This document shows positions 1 through 64,000 of a stretch of 64,000 nt of DNA, one piece after another. Every line of letters starts with the position of its first letter. Position 1 is the first letter of the stretch. The notes under the pieces are model-generated. The model was not told the DNA's origin. It worked only from the letters and a program-made list of their open reading frames with translations, and ran no database searches. Source of the stretch: Marinobacter sp. (GTDB lineage: Bacteria > Pseudomonadota > Gammaproteobacteria > Pseudomonadales > Oleiphilaceae); assembly GCA_022565395.1 (NCBI GenBank), contig JAIUMV010000003.1, positions 186,001 through 250,000 on the forward strand, in the 5' to 3' direction. A program made the translations under genes and the position numbers.

Positions 1-170
<170 letters not shown>

Positions 171-264
171 TCAGGTGGCGGCTGGAAAACTGCAGCCGCC
201 CTTTCTGAGGGCTTTCAGCCATGCCTGACAGGTGCTGTGGTATCAGATGTTGTGGCAACAGGCG

Positions 265-906
265 CTAGTGGTATTGCGCACTGTTGGCCTGTTTGGCCAG
301 TTCAGCGGCGTGCTCCGCCACTTTGCGCCGGGCGAAAATCAACTGCCAGCGGCGCCCGCCGGACTGGTGCCAGAGCACCGCCGAGCGAATACCCGCCAGC
401 AGCAGGGCGCGAATCCTGGCGGCATTCTCCTCTACCTTGAGGTGGTTGGGATTGCCGGTGACCTGGATGCGCAGCCGGAAGGTGCTGATGGTATCGGTGT
501 AGACGGATGCCAGGTTGCTGACCAGATTGCTGTGGCTATAGCCGAAATGATCGGCGGTGTGACGTGCCTGGTTGATTCGCTGACCGATGATATCAAGCAT
601 CTCCGGACGCCGCCGCAACTGGCTTTCCAGCTGGATCAGGTTGAGGCCGTAACGAAGGATTTCAACATCTCTCGGTTGCGCCTGATTGGTCAGCACCTGA
701 CTGAGGGTCGTCAGTCCGTCCCGCAGGTCACGCAACTCGCCGTAGACCGACAGGGTGTCCGGCGGGTTGGTTGCAAACAGTGAGCGGATGCAGGTTTCAA
801 AAGATGACGCCGTCACCTGGCCCTGATGGGCCAGCTGTTGAACCTGGGCGGCGGCCTGGAAGAGCCCTGCCAGCGCCAGGGTTTGGTCATGAATGGATTT
901 GCTCAA
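265..906 (-). CDS. hflD: High frequency lysogenization protein HflD homologue
   Basis: The 213-residue product matches HflD along its length: an all-helical protein with the N-terminal stretch DQTLALAGLFQAA and the central LRYGLNLIQLE segment. In E. coli HflD is a peripheral inner-membrane protein that binds phage lambda CII; its housekeeping role is not well defined. The only in-frame initiator available is TTG at 906, because the mnmA stop lies two codons upstream in the same frame. The TTG follows the mnmA stop by 3 nt, which suggests translational coupling. The purB start lies 139 bp beyond the stop codon. Family call secure; start reasonably secure. Confidence 0.88.
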   Translation of the reverse strand: MSKSIHDQTLALAGLFQAAAQVQQLAHQGQVTASSFETCIRSLFATNPPDTLSVYGELRDLRDGLTTLSQVLTNQAQPRDVEILRYGLNLIQLESQLRRRPEMLDIIGQRINQARHTADHFGYSHSNLVSNLASVYTDTISTFRLRIQVTGNPNHLKVEENAARIRALLLAGIRSAVLWHQSGGRRWQLIFARRKVAEHAAELAKQANSAQYH

Positions 907-909
907 GGT

Positions 910-2061
910 TCAAGCCTGTTGTTGGATAAAGTCTGCGACAGACAGATGATTGTCCCGCCAGGTGGATTCAATGACACCTCCGCCGAGGCAGATATCGCCA
1001 TCGTAGAACACCACGGACTGGCCGGGTGTCACCGCCCGTTGCGGTTCATCAAACACCACCTGTACGCCCCGTTTATTAGATACGACGGCACAGGGCTGAT
1101 CGGGTTGGCGGTAGCGGGTTTTGGCCGTGCAACGGAATTCGGGGGCGGGCGGCTGGCCGGCGACCCAGTCAATGGGACCGCTGTGCAGGCCGCGGCTGAA
1201 CAGCAATGGGTGCTGCTTGCCTTGCACGGCGATCAGGAGGTTCTGGCTCAGGTCTTTTTCCGCGACGTACCAGGGCTCATCGCCAAACGCCTTGAGACCG
1301 CCGATACCCAATCCCTGGCGTTGGCCGATGGTGTGATACATCAGGCCCTGATGCTGGCCGATGACGATGCCGTCCGGGGTTTCGATGCTCCCGGGCTGTG
1401 CCGGGATATACTGCTTGAGGAAGTCACGGAACTTGCGCTCGCCGATAAAGCAGATACCGGTGGAGTCCTTTTTGTCATGGGTGACAAAACCCTGCTCCGC
1501 AGCAATGCGACGCACCTCTGGTTTTTCGATCTCGCCCACGGGAAATAAGGTGCGGGCAATGCGTTCACCGGACACAGCGTGAAGGAAGTAGCTTTGGTCC
1601 TTGTTGCTGTCCAGCCCTTTGAGGAGCTGCGCCTGGCCTTCCGCTGCGCTGGCCTCCCGCCTGCGGGCGTAATGCCCGGTGGCAATATAATCGGCCCCGA
1701 GGGTTACGGCATAGTCGAGAAATGCGCGAAACTTTACTTCCTTGTTGCAGAGAATATCCGGGTTGGGGGTACGTCCGGCCTTGTACTCGGCGATGAAATG
1801 CTCGAATACCCGGTCCCAGTATTCCGCAGAAAAGCTGGCGGTATGCAGTTTGATGCCAATATGATCGGCAACGGCCTGGGCGTCCGCGAGATCGGCCATG
1901 GCGGTACAGTATTCGGTGCCATCGTCCTCATCCCAGTTTTTCATGAACAGGCCTTCCACCCGGTAGCCCTGATCTTTCAGCAGCCAGGCGGCGACTGAGG
2001 AGTCCACACCGCCGGACATGCCGACGATAACGCGGGTTTCAGAAGGTGGTTTTGCCGTCAT
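910..2061 (-). CDS. mnmA: tRNA-specific 2-thiouridylase MnmA
   Basis: MnmA makes the 2-thio group of s2U34 in tRNA-Lys, -Glu and -Gln, using ATP to adenylate U34 and sulfur relayed from the Tus proteins. The 383-residue product has the PP-loop SGGVDSS at residues 16-22, the first catalytic cysteine in ILCNKEVKF (Cys105) and the second in [11 protein letters not shown] (Cys204), followed by the C-terminal beta-barrel region. Length fits the family (E. coli about 370). The ATG at 2061 lies 22 bp after the Nudix stop and hflD follows by 3 nt, so rluE-nudix-mnmA-hflD looks like one transcription unit. Confidence 0.97.
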
Positions 2062-2083
2062 ATGAAGGTGCTCTGTACTGCGA

Positions 2084-2560
2084 TCAGTGGGACGCCAGTT
2101 TACCAGCCCCAGGGCCTGTCGTCTCGACGATCAGGTCCAGAGGGAAGCGCCGTCCGGCCAGATAGTCCTCGATACAGCGGATCACCAGCGGGCTGCGCAT
2201 CTGATCGGCGCGCGCGCGGATGGTATCCAGGTCCAGCCAGTGGGCGGCACGAATATCCTTGTCCAGTTGGTCTGTGAGCCGTGTTACCGCCGTCGCGGCA
2301 AAGCAAAAGCGGTAATAGGTGGCGCCATTGGCGGGTGCCAGGTAGGTGTAGACCCCCAGCAGGTGGGTGAGTTCCACCTGCCAGCCCGTTTCCTCCAGCG
2401 CCTCACGGCAGGCAGCCTCGAAAATGGACTCATGTTCCTCGATATGGCCTGCGGGTTGGTTGTAGACCAACTGTTGGTGGGATAACTCCTCAACCAGCAG
2501 AAAGCGACCTTCCGCATCCTGCACGACGACAGCGACAGTGGCGTGGGGTTTCCAGGTCAT
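2084..2560 (-). CDS. nudJ: Nudix hydrolase, NudJ-like
   Basis: A 158-residue protein with a complete Nudix box at residues 38-60 (GX5EX7REUXEEXGU, seen as G-HIEEH-E then REALEETGW). NudJ-type enzymes hydrolyse nucleoside di- and triphosphates and thiamin pyrophosphate precursors. Assignment to NudJ rests on the [13 protein letters not shown] start, the family length and the conserved position beside mnmA and rluE, as in E. coli. The ATG overlaps the rluE stop by 4 nt (ATGA), indicating coupled translation. The substrate is inferred from the family. Confidence 0.88.
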
Positions 2561-3198
2561 CGGGTTTCTCGTGGTCGGTAGGTGGTTTTACCGGCAGGGC
2601 GTGCGCCGGGCCGGCGTCGGGCGCGGGCCTTGTGATGCTTGGCTGGTTTGCCGGGGATAGCCAGGGTCAGCGTCCGCAGCTCGCCAGGGGACAAGCCATC
2701 CAGCGTCCATTCGCCGATGCGGTAACGCACCAGCCGCAGGGTTGGGAAGCCTACGGCAGCAGTCATGCGCCTGACCTGCCGGTTACGCCCCTCGTAGATG
2801 ATGAGGCGCAGCCAGGATGTGGGAATGTTAACGCGTTCGCGGATCGGCGGGACTCGCGGCCACAGGGCAGGCTCGTCCATGGCTTCGGCGCTGGCAGGCA
2901 GGGTGATGCCATCCTTCAACAACACGCCAGCGGTAAGTCGGGCGAGGGCCTCCTCGGTGATAAGGCCCTCCACCTGCACCCAGTACTCCTTCGGCATTTT
3001 CTGTTCCGGTGCGGCGATCCGATGCTGCAGCGAGCCGCTGTCCGTCAGCAACAGCAGGCCTTCCGAATCATAATCCAGCCGCCCTGCAGGATAGACGCCT
3101 GGGATACTGATATGGTCTGCGAGGGTTGCCCGGCCTTCACCGCCGGTGAACTGGCAAAGGGTATTGAAGGGCTTGTTGAACAAAATCAGTTTGGCCAC
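2557..3198 (-). CDS. rluE: 23S rRNA pseudouridine synthase RluE
   Basis: RluE isomerises U2457 of 23S rRNA to pseudouridine. The RsuA-family core is clear: [14 protein letters not shown] at the N-terminus, the catalytic aspartate in [11 protein letters not shown], and the late motif [12 protein letters not shown], followed by a basic tail. I chose GTG at 3198, which gives 213 residues beginning [11 protein letters not shown]. The frame stays open upstream to an ATG at 3360, but that stretch is proline- and arginine-rich and not family-like. E. coli RluE has a short basic N-terminal extension, so an intermediate start is possible. Overlaps the Nudix gene by 4 nt. Confidence 0.87.
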
Positions 3199-3439
3199 TG
3201 GATGCGCAGGCTGTCCTGTATCTGAATAAAAGGCGGATGATGGGCATACTACTAAAGGGCTGTCGCGCGGGAAAGTGTGGGGAGGGCAGGTTACGGGTAC
3301 CTGGTACCGTCGTGTAGGTCCGCGGGGCGTAGGGGGTGTGGCTATCGGATGGAAAGGCACACAGAAGCACTGCCAGGGCAGGATTCCCTGTAGTCAGCAT
3401 AACCGGTGCTTGCCGGGGCACCGGTTTAGCCTAGATCCC

Positions 3440-3730
3440 TCAGGCGTTGGCGGCGCGGCGTCTTGCCTCGTTAGTATCTGTGGCGGAAGAACTGGTGTCT
3501 GTTCTTTCGCTTTGCGAGGCGCCGGCGTCTGCTGGCAGAATATTTACCGCATGCGTGCCTTTGTCACCGGGTTTTTTATCAAACAACACGGGCTGGCCAG
3601 CCTTTAAGGTTTTGTAACCGTCCATCTGAATAGAAGAAAAGTGGACGAACAGGTCGTCACTGCATCCATCTTCGACAATGAAACCGTAACCTTTGGCGTT
3701 GTTGAACCATTTAACTTTACCTTGAGGCAT
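3440..3730 (-). CDS. cspD: Cold-shock domain protein, CspD-like
   Basis: The 96-residue protein starts [20 protein letters not shown] and carries RNP1 (KGYGFI) and RNP2 (LFVHF), so it is a five-stranded OB-fold single-strand nucleic acid binder. Beyond the 67-residue cold-shock domain there is a hydrophilic Ser/Thr/Glu-rich tail of about 30 residues, longer than in CspA paralogues and typical of the CspD group next to clpS. E. coli CspD inhibits replication in stationary phase; that role here is inference. A GGGAGTGG ribosome-binding sequence precedes the ATG. Transcribed divergently from clpS. Confidence 0.9.
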
Positions 3731-4015
3731 TTTCCACTCCCTTGTTTTATTTTTCAGCTACTTACTTCGCCGGGCAGCGCATTGCCCGGCACTCTTGGTA
3801 AAGCGGCCCGCTGTTTGAGTGCGAGCCGTGTTACACAATTTTACAGTTGAGTTGTAACTGTTGACCAATTTTCACTCAGAGTCAAGAGGCAAAACGCTGG
3901 TGACCCGTTGGGCCGTGGCGTTATCATGTGTTTTGATAATGGGAGCACACTTGTCGCCTTGAAAAGTCGGGCGACTGACGCCAACTTACAATCAGTGACC
4001 GAATTTCGGTATGGA
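3731..4015. promoter_or_regulatory. Divergent cspD-clpS intergenic region
   Basis: This 285-bp gap must hold the promoters of both cspD (leftward) and clpS (rightward). It is visibly AT-richer than its flanks. Two short inverted repeats stand out: ACAGTT/AACTGT at 3843-3848 and 3856-3861, and TTATCA/TGATAA at 3921-3926 and 3934-3939. The second overlaps a TGATAAT sequence that resembles a -10 element. No convincing complete sigma70 pair was found. Operator function is speculative. Confidence 0.45.
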
Positions 4016-4378
4016 ATGATGCGGACTATCAGAAATTCTCTACTAATATTAAATCAGGAAGGGCAAGACGAACCCGGTCATCACGACGGATTGGTCGTGG
4101 CACCGCAGAAGCCGGCCCTGAAGCGACCAGCCAGGTTCCGGGTGGTGTTGCTCAACGATGACTACACCCCCATGGACTTTGTGGTAGAAGTCTTGATGAG
4201 GTTCTTCGGAATGAACGAAGAGAAGGCGACGCAGGTGATGCTGCTCGTCCATACGCAGGGAAAGGCCGTATGTGGGGAATATACCCGAGACATCGCAGAG
4301 ACGAAGGCAGCGCAGGTGAACCAGTATTCCTCGGAATGTGAACACCCGCTGCTTTGCGAGATTGAGAGAGCCGACTGA
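4016..4378 (+). CDS. clpS: ATP-dependent Clp protease adaptor ClpS
   Basis: ClpS binds proteins with N-terminal Leu, Phe, Tyr or Trp and hands them to ClpA. The core is unmistakable: [19 protein letters not shown], then the pocket-lining segment [13 protein letters not shown] and the C-terminal EHPLLCEIE. The start is uncertain. The frame is open from 3908, but ATG at 4016 (or 4019) gives 120 residues, closest to the usual 105-120; neither has a strong Shine-Dalgarno sequence. clpA begins 18 bp downstream, so the two are cotranscribed. bpt and aat, which create the N-degrons ClpS reads, lie 4-5 kb away. Confidence 0.93.
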
Positions 4379-4396
4379 ACTATTTGGGGTAGGCCC

Positions 4397-6664
4397 ATGC
4401 TGAGTAAAGATCTTGAAGTGACGCTGAATATGGCGTTCAAGAATGCGCGAGACAAACGTCATGAATTCATGACCGTGGAGCATCTCCTGCTCGCATTGCT
4501 GGACAATGACTCGGCGTTGGGCGTGCTGAAAGCATGCGGGGCGGACCTGCAGCGTCTGAAGGACGAGCTGGTCGAGTTTGTTGACTCCACCACACCACTG
4601 ATTCCCAGTAACGACAAGGAGCGGGAAACTCAGCCCACCCTTGGCTTCCAGCGTGTGCTGCAGCGGGCGGTCTTCCATGTGCAGTCCTCTGGCAAAAAGG
4701 AGGTGACCGGCGCCAACGTGCTGGTGGCCATTTTCAGCGAGCAGGAAAGCCAGGCCGTTTATGTACTGAAAAAACAGAATATCGCCCGCATCGACGTGGT
4801 GAATTTCATTTCCCACGGCATCTCGCGGGTCCAGGGTGATGAGCAGGAAGGTCCGGACCACTCCCACCAGGAGGAAGCCAATGAGGACGGTATGGCCCCC
4901 AGACCGCTGGAAAGCTATGCCACCAACCTCAATGAGCAAGCCCGGCAGGGGCGGATTGACCCGCTCATTGGCCGTGAGCATGAGGTGGAACGGGTGGTTC
5001 AGATCCTGGCCCGTCGGCGCAAGAACAACCCCTTGCTGGTGGGTGAAGCCGGTGTAGGCAAAACAGCTATTGCCGAAGGCCTGGCCCGCCGCATCGTGGA
5101 CGGTGAAGTCCCCGATGTGATCTCAGATGCAGTGGTCTACTCTCTGGACCTGGGTGCGCTGCTGGCGGGCACCAAGTACCGCGGTGATTTTGAGAAGCGC
5201 CTGAAAGGGCTGCTGGCGGAGCTGAAGAAAGAAAAGCACGCCATTCTCTTTATCGACGAGATACACACCATCATCGGCGCTGGCTCCGCATCCGGTGGGG
5301 TGATGGATGCCTCCAACCTGCTCAAGCCCATGCTGAGTTCCGGTGAGCTGCGGTGTATTGGCTCCACCACCTTCTCAGAATTCCGTGGCATCTTTGAAAA
5401 AGACAGCGCTCTGGCGCGTCGCTTCCAGAAAATTGATGTCAATGAGCCGAGCGTAGAGGACACCTATCAGATCCTGCGCGGTCTCAAAGCACATTTTGAG
5501 AAGCACCACGACATCAAGTACACCGACAAGGCCTTGCGTGCCGCCTCTGAGCTGGCTGATCGCTACATCACTGACCGGCACCTGCCGGACAAGGCCATTG
5601 ATGTGATCGATGAGGCCGGTGCCCGTCAGCGCCTGCTGCCTGCGGCCAAGCGCAAGAAAGTGATCAACACCTCCTGCATCGAGGAAGTGGTGGCTACGAT
5701 TGCACGGATTCCGCCGAAGAGTGTTTCCACCAGCGACAAGGACCTGCTGCGCAATCTGGAGCGCAACCTGAAAATGGTGGTGTTCGGGCAGGATAAGGCC
5801 ATTGAATCCCTGTCCACAGCCATCAAGCTCGCTCGTGCAGGGCTGAAAGCGCCGGAGAAGCCGGAGGCCTCCTTCCTGTTTGCCGGACCGACCGGTGTGG
5901 GCAAGACCGAGGTCACCCGCCAACTGGCCAAACAACTGGGTATCGAGCTGGTACGCTTCGATATGTCGGAGTACATGGAGCGGCATACCGTATCCCGTTT
6001 GATTGGTGCACCCCCCGGTTATGTTGGATATGACCAGGGCGGTCTGCTGACAGAAGCCGTCAACAAGACCCCGCACTGTGTTCTGCTGCTGGATGAGATC
6101 GAGAAAGCGCATCCGGAAGTGTTTAACCTGCTGTTGCAGGTTATGGACCACGGCACCCTGACGGACAACAACGGACGCAAGGCGGATTTCCGCCATGTGA
6201 TTCTGGTAATGACCACGAATGCGGGGGCTGAAGTGATGAGCCGGCGCTCAATTGGCTTCAACGAACAGAGCCATGCCACCGACGGTATGGAAATCATCAA
6301 CCGCACCTTCACGCCAGAGTTCCGCAACCGGCTGGACGGCATCATCCAGTTTGGTGAGCTGCAGAAGGACACTATCACCCATGTGGTGGACAAGTTCCTG
6401 ACCGAGCTGCAGGCCCAGCTGGACGACAAGCGTGTGGTATTGCACGTGGACGACGCTGCCAAAGGCTGGCTGGCAGAGCATGGCTACGACGCAGCAATGG
6501 GTGCGAGGCCCATGGCGCGGCTGATCCAGGACAAGATCAAACGCCCCCTGGCGGAGCAGATCCTGTTTGGCAGCTTGTCGGAGAACGGTGGCGAAGTGAA
6601 TGTTCACCTGGAAGGGGATGAACTGGTCTTCGAATACGAGAACGAACCTGCCGAGGCGGTCTGA
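4397..6664 (+). CDS. clpA: ATP-dependent Clp protease ATP-binding subunit ClpA
   Basis: ClpA is the hexameric AAA+ unfoldase that feeds substrates, including N-degron proteins delivered by ClpS, into ClpP. The 755-residue product has the N-terminal double Clp repeat (1-150), a first AAA+ module with Walker A GEAGVGKT near residue 216 and Walker B LFIDEIHT, and a second with GPTGVGKT near 496 and [11 protein letters not shown]. The IGF tripeptide near residue 617 (RRSIGFNEQ) is the ClpP-docking loop, which separates ClpA from ClpB. Length equals E. coli ClpA (758). Confidence 0.98.
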
Positions 6665-6720
6665 CGGCCGCCCGATTTGCCCTGATTGCGCAAACTTCGT
6701 GCAAATACTGTCAATTTCTT

Positions 6721-6755
6721 TCAGGCGGCTATCTGTCACTCTGATAGTCGCCTGA
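6721..6755 (+). terminator. Long hairpin downstream of clpA
   Basis: TCAGGCGGCTATC at 6721-6733 pairs with GATAGTCGCCTGA at 6743-6755: 13 pairs including one G-U, with a 9-nt loop. It begins 57 bp after the clpA stop. No T-run follows on the plus strand, so it is not a canonical intrinsic terminator. It could stabilise the clpA mRNA 3' end or assist termination. Confidence 0.45.
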
Positions 6756-6833
6756 ATGTCTCCTTGCCCCTGGTGTAACGAATCGTCACGGTAGGAGATG
6801 GTCAATCATAATAACAATGACAGGAGTTCACCT

Positions 6834-7865
6834 ATGATCAGAGCGATCAGTCGTTCGCTGTTGGTTGCCTTGTGTGTGTTGTCTGGCAGTGCGTTTGCCT
6901 CGGGGCCCAAGATGCTCTGTGCCTTTGACCCGGTTGGGGCCAATGGCTTCATCTACCAGCTATTGCAATCCTACCGCCTGGATGCCATGCGCGCCGGCGT
7001 TGCCCTTACCATGCGTCCTTACACCGATGAAGATGAGCTGGTGCGAGCCTTTGAGGCTGGCGACTGTGACATGATTGCTGCCACCGATATGGGGGCACGT
7101 TTGTACAACCAGTTCACCGGCTCTATCAGCGCTATCGGCGCTATTCCCAATTATGATGACCTGCGGGTGTTACTACATATTCTCGGGAGTTCCCGGGTGG
7201 CGCAGCACATGGAAACGGACACTCACCAGGTGCTGGGTGTTACCCCCATGGGCGGTGCTTACCTGTTTGTGAATGACCGCACGATCGACCGGGTAGAACG
7301 CCTGGAAGGGCAGCGTATCACCATTCTTGCCGGGCACCATGATGCCCGCCATATGGCAGAGTATGTGGGCATGATTCCGGTAGATGCCACGGTGGCCAGC
7401 TTTGCCCGGCTGTTCAATGAAGGGCAGGCCGATGTCAGTTATGCCCCGGCTGCAGCCTACGAGACCCTGGAGATGTTCAATGGCATTGGTGACAAGGGCG
7501 GTATCATCCGCTTCCCCATTGGGCAGATCACCATCCAGCTGATTGCCCGCAAAGGGGAGTTTGATGATGCCTTTGTGCGGCAGTCCCGCCGCATCATGTC
7601 CCGCCTGTACAACGAGTCCATGCGGGTTACCCGCCAGTTCGAGACAGATATACCGGCCCATCTCTGGGTGGACATTCCCGAGGAGGCGATGAATGAGTAC
7701 TTTGAGATGCTGAGGCAGGTGCGCATTGATATTTCCCGTGGCGAGACCCGCGAGCAGTTACTGGCGGCGAACAGTTACCACGAGGAGATGCTGACCATTC
7801 TGCGCAAGGTGCGGTGCTACAACAATCCCATCAGTCAGGAGTGCGCCGCGTCAGACCGGGAGTAA
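6834..7865 (+). CDS. Putative periplasmic solute-binding protein (substrate unknown)
   Basis: The start is ATG 6834, placed by CAGGAG 8 bp upstream; it gives a 343-residue protein with a clear signal peptide (SLLVALCVLSGSAFA) and mature N-terminus near SGPKMLCAFDPVG. The body resembles proteins annotated only as putative solute-binding proteins in marine gammaproteobacteria: two alpha/beta lobes, with EAGDCDMIAATDMGARLYNQ and ADVSYAPAAAYE resembling ligand-lobe segments of TRAP/type-2 binding proteins. Cysteines are few (near the N-terminus and two near the C-terminus). No permease or ATPase lies beside it, so the transporter and ligand are unknown. It lies between clpA and the bidirectional terminator at 7901. 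Confidence 0.7.
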   Translation: MIRAISRSLLVALCVLSGSAFASGPKMLCAFDPVGANGFIYQLLQSYRLDAMRAGVALTMRPYTDEDELVRAFEAGDCDMIAATDMGARLYNQFTGSISAIGAIPNYDDLRVLLHILGSSRVAQHMETDTHQVLGVTPMGGAYLFVNDRTIDRVERLEGQRITILAGHHDARHMAEYVGMIPVDATVASFARLFNEGQADVSYAPAAAYETLEMFNGIGDKGGIIRFPIGQITIQLIARKGEFDDAFVRQSRRIMSRLYNESMRVTRQFETDIPAHLWVDIPEEAMNEYFEMLRQVRIDISRGETREQLLAANSYHEEMLTILRKVRCYNNPISQECAASDRE

Positions 7866-7900
7866 CATCTTTCGGGCAGAAGCTGCCGTGAGCGTAAACA

Positions 7901-7926
7901 AAAAAAGCCCCGTAAGGGGCTTTTTT
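7901..7926. terminator. Bidirectional intrinsic terminator
   Basis: A-run, GCCCC/GGGGC stem with GTAA loop (7907-7920) and T-run to 7926, symmetric on both strands. It sits between the convergent solute-binding gene (ends 7865) and infA (ends 7942) and should terminate both. Confidence 0.92.
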
Positions 7927-7941
7927 CATGACGTCATGAAT

Positions 7942-8160
7942 TTAGCGGGCGCGGTAGACGATGCGGCCCTTGCTCAGGTCATAGGGCGTGAGCTCCACCT
8001 TGACCTTGTCACCTGTCAGGATGCGGATGTAGTTCTTGCGCATTTTCCCAGAGATATGGGCGGTCACTACGTGGCCGTTGCTCAGCTCTACTCTGAACAT
8101 GGTGTTGGGAAGGGTATCAATAATCACGCCTTCCATTTCAATGACATCTGATTTTGCCAT
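7942..8160 (-). CDS. infA: Translation initiation factor IF-1
   Basis: A 72-residue S1/OB-fold protein reading [20 protein letters not shown] and ending GRIVYRAR, nearly identical in length and sequence to IF-1 of other gammaproteobacteria. IF-1 occupies the ribosomal A site and helps IF-2 and IF-3 during initiation. It is monocistronic here: the bidirectional terminator lies just after it and a 175-bp gap separates it from bpt upstream. The position between clpA and the aat/bpt genes matches E. coli and Pseudomonas. Confidence 0.98.
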
Positions 8161-8294
8161 CCAGTTAAAACCTCATTACGTGTCGGAATAGTGTGTAACG
8201 TGGGGCCCGGTGCCAGCGTCCTCACAAGTCGCCAGCAAAAGTAACGTTTACGAAAAGATGGACCGGTCCAACGAAATGGCGCAATTCTGCCTGA

Positions 8295-8324
8295 ATTATC
8301 GACATTTGGCAAAAACTTATACAA
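8295..8324 (-). promoter_or_regulatory. infA: Possible sigma70 promoter for infA
   Basis: On the minus strand TTGTAT (8324-8319) and GATAAT (8300-8295) are separated by 18 bp, about 135 nt upstream of the infA ATG within the bpt-infA gap. The fit to consensus is moderate and the leader would be long, so this is tentative. The rest of the 8161-8335 gap shows no open gene. Confidence 0.35.
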
Positions 8325-8335
8325 CAAAGTGACCT

Positions 8336-9046
8336 TCAGGGCGTCAGCCGCTGCCACTTGCCGTCAATCAGTGCCTCGATAGGCTGGAAGCGGGTCTTGT
8401 AGTTCATCTTGCGGCAATCGCGGATGTAGTAGCCGAGATAGATATAGGAGTAGCCGCAGCGGCGGGCTTCCTCAATCTGCCAGAGCACCCCCAGGGTGCC
8501 CAGGCTGCGGTGCTCCATGTCAGGATCAAACAGGGTGTAGATGGCCGACAGACCATCCGTCAGGCGGTCTACTACCGACAGACCCACCAGGTACTGCCCC
8601 AGTCGCATTTCCAGAAACTCACTGTCTGAGGCGCCTTCCACCAGGAAGGAGGTGAACTGTTCACGGCTCGGTGGATACATGTCGCCATCCGCATGACGCC
8701 CACTGATATAGCGTGCGTAGAGGGCGTAGTAGCTTTCGTTGAACTGGGCAGGCACAAACTGGCCGCTGAGATCGCGGTTTTTCTGCAGAACGCGGCGCTG
8801 GTTGCGGTCGGGTTCAAAGGCCGCCACCGGGATGCGTACCGGGATACAGGCCTGACATCCTTCGCAGTGGGGGCGGTAGTAGTGGGAGCCGCTGCGACGG
8901 AAACCGAGCTCCGTCAGCTGACTGTAGAGTCGCCGGTCCACCTGGGCGCGGGGGTCCACAAACATGGTGGTTGCTTCCCGGTCGTCCAGGTAGCTGCACT
9001 CATGGGGGGGTGTTGCGAAGAACACCAGGGTTTTGAGGCTGCTCAT
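8336..9046 (-). CDS. bpt: Aspartate/glutamate leucyltransferase (Bpt, Ate1-type)
   Basis: Bpt moves leucine from Leu-tRNA to N-terminal Asp or Glu, making an N-degron recognised by ClpS. The 236-residue product has the ATE N-terminal cysteine segment (PHECSYLDDREA, then YYRPHCEGCQACIPVR) and the C-terminal domain motif YIYLGYYIRDCRKMNYKTRF. The spaced cysteines in HCEGCQAC are characteristic. The ATG at 9046 abuts the aat stop at 9047, so the two are translationally coupled. Leucine specificity (rather than arginine) is inferred from the bacterial clade and from the aat neighbour. Confidence 0.93.
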   Translation of the reverse strand: MSSLKTLVFFATPPHECSYLDDREATTMFVDPRAQVDRRLYSQLTELGFRRSGSHYYRPHCEGCQACIPVRIPVAAFEPDRNQRRVLQKNRDLSGQFVPAQFNESYYALYARYISGRHADGDMYPPSREQFTSFLVEGASDSEFLEMRLGQYLVGLSVVDRLTDGLSAIYTLFDPDMEHRSLGTLGVLWQIEEARRCGYSYIYLGYYIRDCRKMNYKTRFQPIEALIDGKWQRLTP

Positions 9047-9763
9047 TCAGACCTCCCCGGAACTGGGCCACGGCGAGTCGATCTGCCAACCGGTCTGGTC
9101 CGGCAATTGATCGACGTTCTCCTGCAGTATAGATAAAAATTCAGTGCGGGGAATAGTGTGGGCACCCAGGGTCAGCAGGTGGTCGTTTTCCACCTGGCAG
9201 TCCAGCAGGCGGTAGCCCCAGCGGGCCAGCTGCTGACAAAGGGTCACAAAAACCACTTTTGACGCGTTGGTTTCGCGGCTGAACATGGACTCGCCGAAGA
9301 AACAGCGCCCCAGAGCGACACCATAGAGGCCGCCCACCAGCTCGCCCTCGCGGTTCCAGGCCTCAAAGGAATGGGCCAGGCCTTGTTGGTGGAGGGTTTC
9401 ATAGGCCTCAATCATTTCAGGGATGATCCAGGTGCCCTCCGGTCGGGCGCTGCCACAGCGTCGAATGACCTCGCGGAAGGCCTGGTCACTGGTGATGCGG
9501 AAACGCTGTTGGTTGAGGGTGCGGCGCAGGCTGCGGGAGACGTGCTCCTCGCCGGGAACAATGACGCAACGTGGGTCGGGGCTCCACCAAAGGATGGGCT
9601 GGTTCTCACCGTACCAGGGGAAAATACCGGACCGGTAGGCCAGCACCAGGCGTTCCGGTGCCAGGTCCCCCCCTGCGGCGAGCAGGCCGTCAGGGTCCCG
9701 CAATGCTTCATCCGGGGGTGGGAACCACAGGAAGTCTGGGTCGAGCCAGGGGAGTGTGCTCAT
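9047..9763 (-). CDS. aat: Leucyl/phenylalanyl-tRNA--protein transferase
   Basis: Aat attaches Leu or Phe to proteins with N-terminal Lys or Arg, generating N-degrons. The 238-residue product begins [17 protein letters not shown] and carries the family's [14 protein letters not shown] and [10 protein letters not shown] segments and the C-terminal [16 protein letters not shown]. The start is ATG 9763; an upstream in-frame TTG at 9790 lacks family similarity. It lies 47 bp downstream of trxB and directly upstream of bpt, so trxB-aat-bpt probably form an operon. Confidence 0.96.
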
Positions 9764-9810
9764 AGGGATGGCTGGCAGGTGCCGCAACAACGGACACCTG
9801 CCAGTAGGCC

Positions 9811-10794
<984 letters not shown>

Positions 10795-10904
10795 TCAAAA
10801 GGTGTGGCATGGGGCTGTTATGGGGGCGCCCAACGCCGAATTAAAGGTGGTTATTCAAACTCAGGCCGGTTTGCCAGCTGGGCGTTTCCAAGGGGTGTTG
10901 CGCC

Positions 10905-11816
10905 TTAAGCCAGCACTGAAACCTGTGCCAGCAACTGGCGAATGCGGTCCTGGCTTTTGGCGGTATCACCCTGCTCAAGGCGGTGCTCCGCCACCGCAGG
11001 GAAAACGGCCTGAATATCATCAGGCAGTACATGGTGGCGACCATCCATCAGTGCCCATGCGCGGGCGGCCCGAACCAGCCCCAGCCCGGCGCGGGGGGAC
11101 AGGCCATAGACAATGCCTGGCATCCGCCGGCTCTGGTCCAGCAGGCGTTGCACATAGTCCAGCAGGGCGGCGCTGGTGGTTACCCGCTCAACGGCCTGTT
11201 GCAGGGTAAACAGCTCATCCCGTTTGAGCAAGGGTTGCAGCTTATCCGTCAGGGTTCTGCGGTCTTCGCCTTCCAGCAGCTCCCGCTCGGCCTTCGGGTC
11301 CGGATAGCCCAGTCGCACCCGCATCAGGAAGCGGTCCAGTTGTGACTCTGGCAGCGGATAGGTGCCACCCTGTTCCAGGGGGTTCTGGGTGGCGATGACA
11401 AAGAAGGGGCTGGGGAGAGGGCGGGTTTCCCCTTCGATGGATACCTGCCGCTCTTCCATGGCTTCCAGCAGCGCACTCTGGGTGCGGGGGGAGGCCCGGT
11501 TGATTTCGTCTGCCAGTACCACCTGGGCAAAGATGGGGCCGGGATGGAATATCAGTTCGCCGGCCTGCTTGTCATACATGGAAAAGCCAAGGACATCTGC
11601 GGGCAGCAGGTCATTGGTGAACTGAATGCGCTGATAGCTGAGATCCATCACTCGCGCCAGGGCATGGGACAGGGTGGTCTTGCCCATGCCGGGAATATCT
11701 TCGATCAGCAAGTGACCCCGTGCCAGCAGGGTGCAGACAGCCAGTCGGACCTGCGTATCCTTCCCAAGCAGTATGGTGTTGAGTTGCGCGATGGTCTGGT
11801 CGATCAGTTTTTTCAT
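10905..11816 (-). CDS. MoxR-family AAA+ ATPase (orphan)
   Basis: A 303-residue single AAA+ protein with Walker A GMGKT (43-47), Walker B LADEINRA near residue 104 and sensor-1 VIATQNPLEQGGTYPLPESQLDRF, the hallmark of the MoxR group. MoxR proteins act as chaperones, usually inserting metal or activating a VWA-domain partner, and are normally followed by DUF58, transglutaminase or VWA genes. None of these is adjacent here: trxB lies downstream and aguB upstream, with a GC-rich hairpin between. The client is therefore unknown. Confidence 0.9.
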   Translation of the reverse strand: MKKLIDQTIAQLNTILLGKDTQVRLAVCTLLARGHLLIEDIPGMGKTTLSHALARVMDLSYQRIQFTNDLLPADVLGFSMYDKQAGELIFHPGPIFAQVVLADEINRASPRTQSALLEAMEERQVSIEGETRPLPSPFFVIATQNPLEQGGTYPLPESQLDRFLMRVRLGYPDPKAERELLEGEDRRTLTDKLQPLLKRDELFTLQQAVERVTTSAALLDYVQRLLDQSRRMPGIVYGLSPRAGLGLVRAARAWALMDGRHHVLPDDIQAVFPAVAEHRLEQGDTAKSQDRIRQLLAQVSVLA

Positions 11817-11846
11817 CCGCGTAATGTCCTGCAGTGAAAGGCATCA

Positions 11847-11877
11847 CCCGCCCCGGGCTCAGAGGCCCCGGGGCGGG
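11847..11877 (-). terminator. GC-rich 11-bp perfect hairpin after aguB
   Basis: CCCGCCCCGGG (11847-11857) is perfectly complementary to CCCGGGGCGGG (11867-11877) around a 9-nt loop. It lies 9 bp past the aguB stop (minus strand) and about 30 bp before the MoxR start. There is no long T-run on either strand, so it may be an unusually strong stem relying on other factors, or an mRNA-end protector. Confidence 0.55.
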
Positions 11878-11886
11878 GCAGTAGCG

Positions 11887-12801
11887 TCAGTCGCGGACCC
11901 GGCGGGTCAGGTCCCCGTAGGCGTCGATGCGACGGTCCCGTAGGTACGGCCAGATGCGTCGTACGGATTCGCTGCGGGCCATGTCCAGCGTGCAGGCCAG
12001 GATAGTTTCGTCACTGTCATTGCCCCGACTCAGGAATTCCCCCTGCGGGCCGCAGATAAAACTGTTGCCCCAGAAACGGATGCCGTCACTCTGACCGGAC
12101 GGGTCAGGTTCGGTACCGATACGGTTGGGCGCAATCACCGGCAGGTTATTGGCCACCGCATGACCGCGCTGGACGGTGATCCAGGCTTCAAGCTGGCGCT
12201 GGCGCTCATCATCTGTGTCGCTCATGTCCCAGCCAATAGCGGTGGGGTAAATCAGCAGTTCAGCGCCCGCCAGCGCCATCAGACGTGCCGCTTCGGGATA
12301 CCACTGGTCCCAGCATACCAGCACGCCCAGCTTGCCAGCGGAGGTCTGAATGGGGGTAAAGCCGCTGTTGCCGTTATTGAAGGTGGCGTCGCCGGGGGTG
12401 AAGTAAAATTTCTCGTAGAAACCGGGGTCGTCCGGGATATGCATTTTCCGGTAGATGCCAGCGAGGCTGCCGTCCCGTTCCAGTACCACGGCGGTGTTGT
12501 GGTAAACGCCGTTCATGCGGCGCTCAAACACGGAACCTACCAGCACAATGCCCAGCTCTCTGGCCAGCCCGGCCAGACGCTCGGTGGTTGGGCCGGGTAT
12601 GGGCTCCGCCAGTTCGAAGACCTGGGTGTCTTCGGTTTGGCAGAAGTAATGGGTCGCGTGCAATTCTTGCAATACCACCAGTTCAGCACCATCGGCCGCT
12701 GCCTGGCGCACCAGGCGCTCAGTGGTGGCAAGGCTGGTGGCTTTGTCTGGACTGCAGGCCTGCTGGATGGCGGCAACGTTAAGTTCTTTGCGCTGGCTCA
12801 T
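11887..12801 (-). CDS. aguB: N-carbamoylputrescine amidase
   Basis: AguB hydrolyses N-carbamoylputrescine to putrescine, CO2 and ammonia. The 304-residue protein is a nitrilase-fold enzyme with the triad visible: Glu in VVLQELHATHYF, Lys in YRKMHIPDDPGF and Cys in LVCWDQWYPEAARL. The HIPDDPGFYEKFYFTPGD segment is typical of AguB rather than other carbon-nitrogen hydrolases. The ATG overlaps the aguA stop by 4 nt, fixing the pathway: AguA supplies its substrate. Confidence 0.96.
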   Translation of the reverse strand: MSQRKELNVAAIQQACSPDKATSLATTERLVRQAAADGAELVVLQELHATHYFCQTEDTQVFELAEPIPGPTTERLAGLARELGIVLVGSVFERRMNGVYHNTAVVLERDGSLAGIYRKMHIPDDPGFYEKFYFTPGDATFNNGNSGFTPIQTSAGKLGVLVCWDQWYPEAARLMALAGAELLIYPTAIGWDMSDTDDERQRQLEAWITVQRGHAVANNLPVIAPNRIGTEPDPSGQSDGIRFWGNSFICGPQGEFLSRGNDSDETILACTLDMARSESVRRIWPYLRDRRIDAYGDLTRRVRD

Positions 12802-13856
12802 GACACAGGCTCCCCGCTGGGCAGTTGCATAGTGACGCAGTGCAGGCTGCCATGCTGTTCAATGAGCGGGCAGCAGTTAATCGGTATGATCTCCCGGTCA
12901 GGGAAGATTTCAGCCATGATGCGTATCGCCGCATCGTCCTGTGGCACATCGTAAACCGGCAGCAGCACGGCCTGGTTGATAATCAGGAAGTTAGCGTAGG
13001 TGGCGGGCAGGCGGTGCCCGTCCTCATCATGAATGGCGTCAGGCCAGGGCAGGGCAGTGAGTTTGTAGGGCTCGCCATTAGCCTGGCGGAACTGGCGCAA
13101 TTCATCTTCCATGGCGGACAGGGCGCCGTAATGTTCGTCTTCCGGGTTGTCGCAGCGCACATAGCAGATGTGGTCAGGGGCGCAGAAACGGGCCAGGGTG
13201 TCCACGTGGCTATCGGTATCATCGCCGGCCAGGTAGCCGTGGTTGAGCCACAGTACGCGCTGGGCACCCAGGGTCTCTGCCAGCAGAGCTTCAACGGCGC
13301 TGCGATCATAGTCCGGATTGCGGGTCGGGGTCAGCAGACACTCGCTGGTGGTCAGCAGGGTGCCAGCGCCATCGGATTCGATGGAACCGCCTTCCAGCAC
13401 AAAATCCACGGTCACCAAAGGCGTAGTGCCAAAGCCACCCTGGTTGGCAATATGCTGGTTCAGGGCGTTGTCTTTCTCTGCGTGGAATTTGCCGCCCCAG
13501 GCGTTGAAGGTGAAGTCCAGAAACTGGAGCTTGCCCTCAGCAACCACGGCGATGGGGCCGTGGTCACGAGCCCAGGTGTCATTGGCGGGTGCCGGGATAG
13601 CCATAACGCGGCCGGGCAGTCCTTCGCGTTCGGCGAATTGGTTCAGATCCCGGGTCAGGTCCTGCAGGCGGGCGACATATTCGCAGCTGATCAACAGATT
13701 CTGGAAGCGCAATACCGCCTTGCTGATGGCGAAAAACACGGGTTCTACGTCTTTCAGGCTAGCAGCCCAGTCAGTGCCCGGGTGGGGCCAGGTTAGCATT
13801 ACGGCTTGTTGCGGGGCCCATTCAGCGGGCATCAGACGCGTAGTAGTCAATGTCAC
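12798..13856 (-). CDS. aguA: Agmatine deiminase
   Basis: AguA converts agmatine to N-carbamoylputrescine and ammonia. The protein shows RLMPAEWAPQQAVMLTWPH at the N-terminus, the ARDHGPI motif, LEGGSIESDG and the catalytic cysteine in EQHGSLHCVT, all as in the peptidyl-arginine-deiminase-like agmatine deiminase family. Start choice: GTG 13856 has AAGG 5 nt upstream and gives 352 residues; ATG 13832 is the alternative but lacks a Shine-Dalgarno sequence. The frame is open further, to 13901. Paired with aguB by a 4-nt overlap. Confidence 0.94.
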   Translation of the reverse strand: MTLTTTRLMPAEWAPQQAVMLTWPHPGTDWAASLKDVEPVFFAISKAVLRFQNLLISCEYVARLQDLTRDLNQFAEREGLPGRVMAIPAPANDTWARDHGPIAVVAEGKLQFLDFTFNAWGGKFHAEKDNALNQHIANQGGFGTTPLVTVDFVLEGGSIESDGAGTLLTTSECLLTPTRNPDYDRSAVEALLAETLGAQRVLWLNHGYLAGDDTDSHVDTLARFCAPDHICYVRCDNPEDEHYGALSAMEDELRQFRQANGEPYKLTALPWPDAIHDEDGHRLPATYANFLIINQAVLLPVYDVPQDDAAIRIMAEIFPDREIIPINCCPLIEQHGSLHCVTMQLPSGEPVS

Positions 13857-13978
13857 AACCACCTTGTTTACAGGCTGTTTGGAAGGGTGCGTGCTGGCCA
13901 CGGCGTGGCCTCCACAGTTTGCGGGCAGATTACCAGTAGCCTCGCCAGCACGCCAGCCTGTGATTGCCGAGATATTCT

Positions 13979-14308
13979 TTAGTTGCTCCCGGCACCGCGA
14001 TGGCGCAGAACGGTGTGGATGACATGGTCGTATTCAAAGTAGACGGTGAACTCCGGGTAGTGCCACTGGCTGATAGGCGGGTGGCCAACGGGACCGTCAA
14101 CCTGCTGCGGTTCGCCAAACCGGGCGCGAACCTGCTGGCTGCTCTGGCCAGTGCCGGGACGGGCAACGGCTCTGTGCTCCTGGCCCTGGCCCATGATAGG
14201 GATGACCTTCTCGCCGCGGGCGTGCTGGTCAGCCAGGGCCAGTGGGCTCAGCGCTGCCGCGGACAGGCTCAGCGCCAGGGTAAGGCAAGTGGTGGTTAGT
14301 CTTTTCAT
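13979..14308 (-). CDS. Small exported protein of unknown function
   Basis: A 109-residue protein with a good signal peptide (MKRLTTTCLTLALSLSAAALSPLALA) and a mature part of about 80 residues. The segment VRARFGEPQQVDGPVGHPPI, followed by WHYPEFTVYFEYDHVIHTVL, resembles the BamE/OmlA-like small alpha/beta fold in which a G-x-P turn follows the first helix. No lipobox cysteine is present, so it should be periplasmic. I do not recognise a named family. It lies between aguA and a PilZ gene in the same orientation, with its own gaps. Confidence 0.72.
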   Translation of the reverse strand: MKRLTTTCLTLALSLSAAALSPLALADQHARGEKVIPIMGQGQEHRAVARPGTGQSSQQVRARFGEPQQVDGPVGHPPISQWHYPEFTVYFEYDHVIHTVLRHRGAGSN

Positions 14309-14401
14309 TCAAACAGTCCCCTGTCTCAAGATCTTCTTTTCAGTTTAGCGGACACTACTATAGACGTGACCAAAAGGTAATAAATTCTGTGCGTTGGGCC
14401 A

Positions 14402-15007
14402 CTAATTTGGGTCCCGCGCCTCGCCCCCGGGCTGATCTTGTTCGAGCTGTGCCTGACGCTGGCGGATTTGCCAGCGCATCACATGGCGTGCGATCTGCTG
14501 CCGGTCGCTGTCGGCGATCTGGGTAAACTCCGCATGAATACGGCTTTTGCCGCCCTTTGCCGCTTCCATTTCCACAATTTCAGCTGTTGCCACCGGGCGG
14601 TAGAGTTCGGGTGGCAGGGTGAGCCGTACAGCTACCTGCATACCCTCCTGCAAGCGCTCGTCAGATGACAGAAAGGCAACGCCTCCCTCGCTCAGGGTGA
14701 CGCTTTGCCAGGCTCCCGGTTGCAACGGATTTTGCTCGAAGGCCATAATGCGCGCCAGCACATCCACCTTGTTGTTGAGGGTCTTGATCACGGTAGCCAG
14801 CAGGCGATCCCGTTCGGTCAGGCTGGTGAGCTGGCTGCGCAGGTCCAGCTCCAGCCGGTGCAACTCGTCCTGCAGGCTCACCATGGGACCATCACCGAAC
14901 GGGTCGGTGTTGAGTTCGCCGCCAGCAGCAAGGACCTGCATTTCGAGGCCGATGTGGTCCTCAATGCGGAAGTACTTCCGGCGATCCGCGGTTGGTTTGG
15001 CTGGCAT
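14402..15007 (-). CDS. PilZ-domain protein (probable c-di-GMP effector)
   Basis: The 201-residue product has an N-terminal RRKYFRIED, a central helical stretch (about 45-95) rich in Leu, Arg and Glu that could form a coiled coil, and a C-terminal PilZ-like barrel containing VTLSEGGVAFLS and MQVAVRLTLPPELYRPV. The RxxxR element needed for c-di-GMP appears at the N-terminus rather than just before the barrel, and the second motif reads LSEGG rather than D/NxSxxG, so ligand binding is uncertain. It lies upstream of the small exported gene and divergent from the lipoprotein-release permease. Confidence 0.75.
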   Translation of the reverse strand: MPAKPTADRRKYFRIEDHIGLEMQVLAAGGELNTDPFGDGPMVSLQDELHRLELDLRSQLTSLTERDRLLATVIKTLNNKVDVLARIMAFEQNPLQPGAWQSVTLSEGGVAFLSSDERLQEGMQVAVRLTLPPELYRPVATAEIVEMEAAKGGKSRIHAEFTQIADSDRQQIARHVMRWQIRQRQAQLEQDQPGGEARDPN

Positions 15008-15161
15008 TGATGCTCCGCATGAGTGACAGGTCGTGCCGGCGTGGAGGGCGGGGTTGATTTCGCCTCATATCTGCCGGATTTTTATGCTAGTTTAGCAGCT
15101 TCCTGTCCACCTGCCTGTGGACCAATCGAAGTTAACCGACTGTCGGGTAGACCATAACCAC

Positions 15162-16403
15162 ATGTTCAAGCCGTTATCCCTTTCCATAGGCTTACGCTAC
15201 ACCGCCGCCAAGCGCCGCAACCACTTTATTTCGTTTATCTCCCTCACCTCCATGTTGGGGTTGATGCTGGGGGTGGCGGTACTGATTATCGTGCTGTCTG
15301 TGATGAACGGCTTTGATAAAGAACTCAAGCAAAAGATTCTGGGTATGGTGCCCCATGCGGTGATCCGCGCCGAAGATGTGCTGGCAGACTGGGAGCGGGT
15401 GGACGAGATAGCGGAGCAACATCCGTCAGTGATTGCAGCAGCCCCCTTTGTGCAGGGGCAGGGCATGATTACCGGCGCCGGCAACGTGCGGGGCATCATG
15501 CTCAATGGTGTCCTGCCGGAGGAGGAGCGTCAGGTCTCCATCATCGAGAACCATATGCAGGAGGGCGCACTGGAGGATCTCCAGGCAGGCGAGTTCGGCA
15601 TCATTATCGGTCGGCTGATGGCCAACAGCCTGCGGTTGCAACTCGGTGACCGGGTGACGGTCATCCTGCCTGAGGCCTCCATTACACCGGCTGGTGTATT
15701 GCCCCGCATGAAGCGCTTTACCGTGGTGGGTATTTTCAGCGTAGGTGCAGAACTGGATGGCAACTACACCCTGGTGCATATGAATGATGCCGCCACCCTG
15801 ATGCGTACCGGTGCCAAAGCCCACGGTGTGCGTTTGCTGACGGATGATATTTTCCGTGCCCCACGGGTTGCCGAAGAGGTGGCCCGCAGCCTGGGCGGCG
15901 TTTATTACGTGTCGGACTGGACCCGCACGCACGGTAATCTGTTTCAGGCCATCCAGATGGAAAAAACCATGATCGCGCTGCTGCTGATGTTCATTGTCGC
16001 AGTGGCAGCCTTCAATATTGTCGCGACCCTGGTGATGGTGGTGACCGACAAAACCGCGGATATTGCGATCCTGCGTACCATGGGGGCCACACCTGGCCGA
16101 ATCATGCGGATATTTATTGTCCAGGGCGCGGTAATTGGCGTGGTGGGCACACTGGCCGGTACGGCGCTGGGTATTCTGGGGGCCTACACCATCAGTGATA
16201 TCATCAGCGGGGTTGAGCGCTTGCTGGGGCATCAGTTCCTCAATGCGGAGATTTACTTTATCAGCTACCTGCCTTCTGACCTGCAGTGGAACGATGTCTG
16301 GATCATCACCTCGGCGGGCATGATCATGAGCCTGCTGGCAACCATTTATCCGGCCTGGCGAGCGTCGCGGGTCGAACCGGCGGAGGCCCTGCGTTATGAG
16401 TAA
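15162..16403 (+). CDS. lolC: Lipoprotein-releasing ABC transporter permease (LolC/LolE/LolF family)
   Basis: This inner-membrane subunit extracts mature outer-membrane lipoproteins and passes them to LolA. The 413-residue product (start ATG 15162, MFKPLSLSIGLRYTAAKRR) has the family layout: one N-terminal membrane segment (about 25-48), a large periplasmic domain, then three C-terminal segments with the conserved TDKTADIAILRTMGATPGRI coupling region. It overlaps lolD by 8 nt. Only one permease is encoded here, whereas E. coli has lolC-lolD-lolE, so it may be a homodimeric LolF-type subunit. LolC, LolE and LolF cannot be separated by eye. Confidence 0.9.
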   Translation: MFKPLSLSIGLRYTAAKRRNHFISFISLTSMLGLMLGVAVLIIVLSVMNGFDKELKQKILGMVPHAVIRAEDVLADWERVDEIAEQHPSVIAAAPFVQGQGMITGAGNVRGIMLNGVLPEEERQVSIIENHMQEGALEDLQAGEFGIIIGRLMANSLRLQLGDRVTVILPEASITPAGVLPRMKRFTVVGIFSVGAELDGNYTLVHMNDAATLMRTGAKAHGVRLLTDDIFRAPRVAEEVARSLGGVYYVSDWTRTHGNLFQAIQMEKTMIALLLMFIVAVAAFNIVATLVMVVTDKTADIAILRTMGATPGRIMRIFIVQGAVIGVVGTLAGTALGILGAYTISDIISGVERLLGHQFLNAEIYFISYLPSDLQWNDVWIITSAGMIMSLLATIYPAWRASRVEPAEALRYE

Positions 16404-17115
16404 CAGTACCTGGACTCCAGCCAGCCCGGTGATTGACTGCCGGAATATTACCCGTACCTACACGGAAGGCCCGGAAACCCTGACTATTTTTTCCAGGATT
16501 TCCCTGCAAGTGGCGGCCGGTGAGACGGTCGCCATTGTTGGCAGCAGCGGGGCAGGAAAAACCACTCTGTTGAACCTGCTGGGTGGGCTGGATCGGCCCA
16601 GCTCCGGGCAGGTGCTGATCTGCGGTGAGGATATCAACAGCCTGAAGGAAAAGGCCCGGGCCCGTTTTCGCAATCAGCAACTGGGCTTCGTTTACCAGTT
16701 CCATCATTTGCTGCCGGAGTTCACTGCGCTGGAAAACGTCATGATGCCTGGTGCTCTGGGTGACATGGGTATCGCTGAAGCCCGTGTTAAAGCCCGTGCC
16801 CTGCTGGAGCAGGTGGGCCTGGGCGAGCGCCTGGCCCATAAGCCGGGTGAGCTGTCCGGAGGTGAGCGTCAGCGGGTGGCCATTGCCCGGGCGCTGGTCA
16901 ATGAGCCCCAGTGCGTATTGATGGACGAACCGACGGGTAATCTGGATGAGCAGACTGCCCACAGTGTTCAGGATCTGATCGAGTCACTGAAAAACCGCCT
17001 GGGTATTGCCTTTGTGGTGGTAACCCATGACCTGGAGCTGGCCCACCGGCTGGGACGGGTGATGCGGCTGGAACATGGACAACTGGCGCCCGCCGGAGAG
17101 TCTGCGGTGGGCTGA
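16396..17115 (+). CDS. lolD: Lipoprotein-releasing ABC transporter ATP-binding protein LolD
   Basis: LolD powers release of lipoproteins from the inner membrane. The 239-residue ATPase has Walker A GSSGAGKTTLL, Q-loop FVYQFHHLLPEF, signature LSGGERQRV and Walker B VLMDEPTGNLD. FHHLLPEFTALENVMMP is characteristic of LolD. The ATG lies inside the end of the permease gene (8-nt overlap), so the pair is coupled. The stop lies 4 bp from the stop of the convergent DUF2062 gene. Confidence 0.96.
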   Translation: MSNSTWTPASPVIDCRNITRTYTEGPETLTIFSRISLQVAAGETVAIVGSSGAGKTTLLNLLGGLDRPSSGQVLICGEDINSLKEKARARFRNQQLGFVYQFHHLLPEFTALENVMMPGALGDMGIAEARVKARALLEQVGLGERLAHKPGELSGGERQRVAIARALVNEPQCVLMDEPTGNLDEQTAHSVQDLIESLKNRLGIAFVVVTHDLELAHRLGRVMRLEHGQLAPAGESAVG

Positions 17116-17117
17116 GG

Positions 17118-17136
17118 CCTCAGTGGCCTGAGGTTT
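17118..17136 (+). terminator. Short hairpin at the lolD / DUF2062 convergence
   Basis: CCTCAG (17118-17123) pairs with CTGAGG (17128-17133) around TGGC and is followed by TTT, placed just after the lolD stop and inside the last codons of the convergent gene. An overlapping perfect palindrome, CTGAGGCCTCAG, occupies 17112-17123. The stem is short, so termination strength is doubtful. Confidence 0.4.
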
Positions 17137-17656
17137 CCCGCTGGTGGCGGGCCTGCTGGCGCTTGTGCCAGTCTTCCCGCACCTTGCGGCGCCACAGGTA
17201 CTGGATGGTCAGGTAGGCTGTTGATCCTGCCACGGCACCCACCAGGATGGAGCCGAAGTACAAGGGAATGCCAATATCCACGAGCCGTTGACTGAGCCAG
17301 GCCCAAGTTAGCTGGAACTCAAAATCCAGCACCGGGCGCCCCAGCACCCAGGCCCCAACCTTGTAATTGAAATAGAGCATCGGTGGCATGGTGATGGGAT
17401 TGCTGATCCACACCAGCGCCACGGACAGGGGTAGGTTGGCGTTGAGCCAGATGGCAAGGAACACTGCTGGTACCATCTGGAAGGGCATGGGCATGAAGCA
17501 CATGAAAATGCCAATCATGAAGGCACGGGCAACCGCATGGCGATTGATATGCCATAGGTTGGGCTCATGGAGCAGGTCACCGAGGAAATGCAGCGATTTG
17601 ATCTCGCGTATCTTCTCCGGTGTCGGCATGTAGCGTTTGAGGAAGCGTTTCGGCAT
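17120..17656 (-). CDS. DUF2062 domain membrane protein
   Basis: The start ATG 17656 gives 178 residues beginning MPKRFLKRYMPTPEKI. The protein carries the DUF2062 pattern: NLWHINRHAVARAFMIGIFMCFMPMPFQMVP, then NLPLSVALVWISNPITMPPMLYFNYKVG, with three or four predicted membrane segments and a basic C-terminal tail. Function of the family is not established. It is commonly found between lolD and comEC in Pseudomonas relatives, as here. The frame is open upstream to 17725 but that part is not family-like. Confidence 0.85.
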   Translation of the reverse strand: MPKRFLKRYMPTPEKIREIKSLHFLGDLLHEPNLWHINRHAVARAFMIGIFMCFMPMPFQMVPAVFLAIWLNANLPLSVALVWISNPITMPPMLYFNYKVGAWVLGRPVLDFEFQLTWAWLSQRLVDIGIPLYFGSILVGAVAGSTAYLTIQYLWRRKVREDWHKRQQARHQRETSGH

Positions 17657-17755
17657 TCGACAGGCTGCCCGTTTGCGTAAATCCAACAGTCGAATTATAG
17701 GTGCCTGACACGTCAATCGGTTCAATGGGACAGGGAACTGTCCGGGGAGACTTAC

Positions 17756-20089
17756 GTGCGAGCAGGGATAGCCGCATTCGCGGGCGGCGTCATCTTACTG
17801 TATTGGGGTGGTTGGTTGCCAGCCTTGCCCCACCTTCTGTTATCAATCTCGCTGTTTTTATCGGTTGTCGCCCTGTTGTGGCGCGGCTACTTGCGCTCAG
17901 TGCTGCTGATTGCGGCCTGCCTGGCCCTTGGTTTCAGCTATGCCACCTGGCACGCCCACGAGCGGTTGGGGCGTATTCTCGCGGCGCCGGTGGAGGCGCA
18001 GGTGTGGGGCTATGTCTGCAGCTTGCCGGATGCAGGCAGCTATCAGCGGTTCTACTTCGAGTTTTGTGTCACGGGCTGGGCAATAAACCAACCCGCGCCG
18101 CCTATAACCCCACCGCCGCAACGGGTGCGGCTGAGCTGGAGTGGTGCTGAAGCGCCACCCATAGGTCCTCTGGCGCTTACCGTCTCAATGGTGCCGCCCC
18201 AAGGGCAGGTGAACCCGGCGGGTTTTCGCTATGAAACCTGGCTGTTTCGCCACGGTATCGGCGCGACAGGGCGGGTTCAGGCCCTGGATAAAGACCCTTC
18301 GCATGGACTGTCCTGTCCGCTGGGCTGCCGCTACCACAGTTTGCGCTTTCAGGTGGCCAATGGCTTGCAGGTGCGCTGGGGAGACTTGCAGCACTATCCG
18401 CTGTTTGCCTCGCTGGTGATGGGGGATCGTCGATTCCTGGATAGCCAGTGGCAGGTACTGAGGGATACCGGTACCGCCCACCTGCTGGCTATTTCCGGTT
18501 TACATGTGGGGTTGGTGGCGGGCTTGTTTGCCACCTTCGCCCAACTACTGTTGCGCCTGCTGCCAACGGCTCTTGTAGGCCCGCAGCAGCGGCGAATCTG
18601 GGTGGCCGCTGCGGCCATGATGAGTGCCGGTATTTACGCACTCCTGGCGGGTTTCACCATCCCCACCCGGCGCGCCCTGATCATGGTGGTGGTGGCGGCC
18701 TGGGTGCTGGCCCGTGCCCGGGGGCGTGAAGCGGGGCGTGCCTGGCTGCTGGCGCTTTTCGTGGTGCTGCTACTGGACCCTTTTGCCCCTCTGGACCCGG
18801 GTTTCTGGTTGTCCTTTGCCGCGGTGGGCATACTCTTGCTGGTGTTTTCAGCCCGCGTTGCCCGGCCGGGCTATCTGGCGGGCCTGTTGTTGGCGCAGCT
18901 AGCCGTTACCATCCTGTTGTGGCCTGTGCTTTACCTTGCTGAGTTGCCTGTAGCGGGGCTGGGACTACTGGCTAACCTGTTGGCTATTCCCTGGGTCTCG
19001 GTGGTGGTGATGCCGGTATTGATGCTTACTCTGGTACTGGGCTGGCTGATATCGCCTCTGGTCAGCGGACTGGGTGGGGTCGCGGACCTTACCTTGGCGT
19101 TGTTGTGGCGTTGGTTGGAGATGCTGGCGCAGTTGCCAGTACCGATGACGGCACCGGGTTTTACGGTGGTGCTGGCGCTGACAGTTGCAGTCGCGCTGGT
19201 GTTATTGGTACCCGACCGATCGGCTCGCATTGCATTGGCCGCCATGGTGGTGCTGGCAGGGGCGGCAACGATGCTGGCGCCCGTTGAGCGCGCAAAGGCA
19301 GCGTCTGAGGGCGCATCCCGATTGTGGGTGTTTGATCAGGGGCAGGGTCAGATGCTGCTTTATGAGAATCATGGGCAGCGCCTGTTGATCGGTGCCGGGC
19401 CCGGTCGCTCTGAGGAACGGCACAGTCTGGATGCAACGCTGGCTGCACTTGATGTGCTGGCGGTGGATGCCTGGGTGCTGATGCACGGGGGTGCAGAGCA
19501 TGCCGATGGCGTTACGAGCCTGTGGCAGCGCATTCAGGCGCATCAGGTCGTGGCGGGCCACTGGTATCGGGTGGCGGATCGTCTGCCGGGAGAATTTGAC
19601 CGGTTGCAGCCCTGCCTGCGCCAGGATTCCGCATTAGGGAATGCAATGGTGGAGTTCTGGCCGCTGCAAGGGCCGGGGGCAGAGGATGAACTGACCTGTG
19701 CGGTGGTAATTCGAGGGCAGGGGTATGAGATTGTCCTGCCGGGGGATCTGACCATTGCCGGTGAGCGACGCTGGCTCGCCGTACGTGACTTTGAGCGGCC
19801 GCAGGATAGCCAGCGCATCCTCATCGCCGGCCGCTATGGCAGCCGGCAGGCATCGGGCGCGGGCTGGGTGAAACAACTTGCCCCGGACCTGGTTATTTTC
19901 ACGGCAGGCCGCCATCACCGGTTCGGTTACCCCCACCCGCAGGTTGCTGAACGATACCGGCATCAGGGGGCCAGGATGCTGCATACCGGAGAGCTGGGTG
20001 CGTTGCGTCTGGAGCTGGCGGACCCGATCCATATCAGCGCCGGGCGCGAAAACGCGCCTTTCTGGATTCGCCCTGCGATATCAGATTAG
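17756..20089 (+). CDS. comEC: DNA internalization protein ComEC/Rec2, with a degenerate metallo-beta-lactamase domain
   Basis: ComEC forms the inner-membrane channel for single-stranded DNA in natural transformation. The 777-residue product starts at GTG 17756 (GGGGAG 7 nt upstream). It has an N-terminal membrane pair, an OB-like domain (about 80-200), the competence domain with HLLAISGLHVGLVAGLF and further membrane helices to about 505, and a C-terminal metallo-beta-lactamase-like domain (about 515-770). In that domain the usual metal ligands are missing: HGGAEH (577-582) instead of HxDxDH, GAGP (546-549) instead of DTGP, RYGS (693-696) instead of HHGS. GD in LPGDLTIAGE is kept. Usual downstream partners exbB, exbD, msbA and lpxK are absent. 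Confidence 0.9.
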   Translation: MRAGIAAFAGGVILLYWGGWLPALPHLLLSISLFLSVVALLWRGYLRSVLLIAACLALGFSYATWHAHERLGRILAAPVEAQVWGYVCSLPDAGSYQRFYFEFCVTGWAINQPAPPITPPPQRVRLSWSGAEAPPIGPLALTVSMVPPQGQVNPAGFRYETWLFRHGIGATGRVQALDKDPSHGLSCPLGCRYHSLRFQVANGLQVRWGDLQHYPLFASLVMGDRRFLDSQWQVLRDTGTAHLLAISGLHVGLVAGLFATFAQLLLRLLPTALVGPQQRRIWVAAAAMMSAGIYALLAGFTIPTRRALIMVVVAAWVLARARGREAGRAWLLALFVVLLLDPFAPLDPGFWLSFAAVGILLLVFSARVARPGYLAGLLLAQLAVTILLWPVLYLAELPVAGLGLLANLLAIPWVSVVVMPVLMLTLVLGWLISPLVSGLGGVADLTLALLWRWLEMLAQLPVPMTAPGFTVVLALTVAVALVLLVPDRSARIALAAMVVLAGAATMLAPVERAKAASEGASRLWVFDQGQGQMLLYENHGQRLLIGAGPGRSEERHSLDATLAALDVLAVDAWVLMHGGAEHADGVTSLWQRIQAHQVVAGHWYRVADRLPGEFDRLQPCLRQDSALGNAMVEFWPLQGPGAEDELTCAVVIRGQGYEIVLPGDLTIAGERRWLAVRDFERPQDSQRILIAGRYGSRQASGAGWVKQLAPDLVIFTAGRHHRFGYPHPQVAERYRHQGARMLHTGELGALRLELADPIHISAGRENAPFWIRPAISD

Positions 20090-20199
20090 TAGGCCTTAAC
20101 AAACGTTCGTCTTGTTATTGATCTGTCCTGATTGGTGAACTCTGCCCAGGAATTCCGTTCACCCTGGGCTTGGCGACGGACGCGGGAAGCGGGGTCTGG

Positions 20200-21393
20200 C
20201 TATATGGCACCGGTATCCCTTAGTCGGGCAATGTCGGTTGCAGAGTAGCCCAGGTCAGCCAGTATCTGGTCTGTATGCTCCCCCAGGTCCGGCCCGCGCC
20301 ACTGGGTTTCGCCGGGTGTATCCGATAGTTTGGGCACAATGCCTGGCATACGGAATGGTTTGCCATCCGGCAAGGTGCTGGATACAAACATATCCCTCGC
20401 AAGGAATTGGGGGTCTTTGAACATATCGGCAACAGAGTAAATGCGGCTGGCGGGAACATCCGCCTGTTTCAGGAGTTTCAGAACCTCGGTCTGGGGCAGG
20501 CTTGCCGCCCAGCGATCTATGATCTGATAAAGCTCATCCCGGCGCGCGTCCCGTCCGGCGTTGTCTGCCAGACTGGGGTCATCCGCCAGGTCACCCCGGC
20601 CGATGACGCGCATGAAACGCTGGAAGATGGCATCGCCATTGGCGCCGATCTGCACTGCCTGGCCATCTGCACAGGTGTGGATGGAAGAAGGGGTGATACC
20701 GGGCATGATGTTGCCGCTGCGTTCGCGAATGAAGCCCATCACATCAAACTCCGGCACCATGCTCTCCATCATGGCGAACACGGCCTCGTACAGGGCCACA
20801 TCCACCACCTGACCCTCACCGCCGTTGACTTCCCGGTGGCGCAGGGCCATCAGCGCGCCAATGACGCCCCACAGGGCGGCAATGGAGTCACCGATGGATA
20901 TGCCTGTGCGCACCGGTGGGCGGTCCTCAAAGCCGGTGATATAGCGCAGGCCGCCCATGGACTCGCCGACGGCGCCGAAGCCGGGCTGATCCTTCATGGG
21001 GCCAGTCTGGCCAAAGCCTGAGAGCCTTACCATGACAAGGCCGGGGTTCAGGGCTTTCAGGGTGTCCCAGCCCAGCCCCAGTTTTTCCAGGGTACCGGGG
21101 CGGAAGTTCTCAATGACGATGTCCGCCTCTGCCAGCAGTGACTTCAGTGCCGCGAGGCCGTCCGGGTGCTTGAGATTCAGGGTCAGCGATTTTTTGTTGC
21201 GTGCCTGCACGAACCACCACAGTGAGGTGCCTTCATACAGCTTGCGCCACTTGCGCAAAGGATCGCCGCCATTCGGTGATTCCACCTTGATGACATCGGC
21301 GCCAAACTCAGCGCAGATACGGGCGGCAAACGGGCCGGCGATCAGGGTGCCCAGTTCAATGACTTTCAGGCCGGCGAGGGGTTTTGCGGTCAT
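20200..21393 (-). CDS. Class III CoA-transferase (CaiB/BaiF family)
   Basis: A 397-residue member of the family that exchanges CoA between carboxylic acids through an aspartyl intermediate. The start ATG 21393 yields MTAKPLAGLKVIELGTLIAG, a typical N-terminus; the candidate catalytic Asp is in GPMKDQPGFGAVGESMGGLR, in the position used by formyl-CoA transferase, and the C-terminal segments DVPASRIYSVADMFKDPQF and MPGIVPKLSDTPGETQW fit. The substrate cannot be read from sequence. It is alone, convergent with comEC, and its start lies 92 bp from that of yaeQ on the opposite strand. Confidence 0.88.
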   Translation of the reverse strand: MTAKPLAGLKVIELGTLIAGPFAARICAEFGADVIKVESPNGGDPLRKWRKLYEGTSLWWFVQARNKKSLTLNLKHPDGLAALKSLLAEADIVIENFRPGTLEKLGLGWDTLKALNPGLVMVRLSGFGQTGPMKDQPGFGAVGESMGGLRYITGFEDRPPVRTGISIGDSIAALWGVIGALMALRHREVNGGEGQVVDVALYEAVFAMMESMVPEFDVMGFIRERSGNIMPGITPSSIHTCADGQAVQIGANGDAIFQRFMRVIGRGDLADDPSLADNAGRDARRDELYQIIDRWAASLPQTEVLKLLKQADVPASRIYSVADMFKDPQFLARDMFVSSTLPDGKPFRMPGIVPKLSDTPGETQWRGPDLGEHTDQILADLGYSATDIARLRDTGAI

Positions 21394-21485
21394 GGATACA
21401 CGTCCTGCTGCGGATCTTGCGGGAGACTTTACCCGGTTTTGCGCTAAACTGCCCCTCCAATGAGTTGGTACGGAATGAAACCAAT

Positions 21486-22037
21486 ATGGCCTTGCAGGCA
21501 ACACCTTACAAAGTGAACCTCGATATCACCGATGTGGACCGCGGCGTTTATGCTTCGGTGCGTATGACGGTTGCCCGTCATCCCTCGGAAACCGAGCAGC
21601 GCCTGGCTGCCCGTGTGCTGGCCTATGCGCTTTGGTACGACGAGCGGCTGGCCTTTGGCCGTGGTTTGTCAGATGTGGATGAGGCAGCCCTGTGGTGCAA
21701 GAGCCTGGATGACCGCATTGAGCACTGGATTGAGGTGGGGCAGCCGGATGCGGATCGCATGACCTGGTGCAGCCGTCGCACGGAACGGGTGTCGGTACTG
21801 GTGTATGGCGGTACCCGCAACTGGGCGCCGAAAGTGATGCCGGCAGTGGCAGGGCTGAAGAACCTGTCGGTGGCGGTGCTCCCACAGGAGCCCCTGGCAG
21901 ACCTGGCCGAGAACATGCCGCGCAACATTGACTGGGGTGTCATGATCAGTGACGGTGTAATGTATGTCAGCGACCAGGATCGCCAGCTGGAGTTGTCGCT
22001 GGAGTGGCTGCAGGGCAGCCGTCTGGCGGATGGCTGA
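21486..22037 (+). CDS. yaeQ: YaeQ family protein
   Basis: The 183-residue product begins MALQATPYKVNLDITDVDRG and continues with TVARHPSETEQRLAARVLAY, closely matching the YaeQ family. Structures of the family show a PD-(D/E)XK nuclease-like fold; a role as an RfaH multicopy suppressor in E. coli was proposed and later doubted, so function is open. The start is ATG 21486; the upstream open frame is not conserved. The stop at 22037 abuts the glgP stop on the opposite strand with no spacer. Confidence 0.92.
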   Translation: MALQATPYKVNLDITDVDRGVYASVRMTVARHPSETEQRLAARVLAYALWYDERLAFGRGLSDVDEAALWCKSLDDRIEHWIEVGQPDADRMTWCSRRTERVSVLVYGGTRNWAPKVMPAVAGLKNLSVAVLPQEPLADLAENMPRNIDWGVMISDGVMYVSDQDRQLELSLEWLQGSRLADG

Positions 22038-24590
22038 CTAATCCAAGACCCACCGCATCAGCCCCAGCTCAAAGGGATGTGCCAGATCCGGGTGCCAGGG
22101 GTAAATCCTGATTTGCAGATGCTGCAGGCCGGCAAAGGGGGGCGTGAAGCTGGCGCTGAAGGGCACCCAGTCGCCCTGTTGATCGCCAGGTTTCAGGTCC
22201 ACTACCTGCTGATGCGTGCTTTTGTCCCCATTACCCTGCTGAAACAGGCACTCCACACGCACGTCATCGGCGCTGAGCCCATGTAGTTGCGCCTCCACGG
22301 TGACCTCAAAGGGCTCTCCATGCTGGCAACGGCTGGGCAGGGGAGCGGGCAGCCGCAGGTGAACGCCCTGCCAATGCTGCCGTACATGATCTTTCCAGCG
22401 TGCCAGCTGCTGTCCCCGCCTGGCGTTGTCCGCCAACAGCAACCGTTGCTGGGCGCTGGCAGGGCAATAGAACTTGTTGACGTAATCCATGACCATGCGC
22501 TGGGCGTTGAAGCGCGGCAGTATCGTGCGCATGGCCGCCTTCGAGCGCTGAATCCAGCCTTTTGAGTAATCCTTGCCCGTGCGGTCGTAATAAAGGGGAA
22601 TAACCTGGTATTCCAGCGCATCCAGCAGGTCCCGGGCTTCCTCCCGGTTGCGAAACTCCTGGTCGTGCTTGAGCCCTCTGGGCACTATGCCCCAGCCATT
22701 CTGGCCATCGAAACCTTCGCCCCACCAGCCGTCCAATACGCTGAGATTCAGGGCGCCATTCATGCCCGCCTTTTCGCCCGAGGTGCCGCTGGCCTCCTTG
22801 GGGTATTCCGGCGTGTTAAGCCAGACATCCACCCCGGCCAGCAGCCGCCGCGCCATGGCCTGGTCGTAGTCTTCAAGCAGCAGGAGTCGCCCCATAAAAC
22901 CCGGCCGCAGGGCCAGATCATGAATAACCTGAATAAGCTGCTGTCCGGGTTTGTCTTTGGGGTGCGCCTTGCCGGCGAAAATGATCAGGATGGGCCGTTC
23001 GCTGTCATTGACCAGGCGCTCGAGCCGGTCCAGATCGGCGAACAGCAGCGTTGCCCGTTTATAGGTGGCAAACCGCCGGGCAAAGCCAATCACCAGGATG
23101 TCCTGCTCCGGGCAGTCCAGCGCCTGGCACATACGTTCATTAATAGATTCGCTGGCACCGTTGCGGCGGTTCTGTCGCTGCAGGCGCCGCTGCACAAAGT
23201 CGAACATTTGCTGCTTGAGGGCTTTGTGGGTGCTCCAGTACTGGTAGTCGGGGATGGCATCCACAAACTGCCAGTAGTTTGGGTCACGTAAGGCGCTGCG
23301 CCATCCGGGGGCCTGAATATCAAACAGCTGGCCCCACTCCGGCGCCAGGAAGGTGGGGACATGGACACCGTTGGTGATGTAGTCCATGGGGTTGTCCTCC
23401 GGCCGCAGCTGTGGCCAGACCTCCCGTTCCATTTCCGAAGCAATACCCCCGTGAATACGGCTGACCCCATTATGGAAACGGGAGCCCTTCAGTCCCAGTC
23501 GGGTCATATTGAACTGATCGCCGCCGTTACAGATGCCCAGCTCGAACAGGCTTTCAAAGGTAATGCCAAGGCTTTGAGCAAAGCTCTCCAGGTATTTTTT
23601 GACCAGGGGCAGGGGGAATTTGTCATGCCCGGCCTCAACCGGTGTATGGGTGGTAAAGAGCGTGCCTGCGGCCACCAGCTCCAGCGCTGTGGCAAAGTCC
23701 TGGCCTTGCTCCACTAGCTCCCGGCAACGCTCAAGAATAAGAAAAGCGGCATGCCCCTCGTTGATATGCCAGGCCGTTGGCTGGTAGCCCAGGGCTCTGA
23801 GGGCGCGGGTGCCGCCAATACCCAATACCAATTCCTGCTGGATACGGGTCTCCTGGTCGCCGCCATAAAGTTGTTGGGTAATGGCCTGGTCCTCTGGCTG
23901 GTTGCCGGTCACAGCCGCATCCAGTAACAGCAGCCGGGTATGGCCGGCATAGGCTTCCCAGACCTGCACCACCAGCTCGCGGCCAGGAAAGGGCAGGGCG
24001 ATACAGAGGGGGGCGCCGTCATCTTTCAGTATCGGCGCGACAGGCAGCTCATCGCTGTTTAACGAGTGGTAGAGGGCGATCTGGTGGCCCTGGGCGTCAA
24101 TCTGCTGAATGAAGTAACCCTGCTGGTACAGCAGCCCCACAGCGACAAAGGGTACCCCCAGGTCACTGGCGGCCTTGCAGTGATCCCCTGCCAGGATACC
24201 CAGCCCACCGGAGTAGATGGGAAAGCTTTCGTGGAAGCCGAATTCGGCACAGAAATAGGCGACCAGGTCCTGCTCAGATTTCAGCGCGGCACTGACTTCC
24301 GGGTCCGGCTCACTGGCCATATAGGCATCAAAGCTGCTTAGCACCCGGTTGAGATCCGCCAGGTAGGTGCGGTCCTGTGCTGCCTGGTCGAGCTTGTCCT
24401 GACTGATGCGCCGCAGGAAGACCTTGGGGTTGTGCCCCACCTGCTGCCAAAGGGGCAGATCAAGCCGGTAGAAGATATGCCGCACACTGTGATCCCAACT
24501 GTACAGCAGGTTGTTGGCCAGTTCCTCCAGACGCTGCAGAGACGCGGGCAGGATGGGGCGGGCTTCAAGGGTAAAGGTTGCGGGATGCAT
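22038..24590 (-). CDS. glgP: Alpha-glucan phosphorylase
   Basis: The PLP enzyme releases glucose 1-phosphate from glycogen or maltodextrin ends. The 850-residue product belongs to the shorter, bacterial-type glucan phosphorylase subfamily (N-terminus with LEELANNLLYSWDHSVRHIF), distinct from E. coli GlgP/MalP. Key segments are YSGGLGILAGDHCKAASDLG, TTHTPVEAGHDKFP, GFARRFATYKRATLL and the PLP-lysine region GTSGEKAGMNGALNLSVLDG. Carbohydrate-binding-like residues at the C-terminus (about 740-850) extend past the catalytic core. It is the last gene of glgB-glgA-glgP; glgA ends 14 bp upstream. Confidence 0.94.
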   Translation of the reverse strand: MHPATFTLEARPILPASLQRLEELANNLLYSWDHSVRHIFYRLDLPLWQQVGHNPKVFLRRISQDKLDQAAQDRTYLADLNRVLSSFDAYMASEPDPEVSAALKSEQDLVAYFCAEFGFHESFPIYSGGLGILAGDHCKAASDLGVPFVAVGLLYQQGYFIQQIDAQGHQIALYHSLNSDELPVAPILKDDGAPLCIALPFPGRELVVQVWEAYAGHTRLLLLDAAVTGNQPEDQAITQQLYGGDQETRIQQELVLGIGGTRALRALGYQPTAWHINEGHAAFLILERCRELVEQGQDFATALELVAAGTLFTTHTPVEAGHDKFPLPLVKKYLESFAQSLGITFESLFELGICNGGDQFNMTRLGLKGSRFHNGVSRIHGGIASEMEREVWPQLRPEDNPMDYITNGVHVPTFLAPEWGQLFDIQAPGWRSALRDPNYWQFVDAIPDYQYWSTHKALKQQMFDFVQRRLQRQNRRNGASESINERMCQALDCPEQDILVIGFARRFATYKRATLLFADLDRLERLVNDSERPILIIFAGKAHPKDKPGQQLIQVIHDLALRPGFMGRLLLLEDYDQAMARRLLAGVDVWLNTPEYPKEASGTSGEKAGMNGALNLSVLDGWWGEGFDGQNGWGIVPRGLKHDQEFRNREEARDLLDALEYQVIPLYYDRTGKDYSKGWIQRSKAAMRTILPRFNAQRMVMDYVNKFYCPASAQQRLLLADNARRGQQLARWKDHVRQHWQGVHLRLPAPLPSRCQHGEPFEVTVEAQLHGLSADDVRVECLFQQGNGDKSTHQQVVDLKPGDQQGDWVPFSASFTPPFAGLQHLQIRIYPWHPDLAHPFELGLMRWVLD

Positions 24591-24604
24591 AAGGGTCTCC
24601 GGTG

Positions 24605-26095
24605 TCAGGCCAGCGTGGTTTGCCGGGATGCCTGGTGGCAGGCAGCTAAAGCCTTGCGGTACAGACGAGTATAGTCGCTGGCACTGCGTCGCCAGGATGC
24701 GTCAGCGGCCATACCCCGGCGCTGCAGGCGCAGCCAGTGACGAGGCTGCCGGTACAGCGTCAGTGCACGTTCCAGTGCCTGCCAGAAGGCCTCTCCAGTG
24801 GCGGGTTCAAAACTGAAACCGTTGGCTTTGCGGGCTGTGTACTGGGTGGGATCGAATACCGTATCCCGCAGACCACCGACACCGTGCACGATGGGCGGCG
24901 TGCCATACTTCAGTGCGTAAAGCTGGTTCAGGCCGCAGGGCTCAAATCGGGATGGCATCAACAGCATGTCGGCGCCTGCCGTCAGTTGATGAGCCAGGGG
25001 CTCATCGTAGCCCAGGGTGACAGAGATCTGGCTGGGGTGTCGGTGTTGCCACTCCAGCAGTATGCGTTCCAGTTGAGGTTGGCCACTGCCCAGCAGGGCA
25101 ACCTGACAGCCCAGGTCCTTGAGGCCGGGGAGCACCGCGTCAATGAGATCGACCCCTTTCTGTTCAACCAGGCGGCCAACAAACGCCAGCAGCGGTATCT
25201 CGGCGCGTACTGGCAGGCCGAGTTGGCGCTGCAGGTCCTGTTTGCAGACGGCTTTACCGCTGAGATCGTCACGGTGGTAGTGCGCGGCCAGATGAGGATC
25301 GGTTGCCGGATTCCAGATCTCATCGTCAATGCCATTGAGGATGCCGTGCAGGCGGTCATGTCGGTGTCGCAGGGCGCCGTCCAGGCCCCAGCCGAACTGG
25401 GGTTGCTGGATCTCCTCGCTGTAGCGGGGGCTGACGGTGCTGAGCTGATCGGCAAACATGATGCCGCCTTTAATAAATGCCAGCTGACCGTAGAACTCGA
25501 GGCCGTCCATGTGCCACAGGGGTGGCGGCAGGCCCAGTTGCCAGAAGGTGCTGGCGTCGAACACACCCTGATAGGCCAGGTTGTGGATGGTGAACAGGGT
25601 GGCAGGCCGCGCCCGGTGGCCGTGCAGCAGCGCGGGGATCAGTGCTGTCTGCCAGTCATTGCAATGCACAAGGTCCGGTTGCCAGTTCAGCGATCCTTGG
25701 CCGAGGGCGAGTTGGCAGGCGGCCAGGGCAAACTGGTGGAAGCGCTGCGCATTATCGGGCCAGTCTTGCCCCAGAGGATTTTGATAGGGGCCACCGTGGC
25801 GGTCAAACAGGGCAGGACTATCCAGCAGCCACAGGGGTACATCACTGTCTGGTAGCCGGGTTTGCCACAGGGTCATGGCGTGCCCGCCGGTAGTCAGCGT
25901 GGCCAGTTTCTTGCTACCCAACTGCCTGGCTGTGGTCATGGCCGCGGGGTAGCCAGGCAACAGAATGCGGATATCCAAGCCAAGGCCGCTGAGTGCGCGG
26001 GGCAGGCTTGCGGATACGTCTGCCAGGCCGCCGGTTTTCACCAGCGGATACAGCTCGCTGGTGACGAAGAGAACCCGCTTAACCCTCGGCAACAT
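24605..26095 (-). CDS. glgA: Glycogen synthase (ADP-glucose)
   Basis: GlgA extends alpha-1,4-glucan using ADP-glucose from GlgC. The 496-residue GT5 enzyme has the substrate-binding KTGG motif near the N-terminus ([12 protein letters not shown]), [12 protein letters not shown], the mid-domain [13 protein letters not shown] and the conserved C-terminal [18 protein letters not shown]. The length is near 480, the usual value. Its ATG overlaps the end of glgB by 17 nt without a strong Shine-Dalgarno sequence, suggesting translation depends on glgB. Confidence 0.97.
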
Positions 26096-28010
26096 GAGGC
26101 TGCTCCGGTACCAGTATCAGTGCTGCCAGCGGCGGCAGGGTGAGCTCGAGGGAACAGGGATAGCCCATCCAGGGCACGGCTTCTGCCGTCACCTGTCCCA
26201 GGTTGCCCTGGTTGCTGCCGCCGTAGTGGGCAGCATCGGAATTGAGGCGCTCCTGATAGGTGCTTGCCGCAGGCACCCCCACCCGGTAGTGGTGGCGCAC
26301 CACCGGGGTGAAATTGATGACCACGATGGCGTGCCCATTGTCCGAGCGTCGCAGGAAGCTGATAACCGACTGGGTTGTGTCGTGGCAGTCAATCCACTGG
26401 AAACCATCAGCCTGGTAGTCACGCTGGTGCAGTGCGGGCTCCGCCCGGTACAGACGGTTGAGGTCACTGACCAGGTGTTGCAGGCCGCGGTGACCGGGGT
26501 GATCCAGCAGCCCCCAATCCAGCTGTGCCAGGGCATCCCACTCCTGATACTGGCCAAACTCGCCGCCCATGAACAGCAGCTTGCCACCGGGGTATGCATA
26601 CATATAGCTGAGCAACAGGCGCAAATTGGCCCGTTGTTGCCAGGCATCCCCCGGCATCTTGTTGATCAGGCTGCCCTTGCCATGCACCACCTCGTCATGG
26701 GACAGGGGCAACAGGAAGTTCTCGGAGAAAGCATAGAGCAGGCCAAAGGTCAGTTTGTCATGGTGAAACTGGCGGTGTACCGGGTCCTGACGCAGGTAGT
26801 TCAGGGTGTCGTGCATCCAGCCCATGTTCCATTTACTGGTAAAACCCAGCCCGCCGACCCAGGGCGGGCGGGTGACCTGAGGCCATGACGTGGATTCCTC
26901 CGCAATCATCAGGGTGCCCGGGTGACGGGTCTGGCAGACACTGTTCAACTCCCGCAGAAAGTCGATGGCCTCCAGGTTCTCATGGCCGCCATAGCGATTC
27001 GGCAGCCACTGCCCCGGCTCACGGGAATAGTTCAGGTACAGCATGGAGGCCACCGCGTCCACGCGCAGGCCATCCATATGGTAGCTGTCCAGCCAGAACA
27101 GGGCGCTGGCCAGCAGGAAATTACGGACTTCGTTGCGCCCGAAGTTATACACCAGCGTGCCCCAGTCAGGGTGTTCGCCCTGGCGCGGGTCTTCGTGCTC
27201 GTACAGGGCGGTACCGTCAAACCGCGCCAGACCATGGTCGTCACGGGGGAAGTGCCCCGGCGCCCAGTCCAGAATCACGCCGATACCGTGTTGATGGCAA
27301 TAGTCCACAAAATAGCGCAGGTCGTCAGGGTTGCCGAAGCGGCTGGTGGCAGCGAAGTAGCCGGTGGTCTGATAGCCCCAGGATTCATCCAGCGGGTGTT
27401 CGGTTACTGGCAGCAGTTCGATGTGGGTAAAGCCAAGTTGCCTGACATAGTCCACCAGCTGATGGGCCAGTTCACGGTAGCCCAGCCAGCGCCCATCAGG
27501 GCAACGGCGCCAGGAGCCCAGATGCACCTCATAAATGGACAGGGGTGCCTGTTGCCATTGAAATTCACCCCGTGCCTGCTGCCAGGCCTCATCGGCCCAG
27601 GGGTAGGTGTGCTCCCAGGGTACCCGGGCCGCCGTCGACGGGCGGCACTCGAATTCCTGGCCATAGGGGTCGGTTTTTTCCTGCCAGGCACCAGTTACGT
27701 CGCTTTGAATAGCGAACTTGTAGAGGGCGCCGGGTGTGATCCCGGGTATGAAGGTAATCCATACGCCGCTCTGCCCGCGCGGCTGCATGGGGTGCGCTTC
27801 GACCTGCCAGTGGTTGAAGTCACCCAGGACGCAGACTGCCCGGGCATTGGGTGCCCAGATGGCGAAGTAACACCCGCTGGTACCCTCCCGCACGCCATGA
27901 TGCGCGCCCAGCAACCGGTGGATCTCAAAGTGGCGCCCTTCTGCAAACAGGTGCAGATCATAGTCACTGATCAGATCGTGATAATGATCGGGGTGCTGTT
28001 TTGGTCCCAT
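26079..28010 (-). CDS. glgB: 1,4-alpha-glucan branching enzyme
   Basis: GlgB makes the alpha-1,6 branches of glycogen. The 643-residue GH13 enzyme has one N-terminal CBM48 module (residues about 20-120), with [20 protein letters not shown], then the barrel with nucleophile Asp in [13 protein letters not shown], acid/base Glu in [13 protein letters not shown] and the third acidic residue in [14 protein letters not shown]. The extra N-terminal module of E. coli GlgB (728 residues) is lacking, as in the shorter group. First gene of the leftward arm; divergent from glgC. Confidence 0.97.
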
Positions 28011-28164
28011 CTGGCAAGCTCCATGTAGCCGGCGGGCGGTTGATTACCATTTGACCTCATTCGGTGAGAGGTCTTCATGATCTGAAGCAACTTTCCGCCA
28101 GCTTTGCTGTGTTAATTTTGACCAAGGATGTGTGTATCAACATAGCTTAAAAGGAGGGGGCAGC
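28011..28164. promoter_or_regulatory. Divergent glgB-glgC control region
   Basis: This 154-bp gap separates the leftward glgB-glgA-glgP arm from the rightward glgC-GH57-malQ arm and must hold both promoters. A TTGACC hexamer lies about 45 bp before glgC but no good -10 was found at the right spacing. AAGGAGGGGG at 28151-28160 is a strong ribosome-binding site that fixes the glgC GTG start. Confidence 0.5.
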
Positions 28165-29433
28165 GTGTCCGAACATACTGCCAAGCGTTTTGTCAGTCGG
28201 CTGACACGTCAAACTCTGGCCCTGGTTCTGGCAGGTGGGCGAGGGTCCAGACTGATGGATCTGACCAACTGGCGTGCCAAGCCCGCCGTGCCCTTTGGTG
28301 GTAAGTTCCGCATCATAGACTTTCCCCTGTCCAACTGCGTCAACTCGGGAATTCGCCGGGTGGGCGTGATTACCCAGTACAAATCCCATTCGCTGATTCG
28401 CCATATTCAGCGCGGCTGGGGTGTATTGCGGGGTGAGATGGATGAACTGATTGATCTGCTACCCGCCCAACAACGGGTCAAGGACGAGTGGTATGCCGGC
28501 ACCGCTGATGCGGTGTATCAGAATCTGGACATTATCCGCAGTCATGCTCCGGCCTATGTTCTGATACTGGCCGGAGACCATATCTACAAGATGGACTACG
28601 GTACCATGCTGGCCGCCCATGTGGAGAGCGGGGCGGACGTCACTGTGGGCTGTATCGAAGTGCCGCTGGAGGAGGCGTCTGCCTTTGGTGTGATGGCGGT
28701 GGACGGCGAGCAGCGCATCACGGCATTTCGTGAAAAGCCGGACAACCCGGACCCCATACCCGGCAAACCCGATCGCGCGCTGGTGTCCATGGGTATTTAC
28801 GTGTTCTCGTCCCAAGTGTTGTTCGATAAGTTGCTGGCAGACACTGAGGACACAGCATCCAGCCATGATTTTGGCAAGGATATAATTCCCGCACTGATAC
28901 GCAAATCGCGGGTGGTGGCCTTTCCGTTTTTTGATCCGGCGGAGGGGCGTCAGGCCTACTGGCGCGATGTGGGCACGGTGGACGCCTTGTGGGAGGCCAA
29001 CCTGGAGCTGACCGGCGTCAGCCCTCCACTGAACCTGTATGACATGGACTGGCCCATCTGGACCTACCAGGAGCAACTGCCCCCCGCCAAATTCGTGTTT
29101 GATGAGGAGGGGCGCCGCGGTGTGGCGGTGGACTCGCTGGTGGCGGGTGGCTGTGTGGTATCCGGTGCCCATGTCTCACGTTCCGTGCTGTTTTCACAGG
29201 TGCGGGTCAATTCCTATGCGGACGTCAGCGAGTCCGTGCTGTTTCCAGAAGTGGATATCGGCCGTCATTGCCAGATCCGTCGCGCTGTCATTGACCGGGG
29301 CTGCCGTATTCCACCCCGCACCCGCATTGGGTTTGATGCAGAGGAAGATGCTGCACGCTACTACGTTTCACCCCGGGGGGTCGTACTGGTAACCCCCGAA
29401 ATGCTTGCTCAGGACTATCCCCGTGGACTCTGA
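28165..29433 (+). CDS. glgC: Glucose-1-phosphate adenylyltransferase
   Basis: GlgC makes ADP-glucose from ATP and glucose 1-phosphate, the committed and allosterically controlled step of glycogen synthesis. The 422-residue product has the nucleotide loop [33 protein letters not shown], the active-site Asp in [13 protein letters not shown] and the C-terminal left-handed helix (about 300-410). The start is GTG 28165, 5 nt from AAGGAGGGGG. It overlaps the GH57 gene by 11 nt if that gene starts at 29423. Confidence 0.97.
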
Positions 29434-31147
29434 TACGGCCACTCGGGTAGTGCTGTGCTGGCACATGCATCAGCCAGGCTATCAGGACCTGAAAACCGGC
29501 GAGTTTGTTTTTCCCTGGGTCTACCTGCACGCCATCAAGGACTACAGCGATATGGCGGCGCATCTCGAGGCCTGTCCTCAGGCCCGGGCCGTGGTTAATT
29601 TTACCCCGGTGCTGCTGCGCCAGCTGGATGCCTATCTGACTCAAATTCAGGATTGGCAGCGCCATGGCAGCCCCATCACCGATCCATTGCTGGCGGCCCT
29701 GGCGGCGGAAACCCTCCCAGCCGCCGGCACGGCATCCTTTGTCGCCATCATGCAGGGCTGTCTGCGGGCCAACGGTGAGCGGATGATTGGACGCTTTCCA
29801 GCCTATCAAAAGCTCGCCGAGCTGGCCGACCTGAGCCTTCGTGAGCCAGAGTATCAACCCTACCTCTCAGCGCAGTTGCTGGCTGATCTGCTGGTCTGGT
29901 ATCACCTGTCCTGGATGGGGGAGTGCGTGCGGCGGAGTGACAGCCGCATCAGGGCGCTACAGTCCAAAGCACATGGCTACAGCCATCAGGATCGCATCCA
30001 ACTGGTGCAGCTGATTGCCGATACCCTGGCAGGCCTCGGCAGCCGTTATCGGCGGCTGTCGGAGACCGGTCAGGTTGAACTGGCGGTCAGCCCCTATACC
30101 CACCCGATGCTGCCCTTATTGATTGGCTTTAACGCAGCACAGGAAGCCCAGCCGGATGTGGCTATGCCCAGGGCGACCCACTACCCCCACGGCGGCGACC
30201 GCGCCCGTTGGCACCTGCGGGAGGCGATAGCGGCCTTCGAGGACTTTTTCGGCTGCAAGCCCGTGGGCTGCTGGGCCTCGGAGGGTGGGCTCAGTCAGGC
30301 AACCCTTGAGCTGCTCGCCGCCATGGGTTTTCAGTGGACCGCCAGTGGCGACTCCGTGCTGCGGAACAGCCTGGCGGCAGCGGGGCAGCAAATCCGTGAC
30401 GATGGGCCGCTGATTCACGCGCCCTATCGCTTTGGTGATTGTGATCTGCCGGTGTTCTTTCGTGATGATGGCCTCTCGGATCTGATCGGCTTTACCTACG
30501 CCAGCTGGCATGCCGACGATGCGGTAGCTGACCTCATTACCCATATGGAGAACATTCGCCAGCAGTGTAAGCACCCTAAAGGCTGCACCATTGCCATCAT
30601 CATGGACGGAGAGAATGCCTGGGAGTACTACCCGGACAACGGCTATCACTTCCTTTCGGCCCTGTATCAGGGGCTGGCCGATCACCCGCACCTCAAGCTG
30701 ACCACCTTTGCGGATTGTGTGGCGTCGGCCCCGCACTACCAGCAGCTCCCGCATCTGGTGGCGGGTAGCTGGATCTATGGCAGCTTCTCAACGTGGCTGG
30801 GGCTATCGGACAAAAACCGTGCCTGGGATGACCTGTGCCAGGCCAAGCAGTGTTTTGATGAGGTTATCAGTGAGGGCAGGCTGGGGGCTGATGAGCTGGC
30901 TCAGGCCTATGAGCAGCTTGCGCTCTGCGAAGGTTCAGACTGGTTCTGGTGGCTCGGGGATTACAACCCGGCCGCTATTGTGAGCGACTTTGAGCAGTTA
31001 TTCAGGAGGCATCTTATCAACCTGTATGAAATCCTGGGGCGACAGGCGCCCAGTCACCTTCATCAACGCCTCAGCCGGGGCGCCAGCCAAGAATATAGTC
31101 ACAGTGGCACCATGCGCCGGGGGCATGCGTCCGGAGGTGAGCAATGA
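29423..31147 (+). CDS. Glycoside hydrolase family 57 protein
   Basis: A 574-residue GH57 protein, a family of alpha-glucan-acting enzymes (amylopullulanase, 4-alpha-glucanotransferase, branching enzyme). Visible motifs are [14 protein letters not shown] at the N-terminus, [17 protein letters not shown] (Glu as candidate nucleophile) and [36 protein letters not shown] is typical of the group seen in bacterial glycogen clusters. GTG 29423 (AGGA 8 nt before) is preferred; TTG 29405 is possible. It overlaps glgC and overlaps malQ by 4 nt. Debranching, transfer or branching cannot be decided from sequence. Confidence 0.88.
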
Positions 31148-32664
31148 TGCCCGCCAGGAAAGGCGCTCCGCCTCAGCTGCCAAGGCGTTTTGGTGTGCTG
31201 CTGCACCCCACAGCACTGGTGCCGGAATGTAATGTGCTGGGTGAGGCTGCCTATCATTTTGTGGACTTTCTTGCGGGCAGCTGTGCCAGTGTCTGGCAAA
31301 TGCTGCCGGTGGGCCCCGTGTACGGCTTTGGCTCACCCTATACGGCACTTTCTGCCTTTGCCGGTGATCCGGGCTGGATTGACCTGTCTGACCTCGCCCG
31401 ACGGGGCTGGCTGGACGCCGATACGGCCCTGCAAAACTGCGATGCAACGCAGCATCGTTGGCTACGGCGCCATGCTGCAGGCGAGTTTCTCGCCCGCCAC
31501 GGCGGCAGAGACGGTGACACAGGCCAGGACTACGCGCAGTTTTTGCAGCGCAGCAGAGTCTGGTTGAACGATTACGTTGTATTCAGTTACTTGCGGGAGC
31601 AACACGGGGGGCATAGCTGGCACAGTTGGCCGGCGGCCCTCCGGCACCGGGACGCTGCCGCGCTGAATCGGCTGGTTCGTCGGGAGCGGGTGGCGCTGGA
31701 CCTGTTGCGGGTTGAACAGTACTTCTTTGATCTGCAATGGCGGGCCTTGAAGACTTACGCCAATGCGCGGGGTGTCGCCCTGTTTGGTGACATCCCCATG
31801 TTTGTTTCTGAAGAAAGTGCCGATGTGTGGGCCCATCAACCCCTGTTCAAACTGGATCATGAAGGCATGCCCGAAGTGGTGGCCGGAGTGCCACCGGACT
31901 ATTTTGCCGCCGATGGTCAGCGCTGGGGTAATCCGCTCTATGACTGGGGTGAGATGGCGCGGCAGGGTTATCGCTGGTGGCTTGACCGCATGGCCACCCA
32001 GGCACAGCGTTTCGATATATTGCGAATTGACCATTTTCGCGGCCTGGTGGCTGCCTGGGAGATTCCCCGCCACTGCCTGACTGCCCGTGAGGGGCAATGG
32101 GTGACCGGCCCTGGCGAGCGTCTGCTGCATATGTTGACTGCCAAGCTCCGCCAGGTTCAGCTGGTCGCGGAGAATCTGGGAAACATTACTGCAGAGGTGG
32201 AGAGCCTGCGCCACCGATTTGCTTTGCCGGGTATGCGGGTGTTGCAGTTCGGCTTTGATGGCGACCCGGCCAACCCGCACCTGCCCCAGAACCACAGCGA
32301 GGATGATGTGGTTTATACCGGCACTCACGACAACGACACCGCCCTTGGCTGGTACCAGTCCCTTGAGCCCCATGTGCGCCAGGGCGTGGACCCGTTGTTG
32401 TGTCACTATGATGGCAGCCCGGCGCAGCGGCTGGTACAGGCGGCCATGGCGTCACCCTGCCAATTGGCTGTGGTACCGCTACAGGACCTGCTGGCGCTGG
32501 GCAGTGAGGCACGCTTTAACGTGCCAGGTGTCGAAGCCGGCAACTGGCGCTGGAAGCTGGATCTGAGTCAGTTGACGGAGGCACTTGCCACGACGACTGC
32601 AGTCTGGGTTCACCGCTATCAGCGTGATGGCGAACATCACATGGTGGCCAGCGTGTCACCTTGA
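31144..32664 (+). CDS. malQ: 4-alpha-glucanotransferase (amylomaltase)
   Basis: MalQ disproportionates maltodextrins, turning short products of phosphorylase back into longer chains plus glucose. The 506-residue GH77 protein has RRFGVLLHPTALV and FGSPYTALSAFAGDP in the N-terminal part, the nucleophile Asp in ILRIDHFRGL, acid/base Glu in LVAENLGNI and the third acidic residue in YTGTHDNDTALGWY. The ATG overlaps the GH57 stop (ATGA). Last gene of the rightward glycogen arm. Confidence 0.96.
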   Translation: MMPARKGAPPQLPRRFGVLLHPTALVPECNVLGEAAYHFVDFLAGSCASVWQMLPVGPVYGFGSPYTALSAFAGDPGWIDLSDLARRGWLDADTALQNCDATQHRWLRRHAAGEFLARHGGRDGDTGQDYAQFLQRSRVWLNDYVVFSYLREQHGGHSWHSWPAALRHRDAAALNRLVRRERVALDLLRVEQYFFDLQWRALKTYANARGVALFGDIPMFVSEESADVWAHQPLFKLDHEGMPEVVAGVPPDYFAADGQRWGNPLYDWGEMARQGYRWWLDRMATQAQRFDILRIDHFRGLVAAWEIPRHCLTAREGQWVTGPGERLLHMLTAKLRQVQLVAENLGNITAEVESLRHRFALPGMRVLQFGFDGDPANPHLPQNHSEDDVVYTGTHDNDTALGWYQSLEPHVRQGVDPLLCHYDGSPAQRLVQAAMASPCQLAVVPLQDLLALGSEARFNVPGVEAGNWRWKLDLSQLTEALATTTAVWVHRYQRDGEHHMVASVSP

Positions 32665-32758
32665 CGAGTACCGGGATTGAACTTGACGCGGGTCAACACG
32701 GCTGGTCAAAAAGTGATCTACTCTGAGTGTTCAGCAACCTGCTATTGGGAGGGGCAGC

Positions 32759-33094
32759 ATGGAACATCGCCAGAGTAAACGTATTCCCGCTCAGCTTGCA
32801 TTACTGGTTTTCAAGCGCGGCGTACCCATTGCCACGGCCTGGCTGAGCGATATCAGCCGGGACGGTGGTTTTATCAGTACCGGGTATGACGACATAGAGC
32901 TCAATCAGACCCTCGAAGTCGAATTCCGGCTGCCTCAGCCTGGTCAGAGTACCCGCCGGCTCAGAGCCATGGTCGTGCGTCGTGATGAGGATGGTCTCGG
33001 GGTGGTATTTGATGTGCCGACACAGCAGCCTGACCCGGTACCGGATGTGCTGCAATGGCTGGGCGAGCGTCAGTTGGTCGCCAGCGGTTTGTGA
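32759..33094 (+). CDS. PilZ-domain protein
   Basis: A 111-residue single-domain PilZ protein starting MEHRQSKRIPAQLALLVF. It has the arginine-rich entry RQSKR and DISRDGGFIST, corresponding to D/NxSxxG, so c-di-GMP binding is plausible. GGGAGGGG precedes the ATG by a few bases. It is separated from malQ by 94 bp and followed by a strong terminator, so it is probably monocistronic. Target process unknown. Confidence 0.88.
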   Translation: MEHRQSKRIPAQLALLVFKRGVPIATAWLSDISRDGGFISTGYDDIELNQTLEVEFRLPQPGQSTRRLRAMVVRRDEDGLGVVFDVPTQQPDPVPDVLQWLGERQLVASGL

Positions 33095-33140
33095 TCGGCC
33101 GCCGTTGAGGCGGGGTTTGTTACCGGATACAGGCGCCTGT

Positions 33141-33176
33141 CGGGGTGGGCCGTAAAAGGCCCACCCCGTTGTTGTT
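33141..33176 (+). terminator. Strong intrinsic terminator after the PilZ gene
   Basis: CGGGGTGGGCC (33141-33151) and GGCCCACCCCG (33158-33168) form a perfect 11-bp stem with a 6-nt loop, followed by a T-rich run into the end of the convergent PF10118 gene. Confidence 0.88.
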
Positions 33177-34089
33177 ATTGCAGGGTTGGTGTCGCCGCGC
33201 CCTTGCCCGTGGAGCGGTTGGACTTACGGTACTGCGGTGCAATGCTGGCCTCCACCTGGTCTTTGAAGCGGTTGATCAGCTCGCTGTTATCGTTCTGCCA
33301 AGGGTGGAAGCCGGGCTTGAAGTACTTTAGCCATTCCCCCGTCAGGCTGGAGAAGGCACCGTTCCAGCCCCACATGCGCCAGAGACCCTGTGCGGTATCC
33401 TTCAGAGAAAAGGGTGCAGGGTCCTTCAGCATCATGCGGCCGGTGCCGTAAAGGGTAAAAGCTGCCAGACCCAGCGTGGCCACCACCAGCCAGCCAGTAC
33501 GTTCCGCATAGTTGCTGCCATCCACCGCCTGATACAGGTCGTAGGCGACCCCCTTGTGCTCGGTTTCCTCAATGGCGTGCCAGACCCACAGCGGGCGCAT
33601 GGTTTCGTGCATGTCCTCGCGGATGTCATCACGCTCCAGCAGCAGGTCCGCCAGCATGGCGGTGAGGTGTTCCAGTGCGCAGGTGATGGCCAGGTGATGG
33701 CGTTTGGGCAGCAGGCGCAGTGCGTCAAGCAGTACCTTGAGGTGGTTCTCTATCTCATCCGTAGGCATGCCGAGATCCCGGACATGCTGGTTCATCGCCA
33801 CATGTTCCAGTGAGTGCATGGCCTCCTGGCCGATAAAGCCGGAGATTTCCTTCTGGAAGGCCGGGTCGGTGATCTGCTCCCGGAAGGCCCGCACCGAATC
33901 GACAAAGAAAGTCTCCCCCTGAGGGAACAGGAGCGACATGGCATTCATGGTATGGCTCATCAACCGGTTATTGGCCAGCCAGTAACGGGGTACCTTACTG
34001 TCAAAACTGAAGCCCATGCGCTGCGGCTTGATGGTCACGGACGCCGGCTTGGTGGCGGCGGGTTTGGTCTGGGACTGTCTGCTTAACAT
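33175..34089 (-). CDS. Predicted metal-dependent hydrolase (PF10118), paralogue 1
   Basis: A 304-residue protein of the PF10118 family. Acidic and histidine residues are arranged as in ferritin-like diiron proteins: GQEAMHSLEH, then CALEHLTAM, then WHAIEETEHKGVAYD. The region around GWLVVATLGLAAFTLYG could be a membrane-contacting helix. No activity is proven for the family. It lies 38 bp downstream of the BVMO-type flavoprotein, in the same direction, which suggests a joint role in oxidising or modifying lipid-like substrates. A paralogue lies at 55338-56207. Confidence 0.85.
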   Translation of the reverse strand: MLSRQSQTKPAATKPASVTIKPQRMGFSFDSKVPRYWLANNRLMSHTMNAMSLLFPQGETFFVDSVRAFREQITDPAFQKEISGFIGQEAMHSLEHVAMNQHVRDLGMPTDEIENHLKVLLDALRLLPKRHHLAITCALEHLTAMLADLLLERDDIREDMHETMRPLWVWHAIEETEHKGVAYDLYQAVDGSNYAERTGWLVVATLGLAAFTLYGTGRMMLKDPAPFSLKDTAQGLWRMWGWNGAFSSLTGEWLKYFKPGFHPWQNDNSELINRFKDQVEASIAPQYRKSNRSTGKGAATPTLQ

Positions 34090-34127
34090 GGTTTTATCTC
34101 CTTGATAATATATTGTTTTTTGGCGTT

Positions 34128-35669
34128 TCAGGATGCTTCAGCGACTTCTTTGACGCGTTCATCCGGGCGCACGCCGGTGCCGATACCGAAATTGAAATCC
34201 GCTTCCCTTACACGGCGGGTTTTGAGCCAGAATTTCCAGGTGGAGAACGGCCAGACCGCAAAGTTCTTGCCGTCCGACTGCTGGTACCAACTGGTACAGC
34301 CGGTGGTCCAGACTGTGTTCTCAAGGCCTTTGGCCATTTCCTTGTTAAAGGCAGCCTGGGCTTCGGGTTTCACATCCAGGTAGTCGGCGTAGCGCAGCCG
34401 GGTGTTTTCCATGCACTTGAGGATGTAATCCACCTGCGCTTCAATCATGAAAATGATGGAGTTGTGGCCCAGCCCCGCATTGGGACCCACCAGTTGGAAC
34501 ATGTTGGGGTAGCCGCTGACCAGGGTGCCCATATAGCCCTCAACACCGCCAGCCCAGTCCTTGCCCAGCTCATGGCCTGGCAGGCCGGTCAGGGTAAAGC
34601 CCTTCATGTAGAGCCGTGGGTCCACCTGGAAGCCGGTGCCCAGAATGATGCAGTCCACCTCCCGCACCTGGCCGTCGCGGGTGATGACGGTATTCTCACG
34701 GACTTCCTGTATGCCGTCCGTCACCAGCTCAACATTGTCCCGGTTGAACATGGGGTACCACTTGTTGCTGATCAGAACGCGTTTGCAGCCAATGGTGTAA
34801 TCCGGCGTCAGCTGGCGGGCAATCTTGCGGTCCTTCACTTGCAGGCGGATAAACAGCTTGGCGAACTGCTGCAGGCTGCGGGCCACCGTGGGATTGAAGA
34901 TAGGCCACACCCGGGATTCGTTGGTCCAGTACAGGCGCGCGCGGTGTAGCTTGCGCAGGGCAGGGAAGCGCTTGAACAGGGCCTTTTCCATCCCGAGATA
35001 GCTGCGCTCATCGCGGGGGATCACCCAGGCTGGTGAACGCTGGAAGACGTGCAGTTGCTTCACATCCGGGGCGATCTCCGGACAGTATTGAATGGCGCTG
35101 CCGCCAGTACCGATGGAGGCAACCCGTTTGCCTTTCAGGTCATAACTGTGATCCCAGCGAGCGGAGTGGAAAACCTTGCCCTTGAAGGTATCCAGGCCTT
35201 TGATGTCGGGGTACTGGGGTACGTGCAGGGGGCCGGAGGCTAGCACCCAGTATTTGCAGTCAAACTTGTCGCCCCGTTCAGTGGTAATGGTCCAACGGGC
35301 CCGTTTGTCATCAAACTCAGCGCCAATCACCTCCTGATTGAACTCGACCTGTGGCCGGAGCTGATGTTTCTCTGTGGTGTCCAGGATGTACTGCTGGATT
35401 TCATGCCAGGGCGCGTATCGCTTGCTCCAGTCCGGCTTGCCCTCAAAGGAATAGGAATACATGTGGGACTGAACATCGCAGGCACAGCCGGGGTAGGTGT
35501 TATCACGCCAGGTGCCCCCCACCTCATTGGCCTTTTCCAGAATCACATAATTCTTGATGCCCGCTTCCTGCAGTTTTATCGCCATACACAGGCCACCAAA
35601 GCCGGCACCCACGATGACGACATCCACCTTACGTGCGGCGGGTTTACGGGTTTGTTTGCTGTTTGCCAT
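34128..35669 (-). CDS. Flavin-containing monooxygenase, Baeyer-Villiger type
   Basis: A 513-residue flavoprotein. The FAD Rossmann motif GAGFGG is at residues 21-26, GGTWRDNTYPGCACD follows, the BVMO fingerprint reads FKGKVFHSARWDHS, and the NADPH motif is GTGGSAIQ. Such enzymes insert oxygen next to a carbonyl or oxidise alkyl groups with NADPH and O2; related proteins act on ketones and long-chain alkanes (AlmA-like). The start is ATG 35669, 6 nt after GAGGTG. Cotranscribed with the PF10118 gene. The substrate is not predictable. Confidence 0.9.
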   Translation of the reverse strand: MANSKQTRKPAARKVDVVIVGAGFGGLCMAIKLQEAGIKNYVILEKANEVGGTWRDNTYPGCACDVQSHMYSYSFEGKPDWSKRYAPWHEIQQYILDTTEKHQLRPQVEFNQEVIGAEFDDKRARWTITTERGDKFDCKYWVLASGPLHVPQYPDIKGLDTFKGKVFHSARWDHSYDLKGKRVASIGTGGSAIQYCPEIAPDVKQLHVFQRSPAWVIPRDERSYLGMEKALFKRFPALRKLHRARLYWTNESRVWPIFNPTVARSLQQFAKLFIRLQVKDRKIARQLTPDYTIGCKRVLISNKWYPMFNRDNVELVTDGIQEVRENTVITRDGQVREVDCIILGTGFQVDPRLYMKGFTLTGLPGHELGKDWAGGVEGYMGTLVSGYPNMFQLVGPNAGLGHNSIIFMIEAQVDYILKCMENTRLRYADYLDVKPEAQAAFNKEMAKGLENTVWTTGCTSWYQQSDGKNFAVWPFSTWKFWLKTRRVREADFNFGIGTGVRPDERVKEVAEAS

Positions 35670-35876
35670 CTGCAACACCTCATAAGTCATTTCTTGACGT
35701 TGTGTGCTCAGCATAGAGGGCGAGTGACTGATTTCGCTGGGCTGTGTTGGTCAGGTAGTTGACTGGATGGGACAGCATCAGGGGCTGTTGATCCAGATCA
35801 AGTAAATGAGATATTTGTTTGCAAGGCCCGGAAACACCCTTGCTTCCGGTTACCGCAGGGATTAGCTACGCGCTGG

Positions 35877-35904
35877 TTGCAAGGGCCTGCGGGTTGGCTA
35901 TAGT
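35877..35904 (+). promoter_or_regulatory. Putative sigma70 promoter of the peptidase-barrel gene
   Basis: TTGCAA (35877-35882) and TATAGT (35899-35904) are 16 bp apart, with the expected start near 35911, 15-30 nt before the candidate ATGs at 35926 and 35941. The remainder of the 256-bp gap from 35670 shows no gene. Confidence 0.5.
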
Positions 35905-35925
35905 AGCGGTCCCTGAAACCCTCTA

Positions 35926-38742
35926 ATGGACACCCTGGCAATGCGGATGACATCACCATGGAAAGCCGGTCTCTGGCTGTGGTTACTGCTGCTGATCGTT
36001 CCGGTGGCGCAGGCAGTTGAGTTCAATATGCTCAGCGTTGGCCGACTGCCCCCCGGCCAGCAGTGGCAGACCCTGGAAACGGAACACTTCCGCATCCACC
36101 ATGCCAGCGGGGCGCAGCACTGGGCTGAGCATGTGGCCGCCATGGCTGACGACATTCACCAAGTGCTCAGTGACCAGTTACGCTGGCAGCCCGCCGCCAA
36201 AACCGAGCTGGTGCTGACGGACGATTACGACCTGTCCAACGGCTGGGCCACCAGCTTGCCCTTTAATCAGAGTCGCCTCTATCTGTCGCCTCCGGACAGT
36301 CTTAACAGCCTGGAGAACTATCGCGACTGGCTGGAGTTGCTGCTTGTTCATGAGTACACCCATGTGCTGCATCTGGACAAGGCATCCGGTGTCCGGCTGA
36401 GTTTACGGCGTCTGTTTGGACGCACCTGGTATTCCGCGCCCAACACCCAGCAGCCCGTGTGGCTGCTGGAAGGGGTGGCGGTACTTAATGAATCCATCTA
36501 CACCCCGGCCGTGGGGCGGCTGAATGGGGCCTGGTTCAACATGCAGATGTGTGCAGAGCAGGGGCGGGGGCTGCTGACTCTGAATCAGGTCACTGTGCCG
36601 GATAACCGCTGGCCGTCGGGGTCTGATTACCTCTATGGCGCCTGGTTCACCCTGTTCCTGGTGGAGCGTTATGGGCGGCAGGCACTGCAGGCCTATATTG
36701 ATATCTACAGCGACCAGGGTATCCCCTTCCTGATGAACAGCGCGCTGCGCCGTGCCATCGGCAAGGACTTCCAGCAATTGTGGGGCGAGTTTGCCGACTG
36801 GCTGCCTGATCAGCTGGCCTGCGATGAGGACACCGAGAGCCAGTCTCTCACCAGCACGGGTCTGGCGGAGGCAAGCCCGGTAGCCGTTGGCGACTGGGTC
36901 TACCGTATCAGTCACGATGGCCATGGGCCTTATTACCTCAGCCGCTATCGGGCCGGTTATCCGGCTGAACGTTTGTTCCGCATGCGCCAGCCCGGCCTGT
37001 TCGATGTGGGGCCACAGGGGCAGGTGGTGTATGTGGAGTTGCATCCGGATGCGGGCAACCGCTATCAGGCAGACCTGTGGCAGTGGCGCGAAGGTCGCAA
37101 GCAGCGATTGACCCGGGGCCAGCGCTACCGGGAGGCGCGCTATTTGCCGGATGGCAGTATGGTGGCGCGGCGGCTGGTCAATGGTGTGGCGGAACTGGAT
37201 CTGTTGGATGCTCAGGGGCGCCACTTGCGCACCCTCTGGCGGGGAGCTCCCGGTGAGGTGGTGGGGCAGTTGGCCATCGCGCCCGACGGCCGTGAGCTGA
37301 CCGCAGCCTTCAAACCGGTGGGCGCGTCCTGGCAATTGCAGCGCATGGCACTGACCGGGCCTGATAGCGGCCGGTGGCAGGCCTTGACGGTGGCGCGGGG
37401 CGTGCAGGGTACGCCGGCCTACAGCGCCGACGGTAACGGGGTGCTGTTCACCGCAGATTTCGATGGCCGTTACAACCTGTACCGGGTGGCGCTGGATGGC
37501 AGCCGGGTGCAACGGCTGACCCGCGTCACCGGTGCGCTGTCGCCGGTGCAGACCACTGATGGCCAGATTTATTTCCAGCGCTATGGTGCCGAAGGCTTTG
37601 ATCTTCATGTACTGGCAGCGTCCAGTCAGGCCTCGGCTGTGCCTGAGCTGGCGCCGGGCCCGCAAACGCCGGCGCTGGCGTCAACCGCGGCGGAAGCCGA
37701 CATAACGCCCTATCGTCCCTGGTCCACCCTGCGGCCGCACTGGTGGTTCCCGCTGATTGCCAGTGATGGCCCGGTACTTGAACTGGGCCTCACTACCGGT
37801 GGCCTTGACGCCCTCGGGCGTCACCAGTATGCCCTGACCCTCGGTGCTGAAGCGACGGAAGGGGAGCCATTGGGCAGTCTGGTGTATCAGTACAGCAATC
37901 GCCTGCTGCTGACCCTTCAGCGGGAGCTGAACTACCGCACGGAAGATGACGAGCTGCTGCGCATCCGCGCACGTCATCAGGGATCGTTGGCCTGGTTGAA
38001 TGTGCTGTCCGGTCTGGACAGTCAGTTTGCTCTGCATGCGGGTTTGTTCGCTGAGCATACAACCGATGCCTTCCTGGCGGATGGTCAGGTTCGCACGCCG
38101 GACTGGCAGCGCAGTGTGTATGGGCTGGCGGCCCGCTACAGCAACGCCCAGCGTTATCGTTACAGTATCAGCCCCACCACCGGGCGCAGCTTGATGTTGA
38201 CGGCTGAGAGCAACACCGGCGCTAGCGATTTTGACGGCCAGATCTATCAGCTCAATCTGAGTGAGTATCTGCATCTGGGGCGCTCCCATGTGCTGGCGGG
38301 TCATATACACCTGGTGCATGTGGATGACGGTGGCCTGGCCTTTGGCCTGGGTGGCGGGGCCGGTATCCTCAGCCAGGGCTGGTTTGGCCGGGATGAAATG
38401 ACCCTACGGGGCTATGATCGCGGCACTGTATTTGCGGGCAGCCTCGGCAAAGCCAGTCTTGAATACCGTTTCCCTCTGCTGGATGTTCAGCGCAACTGGA
38501 ACCTGTGGCCGGTTGGCCTGGGGCGTATCCACGGTGCCCTGACCAGTGAAGTGGCGCGGGCCGAGCGGGTGGTATTGCCAGACCCGGAGGACCGCACGCT
38601 GATTGCTGTTGGCGCTGAACTGACCACCGAGCTGGTGCTGGGTTACAACGCCCTGCTGCCCGTGCGGGCGGGTTACGCCCGGGGCCTGGATGATGAACTG
38701 GGTCGCGACCAGTGGTATCTGCGTCTGGAGGCATCGTTTTAG
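35926..38742 (+). CDS. Predicted outer-membrane protein: zinc-peptidase domain + beta-propeller + Omp85-like barrel
   Basis: A 938-residue exported protein with a signal peptide (WLWLLLLIVPVAQA). Residues about 35-290 look like a gluzincin peptidase: HEYTH at 142-146 and the third-ligand candidate Glu182 in PVWLLEGVAVLNES. Residues about 320-570 contain repeated DG-x-x-L-x-x blades (ADGNGVLFTADFDGRYNLYRV) typical of a TolB-like propeller. From about 590 the sequence alternates as a barrel, includes TLRGYDRG (826-833), the Omp85 RG[FY] signature, and ends in a terminal Phe (LRLEASF), the usual barrel sorting signal. Role unknown; proteolysis or folding at the outer membrane is inference. ATG 35941 or 35947 are alternative starts. 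Confidence 0.8.
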   Translation: MDTLAMRMTSPWKAGLWLWLLLLIVPVAQAVEFNMLSVGRLPPGQQWQTLETEHFRIHHASGAQHWAEHVAAMADDIHQVLSDQLRWQPAAKTELVLTDDYDLSNGWATSLPFNQSRLYLSPPDSLNSLENYRDWLELLLVHEYTHVLHLDKASGVRLSLRRLFGRTWYSAPNTQQPVWLLEGVAVLNESIYTPAVGRLNGAWFNMQMCAEQGRGLLTLNQVTVPDNRWPSGSDYLYGAWFTLFLVERYGRQALQAYIDIYSDQGIPFLMNSALRRAIGKDFQQLWGEFADWLPDQLACDEDTESQSLTSTGLAEASPVAVGDWVYRISHDGHGPYYLSRYRAGYPAERLFRMRQPGLFDVGPQGQVVYVELHPDAGNRYQADLWQWREGRKQRLTRGQRYREARYLPDGSMVARRLVNGVAELDLLDAQGRHLRTLWRGAPGEVVGQLAIAPDGRELTAAFKPVGASWQLQRMALTGPDSGRWQALTVARGVQGTPAYSADGNGVLFTADFDGRYNLYRVALDGSRVQRLTRVTGALSPVQTTDGQIYFQRYGAEGFDLHVLAASSQASAVPELAPGPQTPALASTAAEADITPYRPWSTLRPHWWFPLIASDGPVLELGLTTGGLDALGRHQYALTLGAEATEGEPLGSLVYQYSNRLLLTLQRELNYRTEDDELLRIRARHQGSLAWLNVLSGLDSQFALHAGLFAEHTTDAFLADGQVRTPDWQRSVYGLAARYSNAQRYRYSISPTTGRSLMLTAESNTGASDFDGQIYQLNLSEYLHLGRSHVLAGHIHLVHVDDGGLAFGLGGGAGILSQGWFGRDEMTLRGYDRGTVFAGSLGKASLEYRFPLLDVQRNWNLWPVGLGRIHGALTSEVARAERVVLPDPEDRTLIAVGAELTTELVLGYNALLPVRAGYARGLDDELGRDQWYLRLEASF

Positions 38743-38871
38743 CGGTGCCCTCCGGTTTTCGGACAATACGTACGTCGTCAGCGCCCGCCAGATAGGCTAT
38801 CATCACGGGTCTTTTTTCAGGGCGGGGCTCTCCCGCCCGTGTGCATCGTCAGTAAGAGAAGGTTAGCCTCC

Positions 38872-39726
38872 ATGGAGCATACGTACCGTCTGGTGATTTC
38901 CTGCCCTGATCGGGTAGGCATAGTCGCGAAAGTCAGTAATTTTCTAACGACCTATAACGGTTGGATTACCGAAGCGAGCCACCACTCAGACAACCAGACA
39001 GGCTGGTTCTTCATGCGCCACGAGATCCGTGCTGACTCCCTGCCGTTCGGGCTGGAGCAGTTCCGCACCGCCTTTGAACCCATCGCCCGGGAGTTTGACA
39101 TGCGCTGGCATGTGGCGGACTCCGCCCAGCCCAAGCGCGTTATCCTGATGTGCAGCAAAGAATCCCACTGTCTGTTCGACCTGCTGCACCGCTGGCACAG
39201 CAAGGAGCTGAATGCAGAAGTGGTAGCGGTGATCTCTAATCACGATGACCTGCGCCGTATCGTCGAATGGCACGACATTCCGTACCACAATATTCCTGTC
39301 AACAAGGACAACAAGGCTGAAGCCTTTGCCCAGATTGGTCAGCTGTTTGATGACTACCAGACAGATGTGATTGTACTGGCCCGCTACATGCAAATCCTGC
39401 CGGCGGAGCTCTGTGAGCGTTACAGTGGCAAGGTCATCAACATTCACCACAGCTTCCTGCCATCTTTTGCCGGCGCTCGCCCTTACCATCAGGCCTACAG
39501 TCGCGGTGTCAAACTGATCGGCGCCACCTGTCACTACGTGACTCAGGATCTGGACGAAGGTCCCATCATCGAGCAGGACGTTATCCGTATCAGCCACAGT
39601 GACTCTATCGACGATATGGTGCGTCTCGGCAAGGATGTGGAGAAAAACGTCCTCTCCCGCGGCCTGCGCGCGCATATCGAAGATCGCGTGATTATCTTTG
39701 AAAACAAGACGGTAGTGTTCGACTGA
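38872..39726 (+). CDS. purU: Formyltetrahydrofolate deformylase
   Basis: PurU hydrolyses 10-formyl-THF to formate and THF, balancing one-carbon pools and supplying formate for PurT. The start is ATG 38872, preceded by AAGAGAAGG; the product has 284 residues. An ACT domain (YRLVISCPDRVGIVAKVSNFL) covers the first 80 residues, and the formyltransferase-type catalytic domain follows with INIHHSFLPSFAGARPYHQA and TCHYVTQDLDEGPIIEQD, in which Asn, His and Asp are catalytic. It stands alone, followed by an intrinsic terminator. Confidence 0.96.
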   Translation: MEHTYRLVISCPDRVGIVAKVSNFLTTYNGWITEASHHSDNQTGWFFMRHEIRADSLPFGLEQFRTAFEPIAREFDMRWHVADSAQPKRVILMCSKESHCLFDLLHRWHSKELNAEVVAVISNHDDLRRIVEWHDIPYHNIPVNKDNKAEAFAQIGQLFDDYQTDVIVLARYMQILPAELCERYSGKVINIHHSFLPSFAGARPYHQAYSRGVKLIGATCHYVTQDLDEGPIIEQDVIRISHSDSIDDMVRLGKDVEKNVLSRGLRAHIEDRVIIFENKTVVFD

Positions 39727-39805
39727 CCGCATGCAGCGCGGTTCTCGGGGGCGCATGCTCTTTTGCCCCCAAATCGACACTTTAAGTTCGCAATTGTGTT
39801 ACTAT

Positions 39806-39833
39806 AAGCCGCTTGATATGGGCGGCTTTTTTA
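39806..39833 (+). terminator. Intrinsic terminator after purU
   Basis: AAGCCGC (39806-39812) and GCGGCTT (39822-39828) with a 9-nt loop and a run of T. It lies 80 bp past the purU stop and about 90 bp before gyrA. Confidence 0.82.
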
Positions 39834-39921
39834 TGCCCGCCAGAAAAATAAAACCAGCCCCGGCAGTACATCGGCCCGGGCCACATAACGACTTCCAGCA
39901 AACGCAAAGGAACCTTTCTCG

Positions 39922-42537
39922 ATGGGTGAGTTAGCCAAAGAGATCCTGCCCGTAAATATTGAAGATGAGCTCAAGCAGTCCTACCTCGATTACGCCATGA
40001 GCGTCATCGTCGGGCGGGCGCTTCCAGACGTCAGGGACGGCCTCAAGCCCGTGCACCGGCGTGTGCTCTTCGCCATGTCCGAACTGGGTAACGACTGGAA
40101 CAAGGCCTACAAGAAATCCGCCCGTGTGGTGGGTGACGTTATCGGTAAATATCACCCTCACGGTGACTCTGCGGTCTACGACACCATCGTCCGGATGGCA
40201 CAGCCGTTCTCCTTGCGCTACCCGTTGGTGGATGGCCAGGGTAACTTCGGTTCCATCGATGGCGACAACGCCGCTGCCATGCGTTACACCGAAATCCGCA
40301 TGGAAAAAATGGCGCACGCGTTGCTGGCGGATCTCGAGAAAGAAACCGTCGACTTCGTGCCCAACTATGATGGCACCGAGCAGATCCCCGAAGTGCTGCC
40401 CACGCGGGTGCCCAACCTGCTGGTTAACGGCTCCTCCGGTATTGCCGTGGGCATGGCCACCAACATTCCGCCCCACAACCTGACCGAAGTGGTGAACGGC
40501 TGTCTGGCCCTGATTGATAACCCGGACCTGACGCCGGATGAGCTGATGGAATATATCCCCGGGCCGGATTTTCCGACCCAGGGTATCATCAACGGTCGCG
40601 CCGGTATCATTGAGGCCTACCGTACCGGCCGTGGTCGCATCTATATCCGTGCCCGTCACGAGATCGAGCACGACAATAAAACCAATCGGGATGCCATCAT
40701 CATTACCGAGCTGCCCTACCAGCTCAACAAGGCCCGGTTGATCGAGAAGATCGCGGAGCTGGTGAAGGAAAAGCGTCTGGAAGGCATCTCGGAACTGCGG
40801 GATGAATCCAACAAGGAAGGTATCCGGGTGGTGATTGAACTGCGCCGCGGTGAAAACCCGGAAGTGATCATCAATAACCTGTTTGCCCAGACCCAGCTGG
40901 AAACCGTCTTCGGTATCAACATGGTGGGCCTGATTGACGGCGAGCCGCGCATTCTCAACCTGCGTGAACTGCTGGACGCCTTCGTGCGTCACCGTCGTGA
41001 AGTGGTCACCCGTCGGACCATTTTTGAACTGCGCAAAGCGCGGGAACGGGGTCATATCCTGGAAGGTCTGGCGGTTGCGCTGGCCAATATTGACGAGATC
41101 ATCGCCCTGATAAAGGCCTCGCCGTCCGCGGCGGAAGCCAAAGAGAAACTGATTGCCCAGGGCTGGTCCTCGGGTGATGTGATGGCCATGCTGGAGCGGG
41201 CAGGGAAAGACGCCTGCCGTCCTGATGAGCTGCCGGAATACTACGGCCTGCGTGACGGCCAGTATTACCTGTCACCGGAGCAGGCCCAGGCCATTCTGGA
41301 TCTGCGCCTGCACCGTCTGACCGGCCTCGAAACCGAGAAGCTGCAGAACGAGTATAAGGACATTGTTGCCCGTATTGCCGAGCTGCTGGAGATCCTGGCG
41401 GACCCGGAGCGCCTGATGCAGGTGATCCGCGAGGAGCTGCAGGAAGTGGTGGCGGAGTACGGTGATGAGCGTCGTACCGAGATCACCAGCTCCCGCCGTG
41501 ACCTCACCATCGCTGACCTGATTGATGAAGAGGATCTGGTGGTCACCATCTCCCACGGTGGCTACGCCAAGACCCAGGCTGTTGAAGATTATCAGGCCCA
41601 GCGTCGCGGTGGCCGGGGTAAAGCCGCCACGTCGATGAAAGACGAAGACTTTATTGAGAAGCTGCTGGTTGCCAACTCCCATGACACCATTCTCTGCTTC
41701 TCCAACCGCGGTAAGGTCTATTGGTTGCGGGTGTTTGAGATTCCCAGAGGCAGCCGCGGCTCCCGTGGTCGCCCGATGGTGAATATCCTGCCGCTGGACG
41801 AGGGTGAGCGCATTACCACCTTCCTGCCGGTCAAGGATTATGCCGAAGATCAGTTTGTGCTGATGGCCACATCGGCCGGGGTGGTCAAGAAGACGCCGCT
41901 GCCGAACTTCTCGCGTCCGCGCAGCAACGGCTTGATTGCGCTTAACCTGGACGAAGGCGACACCCTGATCGGCGCCGCCATTACCGATGGTACTGCGGAA
42001 GTGATGCTGTTCTCCTCTGCCGGTAAAGCGGTACGTTTCAACGAAGAAGCCGTCAGGCCCATGAGCCGGACAGCCCGCGGTGTGCGGGGTATTCGCATGC
42101 CGGAAGGCTATCGTGTGGTATCGCTGATCATTCCGCAGCCGGGTGGCGTGGTGCTGACGGCCAGTGAGCACGGGTACGGCAAGCGTACGGCACTGGAAGA
42201 CTTCCCCACCTACAGTCGTGGCAGTCAGGGTGTTATCGCTATGCAGTGCTCGGAGCGAAACGGCAATCTGGTTACGGCCCTGCAGTTGTTCGACGGCGAC
42301 GAGATGATGCTGATCTCTGATAAGGGCACGCTGGTGCGCACCCGGACTGACGAAGTATCCGTTCTGAGTCGTAATACCCAGGGCGTGCGCCTGATTCGTC
42401 TGACCCAGGAAGATGAGCGCCTGGTGGGCGTTGAACGTATTGCCGACACGGGTGATGATGAAGGTGCGCTGGTTGATGACGGCAGTGATGACGCTGCTGG
42501 CGACAATCTGGATACCGATGCGCCTGAAGACGTATAA
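39922..42537 (+). CDS. gyrA: DNA gyrase subunit A
   Basis: GyrA carries the DNA-cleaving tyrosine of the gyrase A2B2 complex that introduces negative supercoils. The 871-residue protein has [12 protein letters not shown], the quinolone-determining region [20 protein letters not shown], catalytic Tyr in [10 protein letters not shown], the GyrA box QRRGGRGK and six C-terminal pinwheel blades, ending with an acidic tail ([19 protein letters not shown]). Ser and Asp at the E. coli 83 and 87 positions are the unmutated residues. It has its own terminator and is followed by serC, as in Pseudomonas. Confidence 0.99.
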
Positions 42538-42571
42538 CAGCCGACTGTAATTAAGCAGTGGGATACGAGAT

Positions 42572-42597
42572 GCGCCGGGCTTGCCCGGCGCTGTTTT
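42572..42597 (+). terminator. Intrinsic terminator after gyrA
   Basis: GCGCCGGG (42572-42579) pairs with CCCGGCGC (42584-42591) around CTTG, followed by TGTTTT. It lies 34 bp after the gyrA stop and 25 bp before serC, so some read-through into serC is likely. Confidence 0.78.
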
Positions 42598-42622
42598 GGT
42601 TTAAGACAGAGACAAAGCGGTA

Positions 42623-43702
42623 ATGAGCAGAGCGTTTAATTTCTGTGCTGGTCCGGCAGCCCTGCCGACCGAAGTGCTTGAGCAGGCCCGTGAGGAAATG
42701 CTTGATTGGCGCGGAACAGGCATGTCCGTGATGGAGATGAGCCACCGCAGTGATGAGTTCGTCGCTATTGCCGAACAGGCCGAGCGGGACTTTCGCGAAT
42801 TGGCGGGCGTGTCTGATGACTACGCCGTACTCTTCATGCAGGGCGGCGCCAGCAGCCAGTTTGCGGCCATTCCGCTGAATCTGCTGGGGGATAAAACCTC
42901 TGCCGACTATGTGGACACCGGCATCTGGTCCAAGAAAGCCATTGCTGAGGCCAAACGCTTTGGTCAGGTCAATGTGGTCAGCAGCAGCGCTGCCAGCGGT
43001 TACACCACCATCGCACCTGAAAGCGAGTGGCAGTGTGACCCGCAGGCGGCCTACCTGCACTACACGCCCAACGAAACCATCGGTGGCCTGGAGTTTGACT
43101 TCATTCCGGAAAGTCGGGTGCCGCTGGTGGCAGACCTGTCCTCCACCATCCTGTCTCGCCCGCTGGATGTATCCCGTTTTGGTCTGATCTATGCCGGCGC
43201 GCAAAAGAATATCGGCCCGTCCGGACTGGTGGTGGTAATGGTGCGTAAAGACCTGCTGGGTAAAGCCAGCCCGCACACCCCTACCATGCTGGACTACAAG
43301 GTTGCTGCCGATAACGGCTCCATGTACAACACGCCGTCCACTTACTCCTGGTATTTGGCGGGGCTGGTCTTCCAGTGGCTGAAACGTCAGGGTGGCGTGG
43401 CGGCCATCGGTGAAGTTAATGCGCGCAAGGCGAAGAAACTCTACGGTTTTATCGACGACAGTGACTTTTACGCCAATCCCATTGAGCCACGCTTCCGCTC
43501 CTGGATGAATGTGCCTTTTACCCTGGCGGACGATGCCTTGAACAAAGTCTTCCTGCAGGGCGCTGAGGCCCGTGGGTTGCTCAACCTGGCGGGCCACCGG
43601 TCCGTTGGTGGTATGCGCGCCAGTATATATAACGCCATGCCGGAAGCAGGTGTGGATGCCCTGATAGCCTACATGACCGAGTTCGAGAAGGAGCACGCCT
43701 GA
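42623..43702 (+). CDS. serC: Phosphoserine aminotransferase
   Basis: SerC transaminates 3-phosphohydroxypyruvate to phosphoserine, and serves in pyridoxal phosphate synthesis in many gammaproteobacteria. The 359-residue product begins MSRAFNFCAGPAALPTEVLE and has GGASSQFAAIPLNL and the PLP lysine in YAGAQKNIGPSGLV. Length is as expected. Followed by pheA after 1 nt, starting a tight serC-pheA-hisC-tyrA::aroA-cmk operon. Confidence 0.98.
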   Translation: MSRAFNFCAGPAALPTEVLEQAREEMLDWRGTGMSVMEMSHRSDEFVAIAEQAERDFRELAGVSDDYAVLFMQGGASSQFAAIPLNLLGDKTSADYVDTGIWSKKAIAEAKRFGQVNVVSSSAASGYTTIAPESEWQCDPQAAYLHYTPNETIGGLEFDFIPESRVPLVADLSSTILSRPLDVSRFGLIYAGAQKNIGPSGLVVVMVRKDLLGKASPHTPTMLDYKVAADNGSMYNTPSTYSWYLAGLVFQWLKRQGGVAAIGEVNARKAKKLYGFIDDSDFYANPIEPRFRSWMNVPFTLADDALNKVFLQGAEARGLLNLAGHRSVGGMRASIYNAMPEAGVDALIAYMTEFEKEHA

Positions 43703-43703
43703 T

Positions 43704-44801
43704 ATGACGGCTGAGCAGACCCGGCTGGCTGAGCTGCGCGACGAGATCGACAGCCTGGACCGTCAGATCATGACACTGATAAGCGCCCGTGCCCGTTGTG
43801 CGCAGGAAGTGGCGGAGGTCAAGATGGCCGCCAACCCCGGTCAGGAGGTTCTGTTTTACCGTCCGGAACGGGAAGCCCAGGTGCTGCGCCGTATCAAGGA
43901 CGAGAATCCGGGGCCGCTGGCAGGTGAGGAGATGGCACGGCTGTTCCGGGAAATCATGTCCGCCTGTCTGGCGCTGGAAAAGCCCATGCACGTCGCTTTT
44001 CTGGGGCCTGCCGGCACCTTCACCCAGGCGGCAGCCCTCAAGCATTTTGGTCATTCAGTCAACACCAACCCGCTGCCGGCTATTGATGCGGTATTCCGCG
44101 AAGTGGAATCCGGCGCCGCCCAGTATGGCGTTGTGCCAGTGGAGAACTCCACCGAGGGCATGGTCAACCATACCCTCGACATGTTTCAGCGCTCACCCCT
44201 GAAGATCTGTGGTGAAGTGCAGCTACGCATTCACCACCACCTGCTGACAGCAACCGGCACGGACGAGAAAGCCATCACCCGCATTTACTCGCACCAGCAA
44301 TCCCTGGCCCAGTGTCGCCAGTGGCTTGATACCCACTGGGCGGGTGTTGAGCGTATCGCTGTCAGCAGCAATGCTGAGGCCGCCCGTCGCGCAGCGGAAG
44401 AGCCGGGCACGGCGGCTATTGCCGGTGATATGGCCATGGAACTCTATGGTTTGCGGGCATTGGCAAACTCTATTGAGGACCGGCCCGACAACACCACCCG
44501 GTTTCTGATTATTGGCCGTGAGCTGGTAAATGCCAGCGGTCAGGACAAAACCTCCATCCTGGTGTCCATGCGCAACAAACCGGGCGCCCTTTATCATGTG
44601 CTGGAGCCGTTCCATCGCCACGGTATCAGCCTGACCCGTATAGAAACCCGGCCGTCGCCAAGCGGCACCTGGGCCTACGTGTTCTATATCGATTTTGAAG
44701 GCCATGTGTCGGATGACATCGTTGACCAGGTACTGAAAGAGATCGAAGCCGAGGCGGTAGAGCTCAAACTGCTGGGTTCCTATCCCGTTGGTGTTCTGTA
44801 A
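43704..44801 (+). CDS. pheA: Chorismate mutase / prephenate dehydratase (P-protein)
   Basis: A bifunctional enzyme that converts chorismate to prephenate and then to phenylpyruvate for phenylalanine synthesis. The 365-residue product has an AroQ-type mutase domain (1-90; EIDSLDRQIMTLISARARCA), a dehydratase domain (about 95-270; FLGPAGTFTQAAALKHFG and YGVVPVENSTEGMVNHTLD) and a C-terminal ACT domain (about 280-365; MRNKPGALYHVLEPF, ETRPSPSGTWAY) for feedback by phenylalanine. It lies 1 nt after serC. Confidence 0.98.
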   Translation: MTAEQTRLAELRDEIDSLDRQIMTLISARARCAQEVAEVKMAANPGQEVLFYRPEREAQVLRRIKDENPGPLAGEEMARLFREIMSACLALEKPMHVAFLGPAGTFTQAAALKHFGHSVNTNPLPAIDAVFREVESGAAQYGVVPVENSTEGMVNHTLDMFQRSPLKICGEVQLRIHHHLLTATGTDEKAITRIYSHQQSLAQCRQWLDTHWAGVERIAVSSNAEAARRAAEEPGTAAIAGDMAMELYGLRALANSIEDRPDNTTRFLIIGRELVNASGQDKTSILVSMRNKPGALYHVLEPFHRHGISLTRIETRPSPSGTWAYVFYIDFEGHVSDDIVDQVLKEIEAEAVELKLLGSYPVGVL

Positions 44802-44856
44802 AACTGCCGATTGCAACTGTGTGACTGCCAACCGCCGCGACTAGCCGGAGTTGACC

Positions 44857-45981
44857 ATGACGATTGATTTCCGGGCCCTGGCCCCCGAAGGCGTACAAGC
44901 ATTGATGCCCTACCAGCCGGGCAAGCCCATTGAGGAGCTGGCCCGTGAACTGAATCTGGATCCCGCCAGTATTGTCAAACTGGCCAGCAATGAAAACCCG
45001 CTGGGGCCCAGCGAACTCGCCCTGGCTGCCGCCCGAGATGCCCTGGCGGACCTTTGCCGCTACCCGGACGGCAACGGCTTCTCCCTCAAGCAGAAATTGT
45101 CTCAGCGCCTGAGTGTCAAGCCAGAACAGATCACCCTGGGTAATGGCTCCAATGATGTGCTGGAGCTGGTGGTCCGGGGTTTCGCCGGGCCTGGCGCTGA
45201 AGTGATCTACTCCCGCTATGCCTTTGCCGTATACCCGTTGGCCACACTGGCGGCAGGCGCCACCTGTGTTGAGGTTGCGGATCGCGACTGGGGGCATGAT
45301 CTGGACGCCATGGCGGCGGCGGTTACCGAGCGCACCCGGCTGATTTTTGTGGCCAACCCCAACAACCCCACGGGGACTGTGCATGGGGCAGAGGCCTTGC
45401 AACGCTTTCTGGATCAGGTGCCTGAGCGGGTGCTGGTGGTGCTTGATGAAGCCTATTGCGAATACCTGTCTGCCGATGATGGTTTTCCCGACGGTGTTGC
45501 GCTGCTGGCGCGTTACCCCAATCTGATTGTTACACGTACTTTTTCCAAGGCCTGGGGTTTGGCGGCCTTGCGAGTGGGTTACAGCATTTCATCCCCGGTG
45601 ATTGCCGATATTCTTAACCGGGTGCGGCAGCCCTTCAATGTGGACAGCATTGCTTTGGCTGCTGCCACGGCCGTGCTTGATGATGAGGCTTACCTCGAGC
45701 AGGCGCGTAAGGTGAATAGTGCGGGTTTGCAACAGTTGCAGACCGGGTTTGATGCGCTGGGCTTGCCCTATATTCCCTCCGCTGGCAATTTTGTCGCAGT
45801 TGAAGTAGGTGAGCAGGCCGCTGCCATTTATCAGCAACTGCTAGCCAAAGGTGTCATTGTGCGCCCGGTGGCAGGCTACGGCATGACACGCCACTTGCGT
45901 GTATCGGTGGGGCTGCCTGCGGAGAATCAGCGTTTCCTGGACGCCCTGGCTGAAGTGCTGGCGGAAGGGGCAGGGCACTGA
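44857..45981 (+). CDS. hisC: Histidinol-phosphate aminotransferase
   Basis: A 374-residue class I/II aminotransferase. It has KLASNENPLGPS near the N-terminus, NNPTGTVH, DEAYCEY and the PLP lysine in RTFSKAWGLAALRVGY. HisC makes L-histidinol phosphate; in this aromatic operon it may also transaminate phenylpyruvate and prephenate, as in Pseudomonas relatives. The start is ATG 44857, 6 nt after GGAG; an in-frame TTG two codons earlier is less likely. Confidence 0.95.
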   Translation: MTIDFRALAPEGVQALMPYQPGKPIEELARELNLDPASIVKLASNENPLGPSELALAAARDALADLCRYPDGNGFSLKQKLSQRLSVKPEQITLGNGSNDVLELVVRGFAGPGAEVIYSRYAFAVYPLATLAAGATCVEVADRDWGHDLDAMAAAVTERTRLIFVANPNNPTGTVHGAEALQRFLDQVPERVLVVLDEAYCEYLSADDGFPDGVALLARYPNLIVTRTFSKAWGLAALRVGYSISSPVIADILNRVRQPFNVDSIALAAATAVLDDEAYLEQARKVNSAGLQQLQTGFDALGLPYIPSAGNFVAVEVGEQAAAIYQQLLAKGVIVRPVAGYGMTRHLRVSVGLPAENQRFLDALAEVLAEGAGH

Positions 45982-45982
45982 T

Positions 45983-48208
45983 ATGGCACATCAAGCCCCT
46001 TTGTTCAGTCGGGTAGCGGTGATTGGCCTTGGTCTGATTGGCGGCTCACTGGCCGCCGCCATTCGCCAGCATGGCCTTGCCACCACCGTTGTGGCGGCAG
46101 ACCGGCGCGCCGATGAGCTGCAAACAGGGCTTAAGCTGGGGGTTATTGACGAAGCTGCCGAGTCTATTGCGGCCGCTGTGAAGGGGGCCGATCTGGTGGT
46201 GCTGGCGGTGCCTGTACGGGCGATTGAGCCGGTACTCGAAGAGCTCAGGGCGAACCTGGACCCGACAGCATTGATAACCGACGTCGGCAGTACCAAGGGT
46301 AGCTTTGTGGCGTCCGTAAGGGCTGTATTCGGCGAAGTGCCGGCCAACGTTATACCCGGCCACCCCATTGCCGGCTCGGAGAAAAGCGGTGTGTCGGCGG
46401 CCCGCGCGAATCTGTTTGAGAACCACAAGGTCATACTGACACCGCTGGATGACCATCAGCCACAGGCGCTGGCGCGCTTGACCGCGCTCTGGGAGGGGTG
46501 TGGCGCCACGGTGCTGACCATGTCAGTGGAGCGTCATGATGAAGTCCTTGCTGCCACCAGCCATCTGCCTCACCTGATTGCTTTCTCGCTGGTGGACACT
46601 CTGGCGGGTGAGGACGACAACCTGGATATTTTCCGTTATGCCGCCGGTGGTTTTCGGGATTTCACCCGCATTGCGGCCAGTGATCCGGTCATGTGGCACG
46701 ACATCTTTCTTTCCAACCGCGACGCGGTGTTGCGGGTTATTGATCACTTCAATCAGGATCTGGAGCAGCTGCGCCAGGCCATTGAGCGCCAGGATGGCGC
46801 ATTGCTGTTAAGGGTATTCAGTCGTGCCAAGGCGGCACGTGAACATTTTTCAAAAATGCTTTCAGGACAGGCGTACGTGACAACCATGAACCAGAAGCAG
46901 GTAACTTTCCACCTGAGCCCGGGTGGCTCTATGACCGGTGACATCCGGGTTCCCGGTGACAAGTCCATGTCCCACCGTTCCATCATGCTGGGCGCTCTGG
47001 CTGATGGTATTACCGAGGTGGAAGGCTTCCTTGAAGGGGAAGACAGCCTGGCGACCCTGCAGGCATTCCGCGATATGGGCGTGACCATTGAAGGCCCCGA
47101 TAACGGCTACGTGAAGATTCACGGTGTTGGCATCGACGGTCTGCAGGCGCCCCGTGGTCCGCTGTATCTGGGCAACTCCGGTACCGGCATGCGCCTGTTC
47201 GCTGGCTTACTGGCGGCCCAGGCCTTTGACACCGAACTGACGGGTGACAGCTCCCTGTCCAAACGGCCCATGGGTCGGGTGGCTGATCCGCTGCGCCTGA
47301 TGGGTGCGGTTATCGACACGGCTGACGGTGGTCGCCCGCCCCTGCGAATCAAGGGTGGTCAGCCCCTCAAAGGCATCCATTATGACATGCCCATGGCCAG
47401 CGCCCAGGTCAAGTCCTGCCTGCTGCTGGCAGGTCTGTATGCCGATGGCACCACCTCAGTGACGGAGCCCGCCCCCACCCGCGACCATACCGAGCGCATG
47501 CTGACGGGCTTCGGTTATCCGGTGCATCGTAACGGTGCCACCGCTGCGGTTAACGGGGGTGGCCGCCTGGCGGCGACCCGCATTGATGTGCCAGCGGACA
47601 TATCCTCGGCGGCGTTTTTCCTGGTGGCGGCGTCCATTACACCAGGTGCCGATCTGACCCTGCGTCATGTGGGTATCAACCCGACCCGGACCGGGGTGAT
47701 CAATATCCTGCGCCTGATGGGGGGAGATATCGAGCTGTTCAATGAGCGTGAGGTAGGTGGCGAGCCGGTAGCAGATATCCGTGTGCGCCAGGCGCCACTG
47801 AAAGGTATCCGGATTCCTGAGCGGGAAGTACCCCTGGCCATTGATGAGTTCCCGGTGCTGTTCATTGCAGCGACCTTTGCTGAAGGTGAGACGGTACTGA
47901 CGGGCGCGGAAGAGTTGCGGGTCAAGGAGAGTGACCGTATTCAGGTAATGGCGGATGGCCTTGCCGCCGTTGGCGTGCAGACCACGGTGACAGACGACGG
48001 TATTATCATTCCGGGCGGGCAAAGCATTAGCGGCGGAACAGTGGATAGCCACGGTGACCACCGCATTGCCATGTCCTTCGCCGTGGCTTCCTTGCGCGCT
48101 GAAGGTGATATCAAGGTGCTGGACTGTGCCAATGTTGCCACCTCCTTCCCGGGTTTTGTCGAGCTGGCGGCTGGCACCGGTATTCAGATCCGTGCCGAGG
48201 AGGCATAA
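45983..48208 (+). CDS. tyrA-aroA: Fused prephenate dehydrogenase / EPSP synthase
   Basis: One uninterrupted 741-residue frame encodes two enzymes. Residues 1-300 are prephenate dehydrogenase: NAD Rossmann VIGLGLIGGSLAAA, DVGSTKGSFV, GHPIAGSEKSGVSAA and the helical dimer domain. Residues about 302-741 are 5-enolpyruvylshikimate-3-phosphate synthase: RVPGDKSMSHRSIMLG, NSGTGMRLFAGLLA and ELRVKESDRI. The shikimate domain is the class I type (LFAGLLAAQAF region). An internal ATG at 46886 could produce free AroA. The start lies 1 nt after hisC. The fusion is known in Pseudomonas and relatives. Confidence 0.96.
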   Translation: MAHQAPLFSRVAVIGLGLIGGSLAAAIRQHGLATTVVAADRRADELQTGLKLGVIDEAAESIAAAVKGADLVVLAVPVRAIEPVLEELRANLDPTALITDVGSTKGSFVASVRAVFGEVPANVIPGHPIAGSEKSGVSAARANLFENHKVILTPLDDHQPQALARLTALWEGCGATVLTMSVERHDEVLAATSHLPHLIAFSLVDTLAGEDDNLDIFRYAAGGFRDFTRIAASDPVMWHDIFLSNRDAVLRVIDHFNQDLEQLRQAIERQDGALLLRVFSRAKAAREHFSKMLSGQAYVTTMNQKQVTFHLSPGGSMTGDIRVPGDKSMSHRSIMLGALADGITEVEGFLEGEDSLATLQAFRDMGVTIEGPDNGYVKIHGVGIDGLQAPRGPLYLGNSGTGMRLFAGLLAAQAFDTELTGDSSLSKRPMGRVADPLRLMGAVIDTADGGRPPLRIKGGQPLKGIHYDMPMASAQVKSCLLLAGLYADGTTSVTEPAPTRDHTERMLTGFGYPVHRNGATAAVNGGGRLAATRIDVPADISSAAFFLVAASITPGADLTLRHVGINPTRTGVINILRLMGGDIELFNEREVGGEPVADIRVRQAPLKGIRIPEREVPLAIDEFPVLFIAATFAEGETVLTGAEELRVKESDRIQVMADGLAAVGVQTTVTDDGIIIPGGQSISGGTVDSHGDHRIAMSFAVASLRAEGDIKVLDCANVATSFPGFVELAAGTGIQIRAEEA

Positions 48209-48892
48209 ATGACGGCTGCGAAACCGGTACCCGTGATCACCGTCGATGGCCCCAGTGGTTCCGGCAAAGGCACGGTAACCCAGCTGTTGGCGCGTCAATT
48301 GGGTTGGCACCTGCTGGACAGCGGTGCCCTGTACCGGCTGACTGCCCTGGCGGCGGAGCGCAAAGGGATAGCCTTTGATGATGAAGGTGCGCTGGCGACA
48401 GTGGCTCGTAATCTCGATGTGCGCTTTGAGCCCGGCCCGGCCGGAGAGCCCGCGCGGGTAGTGCTGGAAAATGAGGATGTGAGTGCCGCCATCCGCACTG
48501 AAACCTGTGGCGATAACGCCTCTCGAATTGCGGTCATCCAGTTAGTGAGAGATGCGCTATTGCAGTTGCAACGGGATTTTCGCAAGGCGCCAGGGCTGGT
48601 GGCCGATGGCCGGGACATGGGGACAGTGGTGTTTCCGGATGCTCCGGTCAAGGTGTTCCTGACCGCCAGTGCTGAAGAGCGGGCGCAACGACGCTACAGC
48701 CAGTTGAAGCAGGCGGGTGTCGATGTTAATATTACGGCCCTTTTAGACGAGATACGGGCACGGGATGACCGGGATATGAACCGGACATCAGCCCCGCTTA
48801 AGCCTGCTGAAGATGCGCAAGTCATTGACTCAACAGGATTAAGTATAGAAGAGGTGTTAGGCAGGATTATGGCTCTACAGAGTCAGGCCTGA
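48209..48892 (+). CDS. cmk: Cytidylate kinase
   Basis: Cmk phosphorylates CMP and dCMP. The 227-residue protein has the P-loop [25 protein letters not shown], the [20 protein letters not shown] helix and the LID motif [16 protein letters not shown]. It follows the tyrA-aroA stop directly (TAAATG). rpsA follows after 133 bp, the usual order in gammaproteobacteria. Confidence 0.97.
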
Positions 48893-49025
48893 CTACACCT
48901 TTTTGTCATTGGAAGCCGGTTAAGCTGTTTCGCCCGCCAGTATTGGCAGCTTTATCCGGATTTAAACCCATAGACCGCGCGACTGGCAGTGCGGAGAAAC
49001 TTGCGTTGATCACATAGGACACATA

Positions 49026-50717
49026 ATGAGCGAGAGCTTTGCGGAATTATTTGAAGAAAGCCTGAAAGAAATTGATATGCAGCCAGGTTCCATTGTTCAG
49101 GGAACCGTGGTTGACATCGACAACGATTGGGTAACCGTTCACGCTGGCCTGAAATCTGAAGGCGTGATTCCTGCTTCCCAGTTCCTGAACGAAAAGGGCG
49201 AGCTGGAAATCAAGATCGGTGACGTTGTCGACGTAGCTCTCGACGCGGTAGAAGACGGCTTCGGCGAAACTCGTCTGTCACGTGAGAAGGCCAAGCGTGC
49301 CGAAGCGTGGAAGGTACTGGAGAAGTCCTTCGAAGCAGAAGAAGTTGTCAAAGGTGTGATCAACGGCAAGGTGAAGGGTGGCTTCACTGTAGATCTGGCT
49401 GGCATCCGTGCGTTCCTGCCGGGCTCCCTGGTTGATGTTCGACCGGTTCGCGACACTGCGCACCTGGAGAACAAAGAGCTGGAATTCAAGGTCATCAAGC
49501 TGGACCAGAAGCGCAATAACGTGGTTGTATCCCGTCGTGCGGTACTGGAAGCTGAGAACAGTGCAGAGCGTGATGCGCTGCTCGAGACTCTGACCGAAGG
49601 TCTGGAACTCAAAGGTATCGTCAAGAACCTGACCGACTACGGTGCCTTCGTAGACCTGGGTGGCGTTGACGGCCTGCTGCACATCACTGACATGGCTTGG
49701 AAGCGTATCAAGCATCCGAGCGAAATCGTCAATGTGGGCGACGAGATCAATGTTAAGGTCCTGAAGTTTGATCGTGACCGTAACCGTGTATCTCTGGGCC
49801 TGAAGCAGCTGGGCGAAGATCCTTGGGTTGAAATCAAGGCACGCTACCCAGAGAACAGCCGTGTAACCGCGCGCGTAACCAACCTGACTGACTACGGCTG
49901 CTTTGCCGAGCTGGAAGAAGGTGTTGAAGGACTGGTGCACGTGTCTGAGATGGACTGGACCAACAAAAACATTCATCCCTCCAAGGTTGTTCAGGTAGGT
50001 GATGATGTTGAAGTAATGGTTCTGGATATCGACGAAGAGCGTCGTCGTATCTCCCTGGGTATCAAGCAGTGTGTATCCAACCCCTGGGAAGATTTCTCCG
50101 GCCGCTTCAACAAAGGCGATCGCATCTCCGGCAAGATCAAGTCCATCACTGACTTTGGTATCTTTATCGGTCTGGATGGCGGCATTGACGGTCTGGTTCA
50201 CCTGTCTGACATCAGCTGGAACGAAACCGGTGAAGAAGCTGTACGCAACTACAAGAAAGGGGACGAAGTTGATACCGTCATCCTGTCTGTAGATCCTGAG
50301 CGTGAGCGTATCTCTCTGGGTATCAAGCAGCTGGAAAGCGATCCGTTTGCTGAGTTTGTTCAGCTGAACGACAAAGGCTCCATCGTTAAGGGTACTGTGA
50401 CTTCTGTTGACGCCAAGGCTGCTGTTATAGCCCTGAACGAAGAAGTTGAAGCGATCCTGAAAGCCTCCGAAATCAGCCGTGACCGTGTTGAAGATGCACG
50501 TAATGCGCTGAAAGAAGGCGACGAAGTTGAAGCCAAGATCATCAGCATCGATCGCAAAAACCGCGTGATCAACCTGTCTGTCAAGTCCAAGGACGTTGAA
50601 GAAGACAAGGCCGCGCTGCAGAACGTGCGTGACAAGGCCACCGAAATGAGTGGTGCAACCACCATCGGTGACCTGATCAAAGAGCAGTTGCAGCAGCAAA
50701 ATGCCAGCAAAGACTGA
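49026..50717 (+). CDS. rpsA: 30S ribosomal protein S1
   Basis: S1 binds mRNA leaders on the 30S subunit and unfolds structured starts. The 563-residue product contains six S1 OB-fold repeats (roughly 20-85, 105-170, 190-260, 275-345, 360-430 and 450-520), each with the G-x-V-xx-I/F-TDYG-F-V type core, for example [20 protein letters not shown]. Length fits E. coli S1 (557). It has a 133-bp leader region and its own strong terminator. The codon bias is more selective than in neighbouring genes, as expected for high expression. Confidence 0.99.
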
Positions 50718-50735
50718 TAATCAGTCTTGATGGTG

Positions 50736-50767
50736 AAAAAAACGGGCTGTAACAGCCCGTTTTTTTT
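50736..50767 (+). terminator. Intrinsic terminator after rpsA
   Basis: A-run, ACGGGCT and AGCCCGT arms around GTAAC (50742-50760), and an eight-base T-run. It lies 20 bp after the rpsA stop. Confidence 0.93.
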
Positions 50768-50847
50768 GTGTTTTTTTTGAGGTTAGCTAAACTACGTTCA
50801 AGTAGGGTGCGTGTACATCGCAATAAGAACGAGAAAAGGTGAACCTC

Positions 50848-51144
50848 ATGACGAAGTCTGAACTGGTCGAACTGATTGCGTCCAAACAGACACAGCTCTC
50901 AGTCAAAGATGTCGAGTTGGCGGTTAAGACCATCATCGAGCATATGTCCCAGGCCTTGGCTGAGGGGCAGCGCATTGAGATCCGCGGCTTTGGCAGTTTT
51001 TCCCTCCACCACCGGGCTGCCCGGGTGGGGCGCAATCCCAAGACGGGTGAGTCGGTACAATTGCCGGCCAAATACGTACCACATTTCAAACCCGGTAAGG
51101 AGTTGCGTGAGCAAGTCAATGAGAGTGTCGGGCAGGATTACTGA
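50848..51144 (+). CDS. ihfB: Integration host factor subunit beta
   Basis: IHF bends DNA sharply at specific sites as an alpha-beta heterodimer. The 98-residue product starts [20 protein letters not shown] and contains the DNA-arm motif [20 protein letters not shown], with the intercalating proline. The start is ATG 50848 with AAAGGTG upstream; a GTG 9 nt earlier is out-competed. It lies 130 bp downstream of rpsA, past the terminator. Confidence 0.97.
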
Positions 51145-51170
51145 TTACCTAGAAGGGAGCCACCAGATCT

Positions 51171-51473
51171 ATGGCTGGTTTTAAAAAGGCGGTCATCGCC
51201 TTGGTCGTGATTGTGCTGGTTTTTGTGGCGCTGGTTTTTTCGCTCAATAATCAGATGGCGGTCTCCCTTAACTTCCTGGTCTATCAGACTGAGCCCCGGG
51301 GTGTTGCTCTGTGGGTCATTCTGGCGTTCATCTCTGGCGCCCTGTTTGCTCTCCTGCTGGCGGGTCTTGCTACCATGCACCTGTTCGCCACCAAGCGACA
51401 TCTGCAGAAGCGCCTGGAGCGTGCTGAACGCGCTCTGGATAAAGCCCGGGCGGAGCCAGAGCGGTCACTTTAA
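51171..51473 (+). CDS. lapA: Lipopolysaccharide assembly protein LapA (DUF1049)
   Basis: A 100-residue inner-membrane protein with two membrane helices (about 5-24 and 43-66) separated by NNQMAVSLNFLVYQTE, and a basic, amphipathic C-terminal tail (residues 70-100). LapA partners LapB in controlling LPS synthesis through LpxC turnover. The ATG is preceded by AGAAGGGAG. The stop overlaps the lapB ATG by 1 nt (TAATG). Confidence 0.9.
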   Translation: MAGFKKAVIALVVIVLVFVALVFSLNNQMAVSLNFLVYQTEPRGVALWVILAFISGALFALLLAGLATMHLFATKRHLQKRLERAERALDKARAEPERSL

Positions 51474-52642
51474 TGGACATTATTGTGCAGTGGCTGCTGC
51501 TTACGGTAGCGGTTGGGGCCGGCTGGGCAGCAGGCCGTTGGGGGCGCTCAGGTAAGGCCCGGCGCAAACAGATTGAGGACGAGTCCTCCCTGCGGGATCG
51601 CCTGCAGTTTCTGTTTACTAATTACTCCGACCAGGCTGTGGAGAATTTTGTTGAGTCTCTGCCAGTCAACAAAGACACCGTCAGCCTTCACCTGTCCATT
51701 GGTGCGCACTTCCGCAATAAGGGTGAAACAGACCGCGCCACCCTGATACACCAGAATCTGCTTGCCCGCCCTGATCTGCCGCCACGGTATTCCCCACAGG
51801 TCACATATGAGCTGGCCATGGATTACCAGGCGGCAGGCTTGCTGGATCGTTCCGAGTCCCTGCTGCAGCAGCTGCTGGGTAGCAAGGATTACAGCCTCAA
51901 GGCTTCCACCCAGTTGATAGACCTCTATCAGCAGGAGCGGGAGTGGGAAAAAGCACGGCAGGTTGCCAGCAGCCTGTCCCGTGGCCTGCCAGACCCCAAA
52001 TTCAAGAAGCAAATCGCCTACCTGACCTGTGAGCTGGCCCGGGATGCGTTGCGGCACGATGATCGCTGGACCGTGCAGAACCTGCTCAAGGCAGCCCTCA
52101 GCCACGACAAAACCTGTGTGCGGGCCACCTTTATCCAGGCAGAAGTGCAGGGGCGTCATGGTAATCACCGGGAAGTGACGGGGGCATTTCTGCGGGTCTT
52201 TGATCAGAACCCGTCATTTGGTCCTGAAGCCATAGACCGGCTGATGAAGTACGAGCGCGAGCACGGTGATATCAGCAAATTGGGCAAGCGCCTGCGTAAA
52301 CTGTATGAGACCTGGCCCAGTACCAGTCTGCTGTTGGCGCTGGTGGAAATTGTTGAGCACAACGAAGGGCGCCCGGCCGCCATTGATTTCCTGCGTGAAG
52401 AGTTGGAAATCAGACCCAGTGTTAAAGGTTTGTTGCGGTTGGTGGAAATGGCCGGTTATGAAAAAGGCATGACCACGGACGAAGGGCGTTTGGTGGCCCG
52501 TATCGGCCACTTGATACTGGCAAACCGGCCCGTCTATCGCTGCGATAACTGCGGCTTTTCCGGCCAGCAGCTGCATTGGCTTTGCCCCAGTTGCAAACAG
52601 TGGGAAACTATCAAGCCCATTCAGGGTGTGGAGGCGGAGTAG
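51473..52642 (+). CDS. lapB: Lipopolysaccharide assembly protein LapB (YciM)
   Basis: LapB is an inner-membrane-anchored tetratricopeptide protein that directs FtsH to degrade LpxC, matching LPS and phospholipid synthesis. The 389-residue product has an N-terminal membrane segment (about 1-18), TPR-like helical repeats (about 30-340) and a C-terminal rubredoxin-type metal knuckle with CDNCGFSGQQLHWLCPSC (two CxxC pairs). Coupled to lapA and followed by pyrF, an order conserved in gammaproteobacteria. Confidence 0.96.
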   Translation: MDIIVQWLLLTVAVGAGWAAGRWGRSGKARRKQIEDESSLRDRLQFLFTNYSDQAVENFVESLPVNKDTVSLHLSIGAHFRNKGETDRATLIHQNLLARPDLPPRYSPQVTYELAMDYQAAGLLDRSESLLQQLLGSKDYSLKASTQLIDLYQQEREWEKARQVASSLSRGLPDPKFKKQIAYLTCELARDALRHDDRWTVQNLLKAALSHDKTCVRATFIQAEVQGRHGNHREVTGAFLRVFDQNPSFGPEAIDRLMKYEREHGDISKLGKRLRKLYETWPSTSLLLALVEIVEHNEGRPAAIDFLREELEIRPSVKGLLRLVEMAGYEKGMTTDEGRLVARIGHLILANRPVYRCDNCGFSGQQLHWLCPSCKQWETIKPIQGVEAE

Positions 52643-52675
52643 CCCGCCCCCACATCACTATCAGAGGAACAGGTT

Positions 52676-53374
52676 TTGTTGAATACCAAACCCATTATTG
52701 TGGCGTTGGACTTTGCGGATCAGCGCTCAGCGCTGGCCCTGGTGGATCAGCTGGACCCGGCACTTTGCCGTGTGAAGGTTGGCAAGGAAATGTTTACGCA
52801 TTTTGGCCCGTCGCTGGTGAATGCGCTGCAGGGGCGCGGCTTTGATGTGTTTCTGGACCTGAAGTTTCATGACATTCCTAATACCACCTCAGCTGCCGTC
52901 GCTGCCGCCGCCGATCTGGGTGTCTGGATGGTTAATGTGCATGCCTCCGGTGGCGAGCACATGATGGTCGCCTGCCGGGAACGGCTGGAGCAGTATGGGG
53001 ATGATCGCCCCCTGCTGATTGCAGTAACTGTGCTGACCAGTATGAGCGATGGTGAGCTGGCAGCGTTGGGCATTCCAGGCACCGCAGCTGATCATGTACA
53101 ACGACTGGCGGCGCTGACGTTAAACAGTGGCCTTGATGGGGTGGTCTGCTCGGCCCAGGAAGCGCGCATGCTGAAGTCTGCCCATGGTGCCGGGTTCAAG
53201 CTGGTAACGCCCGGTATTCGTCCGGCGACGGCTGATCGTGGTGATCAGCAGCGGGTTATGACGCCGCGGGAGGCGCTTGATGCGGGTAGTGACTACCTGG
53301 TCATCGGTCGCCCCATCACCCAGGCCAGTGATCCGCTCAAGGCGCTGGAAGCGATAGTGGCGGAAATTGGCTGA
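52676..53374 (+). CDS. pyrF: Orotidine 5'-phosphate decarboxylase
   Basis: PyrF makes UMP from OMP. The 232-residue barrel protein has [10 protein letters not shown], the catalytic Lys/Asp cluster in [11 protein letters not shown] and [12 protein letters not shown] near the C-terminus. The start must be TTG: the family N-terminus begins at residue 3, and no ATG or GTG is in frame before it. TTG 52676 has GAGGA 7 nt upstream; TTG 52679 is the next possibility. It follows lapB by 33 bp and its stop abuts that of the convergent binding-protein gene. Confidence 0.96.
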
Positions 53375-54169
53375 TCAGGGATTTGCCATGGCCTCGGCAG
53401 GGAACAGCAGGGATTCCAGCAGCATGTTCAACTGCCCATCATCGCGGAGTTGGGTCAGGCCGCTGTTGAAATAGTTCAGTAGCTGTTGTCCCTCTGTGTC
53501 CCGCCGAAATAGCAGGTGCAGGGACTCCGTGTGCAGCGGGCGAGGGTGGTGGGTCAGGTTGCTGCTATCGTCCGGGTCCAGCAGCGTGCTGATCAGGCTA
53601 TAGCCAACTGCCACATCCTGAGGATAGATGTCAATCAGGCCACGGCTGAGAAGGCGGACATTGGTTTCGTCCTTGGCGGTTCTGATGACATTCAGCAGGT
53701 TGCTGGCCTCCAGCTCACCAAACCGATCGCCATAGAAGTAACCCAGTGTGGCGCCAATACTCAGATCTGCCAGGTCTTCCTCCGTTACCCAGTCAAACTG
53801 CAGGGTCCTGCGATGAAACAGTACCTGCTTCCCTTCCATGATGGTGTCACTGCAGTGGTAGACCTGTCCCCGTTCCTTTGAGCAATAGGCTGGCATCAGT
53901 CCATGAATCTCACCGTTGCTGAGCATCATGAAAGCGCGGTTCCACGGTAGGTCTACAAAGCGTACGTCATACCCTTGCGATGCGAACACTTCAACAATCA
54001 CTTCACCAATAGGACCGAAGTGGCTGGCGGTTGTCACCACGTAGGGCGGCCACTCGCCGGTGCCTATGGTCACCACCCGCTCATTCGCCCACAGGGGCAG
54101 TGATGCAAGCATCAGCAGGCCTGCGTGCAGCAGACGACATGGCCGTGGCGGCTGGGGCATAAGTTTCAT
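53375..54169 (-). CDS. Orphan periplasmic substrate-binding protein (SBP family 3-like)
   Basis: A 264-residue protein with a signal peptide (LLHAGLLMLASLPLWA) and a mature body beginning NERVVTIGTGEWPPYV, the classic entry of family 3 solute-binding domains, then GLMPAYCSKERGQVYHCSD and IGATLGYFYGDRFG. Two cysteines (YCSKERGQVYHC) could form a disulfide. No ABC permease or sensor gene is adjacent, so it may serve a distant transporter, a sensor or a non-transport role. Its stop lies directly against the pyrF stop. Confidence 0.8.
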   Translation of the reverse strand: MKLMPQPPRPCRLLHAGLLMLASLPLWANERVVTIGTGEWPPYVVTTASHFGPIGEVIVEVFASQGYDVRFVDLPWNRAFMMLSNGEIHGLMPAYCSKERGQVYHCSDTIMEGKQVLFHRRTLQFDWVTEEDLADLSIGATLGYFYGDRFGELEASNLLNVIRTAKDETNVRLLSRGLIDIYPQDVAVGYSLISTLLDPDDSSNLTHHPRPLHTESLHLLFRRDTEGQQLLNYFNSGLTQLRDDGQLNMLLESLLFPAEAMANP

Positions 54170-54468
54170 TCCGGATTCATGTTATTGGAAGCGTACCTTG
54201 GGCGCGCTTTTTTTCAAAGTATAAGATGTTGTTGCGTTCTGCCGCTAGGTCAAGGAGTGTCAGGATATGGTCGTTAGGTGCCATTTTGACTGCCTGTGGC
54301 TGTGTAATGACTGTGAGGTGAAAGTCTTGCAGTTGATGGGAATATGCTGATACCTGATAGCAAAGGTGCCGGTAAGTTTTGTTGTCTGTCAGCGCCGGGA
54401 TTCAAGGGGCCAGCTGTTGCGGTGACGCAAGGTGCCCTAATACAAGACAACAGAAGGAGTAACAGCCG
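54170..54468. other. 299-bp divergent intergenic region without a gene
   Basis: Between the divergent binding-protein gene and the CDP-alcohol phosphotransferase. A TATACT-like element occurs on the minus strand near 54218-54228 but with no -35 hexamer at correct spacing. A short open frame from 54344 continues into the downstream gene out of phase and looks spurious. No repeat or RNA gene was recognised. Confidence 0.5.
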
Positions 54469-55326
54469 GTGGATTTGGAGAAGGACTTTCAGCGGCTATG
54501 CGAGGCGGAAATGGCATTACGGGGGGAGCGGGGCGACTTCTTCTCCCGCTGGTTCGGGTTGCCTTTTTCGCTTCGGATCACCCGCATTTTTCTGCGGCTG
54601 GGGCTGAACGAGAATCATGCCTCGGTGGCGATGTTTCTGGTGGGTATTACCGGCGCCTTGTTGCTGATTTTCCCACCTTGGGGCGTGCTGGTTGGCGCGC
54701 TGTTGCTGTTGCTGCATCATCTGCTGGATTATGTGGATGGCCAGCTGGCCCGGCACCATGGGCGCTCCAGTGTGCGCGGTGCGGTGATTGATCGCTGGAA
54801 TCACTTTATGGTGGAAGGCATGACCTTTCCCTGCCTTGCGCTGGGGCTCTATCTGCAGAACGGTGGCGCCTGGCCCTGGTTGGTGGTGTGGGTGCTTTAC
54901 CTCTGGAATCGCTTTCGCGTGCTACTGGCGCAATTACCGGCCAACATTCTTTCCGATGAGCTGACGGGCTACCCAGAGCTTGAGCGCAGCATGATGAGGC
55001 GCAATCTGTTGGCCCGTTATGGTGCCTGCGAGAGCGTTACCACGGAGCCTCATCAGTCCCGGCAGAAGAGTGCCCGCAACACGAAGTCCTGGCGTCGGCT
55101 GGCGTCCAGCATGCGCACTGCCAGCACCTCCTACAACGGCTTTACCGTATTGCTGGCCCTGTTCGCGCTGGCTGATCTGATGATGCGCGCCAGTTTTGCT
55201 GTCACCGGCACGCTGGAAGTGATGGTATGCCTGCTGGCGGTCTACGCAGCCCTTAACCTGTTGGACTATTCCTGGACCTACCTCAGAACTGATCGCATAG
55301 AGCGGGACCTGGCGTCCCGCCTATGA
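54469..55326 (+). CDS. CDP-alcohol phosphotransferase family protein with altered motif
   Basis: A 285-residue inner-membrane protein of the family that joins CDP-linked lipids or alcohols. The motif begins normally with D87-YV-D90-G91-QL-A94-R95, eight residues, G104-AVI-D108, but the last conserved aspartate, the proposed catalytic base, is His112 (DRWNH). Predicted membrane segments occur near 50-85, 115-155, 225-250 and 255-275, with a hydrophilic loop around 175-210 (PHQSRQKSARNTKSWRR). It starts with GTG 54469, after AGAAGGAG. No companion gene indicates the substrate. Confidence 0.8.
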   Translation: MDLEKDFQRLCEAEMALRGERGDFFSRWFGLPFSLRITRIFLRLGLNENHASVAMFLVGITGALLLIFPPWGVLVGALLLLLHHLLDYVDGQLARHHGRSSVRGAVIDRWNHFMVEGMTFPCLALGLYLQNGGAWPWLVVWVLYLWNRFRVLLAQLPANILSDELTGYPELERSMMRRNLLARYGACESVTTEPHQSRQKSARNTKSWRRLASSMRTASTSYNGFTVLLALFALADLMMRASFAVTGTLEVMVCLLAVYAALNLLDYSWTYLRTDRIERDLASRL

Positions 55327-55337
55327 GGACGGGTGGC

Positions 55338-56207
55338 TCAGGCTGCCTTGGCGGGCTTAAGCTTCAGGTAGCTGTCCAGGAGTGCCAGCCCGCGGGTGCG
55401 CAACTGATAGCTGTCTTTCTGTGACGGATGGAAGCCCGGCCGATAGTAACTCAGGTACTGGCGCGTCAATTTGCCCAACAATGAGCGGTGGCGCCAAAGG
55501 CCGCGTACCTGCTGGCCCAGTGGCTGGCGTGCGGCCTTGGCATCCGGATCGCTTTCCAGCAGCTTGAGGGTATGCAGCGTGGAGAAAAAGGTAAACAGGA
55601 CTGTGGTTAACGCCATCTCACTGGTGCGAATCCAATAGCTGCCAACCTGGTCCTGATAGACATCAAAGGCCACGGATTTGTGCTCGCTTTCCTCAACGGC
55701 ATGCCAGAGCCACAGGGGTTTGAGGCGGTCATCCATATCAGCAATCAATTCCGGGTGTTCCAGCAACGTCTCGGCAAACATAGCCGTGAAATGTTCCAGG
55801 GCGCAGGTTTTGGCCAACATTCGCTGTGGGGAGAAGACAGCCTCCTCCTTGCGCAAACCTTCCCGTGTGAAGGCATCCAGATATTTGGTTGGTAGCCCTT
55901 TGCGGCCCATGAAGGCGTTAAAAGCTTCATGCTCCTTGCCGTGGTGTGCCTCCTGGCCAATGAAGGCGCGTACCTGCTTCTGTAACTCCGGGTCTTTGAT
56001 GCGGTGCTGGAAGTGCCGTACAGAACGCATAAACATGCGTTCGCCCTCGGGAAAGGTGCAGGACATTGCAGTGAGAATCATGGTTCGTAGCGGATCGCCA
56101 CCAAACCAGTGCTTCGGAATACTGTCGTCAAACTCGAAGTCCATGCGACGGACAGGGATGTCGGCAGTACCGGCGCGTTCAGCCGCAGGATGGTGCAGTG
56201 TTGCCAT
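55338..56207 (-). CDS. Predicted metal-dependent hydrolase (PF10118), paralogue 2
   Basis: A 289-residue PF10118 protein with the same metal-ligand pattern as the paralogue at 33175: GQEAHHGKEHEAFN, CALEHFTAMFAETLLE and WHAVEESEHKSVAFDVYQ. The N-terminus, RMDFEFDDSIPKHWFGGDPL, matches RMGFSFDSKVPRYW of the other copy. The ATG at 56207 follows GAGGTG. It is convergent with the CDP-alcohol phosphotransferase (11 bp between stops) and has no flavoprotein neighbour. Ferritin-like fold and substrate are inference. Confidence 0.85.
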   Translation of the reverse strand: MATLHHPAAERAGTADIPVRRMDFEFDDSIPKHWFGGDPLRTMILTAMSCTFPEGERMFMRSVRHFQHRIKDPELQKQVRAFIGQEAHHGKEHEAFNAFMGRKGLPTKYLDAFTREGLRKEEAVFSPQRMLAKTCALEHFTAMFAETLLEHPELIADMDDRLKPLWLWHAVEESEHKSVAFDVYQDQVGSYWIRTSEMALTTVLFTFFSTLHTLKLLESDPDAKAARQPLGQQVRGLWRHRSLLGKLTRQYLSYYRPGFHPSQKDSYQLRTRGLALLDSYLKLKPAKAA

Positions 56208-56368
56208 GGTGACACCTCGTTATTTTTATCGTCACCTTGCAGTATGGTCAGTGGCGCGCCGGTGTGCGAGGGCTGGTCGGGCCAATCTGGGGCCGGGGAG
56301 GGGGTTTGTTGTCCGTTACGATGAGTATTGAGGGGGGGATCGCCAGCGGGTGGCTTGGAAAAAAACAA

Positions 56369-56393
56369 AAAAGCCGCTATAAAAGCGGCTTTT
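56369..56393 (-). terminator. Intrinsic terminator of the tRNA-Asn gene
   Basis: AAAAGCCGCT (56369-56378) pairs with AGCGGCTTTT (56384-56393) around ATAAA. Read on the minus strand it is followed by a T-run (56360-56370), a few bases after the tRNA 3' end. Confidence 0.88.
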
Positions 56394-56400
56394 CAGAATT

Positions 56401-56476
56401 TGGCTCCCCGACCTGGGCTCGAACCAGGGACAAACGGATTAACAGTCCGTTGCTCTACCAACTGAGCTATCGGGGA
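56401..56476 (-). tRNA. tRNA-Asn (GUU)
   Basis: On the minus strand 76 nt fold as a full cloverleaf: acceptor TCCCCGA/TCGGGGA, D-arm AGCTCAGTTGGTAGAGC, anticodon loop CTGTTAA with anticodon GTT, T-arm with GGTTCGAGCC, discriminator G and encoded CCA. Single gene with its own promoter and terminator. Confidence 0.98.
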
Positions 56477-56499
56477 ATGTCAGTATCGACGAGGCGCGT

Positions 56500-56528
56500 A
56501 TACTAAGAGGTAACGCGCCTTGCGTCAA
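56500..56528 (-). promoter_or_regulatory. Sigma70-type promoter of tRNA-Asn
   Basis: On the minus strand TTGACG (56528-56523) and TAGTAT (56505-56500) are 17 bp apart, close to consensus, with transcription expected near 56493, about 17 nt before the mature tRNA end. A GC-rich stretch (GCGCC) follows the -10, as in stringently controlled stable-RNA promoters. Confidence 0.82.
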
Positions 56529-56545
56529 GCCTGGCTCGCAACTTT

Positions 56546-57730
56546 TTAGGCAAGTGCCTTGGCCAGTCGCGCTACGGCCTCTTTCAGCACATCCAGGCTG
56601 GTGGCAAAGCTCAGACGCATGTGGCCGGGTGTGCCAAACGCGGAACCCGGTACCAGCGCAACGCCGGCTTCGTTCAGCAGCAGTTCTGCCAGTTCCACAT
56701 CGTTACTGATGCCGGCCTTGGCATCAATGGCGCCCTGGAAACTGGGGAATACGTAAAAGGTGCCGTCCCCTTTCAGGCATTCCACCCCTGGCAGTTCGTT
56801 CAGTGCGGCCACCAGATAGTCGTGGCGTTCCTTGAATGCAACCACCATCTCCTTGACGCACTCCTGCTGGCCGGACAGCGCCGCCGCTGCCGCCACCTGG
56901 GAAATAGAGGTGGGGTTGGAGGTGCTCTGGGACTGGATCTTTTTCATAGCACCGATGATTTTTGCCGGGCCTGCAGCATAGCCGATACGCCAGCCGGTCA
57001 TGGAATAGGCTTTGGACACGCCGTTGAGTACAAAGGTGCGATCATACAGCTCGTGCGTGGCGTTCAGGATGTTCACAAACGGCTTGCCGGTCCACAGGAT
57101 CGGCTCGTACATGTCATCCGTGGCTACCATCACGTGGGGGTGCCGCTTGAGGACTTCACCCAGCGCCTGCAGCTCTTCCAGCGAGTAAGCCATGCCGCTG
57201 GGGTTGGAGGGGCTGTTGATCACGAACAGGCGGGTGCGCTCGGTAATAGCGGCTTCCAGCTGTTCCGGGGTGATCTTGAAGCGTGTATCCTGTGTGGTTT
57301 CGATGACAACCGGCTTGCCTTCGGCCACCAGCACCATATCCGGGTAGGACACCCAGTAGGGGGCTGGAATGATCACTTCATCACCGGCATCAAGAATGGC
57401 CAGTGCCAGGTTAAAGAAGCTCTGTTTGCCGCCACAGGACACCAGAATCTGATTGGCTTCGTAGTTCAGGTCATTGTCACGACGGAACTTCTCGATAATC
57501 GCCTTTTTCAGCGCCGGCGTACCATCCACGGCTGTGTACTTGGTCTGGCCGTTGTTGATAGCTTCGATGGCCGCGTCCTTGATGTGCTGAGGAGTGTCAA
57601 AATCGGGCTCACCGGCACCCAGGCCAATAATATCCTGGCCAGCGGCGCGCAGTTCGGCGGCTTTATTGGTCACGGCAAGCGTGGGAGACGGCTTGATAGC
57701 CTGTACGCGGCGGGAGAGATGAAGATCCAA
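56546..57730 (-). CDS. aspC: Aspartate aminotransferase-type PLP enzyme
   Basis: A 394-residue class I aminotransferase of the bacterial Ib/AspAT group. It has GLGAGEPDFDTPQHIK, NSPSNPSGMAY, and the PLP lysine in LNGVSKAYSMTGWRIGY. The enzyme probably interconverts aspartate/2-oxoglutarate and oxaloacetate/glutamate; prephenate or aromatic substrates are possible in this group. The start is TTG 57730, supported by GAAGGAG 7 nt upstream; no ATG is available near the conserved N-terminus. Divergent from uvrB, with 125 bp between. Confidence 0.92.
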   Translation of the reverse strand: MDLHLSRRVQAIKPSPTLAVTNKAAELRAAGQDIIGLGAGEPDFDTPQHIKDAAIEAINNGQTKYTAVDGTPALKKAIIEKFRRDNDLNYEANQILVSCGGKQSFFNLALAILDAGDEVIIPAPYWVSYPDMVLVAEGKPVVIETTQDTRFKITPEQLEAAITERTRLFVINSPSNPSGMAYSLEELQALGEVLKRHPHVMVATDDMYEPILWTGKPFVNILNATHELYDRTFVLNGVSKAYSMTGWRIGYAAGPAKIIGAMKKIQSQSTSNPTSISQVAAAAALSGQQECVKEMVVAFKERHDYLVAALNELPGVECLKGDGTFYVFPSFQGAIDAKAGISNDVELAELLLNEAGVALVPGSAFGTPGHMRLSFATSLDVLKEAVARLAKALA

Positions 57731-57855
57731 TCTGGCACTCCTTCAGAACGAGGTGACGAATTAATGGCAGGCGCTGATGTACCGATAGATACGGACACAT
57801 TGCTCAAACGGCAGAATGTTATCATGAAGGATTGTTGAGGATAAGGTGGCAACGC

Positions 57856-59880
57856 ATGTTTAAGGTGGAATCTGCATACCAGCCGGCCGGGGATCAGCCC
57901 CGCGCCATTGCTGAACTGGTGGATGGCATTGACTCAGGTCTGGCGCATCAGACGCTGTTGGGGGTGACCGGTTCAGGCAAGACTTTCACCATCGCCAATG
58001 TGATTGAGTCGGTACAGCGCCCCACTATCATCATGGCCCACAACAAAACCCTGGCAGCCCAGCTGTACGGGGAGTTCAAGGCGTTCTTTCCGAACAATGC
58101 GGTGGAATATTTCGTGTCCTACTACGATTATTACCAGCCTGAAGCTTATGTGCCATCCTCGGACACCTTTATCGAAAAGGATGCTTCGGTCAACGAGCAT
58201 ATCGAGCAGATGCGTCTGTCAGCCACCAAAGCACTGTTGGAACGCAAGGACGCCATTATTGTTGCTACTGTCTCCTCTATTTATGGTCTCGGTGATCCCC
58301 AGTCCTACCTGAAAATGATGCTGCACCTGGACCGGGGCGACCAGGTGGACCAGCGCCTTATTCTGCGCCGACTGGCCGAGCTGCAGTACACCCGCAATGA
58401 TGTGGAGTTCCACCGGGCCAACTATCGGGTGCGGGGCGAGGTGATTGATGTCTTCCCGGCAGAATCGGAGCGGGAAGCCATCCGCATTGAGCTGTTTGAT
58501 GATGAAGTGGAGAACCTCAGCTATTTCGATCCGTTAACGGGCGAGGTGCTGCGCCGGGTGCCCCGGGTCACCATCTACCCCAAGACCCACTATGCCACCC
58601 CGCGGGACGTGGTGCTGGATGCCATTGAGCGAATCAAGGACGAGTTGCGGGAGCGCCTCCAACAGCTACGGGACAATAACCGGCTGCTGGAAGCCCAGCG
58701 CCTGGAGGAACGTACCCGCTACGATATCGAGATGATGCTGGAACTGGGTTACTGCAACGGCATAGAGAACTACTCCCGTTACCTCTCTGGCCGGGCGCCG
58801 GGCGAGCCGCCACCGACCCTGTTTGACTACCTGCCTCCCAACGCCCTGTTGGTGGTGGACGAGTCCCATGTCACCATTCCACAGATCGGTGCCATGTATA
58901 AGGGCGACCGGTCCCGCAAGGAAACCCTGGTGGAGTACGGCTTCCGACTGCCATCGGCACTGGATAACCGCCCCATGCGGTTTGACGAATGGGAGCGCAT
59001 CGCGCCCCAGATGATCTTTGTCTCCGCAACGCCGGGCCAGTATGAGGCTGATCACGCCGGGCAGGTGGTGGAGCAGGTGGTGCGGCCCACGGGGCTCATC
59101 GACCCGGAAATCGAAGTCAGACCAGCCTCTACCCAGGTTGACGATCTGCTGTCGGAAATTCACCAGCGGGTTGCAGTGCAGGATCGTGTACTGGTGACCA
59201 CCCTGACCAAGCGTATGGCGGAAGATCTCACAGACTTCCTGATGGACCATGACATTCGGGTGCGCTATCTGCACTCGGACATAGACACAGTGGAACGGGT
59301 GGAAATCATCCGTGATCTGCGCAAGGGCGTGTTTGACGTATTGGTGGGCATCAACCTGCTGCGGGAAGGTCTGGATATGCCGGAAGTTTCTCTGGTGGCC
59401 ATTCTGGATGCGGACAAGGAAGGCTTCCTGCGCTCTGATCGCTCGCTGATCCAGACCATCGGCCGTGCGGCCCGCAACGTCAACGGCAAGGCGATTCTCT
59501 ACGGTGACAGGGTGACGGGCTCCATGCAGCGGGCGATGGATGAAACCAGCCGCCGTCGGGCCAAACAGGTCGCTCATAATGAAGCCCACGGCATTACGCC
59601 GACAGCACTCAACAAAAAGGTAGAGGACATCCTTGAAGGCGCCGTGTCCAGTGGTGGCGGCCGTGGCCGTCGCGGTGGTGAGCGTCCTGGGCAGAAAGTG
59701 GCTGAAACCGCGGCTGGTTACGCCACCGGCCACATCCGCTCGCCAGAGGAACTGCTCAAACTCGTTGGCAAGCTTGAGGATGATATGTACAAGGCCGCAG
59801 CGGAGCTGGACTTTGAATCTGCTGCCCGGCTGCGGGATGAGGTGGCTGCGCTGAAGTCAGAACTGGTGGCTTTGGGCTGA
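57856..59880 (+). CDS. uvrB: Excinuclease ABC subunit B
   Basis: UvrB verifies damage with UvrA and positions UvrC in nucleotide excision repair. The 674-residue product has Walker [11 protein letters not shown], the beta-hairpin [23 protein letters not shown], helicase motif [14 protein letters not shown] and the C-terminal UVR domain for UvrC ([20 protein letters not shown]). The start is ATG 57856 after AAGGTGG; an upstream TTG at 57832 is unlikely. A Gly/Arg-rich segment (GGGRGRRGG) precedes the UVR domain. Confidence 0.98.
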
Positions 59881-59886
59881 CCCGCC

Positions 59887-61005
59887 ATGCGGCTGCTGGC
59901 GGCTTTGTGGCAGCGCCTGACCACAGACCTGTTCCTGACGGGGCTGCTGGTCCTCTTTGCAGGGCTGGTGATTGTCCTGCCCATCCACTGGCAAGGCCTG
60001 CCCGGGCTGGTGGAGTGGCACACTCTGGGTATTCTGGCCGGGCTGATGGTGTTGAGTCGCGGCCTGGAAGACAGTGGTGCGCTGGCCAGGGCAGGGCGCT
60101 GGTTGCTGACCCGCATGCACACCCAGCGGCAACTGGCGGTTGCGCTGGTACTGTTCGCTGCGATGTTGTCGGCGTTGATCACTAATGATGTGGCGCTGTT
60201 TATCGTCGTGCCCCTGACCCTCAGTCTGGGCCTGGTGGCCCGCCTGCCCCTCGGGCGGCTGGTGATTTTTGAGGCGCTGGCGGTGAATGCCGGCTCCGCC
60301 GTCAGCCCTATCGGCAATCCCCAGAATCTCTATCTTTGGCAGCTGTCCGGTGAAAGCTTTCTGACGTTCTTCTGGGCCATGACCCCCATCAGCCTATGGA
60401 TGATGGCGCTGTTGCTGGTGTTTACCCTGTGTGCCTTTCCCGCCCGGGCGGTGGATCTGCATGAGGGGCAGGCGGTCCGGCGCGCGCTGGACCCGCTGCT
60501 GTTGCGCTTGTCTCTGCTGTGTTACCCGGTATTTCTGTTGCTGGTGGAAATGGGCTACACGCTGGCCGGTCTGGTACTGGTGCTGGCGCTGTTTACGCTG
60601 CTGCGGCGGCAGGTGTTGCGGGGCGTGGACTGGCTGATACTGGTGATCTTTATCCTGATGTTTGTCAATCTTGGCCTCATCGCCCAGTTGCCCTTGATGG
60701 CGGCATTGGCTGACAATCTCCTCGCGCTGCCCGGCGGTGAAATCACCGGCGGGGCATTGCTGTCTCAGGTGATTTCCAATGTGCCTGCGGCAATATTCCT
60801 GGCGGCCTTCTCCGAGCACTGGGCATTGTTGGCCTGGGGTGTCAATGTCGGGGGCTTCGGCCTGGCCATTGGGTCCCTGGCTAACCTCATTGCATTACGG
60901 TTAGGACGCCAGCGGGGCTTATGGCTGGCGTTCCATGTCTGGTCACTGCCCATGTTACTGCTAAGCTTATTGGGTGCCTGGCTATTGCAGTTGTGGTGGG
61001 GCTGA
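59887..61005 (+). CDS. Ion transporter, SLC13/ArsB-NhaD superfamily
   Basis: A 372-residue polytopic inner-membrane protein with about ten hydrophobic segments. The duplicated signature is seen: LSALITNDVALFIVVPLTL in the first half and SQVISNVPAAIFLAAF in the second, plus NAGSAVSPIGNPQNLYLW. These are hairpin-loop motifs of the anion/arsenite/Na+-H+ antiporter superfamily (YbiR-like members). The ion is not deducible. It follows uvrB by 6 bp, so both are probably transcribed together. Confidence 0.82.
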   Translation: MRLLAALWQRLTTDLFLTGLLVLFAGLVIVLPIHWQGLPGLVEWHTLGILAGLMVLSRGLEDSGALARAGRWLLTRMHTQRQLAVALVLFAAMLSALITNDVALFIVVPLTLSLGLVARLPLGRLVIFEALAVNAGSAVSPIGNPQNLYLWQLSGESFLTFFWAMTPISLWMMALLLVFTLCAFPARAVDLHEGQAVRRALDPLLLRLSLLCYPVFLLLVEMGYTLAGLVLVLALFTLLRRQVLRGVDWLILVIFILMFVNLGLIAQLPLMAALADNLLALPGGEITGGALLSQVISNVPAAIFLAAFSEHWALLAWGVNVGGFGLAIGSLANLIALRLGRQRGLWLAFHVWSLPMLLLSLLGAWLLQLWWG

Positions 61006-61042
61006 GGCTCCAGCCTGTACACATAACAGTAGGTAAGCTGAT

Positions 61043-61942
61043 ATGCCGCGTATTCGGGCCCTTGATGGCCGCTCTCTCCATGTTCGTGTTATCGGCCGTG
61101 GTCCGCAGATCGTATTGCTGCACGGTTTTGGCATGGAAAGCCGGCACTGGTTACCAGTGGTGTTACCGCTGGCCCACCGTTTCCAGTTTATCCTGCCGGA
61201 TTTCCGTGGCTTTGGCGGCTCCAGTCGCCATGCCTGTACGGAGGATTGCATCCTCACCAGCCACGCCCAGGATGTGCATGCCGTGCTTGAACAGCTCACG
61301 GGCAACCAGCCGGTGGGTTTGGGGGGTATCTCCCTGGGCGCCAGTACGGCGTTGCGATACATGGAGCTCTACGGTACGGCCCAGGTACGGCGCTATCTGC
61401 ATATCGATCAGTCACCCCGTATTGGCCATGACGACGGCTGGCCCTGGGGTATCTTCGGCGAGGAGGGGCCAGCGCAGCTTGAGCGCTGGCGTCCGTTCCT
61501 TGATCGCCTGGGGCGCTTCCCGGCGGAAACCCCGTTCGAGGCGTTGCCCGCGGATCTTCGTGAGCAGTTCTACGATGACCTGGGCTATTTCCTGGCCAAA
61601 GCCCTCAGCAAACCCTGGATGAAATGGGGCGCCCGGCGCGCTGCCAGCGTGCCATTGCTGGCCAATGAGCTGGTGCCGGTGGATAACTGGTACACCCTCT
61701 ACCAGCACATGCGGGCTTATGCTGAGCGTGACTATGACTTTCTGCCGTTGTTGCCGCAGCTGGAACTGCCGGTAAGGGTGATGGTAGGGCGGCATTCGGA
61801 AATGTACCCCTGGGCCGGGCAACTGCGTATGCTGGATCTACTGCCCAATGCGGAGCTGGTGGTGATGGAAAACAGCGGCCACGTACCGCTGCTGGATCAA
61901 CCCCTGCGCTTTATCAGAGAGCTGTCCGCCACCTTTGCCTAG
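61043..61942 (+). CDS. Alpha/beta hydrolase
   Basis: A 299-residue cytoplasmic alpha/beta-hydrolase fold protein. LLHGFGMESRHW carries the oxyanion-hole HGFG, the nucleophile elbow is GGISLGAS (Ser), and the catalytic His is in MENSGHVPLLDQP. The acidic member is not at the usual D in the VMVGRHSEMYP strand-7 loop, where Glu or an upstream Asp may serve. The wide active-site cap region (about 130-215) is typical of esterase or C-C hydrolases. The end overlaps the stop of the convergent GNAT-peptidase gene by 3 nt. Confidence 0.85.
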   Translation: MPRIRALDGRSLHVRVIGRGPQIVLLHGFGMESRHWLPVVLPLAHRFQFILPDFRGFGGSSRHACTEDCILTSHAQDVHAVLEQLTGNQPVGLGGISLGASTALRYMELYGTAQVRRYLHIDQSPRIGHDDGWPWGIFGEEGPAQLERWRPFLDRLGRFPAETPFEALPADLREQFYDDLGYFLAKALSKPWMKWGARRAASVPLLANELVPVDNWYTLYQHMRAYAERDYDFLPLLPQLELPVRVMVGRHSEMYPWAGQLRMLDLLPNAELVVMENSGHVPLLDQPLRFIRELSATFA

Positions 61943-63075
61943 TGGTCTGCGGCCGGTTGTGGCTGGCGCCGTGGCCCGATAATAATCGCCGCCTGCAGGG
62001 GCTGGTTGGCCCCGTAGCGGGCCATCTGCTCAAACACCCGGCGGTCAATGGGCAGGTACTGTTTGTCTGCAATGGTTTCGCCCTCTGCAACATCCACCTC
62101 CGGGTCATGCAGGTAGACGAACTGGTCATCCATGGCACACAGGGTTACCCAGTGGGGGACGCGGCTGTGATTCAGTTGCCAGGTGCTGATCAGCATCACC
62201 GGAATCCGCCCCTGTCTGAGGGCTGACTCCAGTACCTCAAGGGTCACCGGTTCGTGGTGCAGTTCGATGCCGGTAAGGGCGATATCGTACATAAAGCCCT
62301 CATGCACCAGTTCCAGCACCCGCTTCTTGTCCTCGTTGCGCACCGTATCCTTGAACAACGCCCCTTGCTGATTGATGTAGGCAGAGACCTCCACGCCTCG
62401 CTGCCAGGCCGCCAGAGCCAGGCCATGGGGACCGCAGCCGCCGTGGCCTGAAAGCATGAAAATGGTGGTGGCCTCGCGCCATACCCGCAGTTCCTCCAGC
62501 GTCGTCAGAGTCTGCTCATCATTGACCGCTGCCAACGCCATCATTAGGGCTGAGGGGCCGCAGGTAAATTCCGTACTCTGAGGGTAGTAGGGCACCTGCA
62601 CAAAGTCATCGGACGGCTCATAAAACAGGATACGCCGCTCGAAGCGCAGGGCATTGCCGTGATCTTCATAGTAATCCCGGTAGGTGCCGAACTTGCGATA
62701 GCCGAGACGCTCATAAAGGCCGATGGCCGGCGTGTTATCCTCCCGCACCTCCAGTCGCATCACGATACGACCGGCCTTGACGGCTTCCGCCTCTGCGGCA
62801 CGTACCAGTTTTTCCCCCAGCCCATGGCCGCGATAATCCGGTGACACGGCAATGGAGTAGATGCGCGCGAGACGCGTGGCCTTGTGCATCAGCACCAGGC
62901 AATAGCCCGCCAGGTTGCCCTCAGACTCAGCCACCACCACCCGGTCTCTGGGCATCTCGATAAAGCGACGGAAGCTGCGGCGGGAAATGCGGTCTTCACT
63001 GAAACACTGGTTTTCGAGCTTGACCAGCGCTTGCAGATCCTTGATATCCGCCTGTCTCAGGACAAAATCACTCAT
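61939..63075 (-). CDS. GNAT acetyltransferase fused to a papain-like (C39-type) peptidase
   Basis: A 378-residue cytoplasmic fusion. Residues 1-150 are a RimI-like GNAT domain with the acetyl-CoA loop RGHGLGEKL (82-90) and NTPAIGLYERLGYRKFG. Residues 155-370 are a C39-like peptidase with oxyanion Gln166, nucleophile Cys172 (PQSTEFTCGPSAL), His308 (RVPHWVTLCAMDD) and Asp324 (YLHDPE). There is no signal peptide and no ABC-transporter part. It is divergent from the ATP-grasp gene at 63283. Substrate unknown; a role in making, trimming or removing a peptide modification is inference. Confidence 0.85.
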   Translation of the reverse strand: MSDFVLRQADIKDLQALVKLENQCFSEDRISRRSFRRFIEMPRDRVVVAESEGNLAGYCLVLMHKATRLARIYSIAVSPDYRGHGLGEKLVRAAEAEAVKAGRIVMRLEVREDNTPAIGLYERLGYRKFGTYRDYYEDHGNALRFERRILFYEPSDDFVQVPYYPQSTEFTCGPSALMMALAAVNDEQTLTTLEELRVWREATTIFMLSGHGGCGPHGLALAAWQRGVEVSAYINQQGALFKDTVRNEDKKRVLELVHEGFMYDIALTGIELHHEPVTLEVLESALRQGRIPVMLISTWQLNHSRVPHWVTLCAMDDQFVYLHDPEVDVAEGETIADKQYLPIDRRVFEQMARYGANQPLQAAIIIGPRRQPQPAADH

Positions 63076-63282
63076 GGGTTGTGGCTACTCGCGGGCTGAT
63101 AAATCGTCAACCCAGTCGATCCGGCAAGCCGGAGGGTTTGAGCTATTATGTGGGTAATTGCCTAAAGGAGTGTAGCTCCATTCTGTGCGTAGAAGTGCGC
63201 ATGGGGCCGATGATTGGCAAGGTGCGGCTTTCCGCGTATCGTCAGCCCACAATAACCCGCCTTCCAAGGAGGAAGTGAACGC

Positions 63283-64000
63283 ATGTCCCGTCTGTTACTG
63301 GTGGTCGATAACGTTAAGGACTGGGCGCCTTATTACCCCAGCGATGATGTCCTCTCTTTTGACCAATATCTGCAACTGTCCAACGCTGCCAACAGTCGGG
63401 TGCGGGTTATCAACCTGTGCCAGAGCGCTCGCTACCTGAGCCGGGGGTACTATTGTTCATTGCTGGCGGAAGCCCGTGGCCATCATGTCGTCCCTTCGGT
63501 GATGACCCTCAATGATCTGAGCCGCAAGAGCCTGTTCTCCCTGGAGCTGGAAGAACTCGACAAAAGTGTGATCGAATGGCTCAACAAGGCCAAGGCGGAG
63601 TCCTGCGACAAGGATGGCGTCAAGCGTATCCGTATCCGCACCTTCTTCGGCCAGGCGGAACATCCGGAACTGAAGCCAGTGGCGCGGGCGTTGTTTGAGC
63701 GCTTCCCGTGTCCGATTCTGGAGGTGGTGTTCAGTTACCGCAAGGGCTGGAATATTGAAACCATGAAGCCTGCGGCCCCGCCAGACCTCAGCGAAGGCGA
63801 GCAGGATGTGTTTGCTGCGGCACTGGACCGTTTTAGCAGCATTATCTGGCGCAGACCTCGCTCCCGGCGCCGTTACCGGTATGACCTGGCCATGCTGGTC
63901 AACCCTGAGGAACAGTTGCCCCCCAGTGACAAAAAGGCCCTGGCCTTTTTTGAAAAAGCCGGTCGCAAACTGGGCATTAACGTGGAAACCATCACCCGCC
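63283..64000 (+). CDS. RimK-family ATP-grasp ligase, N-terminal part (cut by window edge)
   Basis: An open frame of 239 codons runs off the right end; it starts at ATG 63283 after AAGGAGG. MSRLLLVVDNVKDWAPYYPS and ARYLSRGYYCSLLAEARGH match the N-terminal RLAN domain of RimK-like proteins, which precedes a C-terminal ATP-grasp domain (outside the window). Family members ligate amino acids such as glutamate to peptides or small molecules. The 207-bp gap to the divergent GNAT-peptidase gene should hold both promoters; a 25-codon frame at 63205-63278 is present there but not convincing. Confidence 0.85.
   Translation, partial: MSRLLLVVDNVKDWAPYYPSDDVLSFDQYLQLSNAANSRVRVINLCQSARYLSRGYYCSLLAEARGHHVVPSVMTLNDLSRKSLFSLELEELDKSVIEWLNKAKAESCDKDGVKRIRIRTFFGQAEHPELKPVARALFERFPCPILEVVFSYRKGWNIETMKPAAPPDLSEGEQDVFAAALDRFSSIIWRRPRSRRRYRYDLAMLVNPEEQLPPSDKKALAFFEKAGRKLGINVETITR

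Follow-up and report, generated by a model that had tools for sequence, protein, structure and literature searches.

A frequent, strongly co-inherited bacterial pair of an RLAN ATP-grasp ligase and a GNAT-DUF3335 fusion protein, viewed from Marinobacter

The two divergent genes at the end of the analyzed window, a 64,000-nucleotide stretch of a Marinobacter sp. contig, encode an RLAN-RimK-type ATP-grasp ligase and a GNAT-DUF3335 fusion protein, and the pair represents an enzyme module that is common in bacteria and strongly co-inherited. Our preferred reading, to which we assign a probability of roughly 45%, is that the pair forms a cytoplasmic module that modifies protein termini, in which the ligase and the N-alpha-acetyltransferase would usually be the core and the papain-like domain an accessory.

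Table 1 Features of the ligase and fusion genes in the window
Feature	Coordinates	Strand	Remarks
GNAT-DUF3335 fusion gene, 378 aa	61939..63075	-	profile match, alignments, structure model
DUF3335 papain-like (C39-like) domain, residues 161-366; Gln166, Cys172, His308, Asp324	61978..62595	-	
RimI-like N-alpha-acetyltransferase (GNAT) domain, ~residues 1-150; conserved Glu109, Asn114, Tyr136	62626..63075	-	
Intergenic region between ligase and fusion genes	63076..63282		
Inverted-repeat-like element, candidate operator	63186..63202	+	weak
RLAN-RimK-type ATP-grasp ligase gene, first 239 of 496 codons	63283..64000	+	continues to G000:C3:250773, past window
RLAN domain PF14401, ligase residues 27-179	63361..63819	+	profile match

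The original prediction had described an acetyltransferase fused to a cysteine peptidase with an intact set of catalytic residues, and this description was confirmed. In profile searches, the fusion protein matched PF00583 (E 2.8e-22) and the DUF3335 family PF11814 (E 1.3e-81; 273.5 bits against a curated cut-off of 25, covering profile positions 1-205 of 206), the latter being the only DUF3335 occurrence in the host genome. The four papain-type residues were invariant in 38 of 38 aligned sequences; in another alignment of 29 sequences, Gln166, Cys172 and His308 were invariant and Asp324 belonged to the class conserved in at least 90%. In the structure model (mean pLDDT 92.7), helix 172-184 begins at Cys172, strand 307-315 holds His308, and Asp324 follows strand 319-323; judged from this confident model, the papain-type residues are intact and at the expected places. 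The DUF3335 profile gave weak matches to solved chains, the best of which were BtrH-type proteins.

The residues Glu109, Asn114 and Tyr136 of the GNAT domain were invariant in 38 fusions and kept in 31 of 31 aligned lone GNATs, one of which came from a phage contig. The GNAT half of the model matched Ard1 and RimI (Z 22.5-22.8 for the seven best matches of the structure search), and nearly all structures among the matches listed for the fusion model were GNAT proteins. The fusion scored above the curated cut-off of the RimI model TIGR01575 (91.8 against 86.4 bits) and below that of PRK09491 (41.5 against 173), and a second RimI elsewhere in the host genome scored higher (119.8 bits).

The ligase gene starts with the ATG at 63283 and encodes 496 amino acids on the contig; the window contains RLAN and only the beginning of the ligase half, while the ATP-grasp domain lies past its edge. 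Reading on along the contig bore out the predicted divergent ATP-grasp ligase with an RLAN N-terminal domain: the RLAN match (E 5.3e-49, 166.2 bits against a cut-off of 25), the only one in the host genome by profile search, is followed at residues 289-466 by a RimK-type ATP-grasp domain (PF08443; E 2.5e-10, 40.7 bits against a cut-off of 21). For the ligase half, the fold search used a model of residues 204-495 of a relative's ligase (L065) that is 82% identical to the host enzyme. The best matches were RimK, LysX and ArgX (Z 26.8-28.4 in the top nine), with D-Ala ligases ranking next (Z 24.0). RimK, LysX and ArgX act on a protein acceptor, and the titles of some of the matching structure entries name RpsF or LysW.

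The host ligase scored below the cut-off of the RimK family alpha-L-glutamate ligases (TIGR00768; 84.1 against 143.4 bits), and a separate RimK in the host genome scored above it (284.9 bits). In profile alignments with 3vpd, 5zct, 4iwx, 1uc8 and 7qyr, the ligase lacked the Asn...Arg-Gly-Gly loop of RimK and LysX, which we take to be substrate-binding, and had HWQIYxHG...GG instead. Therefore, glutamate, which had been named originally among the residues that might be added, cannot be assumed. We also considered the pair as a simple replacement of RimK or RimI; this was ruled out by the presence of RimK and a better-scoring RimI elsewhere in the genome.

The two genes are 207 bp apart. Upstream of the ligase gene lies an element of 17 bases that recurs in an alignment of Marinobacter relatives; it reads as a perfect ATGCGT-N6-ACGCAT in three of the five aligned relatives and is degenerate in the other two and in the host. 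The pattern derived from this alignment matched the window once at three mismatches, and 77 of 100 shuffles gave at least one match, so that the element is a possible but weak candidate for an operator.

The two genes co-occur tightly, and the lack of co-occurrence that had been named originally as a refutation was not observed. Within the family, 81 genomes were sampled; 62 had the RLAN ligase, and these same 62 had DUF3335, and among the genomes of genera g424 and g427 the ligase and the fusion were jointly present or jointly absent. In a sample of 274 genomes of the class, 63 had RLAN, among them 43 of the 44 genomes with strong DUF3335 (both 43, RLAN only 20, DUF3335 only 1, neither 210; Fisher p 1.6e-33). 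Weak DUF3335 matches in G016, G049, G116 and G004 (E 1.7e-5 to 1.9e-4) had been dropped before this count, although those in G016 and G116 exceed the cut-off. The distances between ligases and between fusions, which include the shared species history, were correlated with r 0.83 (89 pairs; maximum of 500 shuffles 0.09). The pairing of ligase and fusion is far from chance.

The arrangement of the loci varied. We compared 137 loci; four of the 141 collected were left out because they had no near-full ligase. The GNAT-DUF3335 fusion adjoined the ligase in 89 loci, a lone GNAT in 29 loci of several lineages, and a form with separate C39 and GCS2 genes was present in 12; no partner was seen beside the ligase in the other seven, four of which are cut by a contig end (L028, L082, L084 and L127). 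The ligase profile also matched shorter ATP-grasp genes near the ligases of L071, L072 and L120. The papain-like part is the part most often missing from the module. DUF3335 was not found in 21 of the 22 lone-GNAT genomes searched whole (genomes of unstated completeness, representing 22 of the 25 lone-GNAT loci in the set; three of three positive controls were found), nor in the five lone-GNAT genomes of the class sample. In one genome, a transposase gene interrupts the ligase gene and the fusion gene is open throughout.

These results bear on the idea put forward originally that the pair adds and removes a tag, in which a protein would receive an amino acid or peptide from the ligase and lose it again through the papain-like domain, comparable to RimK-RimB and the Rlo proteins. 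The co-occurrence and the intact papain-type domain encoded beside the ligase and co-inherited with it in the family speak for this idea, as does a second ligase clade, whose neighboring, separate C39-like enzyme has the same Gln-x5-Cys, His, Asp pattern. A precedent for an ATP-grasp protein working with a protease is given for Pseudomonas in the excerpted text of PMC12239564. The idea is partly supported; the peptidase as an obligate remover is not, given the lone-GNAT genomes in which DUF3335 was not found, although a remover of another family could substitute. The genome with an open fusion gene and an interrupted ligase gene also argues against a reversible tag, which we regard as rather improbable.

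In the second clade, the separate C39-like enzyme, GCS2 and FGase take the place of the fusion, and all three were beside the ligase in 10 of its 12 loci. No GNAT was found beside the ligase in this clade, which shows that GNAT is not universal. In addition, DUF2817, which weakly resembles the succinylglutamate desuccinylase/aspartoacylase domain (E 0.0066, below the cut-off), adjoined 18 of the 137 ligases. The GCS2, FGase and DUF2817 neighbors also fit small-molecule chemistry, which counts against a protein-modifying module, and the excerpt of PMC12239564 gives free poly-glutamate as a further product of RimK. In this view, the pair would make or turn over a small peptide metabolite bearing an N-acyl group (an osmolyte, or a compound for redox or storage) that the ligase and GCS2 build, GNAT caps, and FGase, DUF2817 and the C39-like enzyme degrade. 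However, the nearest folds are those of protein-acceptor ligases for the ligase and of protein N-terminal acetyltransferases for GNAT, and we consider such a metabolite rather improbable.

To survey the neighborhood, we clustered ORFs of at least 80 aa within ~6.8 kb of the ligase. Among the 40 commonest clusters, each present at at least seven loci, the neighbors common to distant lineages were DUF2817, separate C39, GCS2, FGase and DUF155; the other clusters were one ABC-transporter-ATPase-like group and sets that reflect local synteny or antisense ORFs. The ABC-ATPase-like neighbors (11 loci, seven of them in Pseudomonas, at distances up to ~6 kb) look like local synteny. A second clustering took in 7104 shorter ORFs (25-110 aa) at up to 4.5 kb and gave 292 clusters; among the 15 most widespread of these, none was wider than Lysobacterales and kin, except for low-complexity frames and one cold-shock-like gene. 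Among these commonest clusters, neither clustering gave a candidate for a RiPP or carrier precursor beside the pair, and this idea was dropped. As small neighboring genes shared by distant lineages were thus lacking among them, the target probably has its gene at another place in the genome.

RiPP clusters can contain ATP-grasp as well as C39-like enzymes, and the ligase could in principle cyclise or extend a precursor from which the C39-like domain removes the leader. Given the lack of a recurrent short gene, the local character of the ABC-ATPase-like neighbors and the fusion protein, which had no match to PF03412 (C39 exporter leader peptidase) at E 0.001, RiPP maturation is very improbable; the same search agrees with the earlier statement that the protein is not a RiPP exporter peptidase.

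For the preferred protein-terminus modification, the following sequence of steps can be proposed. The RLAN ligase would activate a carboxylate, which is most likely that of an acidic side chain or of a protein's C terminus, and form an amide between it and the amino group of a peptide or single amino acid. We infer this step because of the ligase fold and the kept ATP and Mg residues, and the choice of carboxylate because it is the one used in RimK, LysX and ArgX; RLAN may recognize the target. The GNAT domain would then N-alpha-acetylate the amino terminus of a protein or peptide, as its RimI/Ard1/NatA-type fold and kept Glu and Tyr suggest. Finally, the papain-like domain, where present, may act on the same target by trimming or releasing one of its ends, or it may remove the product. 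Co-inheritance by itself does not imply that ligase and fusion act on one substrate, and the weak BtrH match (E 0.008, 44 residues) would be in keeping with a transacylase rather than a protease.

Genes of DUF155, the family of the human mitochondrial disease protein RMND1, were recurrently linked to ligase loci, and ligases without RLAN were present on phage contigs. The module may act with DUF155 proteins on a membrane-near or translation-linked protein, with RMND1 descending from a bacterial amidoligase-acetyltransferase helper and phages having taken the ligase and GNAT to modify their own or a host protein, but we consider this extension distinctly unlikely.

The fusion of an N-alpha-acetyltransferase fold to a papain-like domain allows another division of labor, in which GNAT would acetylate an N-terminal residue, the papain-like domain would remove the acetylated residue, and the ligase would act elsewhere on the same protein. 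The excerpted part of a published classification describes DUF3335 as a close relative of the GUCD1 family PF09778 and has GUCD1 and C19orf54 in its cluster I (PMC10318531). The latter is ACTMAP, whose actin processing is described in the excerpt of PMC11465159; on actin, NatB and then the actin maturation protease would work in this way, ahead of NAA80. This scheme is an analogy, and lone GNATs exist without a protease domain; we consider it distinctly improbable.

In the literature, among the matches listed, we found no functional study of the RLAN/DUF3335 module: DUF3335 appeared in classification only and RLAN with ATP-grasp in unrelated work only, and a published fosmid table lists such a pair of a RimK family protein and a peptidase C39 family protein. 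Identification of the target would extend the list of post-translational modifications, and a biochemical lead on a human mitochondrial disease protein would come from the DUF155 link. With the lone-GNAT forms, the division of labor can be put directly to the test.

The kind of system is already known, as RLAN and DUF3335 are Pfam families. Iyer et al. (2009) reportedly predicted the association of the RLAN ligase with a GNAT-papain-like peptidase; the window pair has the same domains, an RLAN-ATP-grasp ligase adjoining a GNAT-papain-like fusion, and shows no essential difference. That work is cited for the DUF3335-GNAT fusion in the excerpt of PMC10318531. The present analysis contributes the co-inheritance counts, the genomes with a lone GNAT and no DUF3335 found, the linkage to DUF155 and the copies on phages, some of which that paper may already list. 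RimK and RimI, the modifiers of ribosomal proteins S6 and S18, are related to the ligase half and the GNAT half, respectively, but the host ligase differs from RimK in its RLAN domain, its substrate loop and its score under the RimK-family cut-off. The amino-group carrier ligases LysX and ArgX share the fold of the ligase half (Z 23.7-27.5), and LysX shares a His-Trp pair in the loop with the host ligase in the profile alignment, whereas the host-type ligase has RLAN and the pair has no recurrent short carrier gene beside it. RloABC of Pseudomonas likewise combines an ATP-grasp protein and a protease in one process, but its partners, as given in the excerpt of PMC12239564, are a secreted retropepsin-like aspartic protease and an inactive-transglutaminase membrane protein, in place of the GNAT and papain-like domains found here.

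The genes for the GNAT-DUF3335 fusion and the RLAN-RimK-type ATP-grasp ligase, 207 bp apart in the window, belong together. The original prediction had suggested that they may act as a pair, and the two are tightly co-inherited: in the Oleiphilaceae sample of 81 genomes, the ligase was found in 62 and the fusion in the same 62 (identical lists of 19 match-less genomes), although these 62 are not independent, because many belong to one genus (g223). More telling are the genera g427, where one of five genomes carries both genes and four carry neither, and g424, with one genome that has neither. Among 274 sampled gammaproteobacterial genomes, 43 had both genes, 20 RLAN only, one DUF3335 only and 210 neither (Fisher p = 1.6e-33; four weak DUF3335 matches, G004, G016, G049 and G116, are left out of this count, of which G016 and G116 score over the cut-off). 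The protein distances of ligase and fusion were correlated (r = 0.83, 89 pairs); part of this value reflects the species history that both proteins share. These 89 pairs are divergent, as in the window, in 55 cases, on the same strand with the fusion first in 31 and with the ligase first in one, and convergent in two. In a single genome of the class (G154, locus L064), a strong DUF3335 fusion was present and RLAN was not found; its fusion gene lies on an 11 kb contig. In the single-contig genome G666 (locus L193), the ligase gene is split by a DDE transposase gene and the fusion gene is open throughout; this is a natural ligase-broken strain.

Coordinates of the pair, its surroundings and related loci
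Feature	Position	Strand	Remarks
Fusion gene, 378 aa	61939-63075	-	GNAT (PF00583, E 2.8e-22), then DUF3335 (PF11814, E 1.3e-81)
Ligase gene, first 239 codons inside window	from 63283	+	continues past window edge
Inverted-repeat-like element	63186-63202		upstream of ligase; perfect in 3/5 aligned Marinobacter relatives
Ribosome modulation factor gene	L002:7565-7813	-	PF04957, E 6.2e-19; beyond window, ~3 kb past ligase
Split ligase gene	L193:2557-5467		DDE transposase gene inside
Viral ligase	L180:4977-5909		RLAN-less or RLAN-truncated
Viral ligase	L182:4555-5864		RLAN-less or RLAN-truncated
Viral ligase	L184:4920-6077		RLAN-less or RLAN-truncated

The ligase had been identified correctly as an ATP-grasp protein, although this domain sits outside the 64 kb seen. 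Marinobacter species are the nearest relatives among the matches listed (ligase identity 80-82% in the best six), and the ribosome modulation factor gene stays near the pair in Marinobacter loci. The flanking genes are ordinary: an alpha/beta hydrolase, a CitMHS-type transporter, a cation efflux protein and dihydroorotate dehydrogenase.

We classified the partners of the ligase in 137 of 141 loci, leaving out four without a near-full ligase. GNAT-DUF3335 stood beside it in 89, a lone GNAT in 29 and a third form in 12, and no partner was seen in 7, four of which (L028, L082, L084, L127) end at a contig edge; since 80 loci of the set were the top scorers among 585 or more, these counts are not population frequencies. 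On the tree, the partner label must have changed four times or more along branches with good support; 23 lone-GNAT rows and one row with no partner seen lie in a clade that includes the rows named Dyella, Rhodanobacter, Frateuria, Dokdonella, Oleiagrimonas and Lysobacter. DUF3335 was not found in 21 of the 22 lone-GNAT genomes searched whole (of 25 in the set; their completeness is not given), the exception being a Pontiellaceae MAG, whereas the search detected it in three of three genomes with the fusion. Nor was it found in the five genomes of this type within the class sample (G040, G171, G177, G260, G272). Thus, the originally proposed cycle, in which the ligase adds a tag and the peptidase removes it, is possible but cannot hold generally if only DUF3335 can be the remover. 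The third form is a single clade (support 100) combining the ligase with a separate C39-like enzyme, GCS2 (PF04107) and FGase (PF05013). Ten of the 12 loci show the complete set of three additional genes; of these genes, L013 has the C39-like one alone and L021 has GCS2 alone. In 11 sequences of this C39-like enzyme, Gln-x5-Cys, His and Asp are conserved, and hhalign shows that it is related to DUF3335 (probability 95, E 2.5e-8). Therefore, the ligase is accompanied by a GNAT, by a papain-like enzyme or by the two together, as in the window fusion.

In the fusion, Q166, C172, H308 and D324 are invariant in 38 aligned sequences. In the confidently predicted structure (mean pLDDT 92.7, pTM 0.85) Cys172 opens a helix, His308 lies within a strand and Asp324 right behind the next strand, the papain order for the predicted triad. 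The GNAT half superposes on the N-alpha-acetyltransferases Ard1 and RimI (Z 22.5-22.8, rmsd 1.4-2.9 over 145-153 residues, top seven rows). Of two RimI models, it scores above the threshold of one (91.8 vs 86.4) and below that of the other, PRK09491 (41.5 vs 173), and a better-scoring RimI is encoded elsewhere in the genome (119.8 bits). Glu109, Asn114 and Tyr136 (fusion numbering) are kept across 31 aligned lone GNATs, one of them from a phage contig.

Ligase genes without RLAN were also found on viral contigs. That of L182 adjoins a GNAT gene, with an integrase and a baseplate gene in the vicinity; the presence of GNAT and ligase but not RLAN or DUF3335 on this phage contig agrees with these two being the core of the module, though the L180 ligase, between the terminase large subunit and portal genes, has no GNAT match nearby.

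Our preferred reading is that the module modifies protein ends. Judging by fold and residues, the ligase would work on a carboxylate and the GNAT on an amino terminus, perhaps of one and the same protein, and the papain-like domain may be an accessory processor. The genes for GCS2, FGase and DUF2817 near the ligase make small-molecule chemistry, instead of protein modification, a serious rival. No short gene recurring across distant lineages was found beside the pair as a candidate dedicated substrate. Of the 137 loci, 18 have a DUF2817 (M14-like) gene next to the ligase, usually placed between it and the fusion gene (among them L025, L030, L047, L060, L073, L075-L077, L079, L081, L084 and L085), and four (L027, L029, L037, L044) have an M14 zinc carboxypeptidase gene that adjoins the fusion gene and is encoded on the other strand.

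A further neighbour is DUF155, the protein family to which mitochondrial RMND1 belongs. Of the 137 loci, 8 have it within 5 kb of the ligase; six of these carry the fusion and two are of the third form. Among the 20 class genomes having both DUF155 and RLAN, the coordinates place the two no more than 8 kb apart in 8, which represent six families (f8, f25, f97, f104, f131, f170). In the class sample, RLAN was present in 20 of 36 DUF155 genomes vs 43 of 238 others (p = 4.8e-6; one further DUF155 match under the cut-off, G052, left out). In family f198, outside the class, fusion, ligase, DUF155 and DUF2817 occur together in four of four fetched stretches, picked because earlier loci had DUF155 or DUF2817. 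The gene is seen near the RLAN ligase in several lineages and both module forms (L189-L192; L194 in G022; L005, L023, L037, L047, L057, L060, L073, L076); the window's own genome gave no DUF155 match. RMND1 is described, in an excerpt of PMC5264221, as having a role in mitochondrial translation, perhaps as a mitochondrial ribosome anchor. Our literature search did not find RMND1 together with RimK or ATP-grasp.

The protein families are already published, and Iyer et al. in 2009 reportedly described the RLAN ligase/GNAT-papain association, to which the window pair belongs. An excerpt of PMC10318531 cites Iyer et al. 2009 for the DUF3335-GNAT fusion. What the present analysis may add is how often the two genes are inherited together, that the peptidase is replaceable, the association with DUF155 and the occurrence of phage forms.

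For the ligase, structure prediction used L065, a Marinobacter relative (mean pLDDT 86.6, pTM 0.67), and the best fold matches of its residues 204-495 were RimK, LysX and ArgX (Z 26.8-28.4, top nine rows). Lys, Asp, Glu and Asn positions that act as ligands of ATP and magnesium line up with those of RimK, but the Asn...Arg-Gly-Gly loop of RimK has no aligned counterpart in the ligase. Replacement of RimK by the pair is ruled out, since an ordinary RimK is encoded in the same genome (284.9 bits); the pair is therefore an addition to it.
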